From contig JASEGY010000058.1 in the NCBI GenBank assembly GCA_030019105.1, forward strand, positions 1-12,580: a stretch of DNA of 12,580 bases. Direction: 5' to 3'. Below the pieces are notes generated by a model, which was not told the DNA's origin, ran no database searches, and was given only the letters and a program-made list of their open reading frames with translations. The stretch's first letter is position 1; each line of letters starts with the position of its first letter. The translations under genes and the position numbers were made by a program. Shown piece after piece: positions 1 through 12,580 of the stretch. The stretch comes from a bacterium. Lineage in GTDB: Bacteria > UBA9089 > JASEGY01.

Positions 1-1
1 C

Positions 2-71
2 ATAGCCTATCTTGAATTCGCTTACCCCAAAATATTTATCTTAAGAGCTATAGCAGTAAGTGGATAAGCGG
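2..71. repeat. Intergenic repeat, copy 1 (inverted copy at 4105-4170)
   Basis: This about 70-bp stretch matches the reverse complement of 4105-4170, with a 4-base length difference and roughly seven substitutions. Shared blocks include ATTCGCTTACCCCAAAA and AGCTATAGC, and both copies end in GGATAAGCGG. It looks like a dispersed intergenic repeat rather than coding DNA. It runs to the window edge, so its full length is unknown. Confidence 0.8.
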
Positions 72-100
72 ACTGTGGCAGGATTGGAATTTGATATCTT

Positions 101-133
101 CAATCCGCAATCTGCATTCCGCAATCCGCAATT
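101..133. repeat. 7-bp tandem repeat (CAATCCG-type)
   Basis: About 4.7 units of a 7-bp motif follow each other: CAATCCG, CAATCTG, CATTCCG, CAATCCG, CAATT. The array ends just before the ribosome binding site of the beta-barrel gene and so lies in its 5' leader. It is a low-complexity repeat with no assigned role. Confidence 0.7.
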
Positions 134-151
134 AAAAAGGAGGTGGTTTCT

Positions 152-715
152 TTGAAACACAAGATGTTGGTTGGTGTATGCAGCATGTGCCTTATTCTAA
201 GCGTATTAGAGGCACACGGGGCTGAAAAGCCCACCGGTCTGGCCATTGGCCCCAGGGTTGGCTACTACAAGCCAAAGGATGCCGATCAGGGGGAATTTAA
301 GTACGGGGCTCAGGCCAGGATGACTCTTACAGAAGCCCTTTCAGTTGAAGGCTCCATCGAGTACCGAAAGGAAACTTATAAGAATGAAGAGGTAGAGGTT
401 ATCTCTTATCCTGTCATGGCTTCCCTTATTTTGTTCCCCTTCCCCCTGGCCCCTATTTCCCCCTATCTTATTGGCGGAGCGATTTGGGACAAGTACAAAG
501 CAACGGATGAAGCAGGTAATGAGGAGAAGTCTTCTAAGTTTGGCTACTTTGGCGGGTTTGGAGCGGAGATGCCCTTAGGCCAGAAGATGAGTATCAACGG
601 AGATATCAGGTATGTCCTCCTGGATCGTGATTTGAGCTTAGAAACTCTTACTTCGGATAATTTAAAGGAAGATTTCTGGACCATCACCGGCGGGATAAAC
701 TTTTTCTTCTTTTAG
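152..715 (+). CDS. Outer-membrane beta-barrel protein, secreted
   Basis: The product is about 187 residues with an N-terminal signal peptide: positive KHK, a hydrophobic core of about 15 residues, and a probable signal peptidase I site after residues AHGA (about 22-25). The mature part alternates polar and hydrophobic residues as transmembrane beta-strands do (for example the RVGYYKP, GSIEYRKE, SKFGYFGGFGAEMP and NGDIRYVLLD regions) and ends in GGINFFFF, a C-terminal aromatic signature of barrel proteins folded by the BAM complex. The size fits an eight-stranded OmpX/OmpW/OmpA-N type barrel. I chose the TTG at 152 because AAGGAGGTG at 137-145 sits about 6 bases upstream. The GTG at 143 overlaps that site, and the ATG at 164 would shorten the signal peptide. 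Ligand and function are unknown; adhesion, envelope stability or small-molecule passage are possible. Confidence 0.8.
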   Translation: MKHKMLVGVCSMCLILSVLEAHGAEKPTGLAIGPRVGYYKPKDADQGEFKYGAQARMTLTEALSVEGSIEYRKETYKNEEVEVISYPVMASLILFPFPLAPISPYLIGGAIWDKYKATDEAGNEEKSSKFGYFGGFGAEMPLGQKMSINGDIRYVLLDRDLSLETLTSDNLKEDFWTITGGINFFFF

Positions 716-747
716 AAGTATAGCGCAGCAGCAAACTGGGGACACAA

Positions 748-776
748 CCTCCCGCAGGTTTGAAACCTGCGGGAGG
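748..776. repeat. Perfect hairpin after the beta-barrel gene
   Basis: A 14-bp perfect inverted repeat (arms CCTCCCGCAGGTTT and AAACCTGCGGGAGG, one central base) begins 33 bases after the stop codon of the beta-barrel gene. It could stop transcription or protect the transcript end, but no T-run follows, so a classical intrinsic terminator is not supported. It may equally be one of the many palindromic repeats of this genome. Confidence 0.7.
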
Positions 777-812
777 AGGAGTTAGTAATGCTAAGAGAAT
801 CAAGTATCGGTA

Positions 813-994
813 CTCACCCGTTAGTACTTTGATTTAGAGAAAAGCACCTAATCAGTGGGAATAGCTACTCCTTTTAATAGCACACGGATGACACGGATTT
901 AACGGATTTATACTGATTTTATCTGTGGTAATCCGTAGTATCCGTGTTATCCGTGTGCTATTAGATTTTCATAATCAAAGTAGTAGCGGATGAG
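813..994. repeat. Outer inverted repeat enclosing the 87-bp element (copy A)
   Basis: Arms at 813-835 and 972-994 are inverted relative to each other at 19 of 23 positions (left arm begins CTCACCCGTTAGTACTTTG). They bracket the 87-bp palindromic element at 876-962. Bases 814-852 recur in direct orientation at 12526-12564 with two mismatches over 39 bases. The whole block lies in the 837-bp gap between the beta-barrel gene and the first OmpA lipoprotein gene, where I see no credible coding sequence. Confidence 0.75.
876..962. repeat. 87-bp palindromic intergenic element, copy A
   Basis: The ends are inverted (AATAGCACACGGAT at the left, ATCCGTGTGCTATT at the right) and the interior carries repeated CACGGATT/AATCCGTG words. 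It could form a long imperfect hairpin. Copy B at 6207-6293 has the same length and differs at about four of 87 positions. There is no coding capacity; it resembles a MITE or REP-type element. Confidence 0.9.
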
Positions 995-1010
995 CACCTG
1001 ATATATAATT

Positions 1011-1147
1011 CTCTCAGAAAAAGGCTCTATGCCCTCACCGCTTCGCGGTGATTAATCTGGGGGTGAAGATAAAAACAGCCCGCTTTCGTCCCTTGTGAAA
1101 AAGGGATCGAATTTATCCGAGAGGCTTCCGGAACATAAGGGAGGTGA
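1011..1147 (+). other. Degenerate copy of the OmpA leader fold-back
   Basis: This stretch holds imperfect outer arms (CTCTCAGAAAAA at 1011-1022 and TTTATCCGAGAG at 1112-1123, 10 of 12 pairable), an internal hairpin TCACCGC-TTC-GCGGTGA and a second hairpin CCCTT-GTGAAA-AAGGG just before the right arm. GAGGCTTC and then AAGGGAGGTG follow. The layout and several words match 1447-1546, which directly precedes the OmpA lipoprotein gene. Here the ribosome-binding-like site leads only to TTG GAA ATT TAG, so no gene follows. It may be the leader left from a lost OmpA paralogue or a duplicated regulatory RNA. Confidence 0.4.
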
Positions 1148-1220
1148 TGCTTATTGGAAATTTAGAATTTAAGAGGTTAGGATTTTGGAAACAAATAATT
1201 TACCCGCTGTGCGGTTAGCT

Positions 1221-1371
1221 TTAGCCCCAGCGGGGCGATATGTTTATAGCCATCTGCAACCTCACGGATCAAGCCCCGTAGGAGCGGCATATTGATAACA
1301 TACCGCTCCTACGGAGCTGGGCTAATTTTATTTGAATCAGGTCTATAAACATTCCGCCCCGCTGGGGCTAA
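1221..1371. repeat. Nested palindrome with 29-bp outer arms
   Basis: Outer arms at 1221-1249 and 1343-1371 pair at 27 of 29 positions (left arm TTAGCCCCAGCGGGGC onward to TGTTTATAG). Inside lies a separate perfect 12-bp hairpin, CCGTAGGAGCGG at 1276-1287 with CCGCTCCTACGG at 1303-1314. It is non-coding and resembles widely dispersed GC-rich palindromic repeats of environmental genomes. Confidence 0.85.
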
Positions 1372-1446
1372 TCCTGTTCCAAAAGCAAAGAGCACAGGCG
1401 GCAAAATTTTGGGTATATTATTTTTTTCCAGGTCCCTTAAGGCAGG

Positions 1447-1546
1447 CTCCCGGATAAAACTGTTGCGAAGCAGCGAATGAATCCCTGGTAGGAAGAGGGT
1501 CGAGTTTATCCGGGAGGCTTCAAAACAAAACAAAATAAGGGAGGTA
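1447..1546 (+). promoter_or_regulatory. Structured leader upstream of the first OmpA lipoprotein gene
   Basis: A fold-back with perfect 12-bp arms (CTCCCGGATAAA at 1447-1458 and TTTATCCGGGAG at 1505-1516) encloses a GTTGC-GAA-GCAGC hairpin and a CCCT...AGGG hairpin next to the right arm. GAGGCTTC and the ribosome binding site GGGAGGT (1539-1545) follow, with the ATG at 1553. The arrangement is echoed at 1011-1147. It could be a structured 5' UTR or simply another palindromic repeat. I could not match it to a known riboswitch class. Confidence 0.45.
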
Positions 1547-1552
1547 GAAGAA

Positions 1553-2320
1553 ATGAAGATGGGACAAATTAAATCTCAGGTATTTTTTGCGCTGGCGCTG
1601 GTTGTGTTTCTTTTCCTGAGCAGCGGCTGTGTGGTCAGCAAAAAACAGTTACAGAAGGAAGGAGTAAATTCAAAAGATTTACAGATTCAGGAGTTGCAGG
1701 CCCGAATAGCAGAGCTTTCTAAGGGAGAAAAAACCAAAAAGATAAGTGAGTTGGATGGAGAAAAATTAGAAAGAGAAGCAAAAATAAAGTCCCTGGAAGA
1801 GAGTCTGGCTGAGATTGAAAAAAGCGGCCGGGAGGCACAAGAAGCGGTTGACAAATTAAAAGCGGAAAATGCTAAGATTACCAAAGATCTGGCTAATTTT
1901 GAGGTGAGTGTTAAAGAAGAAAAGGGAAAGCTTAGTATTACCATGCTGGATGAGATTCTTTTTGATTCGGGAAAAGCAAAAATAAAGAAAGAGGCCATGC
2001 CTGTTCTTGATAAGTTAGCCGGGATTTTAAAAGAATATAGTGAGCGGGAAGTTGTCATTGAAGGACATACCGACAATGTGCCTATTTCCACCACTCTTTT
2101 TCCTTCCAACTGGGAGCTTTCCGCCCGGCGAGCGACAAATGTCCTTCAATATTTCGTTGTGCAGCAGAAAATTTTTCCCAAGAGATTCTCTGCCACCGGA
2201 TATGGTGAATACAAACCTGTCGCCGATAATTCTACGGTAGAAGGACGGGCTAAGAATCGCCGGGTAGAAGTTATTCTTTTGCCCCCGGATATTGTTTGGA
2301 AAAAAGAGAAATTTCAATGA
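1553..2320 (+). CDS. OmpA-family peptidoglycan-binding lipoprotein, short paralogue
   Basis: A 255-residue lipoprotein. Residues 1-26 form a lipoprotein signal peptide ending LFLSSGC, with C26 the predicted lipidated cysteine. Residues about 33-118 are a charged, heptad-rich coiled coil. Residues about 125-247 are an OmpA C-terminal domain that binds diaminopimelate peptidoglycan: ILFDSGKAKI, EGHTDNVP, NWELSARRA, RFSATGYGEYKPV and NRRVEV are all visible. The NWELSARRA form is the MotB/OmpA type. It probably links the outer membrane to peptidoglycan. The start is supported by GGGAGGT 7 bases upstream. The next gene is a longer paralogue, and this copy is about 46 residues shorter in the coiled coil. 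No MotA or flagellar neighbour is present, so a stator role is unlikely. Confidence 0.9.
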   Translation: MKMGQIKSQVFFALALVVFLFLSSGCVVSKKQLQKEGVNSKDLQIQELQARIAELSKGEKTKKISELDGEKLEREAKIKSLEESLAEIEKSGREAQEAVDKLKAENAKITKDLANFEVSVKEEKGKLSITMLDEILFDSGKAKIKKEAMPVLDKLAGILKEYSEREVVIEGHTDNVPISTTLFPSNWELSARRATNVLQYFVVQQKIFPKRFSATGYGEYKPVADNSTVEGRAKNRRVEVILLPPDIVWKKEKFQ

Positions 2321-2342
2321 GAAAATAAGTAAGGTATGGCTA

Positions 2343-2392
2343 TGTAGTTGCAGAGCTTGCTCAGACTATGTCGAGCAAGCTCGACCACTACA
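2343..2392. repeat. Hairpin between the two OmpA lipoprotein genes
   Basis: GAGCTTGCTC at 2353-2362 pairs with GAGCAAGCTC at 2373-2382, and TGTAGT at 2343-2348 pairs with ACTACA at 2387-2392, with an unpaired 4-base stretch on each side. It has no T-run. It lies 22 bases after the first stop codon and may trim or stabilise the transcript end, or be another dispersed palindrome. Confidence 0.7.
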
Positions 2393-2419
2393 AACATATT
2401 ATACGAGGAGGTAGAAGAA

Positions 2420-3325
2420 ATGAAGATGGGACAAATTAAATCTCAGGTATTTTTTGCGCTGGCGCTGGTTGTGGTTCTTTTCCTGAGCAGCGGCTGTGTG
2501 GTCAGCAAAAAACAGATGCTGAAGGAAGTAAATTCAAGAGATTTGCAGATTCACGAGTTGCGTACCCGAATAGCAGATCTTTCTGAGGAACTTTATGAAG
2601 CGACCTCTAAACTTAAAAGGCTGACAGAAAAAGAGAGAGAACTTGAGAAGCTCCTTAAAGAAAAAACAGAATGGCAAGAAGCAAAAGAAGGTCTTATGAA
2701 AGAGATGGGCCTCTTAAAAGAAGAAAAGAATAATTTAGAAAAAAGGATAAGTGAGTTAGAGAACCAAATATCAGGAAAAGAAGCAAAAATAAAGTCACTG
2801 GAAGAAAACCTGGCTAAGATTGAAAAAAGTGGCCGGGAGGCACAAGAAGCGGTTGATAAATTAAAAGCGGAAAATGATAAAATTGCTAAAGATCTGGCTG
2901 ATTTTCAGGTGAGCGTTAAAGAAGAAAAGGGAAAGCTTACTATTACTATGTTGGATAAGATTCTCTTTGATTCAGGAAAAGCAGATATAAAGAAAGAGGC
3001 TCTACCTACTCTTGATAAATTAGCTAAGATTTTAAAAGAACACAGTGATCGAGAAGTTCTCATTGAAGGACATACTGACACTGTGCCTATTTCCACCCCA
3101 CTTTTCCCTTCTAACTGGGAGCTTTCTACTCGTCGGGCAACAACTGTTCTTCAATATTTCGTCCGGGATCAGAAAATCTCTCCAAAAAGATTTTCTGCCG
3201 CTGGATATGGCGAGTACAAACCTGTAACCACTAATTCTACGGTAGAAGGGCGGTCTAACAATCGCCGGGTAGAAATTATTCTTTTGCCTCCCAATCTTGT
3301 TTGGGAAAAAGAGAAATTTCAGTGA
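2420..3325 (+). CDS. OmpA-family peptidoglycan-binding lipoprotein, long paralogue
   Basis: A 301-residue lipoprotein with the same plan as its upstream neighbour: lipobox LSSGC with C26, a longer coiled-coil stalk (residues about 33-165, dense in E, K, L and R heptads), then an OmpA C-terminal domain with ILFDSGKADI, EGHTDTVP, NWELSTRRA, RFSAAGYGEYKPV and NRRVEI. I chose the ATG at 2420 because GAGGAGGTAG lies just upstream and the signal peptide begins there; an in-frame extension to 2348 would run through a hairpin. The ribosome binding site and the first 90-odd coding bases are almost identical to the first copy (one difference through the lipobox), whereas the stalk and OmpA domain have diverged. 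This points to tandem duplication with later exchange at the 5' end. Role inferred: outer membrane to cell wall tether with a longer reach. Confidence 0.9.
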   Translation: MKMGQIKSQVFFALALVVVLFLSSGCVVSKKQMLKEVNSRDLQIHELRTRIADLSEELYEATSKLKRLTEKERELEKLLKEKTEWQEAKEGLMKEMGLLKEEKNNLEKRISELENQISGKEAKIKSLEENLAKIEKSGREAQEAVDKLKAENDKIAKDLADFQVSVKEEKGKLTITMLDKILFDSGKADIKKEALPTLDKLAKILKEHSDREVLIEGHTDTVPISTPLFPSNWELSTRRATTVLQYFVRDQKISPKRFSAAGYGEYKPVTTNSTVEGRSNNRRVEIILLPPNLVWEKEKFQ

Positions 3326-3364
3326 GAATATTGGCATAAGTTCCTCGCCGGTTACAGACATTTG

Positions 3365-3397
3365 ACCTTCCCGAAAGCTTCGAGCTTTCGGGAAGGT
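3365..3397. terminator. Strong hairpin after the OmpA pair, possible terminator
   Basis: A perfect 15-bp stem (left arm ACCTTCCCGAAAGCT, loop TCG, mirrored right arm) begins 40 bases after the stop codon of the second OmpA gene and 58 bases before the lpoB-like start. No T-run follows, so factor-independent termination is doubtful. It may instead separate mRNA segments or be a dispersed palindrome. Confidence 0.45.
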
Positions 3398-3454
3398 GTG
3401 CGATTGGCCCAAACGATGAACAAAGCCCAATAATTTAAGGAGGAGGATTAAAAG

Positions 3455-4036
3455 ATGAAAAAGTTAATTTGTTTGTCGATTTTAATGATGTTCTTTGTCC
3501 TTAATTGCGCCGCCCGTCAAGTCCAGAGAATAGACGAAGGACAACAGGTCGATTTAAGCGGCCGATGGAATGATACGGATTCCAAATTAGTTGCCCAGGA
3601 AATGATTAAAGATGGTCTGGCTCGAAACTGGCTTACGGACTTTATTCAAGAGAACGGCAAGAAGCCGGCTGTAATTGTCGGAATTATCAAAAACAAAACC
3701 CATGAATTGATCAGCACGGAAACATTTATTAAAGATATCGAAAGAGAATTTATCAATTCCGGTAAAGTAAAAGTTGTTCAAGCCGGGGATGAACGGAAAA
3801 AGCTGAGAGACGAAAGAGCCGATCAGCAGGAATACGCTTCATCTGAAACGGCTAAACAGTGGGGAAAAGAAAAAGGCGCGGATTTCATGCTCCAGGGTGC
3901 TGTCAATTCCATTGTTGATACTATCCGTAATAAAAAGGTCGTGTTCTACCAGGTAGACATGGAATTAAGCCATATTGAATCCAATGAAAAGGTCTGGCTT
4001 GGCACCAAAAAAATAAAGAAATTTATTAAAAACTAA
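3455..4036 (+). CDS. lpoB: LpoB-like penicillin-binding protein activator lipoprotein
   Basis: The 193-residue product has a short lipoprotein signal (MKKLICLSILMMFFVLNC, lipidation at C18) followed by the hallmark start of the LpoB family, VDLSGRWNDTDSKLVAQEMI. A small alpha/beta domain follows with PAVIVGIIKNKTHELIST, then FIKDIEREFINSGKVKVV and KGADFMLQGAVNSIVDT, ending in a strand with YQVDMELSHIESNEKVW. In enterobacteria LpoB reaches from the outer membrane through peptidoglycan to stimulate PBP1B; here the partner is unknown. The ribosome binding site AAGGAGGAGG lies close upstream. The lipobox has Asn at -1, unlike the usual Gly/Ala/Ser, so processing may differ. A COG3014-like lipoprotein follows, supporting the family call. 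The symbol reflects family, not proven orthology. Confidence 0.85.
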   Translation: MKKLICLSILMMFFVLNCAARQVQRIDEGQQVDLSGRWNDTDSKLVAQEMIKDGLARNWLTDFIQENGKKPAVIVGIIKNKTHELISTETFIKDIEREFINSGKVKVVQAGDERKKLRDERADQQEYASSETAKQWGKEKGADFMLQGAVNSIVDTIRNKKVVFYQVDMELSHIESNEKVWLGTKKIKKFIKN

Positions 4037-4062
4037 ATAGAGTGTGACTAAAATAAAACATG

Positions 4063-4326
4063 TCCACAGATTTCACAGATTATCACCGATTATTTAAATG
4101 CACACCGCTTATCCTAAGCTATAGCTTTTAAGATAATGTTTTTGGGGTAAGCGAATTTAAGACAGGCTATTTAACTTTTGGAGTTAATCCTTTAGGATTT
4201 CATTAGTTATGAAAGGCTAAAGCCTAAACTCCAATTGATATCCAACCCCAAAATCTTTTTCTTAAATACTATATTTGTATCTAAGCTGTTTTATTATTTA
4301 TTTATGAAATCTGTGTAATCTGTGGA
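4063..4326. repeat. Repeat-filled gap bracketed by CACAGATT inverted arms
   Basis: Arms at 4063-4081 (TCCACAGATTTCACAGATT) and 4308-4326 pair at 18 of 19 positions. Between them lie the inverted copy of the window's first repeat (4105-4170) and another imperfect hairpin (4180-4232, GGAGTT...CCTTTAG with CTAAAG...AACTCC). This 316-bp gap between the lpoB-like and TPR lipoprotein genes shows no coding sequence. The same CACAGATT word recurs at 8069-8087 after the acetate kinase gene. Confidence 0.8.
4105..4170. repeat. Intergenic repeat, copy 2 (inverted relative to 2-71)
   Basis: The reverse complement of this block reads like 2-71: it starts ATAGCCTGTCTTAAATTCGC, continues through TTACCCCAAAA and AGCTATAGC and ends in GGATAAGCGG. 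The two copies lie about 4.1 kb apart in opposite orientation and together enclose the beta-barrel, OmpA and lpoB-like genes. Confidence 0.8.
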
Positions 4327-4352
4327 TTAGATATAGGGAGTCAACATCATCC

Positions 4353-5783
4353 ATGTTCTATCCCGAGAGGAATTCTTTTGTTAAATTTGGGATCATTGCT
4401 CTTTCATTATTTGCCGTCGGCTGCGCCACATATTATCAAAAAAATATCAAGTTTCAGGAAAATTTCATAAAAGGTGATTTTGATCAAGCCGCCAGGGCGC
4501 TGGATAAAAATAAAGGCGCGGCCAAAGGCAATAATAGATTGCTTTATTTCCTGCAAAAAGGGGTTGTCTTACAACTGCAGGGCAATTTTGAAGAAAGTAA
4601 TCGATATTTGGAAGATGCCTACTTGTTCACCGAAGATATTCAGAAGAATTATGCCAGAGAAGCATTCAGCCTCCTGTCAAATCCGATGGTCGTTCCTTAC
4701 AAAGGAGAAGATTTTGAGTCGGTGTTGATTCATTATTATAAGGCATTGAATTATTTGGGTCTAAATCAATATGAAGAGGCGCTGGTTGAATGCAGAAGAA
4801 TTAATATCAAATTAAATCAAATAAATGATAAATACGAGAAGCGGAAGAACCGGTATAAAAGAGATGCCTTTGCCTATAACCTGATGGGCATTATTTTTGA
4901 GGCGGCAAAAGATTACAACAATGCCTTCATTTCGTATCGCAACGCCTATGAAACATATCAACAGGATTATAAGCCGTTTTTCGAGGTGGAGACGCCGTCG
5001 CAACTCAAAAGGGATTTGCTTAAGACCGCTTATTTAAATGGATTTACAGAGGAATTGGCCCAATATGAAAAAATCTTCGGCATGAAATATACTCATCAAA
5101 AAAATGAAGGCGGTGAGTTGATTTTCTTCTGGAATAATGGACTCGGACCGGTCAAAGATGAGTGGAGCATCAGTTTTTTTATTCTAAAAGGCAAAGGCAG
5201 ATTAGTAACATTTGTTAATGAGGAATATGGGTTCTCATTTCCTTTTATGCTCGACAGTGGTTCTGATAACTCTGTAACCTTGACTGATTTGAAATTCGTG
5301 AGAGTCGCCTTTCCAAAATACCGGGAGAGGAAACCTTATTATCGAAACGCCGGGATCACCGCTTCCAATAAAGAATATCCTTTAGAATTAGCCCAGAACA
5401 TCAATGAAATTGCCTTTAAAACGCTCGAAGACCGAATGATAAGAGAATTAGCAAATTCATTGCTTCGTCTGGCATTCAAACAGGCTGCGGAAAAAGCAGT
5501 CAGTAAAAAAGTCGAGAATTTAGGCGCTTTGCTTTCGATAGCGAATGCACTCTCTGAGAAAACCGATACACGGAATTGGCAGACTCTTCCTTATAGTATC
5601 TCTTATGCCAGAATACCATTGCCGTCCGGAGAAAACACCGTGGAATTCAAAAGCCTTTCGCCGGTAACTCAAGCTTCCAGCTTGAGAGCTTCCAATGCAA
5701 TCAGTTTTAAGTTTAATATCAATAAAGGCGAAACAATATTTCGCATGTTTCATACGCTGGATAGTATCCCGCTTGAACAGTAG
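4353..5783 (+). CDS. COG3014-like TPR lipoprotein
   Basis: The 476-residue product begins with a lipoprotein signal (LSLFAVGC, C24). Residues about 30-245 are helical with TPR-like units, clearest in DFDQAARALDKNKG, GNFEESNRYLEDAYLF, YYKALNYLGLNQYEEALVEC and YNLMGIIFEAAKDYNNAFIS. The C-terminal half (about 255-476) is mixed alpha/beta and includes EGGELIFFWNNGLGPVKDEW, a pattern I associate with the COG3014 family, known mainly as a conserved lipoprotein of unknown function. In several Gram-negatives such genes sit by lpoB, as here, suggesting a shared role in outer-membrane control of cell-wall synthesis (inference). The ATG at 4353 is the only in-frame start that keeps the signal peptide; AGGGAG at 4335-4340 is a weak, distant ribosome binding site. 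Function is not established. Confidence 0.75.
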   Translation: MFYPERNSFVKFGIIALSLFAVGCATYYQKNIKFQENFIKGDFDQAARALDKNKGAAKGNNRLLYFLQKGVVLQLQGNFEESNRYLEDAYLFTEDIQKNYAREAFSLLSNPMVVPYKGEDFESVLIHYYKALNYLGLNQYEEALVECRRINIKLNQINDKYEKRKNRYKRDAFAYNLMGIIFEAAKDYNNAFISYRNAYETYQQDYKPFFEVETPSQLKRDLLKTAYLNGFTEELAQYEKIFGMKYTHQKNEGGELIFFWNNGLGPVKDEWSISFFILKGKGRLVTFVNEEYGFSFPFMLDSGSDNSVTLTDLKFVRVAFPKYRERKPYYRNAGITASNKEYPLELAQNINEIAFKTLEDRMIRELANSLLRLAFKQAAEKAVSKKVENLGALLSIANALSEKTDTRNWQTLPYSISYARIPLPSGENTVEFKSLSPVTQASSLRASNAISFKFNINKGETIFRMFHTLDSIPLEQ

Positions 5784-5821
5784 GAAGCGAAGGGGCGATG
5801 AACAAGGCCGGATAGTATCCT

Positions 5822-5898
5822 CTCAATATTTCGGGGCGCTTGTGGGTAAGAACTGGGTTTCTTGAAGAAACCTGGTTTCTGCGCCCCAAGTTATTGAG
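5822..5898. repeat. Nested palindrome with GGTTTCTTGAAGAAACC core
   Basis: Outer arms CTCAATATTTCGGGGCGC (5822-5839) and its near-complement at 5881-5898 (15 of 18) enclose an inner palindrome around GGTTTCTTGAAGAAACC (5848-5880). The same inner word forms the cleaner palindrome at 6772-6804. It is non-coding. Confidence 0.8.
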
Positions 5899-5928
5899 AA
5901 AATAGGGACGGTTCATAATCTACAATTT

Positions 5929-6080
5929 GTAACCGTTCAGGTAGGTAGTGTAAATAAGGAAAAAGGGGAAAGAGGGGGAAATGGAAAAGGAAGAAAGAAC
6001 CTTGTTTCCCTTTGAACCCCTATTTTGCTCTTAATTTCCCAACTTTCCCCTTTTCCCTTCATTACACCCTGAACGGTTAC
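5929..6080. repeat. Inverted repeat with purine/pyrimidine arms
   Basis: GTAACCGTTCAGG at 5929-5941 is perfectly inverted as CCTGAACGGTTAC at 6068-6080. Just inside, GTGTAA followed by an A/G-rich tract (about 5948-5972) is complementary to a C/T-rich tract ending TTACAC (about 6043-6067). The arms could form a long hairpin or, because they are purine on one strand, a triplex-prone tract. I see no coding sequence in 5784-6138. Confidence 0.8.
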
Positions 6081-6138
6081 TACAATTTTAGTGTGAAAAC
6101 TTGCGACCTGTGCAATCGACATCTACCAACAATTTAAT

Positions 6139-6334
6139 CACCACGGAGACACAGAGACACGGAGGAAAATCAGGAAATAAGTCCAAAGGTGTAGATACTC
6201 TTATTTAATAGCACACGGATGACACGGATTTAACGGATTTTCACTGATTTTATCTGTGTTAATCCGTAGTATCCGTGTTATCCGTGTTCTATTCTTCTAA
6301 AATTATTTCTCCGTGCCTCCGTGTCTCCGTGGTG
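6139..6334. repeat. Outer inverted repeat enclosing the 87-bp element (copy B)
   Basis: The left arm, starting CACCACGGAGACACAGAGAC at 6139, and the right arm, ending CTCCGTGTCTCCGTGGTG at 6334, pair over about 30 bases with a few mismatches. They bracket the 87-bp element at 6207-6293. These outer arms are unrelated to those around copy A at 813-994. Confidence 0.85.
6207..6293. repeat. 87-bp palindromic intergenic element, copy B
   Basis: Same length and orientation as the element at 876-962, with about four differences in 87 bases. It carries the same AATAGCACACGGATGACACG left end and the same inverted right end. Its right end lies 116 bases upstream of the Rpn-like fragment. Confidence 0.9.
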
Positions 6335-6409
6335 AATTTCTGTTTGCACAGGTCGAGATATTTCAGCAAGGAATTCTTGCTTAAGTTCTTTCGAGAGGAG
6401 GTGGAACTA

Positions 6410-6718
6410 ATGAGAGAAGCAACTATTTTCCAGGATTGGTTTTTAGAAGCAGAAGAAAAAGGTATGGAAAGAGGTATGGAAAAAGGTATGGAAAGAGGTA
6501 TAGAAAGAGGTATGGAAAGAGGGATGGAAAAAGGGGTGATAGAAACTCTAAAAGAGGGTATCAGGGATGTTCTGGAAGAGCGATTTGGGATAGTCAAGGA
6601 GAGTATTCTGAATGCCGTATACCAAATAAAGAGTGCGCCCTTCCTTCGTACGCTTCTTCGTCAAAGTGCCAGGGTAAAAAGCCTGGAGGAGTTTAGAGAG
6701 TTAATAGCGCAGAGATAG
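6410..6718 (+). CDS. C-terminal fragment of an Rpn/PD-(D/E)XK-type protein
   Basis: A 102-residue product with no recognisable catalytic core. It begins MREATIFQDWFLEAEEKG, continues as six G-M-E-R/K tetrads (residues 18-41) encoded by 12-bp DNA repeats, and ends in a helical segment (VLEERFGIVKESILNAVYQI, then LRTLLRQSARVKSLEEFREL). This layout is the usual C-terminal tail of Rpn-family (COG5464-like) recombination nucleases, whose N-terminal PD-(D/E)XK domain of about 200 residues is absent. GGAGGTG at 6397-6403 gives a usable start at 6410. The open frame continues upstream to 6275 as FSKEFLLKFFREEVEL, which could be the remnant of the lost body, cut by the palindrome at 6139-6334. It is either a decayed gene or a standalone small protein; I favour decay. 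Confidence 0.55.
   Translation: MREATIFQDWFLEAEEKGMERGMEKGMERGIERGMERGMEKGVIETLKEGIRDVLEERFGIVKESILNAVYQIKSAPFLRTLLRQSARVKSLEEFRELIAQR
6461..6532 (+). repeat. 12-bp coding tandem repeat, six units
   Basis: Six units of the form GGTATGGAAAGA/AAA lie in frame in the Rpn-like gene and encode G-M/I-E-R/K tetrads. Slippage would change the length in whole tetrads without breaking the frame. Confidence 0.9.
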
Positions 6719-6771
6719 GGCAGATATTTCAATGGCCCGTTGCTTAGAGCCTATCCCAAAACCGGGGTGAT

Positions 6772-6804
6772 AGAAACCAGGTTTCTTGAAGAAACCTGGT
6801 TTCT
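6772..6804. repeat. 33-bp palindrome, GGTTTCTTGAAGAAACC type
   Basis: Arms AGAAACCAGGTTTCTT and AAGAAACCTGGTTTCT are perfect 16-bp complements around one central G. The core and right half are shared with 5848-5880. It lies 54 bases after the Rpn-like stop codon. Confidence 0.9.
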
Positions 6805-6835
6805 GGTCACGCGGGAGAGGTTTTGGTGGGGCAGC

Positions 6836-6941
6836 GGACAGTTTATACAACCCAAACAACTTCAGGCGGTTGCAACAAAAATATTGATAGCAATATTTTT
6901 GTTGTCACCATTTGATACTCAATAAGTTGTATAAACTGTCC
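6836..6941. repeat. Nested palindrome upstream of the acetate kinase gene
   Basis: Perfect 16-bp outer arms, GGACAGTTTATACAAC at 6836-6851 and GTTGTATAAACTGTCC at 6926-6941, enclose a perfect 14-bp hairpin (CAACAAAAATATTG at 6873-6886, loop ATAG, right arm 6891-6904). The right outer arm ends 18 bases before the acetate kinase start, so it must lie in or near that gene's leader or promoter. Confidence 0.9.
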
Positions 6942-6959
6942 CCTCTCTCCCTCAGAAGA

Positions 6960-8066
6960 ATGATTATCTTAACCGTTAACGCCGGAAGCTCGTCCATCCG
7001 TCTGGCTGCCTTTGTAAAAAAAGGAAGCGGAATGGAGAAGCCGGCCGCCGGCAAATATAAACCTGAAGAAGACTCCCCCTCAATCCTGAAGGCCTTTCTT
7101 CAGGAGCATAAGATTAAGGATGTATCTATTATTGCCCACCGTGTTGTCCATGGCGGCACACAATTCGTTAATTCCTGTCTCATTGATTCGGCTGTTGAGA
7201 GGGAGATCGACCGTCTTTCTCCCCTGGTGCCGTTACATAATCCCTTTGCCTTAAAATGGATACGAACATGCCGGGCGGCATTTGGCGATCAAGTCCCTCA
7301 AGCGGCTGTCTTTGACACGGCCTTTTACTCAACATTACCCGATGTAGCGACAATCTATGCCCTCCCTGGAAACCTGTGCCAACAATACCATATCCGCCGA
7401 TACGGCTTTCACGGGATTGCGCACAGGGCTATGTGGAGGCGCTGGAGCAAACTCCGCCCTGATTTGAAAGACGGCGGCCGGGTCATTTCGCTGCAGCTCG
7501 GCGCGGGCTGCTCAATAAGCGCGGTTCATAATGGAAAGGCTGTGGATACCTCGATGGGGTTCTCTCCCCTTGAAGGGCTGGTGATGGCCACCCGCAGCGG
7601 TGATATTGATCCGGGCGTGATCCTTTATCTTCAGCGCTCATGCGGCTTATCCATAGACAGGATCGAAGAGATGCTCAACCATTCTTCCGGTCTTTTAGGC
7701 GTGTCCGGGATAAGCGGCGACATGCGGGCATTAATGGAGAGCGGCCTCCCCGGGGCGCGACTGGCAGTCGATCTATTCTGCTACCGCGCCAGGAAATATA
7801 TCGGCGCTTACCTGGCTGTTCTTGGGGGCGCTGATGCAATTCTCTTTGGGGGCGGGGTAGGTGAGAATGCGCCTGCCGTGAGAAGGCTTATTCTTAAAAA
7901 TATGCATTGGATAGGAATAACCCTTGACTTTCAAGCCAACAGTGCTATAATCGGAAAAGAAGGCCGGGTCAGCTCACCGGAAAGCAAAATAGATGTATGG
8001 GTTATCCCCGTAGATGAGGCCTCTGTTCTGGCCCGGGAAGCAATTGGGGTAATGAACAAAACTTAA
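6960..8066 (+). CDS. ackA: Acetate kinase (acetate/butyrate kinase family)
   Basis: Cytoplasmic enzyme interconverting acetyl phosphate + ADP and acetate + ATP. The 368-residue product carries the family markers in order: TVNAGSSSIR with N7, AHRVVHGG with R61, PLHNPFAL with H93, FDTAFYSTLP with D119, YGFHGIAH with H151, GAGCSISAV, TRSGDIDP with R212, FGGGVGENA (298-303 region) and PVDEAS with E353, matching the catalytic and substrate residues of characterised acetate kinases. It is about 30 residues shorter than usual, the deficit lying between N7 and R61. I start at the ATG at 6960 because the family N-terminus MIILTVNAGSSS begins there; an in-frame upstream extension crosses a palindrome. 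The ribosome binding site is weak. The phosphoketolase gene follows 341 bases downstream and supplies its acetyl phosphate. Confidence 0.92.
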   Translation: MIILTVNAGSSSIRLAAFVKKGSGMEKPAAGKYKPEEDSPSILKAFLQEHKIKDVSIIAHRVVHGGTQFVNSCLIDSAVEREIDRLSPLVPLHNPFALKWIRTCRAAFGDQVPQAAVFDTAFYSTLPDVATIYALPGNLCQQYHIRRYGFHGIAHRAMWRRWSKLRPDLKDGGRVISLQLGAGCSISAVHNGKAVDTSMGFSPLEGLVMATRSGDIDPGVILYLQRSCGLSIDRIEEMLNHSSGLLGVSGISGDMRALMESGLPGARLAVDLFCYRARKYIGAYLAVLGGADAILFGGGVGENAPAVRRLILKNMHWIGITLDFQANSAIIGKEGRVSSPESKIDVWVIPVDEASVLAREAIGVMNKT

Positions 8067-8068
8067 TC

Positions 8069-8087
8069 CACAGATTACACAGATTTT
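8069..8087. repeat. CACAGATT intergenic repeat word
   Basis: CCACAGATTACACAGATTT follows the acetate kinase stop codon directly and matches the arms at 4063-4081 and 4308-4326. A looser relative, CGCAGATTTTCGCAGATTCA, follows at about 8119-8139. These are short dispersed repeats. Confidence 0.65.
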
Positions 8088-8157
8088 CGAGTTGTGCAAT
8101 CAAGTAATGGTAATGGGACGCAGATTTTCGCAGATTCACAGGATAAATCTTATATCT

Positions 8158-8257
8158 GGTTCCCACGCTCTGCGTGGGAACCCCCATTCAGGACGCTCTG
8201 CGTCATAAATATGTGACACAGAGCGTCACAGTCAGCATCCCCACGCAGAGCGTGGGG
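8158..8257. repeat. Cluster of three ACGCTCTGCGT palindromes
   Basis: Three hairpins follow each other: GGTTCCCACGC-TCT-GCGTGGGAACC (8158-8182), GACGCTCTGCGTC (8192-8204) with its near-complement at 8215-8227, and CCCCACGC-AGA-GCGTGGGG (8239-8257). The first and third are also exact 15-bp inverted copies of each other (CCACGCTCTGCGTGG), so the cluster could fold as one cruciform. It lies between the acetate kinase and phosphoketolase genes. Confidence 0.9.
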
Positions 8258-8286
8258 ACGAGGGGTGCATTTTGCCGGTAATTTTT

Positions 8287-8340
8287 GGTGTCCTTTGTGT
8301 CCCTTGTGTCCCTTGTGTCCTTTATGTCCCTTATGTCCTT
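8287..8340. repeat. 9-bp minisatellite upstream of the phosphoketolase gene
   Basis: Six units of a 9-bp motif (GGTGTCCTT, TGTGTCCCT, TGTGTCCCT, TGTGTCCTT, TATGTCCCT, TATGTCCTT) lie 67 bases upstream of the phosphoketolase start. On the other strand it reads as a Gly-His-Lys repeat, which is a by-product of the DNA repeat. Copy number could vary between strains and alter the leader. Confidence 0.9.
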
Positions 8341-8407
8341 TGCGGCAAATCCGGTTTGGTTGCGGTGGGAAGCCGCGATAGAGATCATAAAAAGGAGGAG
8401 ATGAATA

Positions 8408-10789
8408 ATGACCGAGATACTTTCTAAAGAAGAGCTGGAAGGCATAGACGCCTACTGGCGGGCAGCAAACTATCTTTCTGTCGGACAGATCTATCTCTAT
8501 GACAACCCCCTGCTGAAAGAGCCCCTCAAGCTGGAACACATCAAGCCGAGGCTGCTGGGGCATTGGGGGACTACGCCGGGATTGAATTTCATCTATGTTC
8601 ACCTTAACCGGCTGATCAAGGCTTATGATCTTAACATGATTTATGTCACCGGCCCCGGTCACGGGGGGCCAGGACTGGTCGCAAATGTCTATTTAGAAGG
8701 AACATACAGTGAGGTTTATCCCCATATTTCACAGGATGCCGGGGGAATGAAGAAGCTGTTTAAACAGTTCTCCTTCCCGGGTGGGATTTCCAGCCATGTT
8801 GGCCCTGAAACACCCGGGTCTATCCACGAAGGCGGGGAGCTTGGCTACTCCCTCTTTCATGCCTACGGAGCGGCCTTCGATAATCCCGACCTTATTGTTG
8901 CCTGCGTGGTGGGTGACGGTGAAGCCGAAACAGGACCGTTAGCCACGGCCTGGCATTCGAACAAGTTTCTCAATCCGATCCGCGACGGGGCCGTGCTGCC
9001 CATTCTGCACCTGAACGGCTACAAGATTGCCAATCCGACCGTACTGGCCCGGATAAGCCATGAAGAGCTCGAGAATCTGTTTATCGGATACGGCTACAAG
9101 CCCTATTTTGTTGAAGGCTCTGAGCCTTTCGCCATGCACCGGTTAATGGCTTCAACCCTTGAGACGGTTATCAATGAAATCAGGGCTATCCAGGCGGAGG
9201 CCCGCGCTAACGGCCTGGCCAAACGTCCCCAATGGCCGGTGATTATCCTGCGGACCCCCAAGGGCTGGACAGGGCCGAAAGAGGTTGATGGATTGAAAAC
9301 AGAAGGTTCCTGGCGGTCACACCAGGTTCCCTTTGCGGACATGGCCGGGAATCCTGATCATATAACATTGCTCGAAGAATGGATGAAGAGTTATAAGCCC
9401 GAAAAGCTCTTTGATGAAAGCGGGAAGTTAATTCCGGAGCTGGCCGAACTCGCCCCTAAAGGTGAACGCCGGATGGGGGCGAATCCCCATGCGAACGGGG
9501 GTGTTCTGCTAAAAAATCTGAAGATGCCCGACTTCAGGGACTACGCTGTTGAAGTCCCGTTCCCCGGCCAGGTCTTTTGTGAAGCCAGCCGTGTGCTGGG
9601 ATATTTTTTACGGGATGTGATGAAGCTGAATATGGAGAGGCGGAATTTCAGGGTATTCGGACCGGATGAAACGGCCTCCAACCGCCTCGGCGCCCTGTTT
9701 GAGGTCACCGACCGGGCATGGATGGCCGGGACACTTCCTGAAGACGATCATCTTTCTCCTGATGGCCGGGTCATGGAAATCCTCAGTGAGCATACCTGCC
9801 AGGGCTGGCTGGAAGGATACCTCCTCACCGGCCGGCACGGGTTATTCTCCTCCTATGAGGCCTTTATCCACATTGTTGGCTCGATGTTTAACCAGCACGC
9901 CAAATGGCTTAAAGTAGCCAAAGAGATTCCCTGGCGCCGGCCCGTGGCCTCTCTCAACTACTTCCTGGCCTCCCATGTCTGGCGGCAGGATCACAACGGC
10001 TTCAGCCACCAGGATCCCGGCTTTATCGACCATGTCGTCAACAAGAAGGCCGGTATTATCCGGGTCTATCTGCCGCCTGATGCCAACACCCTCCTCTTTG
10101 TGGGCGATAAAGTCTTGCGAAGCCGCGACTCGATCAATGTTATCGTCGCCGGGAAACATCCGCAGCAGCAGTGGTTAGACATGGATGCGGCCATCAAGCA
10201 CTGCACCGCCGGCATCGGTATCTGGGAATGGGCGAGCAATGACAGAGGCACCGAGCCTGATGTCGTCATGGCCTGCGCCGGTGATGTCCCCACCCTGGAA
10301 ATCCTGGCTGCCGTTGACCTGCTGCGCCGGCAGGTGCCAATGCTTCGGATCCGGGTAATCAATGTGGTTGACCTGATGACGCTTCAGCCAAAGGAAGAGC
10401 ATCCCCACGGGCTGCCGGATAAAGATTTTGATACTCTTTTCACCACTGACAAGCCGATTATCTTTGCTTACCACGGCTATCCCTGGCTGATCCATCGCCT
10501 GACCTACCGCCGGACAAATCACAAGAATCTTCATGTGCGGGGATACAAGGAAGAGGGGACAACTTCAACGCCTTTTGATATGGCTGTCCGCAATGATCTT
10601 GACCGGTTCCATTTGGTGGCGGATGTCATTGACCGGGTGCCCAAGCTTGGATATATGGCGGCTTATGCCAAACAGTTTATCCGGGATAAACTCATTGAGC
10701 ACAAGGAGTATATCGCCAGGTACGGCCAGGATATGCCGGAGATCCGTGATTGGACATGGAAGCAGCAGGATTCATCTGAGACAGGGTAG
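8408..10789 (+). CDS. xfp: Xylulose-5-phosphate/fructose-6-phosphate phosphoketolase
   Basis: A thiamine-diphosphate enzyme of 793 residues, the normal family length. It cleaves xylulose 5-phosphate (and usually fructose 6-phosphate) with phosphate to acetyl phosphate plus glyceraldehyde 3-phosphate (or erythrose 4-phosphate). Visible signatures: [13 protein letters not shown] (H52), GPGHGGPG (82-89), the cofactor motif GDGEAETGP (169-177) through HLNGYKI (201-207), [10 protein letters not shown] (417-426), [13 protein letters not shown] with E469 in the expected glutamate position, and [14 protein letters not shown] (525-538). The ATG at 8408 has AAAGGAGGAG 7 bases upstream. Its GC content is higher than that of the envelope genes. 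The acetate kinase gene upstream completes a shunt giving acetate and ATP. The last 36 codons, stop codon and following bases recur at 11708-11827, beyond the BRO-N gene. Confidence 0.97.
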
Positions 10790-10801
10790 TGTCAAATAAA
10801 A
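10682..10801 (+). repeat. Direct repeat left copy: 3' end of xfp
   Basis: This 120-bp segment includes the last 36 codons of xfp, its stop codon and 12 bases beyond. It aligns without gaps to 11708-11827 with about ten substitutions. The last 33 bases (10769-10801, beginning GATTCATCTGAGACAGGG) are identical in both copies, and similarity ends abruptly after them. The identical core resembles an attachment-site duplication at a gene 3' end. Confidence 0.9.
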
Positions 10802-10878
10802 TTGGTTGACCATTTGCCGGTTGCCAAAATCCGGGATGGTTCAAAAGTTGTCCGAAAAGATAAATTGGAGGCGCTGCT

Positions 10879-11706
10879 ATGGATAATAAAATTGCAATAT
10901 TTAAAGGCAAAAAGATCAGGAGAATCATTTATGCTAATGAATGGTGGTTTTCGGTGGTTGATGTAATTGAAGCTCTTACCGATAGCATTAATCCTCGCGA
11001 TTATTGGTATAAAATGAAGACTAGGGTCAAAGAAGAAGACGGATTTGAACTGTCGACAATTTGTCGACAGTTGAAACTTGAAGCTCCGGACGGAAAAATG
11101 CGTGAAACTGATTGCGCCAATACAGAGGGGATTTTCCGCATTATTCAATCAATTCCTTCGCCAAAAGCAGAGCCTTTCAAGCGCTGGCTGGCAAAAGTCG
11201 GCTATGAAAGAGTGCAGGAAATAGAGAATCCTGAATTGGCAACTAACCGGACAAGAATGCTTTATAAACTCAAAGGTTATTCCGATGATTGGATTGAAAA
11301 AAGAATGCGGGGGATTGCTATTCGTGAAGAGTTGACTGATGAGTGGCAGCAAAGAGGGGCAAAAGAACAAAGGGACTATGAGATTTTAACCGCGGAAATC
11401 TCTAAAGCCAGTTTTGGCATCACGCCAAGCGAGTATAAAAAATTGAAGGGGTTGGAAAGACAAAACTTGCGGGATCACATGAACGACCTGGAATTAATTT
11501 TTACTATGTTGGGAGAACGGGCAACAACTGAAATTCACAGAACAGAAGATTCAAAGGGCGTAGCCAAACTACAAAAAGACGCAAAAGCCGGTGGAGATAT
11601 TGCCGGAGGCGCCAGAAGGCAACTCGAAAAAAGATTGAAAAAATCAATTGTCTCCGATGAAAATTATTTAGAGAACCCAGAAAGCCAAAAGCGGTTAAAA
11701 GGATAA
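10879..11706 (+). CDS. BRO-N domain antirepressor-like protein
   Basis: A 275-residue product. Residues about 1-110 match the BRO-N domain, a DNA-binding domain common in phage antirepressors and viral BRO proteins: FKGKKIRRIIYANEWWFSVV, DVIEALTDSINPRDYW, LSTICRQLKLEAPDGK, RETDCANTEGIFRIIQSIP and PFKRWLAKVGYERVQEIENP. Residues 115-275 are charged and helical (YSDDWIEKRMRGIAIREEL, ITPSEYKKLKGLERQNLRDH, then a GGDIAGGARRQLEK tail), as in bacterial antirepressor or DinD-like relatives. The ATG follows GGAGG (10867-10871) by 7 bases. The gene lies between two copies of the xfp 3' end and has lower GC than xfp, consistent with acquisition as a cassette. A palindrome at 11048-11072 falls in its BRO-N coding region. 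The target is unknown; no other phage gene is present. Confidence 0.85.
   Translation: MDNKIAIFKGKKIRRIIYANEWWFSVVDVIEALTDSINPRDYWYKMKTRVKEEDGFELSTICRQLKLEAPDGKMRETDCANTEGIFRIIQSIPSPKAEPFKRWLAKVGYERVQEIENPELATNRTRMLYKLKGYSDDWIEKRMRGIAIREELTDEWQQRGAKEQRDYEILTAEISKASFGITPSEYKKLKGLERQNLRDHMNDLELIFTMLGERATTEIHRTEDSKGVAKLQKDAKAGGDIAGGARRQLEKRLKKSIVSDENYLENPESQKRLKG
11048..11072. promoter_or_regulatory. Perfect 25-bp palindrome inside the BRO-N gene
   Basis: Arms AACTGTCGACAA and TTGTCGACAGTT are perfect 12-bp complements around one T, and each arm contains the self-complementary octamer TGTCGACA. It encodes the LSTICRQL stretch of the BRO-N domain. It could be an operator bound by the protein itself, or a result of codon choice on a conserved motif. 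The regulatory role is inferred. Confidence 0.4.
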
Positions 11707-11707
11707 T

Positions 11708-11827
11708 CGGGATAAGCTTATCGAGTACAAGGAGTATATCGTCAGGCACGGCCAGGATATGCCGGAGATTCGTGATTGGACATGGAAACGGCCGGATTCA
11801 TCTGAGACAGGGTAGTGTCAAATAAAA
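11708..11827 (+). pseudogene. Duplicated 3' end of xfp (right copy)
   Basis: The xfp frame is preserved: it reads RDKLIEYKEYIVRHGQDMPE, then IRDWTWKRPDSSETG and a stop. Compared with the intact gene there are five amino-acid changes in 35 and five silent changes. No start codon or upstream phosphoketolase body exists here, so it is not a functional gene. It is either the displaced original end of xfp after cassette insertion or the last piece of a second, diverged xfp. The 33-bp identical core is at 11795-11827. Confidence 0.85.
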
Positions 11828-11849
11828 GATGCTGGAGGTGATTAACAAG

Positions 11850-12068
11850 ATGTTAAGATTGCCAAAGAGATTTTGGGAAGATAAAGAATGGGCATTTACC
11901 CATTACTCAGAACTGGTGAAGAAACATCCTAATATGTGGATTGCTGTGCTAAATAAGAGCATAATAGGTGTCTCTTCTGATTTAGGAAAGGTAGAAGAGA
12001 TTAAGGTGAAGACAGGAAAGAGGCATATTCCTGTTATTTTTCTGGAGGATGGCTCTCATGTCTATTAA
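11850..12068 (+). CDS. Small DUF5678-like protein
   Basis: A 72-residue protein without signal peptide or membrane segment. The core EWAFTHYSELVKKHPNMWIA, then VLNKSIIGVSSDLGKVEEI and IPVIFLEDGSHVY, fits DUF5678-type small proteins, which typically read as a short helix, W-hA, a hairpin and a helix, then hP-hhhhh. I chose the ATG at 11850 because GGAGGTGA (11834-11841) lies 8 bases upstream, while the ATG at 11829 has no ribosome binding site. The gene overlaps the start of the protease-like gene by 11 bases, so the two are probably translated together. Function is unknown; the size and pairing would suit a substrate, regulator or antitoxin-like partner (speculative). Confidence 0.7.
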   Translation: MLRLPKRFWEDKEWAFTHYSELVKKHPNMWIAVLNKSIIGVSSDLGKVEEIKVKTGKRHIPVIFLEDGSHVY

Positions 12069-12501
12069 GCGGATTAGTCTCCATTTCCGGAAGTTCGATA
12101 ATCCTGATTTGGTAGACCTTGATATGGGAATCATTCGGCCATTTTGTGAGGTTGCCTTTGTTTCTAAGGAAGGTTATACTGACTCGTATTCAGCAATCTT
12201 AGATACAGGAGCTCCGGTTTCTGTAATACCTTATCAGATATGGTCAATGGTAGAAGTTAATGAGATAAGAGACTACGCTATAAGAGGTGTAGTCCCAAAG
12301 CGTGAATGTTCCCTTCCTGTTACTATTGGAGAGATCTCTTGTATTCTCCTTGATAAGGAACAGAGTACAAAGAGGATAAAGGTTAAATCTTATCTGGCTC
12401 ATTCCAATGAAGTCCCTTTGATAATAGGATTCAAAGACCTTCTGGATAGATTTGGTCTTTATCTTGATTTTAAAAAGAATCTTGCCTATCTTGAATATTA
12501 G
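12058..12501 (+). CDS. Retropepsin-like aspartic protease domain protein
   Basis: A 147-residue cytoplasmic protein with one retroviral-type aspartic protease fold: the catalytic motif SAILDTGAPVSVIP (D49-T50-G51) and the matching C-terminal strand and helix PLIIGFKDLLDRFGLYLDF (120-138). With a single DTG it would need to dimerise to be active, as retropepsins do. The ATG at 12058 has GGAGG (12044-12048) 9 bases upstream; the ATG at 12049 abuts that site and is unlikely. Its start lies inside the preceding DUF5678-like gene, whose 3' end supplies the ribosome binding site, implying translational coupling. No signal peptide or membrane anchor is seen. The substrate is unknown, and whether it is a protease or a binding module is not decided by sequence. 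Confidence 0.85.
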   Translation: MSIKRISLHFRKFDNPDLVDLDMGIIRPFCEVAFVSKEGYTDSYSAILDTGAPVSVIPYQIWSMVEVNEIRDYAIRGVVPKRECSLPVTIGEISCILLDKEQSTKRIKVKSYLAHSNEVPLIIGFKDLLDRFGLYLDFKKNLAYLEY

Positions 12502-12525
12502 GAGAATAAGAAGACGGTTTGGTGT

Positions 12526-12564
12526 TCACCCGTTAGTACTTTGATTTAGAAAAAAGCAACTAAT
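12526..12564. repeat. 39-bp repeat shared with 814-852
   Basis: TCACCCGTTAGTACTTTGAT onward matches 814-852 at 37 of 39 positions in direct orientation, 25 bases after the protease-like stop codon. At the left site this sequence is the outer arm of a nested palindrome, so another such element may continue past the window end. Confidence 0.85.
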
Positions 12565-12580
12565 ATGAGGATAGACATCT

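Follow-up and report, generated by a model that had tools for sequence, protein, structure and literature searches.

The nested palindromes in the DNA analysed here, a stretch of 12,580 nucleotides that we call the window, look like the remains of small mobile elements that carried a nuclease gene between their arms. In our judgement it is fairly likely (a probability of roughly 0.7) that the inner palindrome, which we call X, and the outer palindrome of one of its two settings, composite B, are members of a single superfamily of elements in which a GxxExxY gene stands between arms of iterated words. On this reading B is what remains of such an element after loss of its gene, X is most likely a second relic of this kind, and the nesting would have come about through insertion into a cargo gene. 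Nuclease-gene cassettes may thereby explain the origin of a widespread and so far unexplained class of repeats. If palindromes are linked in this way to two gene families about which little is known, repeats and genes alike would acquire testable roles.

Inner element X and its two composites

Two copies of X, at 876..962 and 6207..6293 on the plus strand, were delimited by repeat and inverted-repeat searches and by matches elsewhere in the genome. The first is a palindrome with iterated ACACGGAT words, and its arms (875-917 and 921-963 in the repeat search of the window) are 81% complementary. An earlier note on this DNA had described the copies as equal in length with about four differences, and direct comparison agrees, giving 87 bp for each and exactly 4 mismatched positions; the direct repeat that the two copies form measures 90 bp at 96% identity in the same repeat search. 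By eye, the ends of X copies are mostly TTTAATAG and CTATT, to be compared with the GTAG/CGTC tag that excerpts of the literature give for REP elements. Inside the two window copies of X, no remnant of a GxxExxY gene was found.

Each copy lies within a different outer inverted repeat. Composite A (190 bp, 809..998, plus strand) is bounded by the terminal inverted repeat GGTACTCACCCGTTAGTACTTTGATT / AATCAAAGTAGTAGCGGATGAGCACC and carries X at its centre, and composite B (6104..6355, minus strand) has CGACCTGTGCAA ends and CACGGAG-word arms, with X where a gene would stand; the ends of both were placed from their sequence and from their genome copies. The repeat search recovers the outer arms of B as inverted repeat I8, with the iterated CACGGAG words of the left arm at 6138..6167 and the right arm at 6306..6335 (both given on the plus strand, 90% complementary). 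The outer arms align with scores of 16.0 (A) and 22.5 (B), whereas pieces of the window paired at random, in up to 2000 trials, score 13.5 at most, so the nesting that the note had reported is real and beyond chance.

The genome that contains the window holds 40 copies of X of at least 70 nt (43 matches, minus 3 shorter fragments). Composite A accounts for 28 of these, 25 with both A ends and 3 with the right end only, and composite B for 9, 8 with both arms and 1 with the right arm only, leaving 3 elsewhere; the left end of A has 34 genome matches. When copies are listed with their flanks, 37 of the 40 therefore fall in two fixed composites, which is largely the arrangement that the earlier note had itself named as evidence against its proposal of a mobile palindrome that lands in the loops of existing palindromes. 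Part of that proposal survives, since X is dispersed and some palindromes do contain other elements that landed between their arms, but separate landings of X in A and in B are not supported: one copy of B (C299) retains an A-like arm that runs into X, so X has not obviously landed in each independently.

Several loci illustrate such landings. By eye, X is free-standing in many loci of related genomes, and at C208 a gene flanked by B-type arms contains a heptamer palindrome that is accompanied by a direct repeat of about 7 bp. Two inserts with duplications, also read by eye, lie inside A, and a palindrome loop has held a gene at least once. Within the window, an outer palindrome of CACAGATT words (4059..4330, no strand assigned, outer arms read by eye) contains another repeat element at about 4118-4260, part of which recurs in inverted orientation at 2-54 in the repeat search; by eye, the A copy at C100 contains an element similar to this insert, bordered by a duplicated TA.

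The note had also suggested that X is moved by a single-strand transposase of the RAYT kind. X is indeed palindromic and multicopy, and its genome has a single Y1 match, with a 23-bp palindrome at the start of that gene. Neither X nor a long inverted repeat is found around the Y1 gene, however, and arms of this kind accompany a different nuclease. On the evidence of this genome we rejected a Y1 or RAYT origin, and we regard it as very improbable that X is REP-like and depends on a Y1 (HUH) transposase for its movement. Viral carriage was likewise rejected, as the exact X-arm motif was not found in viral contigs, and a comparison of X with plasmids found no match.

Iterated arms bracket GxxExxY genes

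The palindromes, whether outer or inner, can be placed in a single superfamily in which each arm repeats a word about three or four times at a spacing of 8-10 nt. Such arms bracket GxxExxY genes (PD-(D/E)XK, Cas4/RecB-like) in 67 of 80 loci, compared with 1 of 29 control genes (PF01909; 29 of 30 loci used), with the loci from other genomes coming from a set chosen for carrying the X-arm motif. Among relatives, 52 of the 53 matches of at least 92 bits were used (G013:C344 was left out), and weaker matches, many of them fragments, were excluded; other genomes contributed 30 loci per family, less 2 GxxExxY loci and 1 four-helix-bundle locus with flanks shorter than 80 bases. The other genomes, 27 in number, were picked by choice among named genomes with the X-arm motif. 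At least six of the stretches with that motif (L126, L132, L135, L149, L160 and L165) were taken to come from relatives already searched, and none of these is among the 27. Mismatched pairs of GxxExxY flanks reach the threshold in 10-16% of cases because the arm words are related. Of 8 GxxExxY genes sampled from plasmids, a small set, 3 reach it.

All four proteins taken from examined loci exceed the cut-offs of both TIGR04256 and PF13366, which places them in the GxxExxY family, and this family has the PD-(D/E)XK nuclease fold with conserved active-site residues; when solved structures were searched by sequence, a single weak match came up (E 0.37). Arms of the X type themselves enclose a GxxExxY gene in Flavobacterium and in Caldilineaceae (L319 and L173). 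X is probably a gene-less relic of a GxxExxY cassette. Most copies of X have no gene nearby, with only 3 of 53 X-arm matches lying within 400 bp of a GxxExxY match; two genomes (G002 and G005) have X without GxxExxY, and five have the gene without X. Palindromes of this kind are present in genomes labelled as many phyla, including archaea.

The same arm plan occurs around genes of the four-helix-bundle (S23p) family, in 49 of 59 loci, 30 of the loci sampled being from relatives. This shared plan favours a reading in which the palindromes act mainly as RNA, as stem-loops processed by RNase III in the manner of 23S rRNA intervening sequences, and spread passively. It is also favoured by the Coxiella intervening sequence, in which, according to the portion of the report consulted, heptamers immediately precede the start of S23p, whose ORF occupies the loop (PMC4990558). 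An Rfam search of the window gave no match, on which basis a structured RNA was rejected, and the window elements do not lie within an rRNA gene. A function as RNA would moreover leave a nuclease with conserved active-site residues unexplained, and we consider this reading quite improbable.

Arm words and protein phylogeny

Among GxxExxY loci, arm similarity correlates with protein identity, and on the protein tree loci with the same word label tend to group together. The X-type label, a pattern that flags 9 loci, requires 4 changes on this tree compared with a shuffled mean of 8.7, and none of 500 shuffles is as low; the statistic uses the labels as first set, and the tree includes two rows (L173 and L158) that were selected for an adjoining X arm. 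An X-type arm is present on both sides in 4 of the 9 flagged loci, all four within a clade of six that was defined after inspection of the tree. On re-reading, L206, L189, L231 and L335 do not have strict X arms, and L158 has one X arm with the opposite side masked.

These correlations bear on the possibility that the gene and other palindromes insert into existing hairpin loops, in the fashion of homing elements, and that the arms are older and independent. B-type arms within one genome hold almost nothing (L083), X, an AT-rich stretch (L085) or a GxxExxY gene (L194), and the distance from arm to gene varies from 3 to 151 nt upstream among loci scoring at least 12, as such insertion would allow. 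Independent arms are nevertheless at odds with both the correlation and the clustering, and we think this explanation rather improbable.

Gene remnants in the window

Only the ends of GxxExxY genes, and no whole gene, are found in the window. A gutted element at 5929..6080 (plus strand), with GTAACCGTTCAGG ends and AAGGGGAAA-word arms, aligns at both ends with a gene-bearing locus of a relative (L214 of G013), and its gene-start remnant ATGGAAAAGGAAGAAAG (5981..5997, plus strand) is identical to the gene start there. In composite B, both remnants are on the minus strand: TCCTGATTTTCCTCC (6161..6175) agrees with the L177 gene at its stop end, and ATAATTTTAGAAGAA (6292..6306) corresponds to the gene start, ATGATTTTAGAAGAA, in a gene copy of the same genome (L194). 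In G013, locus L204 has a GxxExxY gene enclosed by B-type ends and arms, and B has ends, arms and gene borders in common with gene-bearing loci (L204, L177 and L194).

Target duplications and the proposed movement of A and B

An 8-bp target duplication accompanies 16 of the 24 scored copies of A (24 of the 25 two-ended copies had scorable ends) and 4 of 8 copies of B, with a null expectation of about 2%. Neither window copy is among them, as 5 of 8 positions match in each case. With its terminal inverted repeats, multiple copies and target duplications, A has features of a MITE, and A and B might both be ordinary MITEs moved by transposases that make 8-bp duplications, with the iterated arms as passengers and GxxExxY as unrelated cargo. 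By eye, gene-bearing loci (L212, L215 and L210) also have duplications outside their outermost ends. Duplications are visible at the outermost ends (A, B and GTAACCGTTCA) and not at the iterated arms, and ordinary transposases could thus account for all of the movement. At L319, L225, L184 and L177, however, again by eye, the gene has bracketing arms but no outer ends, and the correlation of arm words with protein phylogeny is not required of passenger sequence. We judge this account somewhat unlikely.

The reading that we prefer starts from a GxxExxY gene between two arms, each with about three or four repeats of a word that tends to follow the protein subfamily. In B, X would have replaced the cassette gene, most simply through insertion of an X-carrying, A-like element into the cargo gene, after which the gene ends and the ends of the insert may have eroded. 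With X fixed inside them, A and B would then have multiplied with 8-bp target duplications, presumably through transposases. The nuclease may recognise and cleave its own arms, or the hairpins they form, and so move both the cassette and gene-less copies in trans.

More tentatively, and with somewhat less than even confidence, we suggest that GxxExxY genes and their iterated arms constitute an undescribed class of mobile elements, present in both bacteria and archaea. Their Cas4-like nuclease would recognise the words, specific to its subfamily, in the arms around its gene, and would move gene-less palindromes as well. S23p/four-helix-bundle elements with words of 7-8 nt would form a parallel class that includes rRNA intervening sequences as a special case. 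The arm word would be a direct prediction of the binding target of each nuclease.

Comparison with known systems

Composite A resembles MITEs in its terminal inverted repeats, multiple copies and 8-bp target duplications, and differs in that its centre holds a palindrome of another superfamily. In the REP/RAYT (TnpA-REP) system, a short dispersed palindrome is associated with a nuclease gene that has copies of this palindrome at its sides, and in these respects the elements described here are alike. The nuclease here is of the PD-(D/E)XK type and not HUH/Y1, the arms are iterated words with 8-10-nt spacing, and a gene enclosed by arms sits inside the palindrome loop.

Heptamer arrays are known from Xanthomonas and Nostoc, and in two Xanthomonas genomes 70-75 convergent pairs form inverted repeats; the sections of that report consulted state that the repeats are generally not found with mobile elements (PMC4692102), whereas here heptamer-type arms bracket four-helix-bundle genes. 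In the open-licence literature searched, nothing was found that explains such repeats or links them to GxxExxY or four-helix-bundle genes. The excerpts returned mention 'GxxExxY' in passing only, PF13366 is named in one further paper, another (PMC5524665) mentions four-helix-bundle genes in its phage tables only, and searches with literal repeat sequences gave matches that are irrelevant by title.

The 23S rRNA intervening sequence of Coxiella, as far as the available portion of its description goes, has terminal inverted repeats whose loop contains a small S23p ORF, with tandem heptamers next to the ORF start (PMC4990558). The elements considered here share this plan of terminal inverted repeats, a small ORF in the loop and iterated words by its start. 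Intervening sequences differ in residing in rRNA and encoding a four-helix-bundle protein, whereas the window elements are probably relics of GxxExxY cassettes.

X resides mostly within two composite elements

The two window copies of X, a palindrome with iterated words (876-962 and 6207-6293), are both 87 bp long and differ at four positions. Each is enclosed by different outer inverted repeats, as had been noticed earlier from the sequence. The first belongs to composite A (809-998; 190 bp), whose ends genome-wide are close to GGTGCTCACC/GGTGAGCACC, and the second to composite B (6104-6355), whose arms carry CACGGAG words. Outer-arm scores are 16.0 for A and 22.5 for B; pieces of the window paired at random, up to 2000 times, score no more than 13.5.

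A second nested pair occupies 1221-1371 (GTAGGAGCGGCATAT palindrome within TTAGCCCCAGCGGGGC arms), and at 8156-8262 ACGCTCTGCGTC is enclosed by nested TTCCCACGCTCTGCGTGGGAA-type palindromes. Contig C182 carries a ATTCCCGCGAAAGCGGGAAT palindrome within B-type ends, with an 8-bp duplication (CAATTTAT) seen by eye. The window also includes a 131-bp direct repeat (10671-10801 and 11697-11827; 89%) that contains a phosphoketolase 3' end and flanks a Bro-N gene, as if the gene arrived with the duplication, and two adjacent OmpA-domain genes (1540-2320 and 2407-3325) that share a 122-nt stretch at their starts with 97% identity.

The 4.34-Mb draft genome, of which the window is contig C597, holds 40 copies of X of at least 70 nt. 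As far as gaps and draft contigs allow A and B to be counted, 25 lie in A with both ends and three with its right end only, eight lie in B with both arms and one with its right arm only, and three (L028, L034 and L037) lie outside both. Because X sits mostly in A or B, the multiplied units in this genome are mostly these composites, with X fixed inside. An 8-bp target duplication, counted when 7 or 8 of 8 positions match, was observed at the outermost ends of 16 of 24 scored A copies and 4 of 8 B copies (mismatched flank pairs: 1.6% and 2.2%); neither window copy is among those scored with one. Inserts were seen by eye inside A copies at C100 (TA duplication) and C198 (8-bp duplication).

The earlier note suggested that X is a mobile palindrome that lands in the loops of existing palindromes. 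The B copy at C299 argues against separate landings in A and B: 50 extra bp separate X from the left arm, and an alignment of this region with the left arm of A spans 58 columns and scores 20.5 (500 shuffles give at most 11). The corresponding alignment for the window's B, an ordinary copy, covers just the final 9 bp. On the simplest reading, B was entered by an A-like element carrying X; the right end of this element then disappeared, as did its left end in most B copies. A comparable trace at C299 would, however, result if A and B copies recombined.

Iterated-word arms bracket GxxExxY nuclease genes

Reading the flanks of X arms suggested genes for GxxExxY proteins (TIGR04256, PF13366; Cas4/RecB-like nucleases). 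In two genomes of the phylum the family has 68 (61 when fewer candidates were scored) and 59 matches, fragments in many cases; the window's own genome contains four. GxxExxY-like domains also occur in ORFs of 455-629 aa (G009:C310, G011:C140, G015:C248, G014:C85, G012:C152 and C23), two of them near each other in three of those contigs.

We scored the best inverted repeat between the 200 bp upstream and the 200 bp downstream of each gene. Scores of at least 12 were observed for 44/52 GxxExxY genes in relatives and 23/28 in other genomes, a set picked for the X-arm motif, such that the true rate of bracketing may be lower. The same score was reached by 1/29 PF01909 control genes and 2/32 control ORFs, both from loci holding such repeats; at a score of at least 18, the figures are 36/52, 15/28 and 0/29 for relatives, other genomes and PF01909 controls. 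Mismatched GxxExxY flank pairs reach the threshold of 12 in 10-16% because the words are related. Plasmid-borne genes, found with an X-type protein as query, reached it in three of eight cases, with a fourth at 11. In L177, L184 and L225, where the borders consist of arms alone, inspection by eye showed no duplication there.

Arm words include CGCAGAG, CACGGAG, CACAGAT, CGCAAAG, CACGAAT, CACAAAG and ACACGGAT, with a best spacing of 8-10 nt in 39/41 and 19/19 GxxExxY loci scoring at least 15. These words correlate with the proteins they bracket: a Mantel test on upstream arms only gives r = 0.75 for 44 loci and r = 0.34 for 25 loci below 80% identity (0/2000 permutations each), and the protein tree requires 21 changes of word label, compared with a mean of 44 and a minimum of 37 over 300 shuffles. 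The B-like loci L204, L177, L194 (from the window's genome) and L183 (from another phylum) cluster with support 98/97, though GAG words are also present outside this clade. X-type arms are flagged on both sides in L193, L233, L319 and L173, which share one clade of six (96/85) with L206 and L158; L173 and L158 had been chosen beforehand for the X arm. The six loci derive from the window's own phylum, Bacteroidota, Lentisphaerota and Caldilineaceae. The GxxExxY gene lies within the loop of X in L319 and L173, and between two complete X copies in L233.

B as a probable gutted cassette and X as a candidate relic

In a relative, locus L204 has the same ends and arms as B and a GxxExxY gene where B has X. 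Aligned with L204, L177 and L194, window B retains the gene start ATAATTTTAGAAGAA (ATG in L194) and the stop end TCCTGATTTTCCTCC. Judged from this alignment, B is most probably a gutted GxxExxY cassette. A second cassette, of L214 type, retains its gene start at 5929-6080. L194 (C208) shows nesting in progress: its GxxExxY gene, between B-type arms, contains a heptamer palindrome that has no gene of its own and is flanked, as read by eye, by direct repeats of ~7 bp.

The window copies of X yielded no remnant of the gene, so it is from its arms that X is read as a candidate relic. Only 3/53 X-arm matches have a GxxExxY gene within 400 bp, a point against this reading. Across 41 genomes, X and GxxExxY are both present in 12 and both absent in 22, an agreement in 34; two genomes have X only and five the gene only. 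Relatedness confounds this correspondence.

X-like DNA occurs in 14 of the 41 genomes (own, same phylum and others), and many copies in the relatives' loci we read are free-standing. Others have further outer palindromes, including L115 (same genus) and L111 (G017), the latter with an 8-bp duplication seen by eye. An X-arm motif of 23 bases, 22 fixed, was found in 49 stretches of named genomes, at least six from relatives in the phylum; labels include Bacteroidota, Chloroflexi, Armatimonadota, Nitrospinota, Lentisphaerae, Cloacimonadota, Ignavibacteria and Methanosarcinales, among others. It was absent from the viral contigs searched. At G007:C17 (L105/L124), an X array with repeated flanks adjoins a GxxExxY gene.

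We infer the order of events in the nesting and the participation of transposases. The nuclease may recognise its own arms, and cleave and mobilise them. The loop may draw inserts simply through holding a dispensable gene.

A parallel class with four-helix-bundle genes

Genes for four-helix-bundle proteins (TIGR02436, S23p family) are likewise bracketed by arms in 25/30 and 24/29 loci, with best lags mostly of 7, 8 or 14 nt, and form a class parallel to the GxxExxY cassettes. A heptamer run of the kind that brackets such genes elsewhere (CAATCCG, CAATCTG, CATTCCG) lies at 101-133. Inverted heptamer pairs in Xanthomonas reportedly do not, in general, occur with mobile elements (PMC4692102). The 23S rRNA intervening sequence of Coxiella is reported to have the S23p ORF in the loop and three heptamers, fewer in some strains, before its start (PMC4990558).
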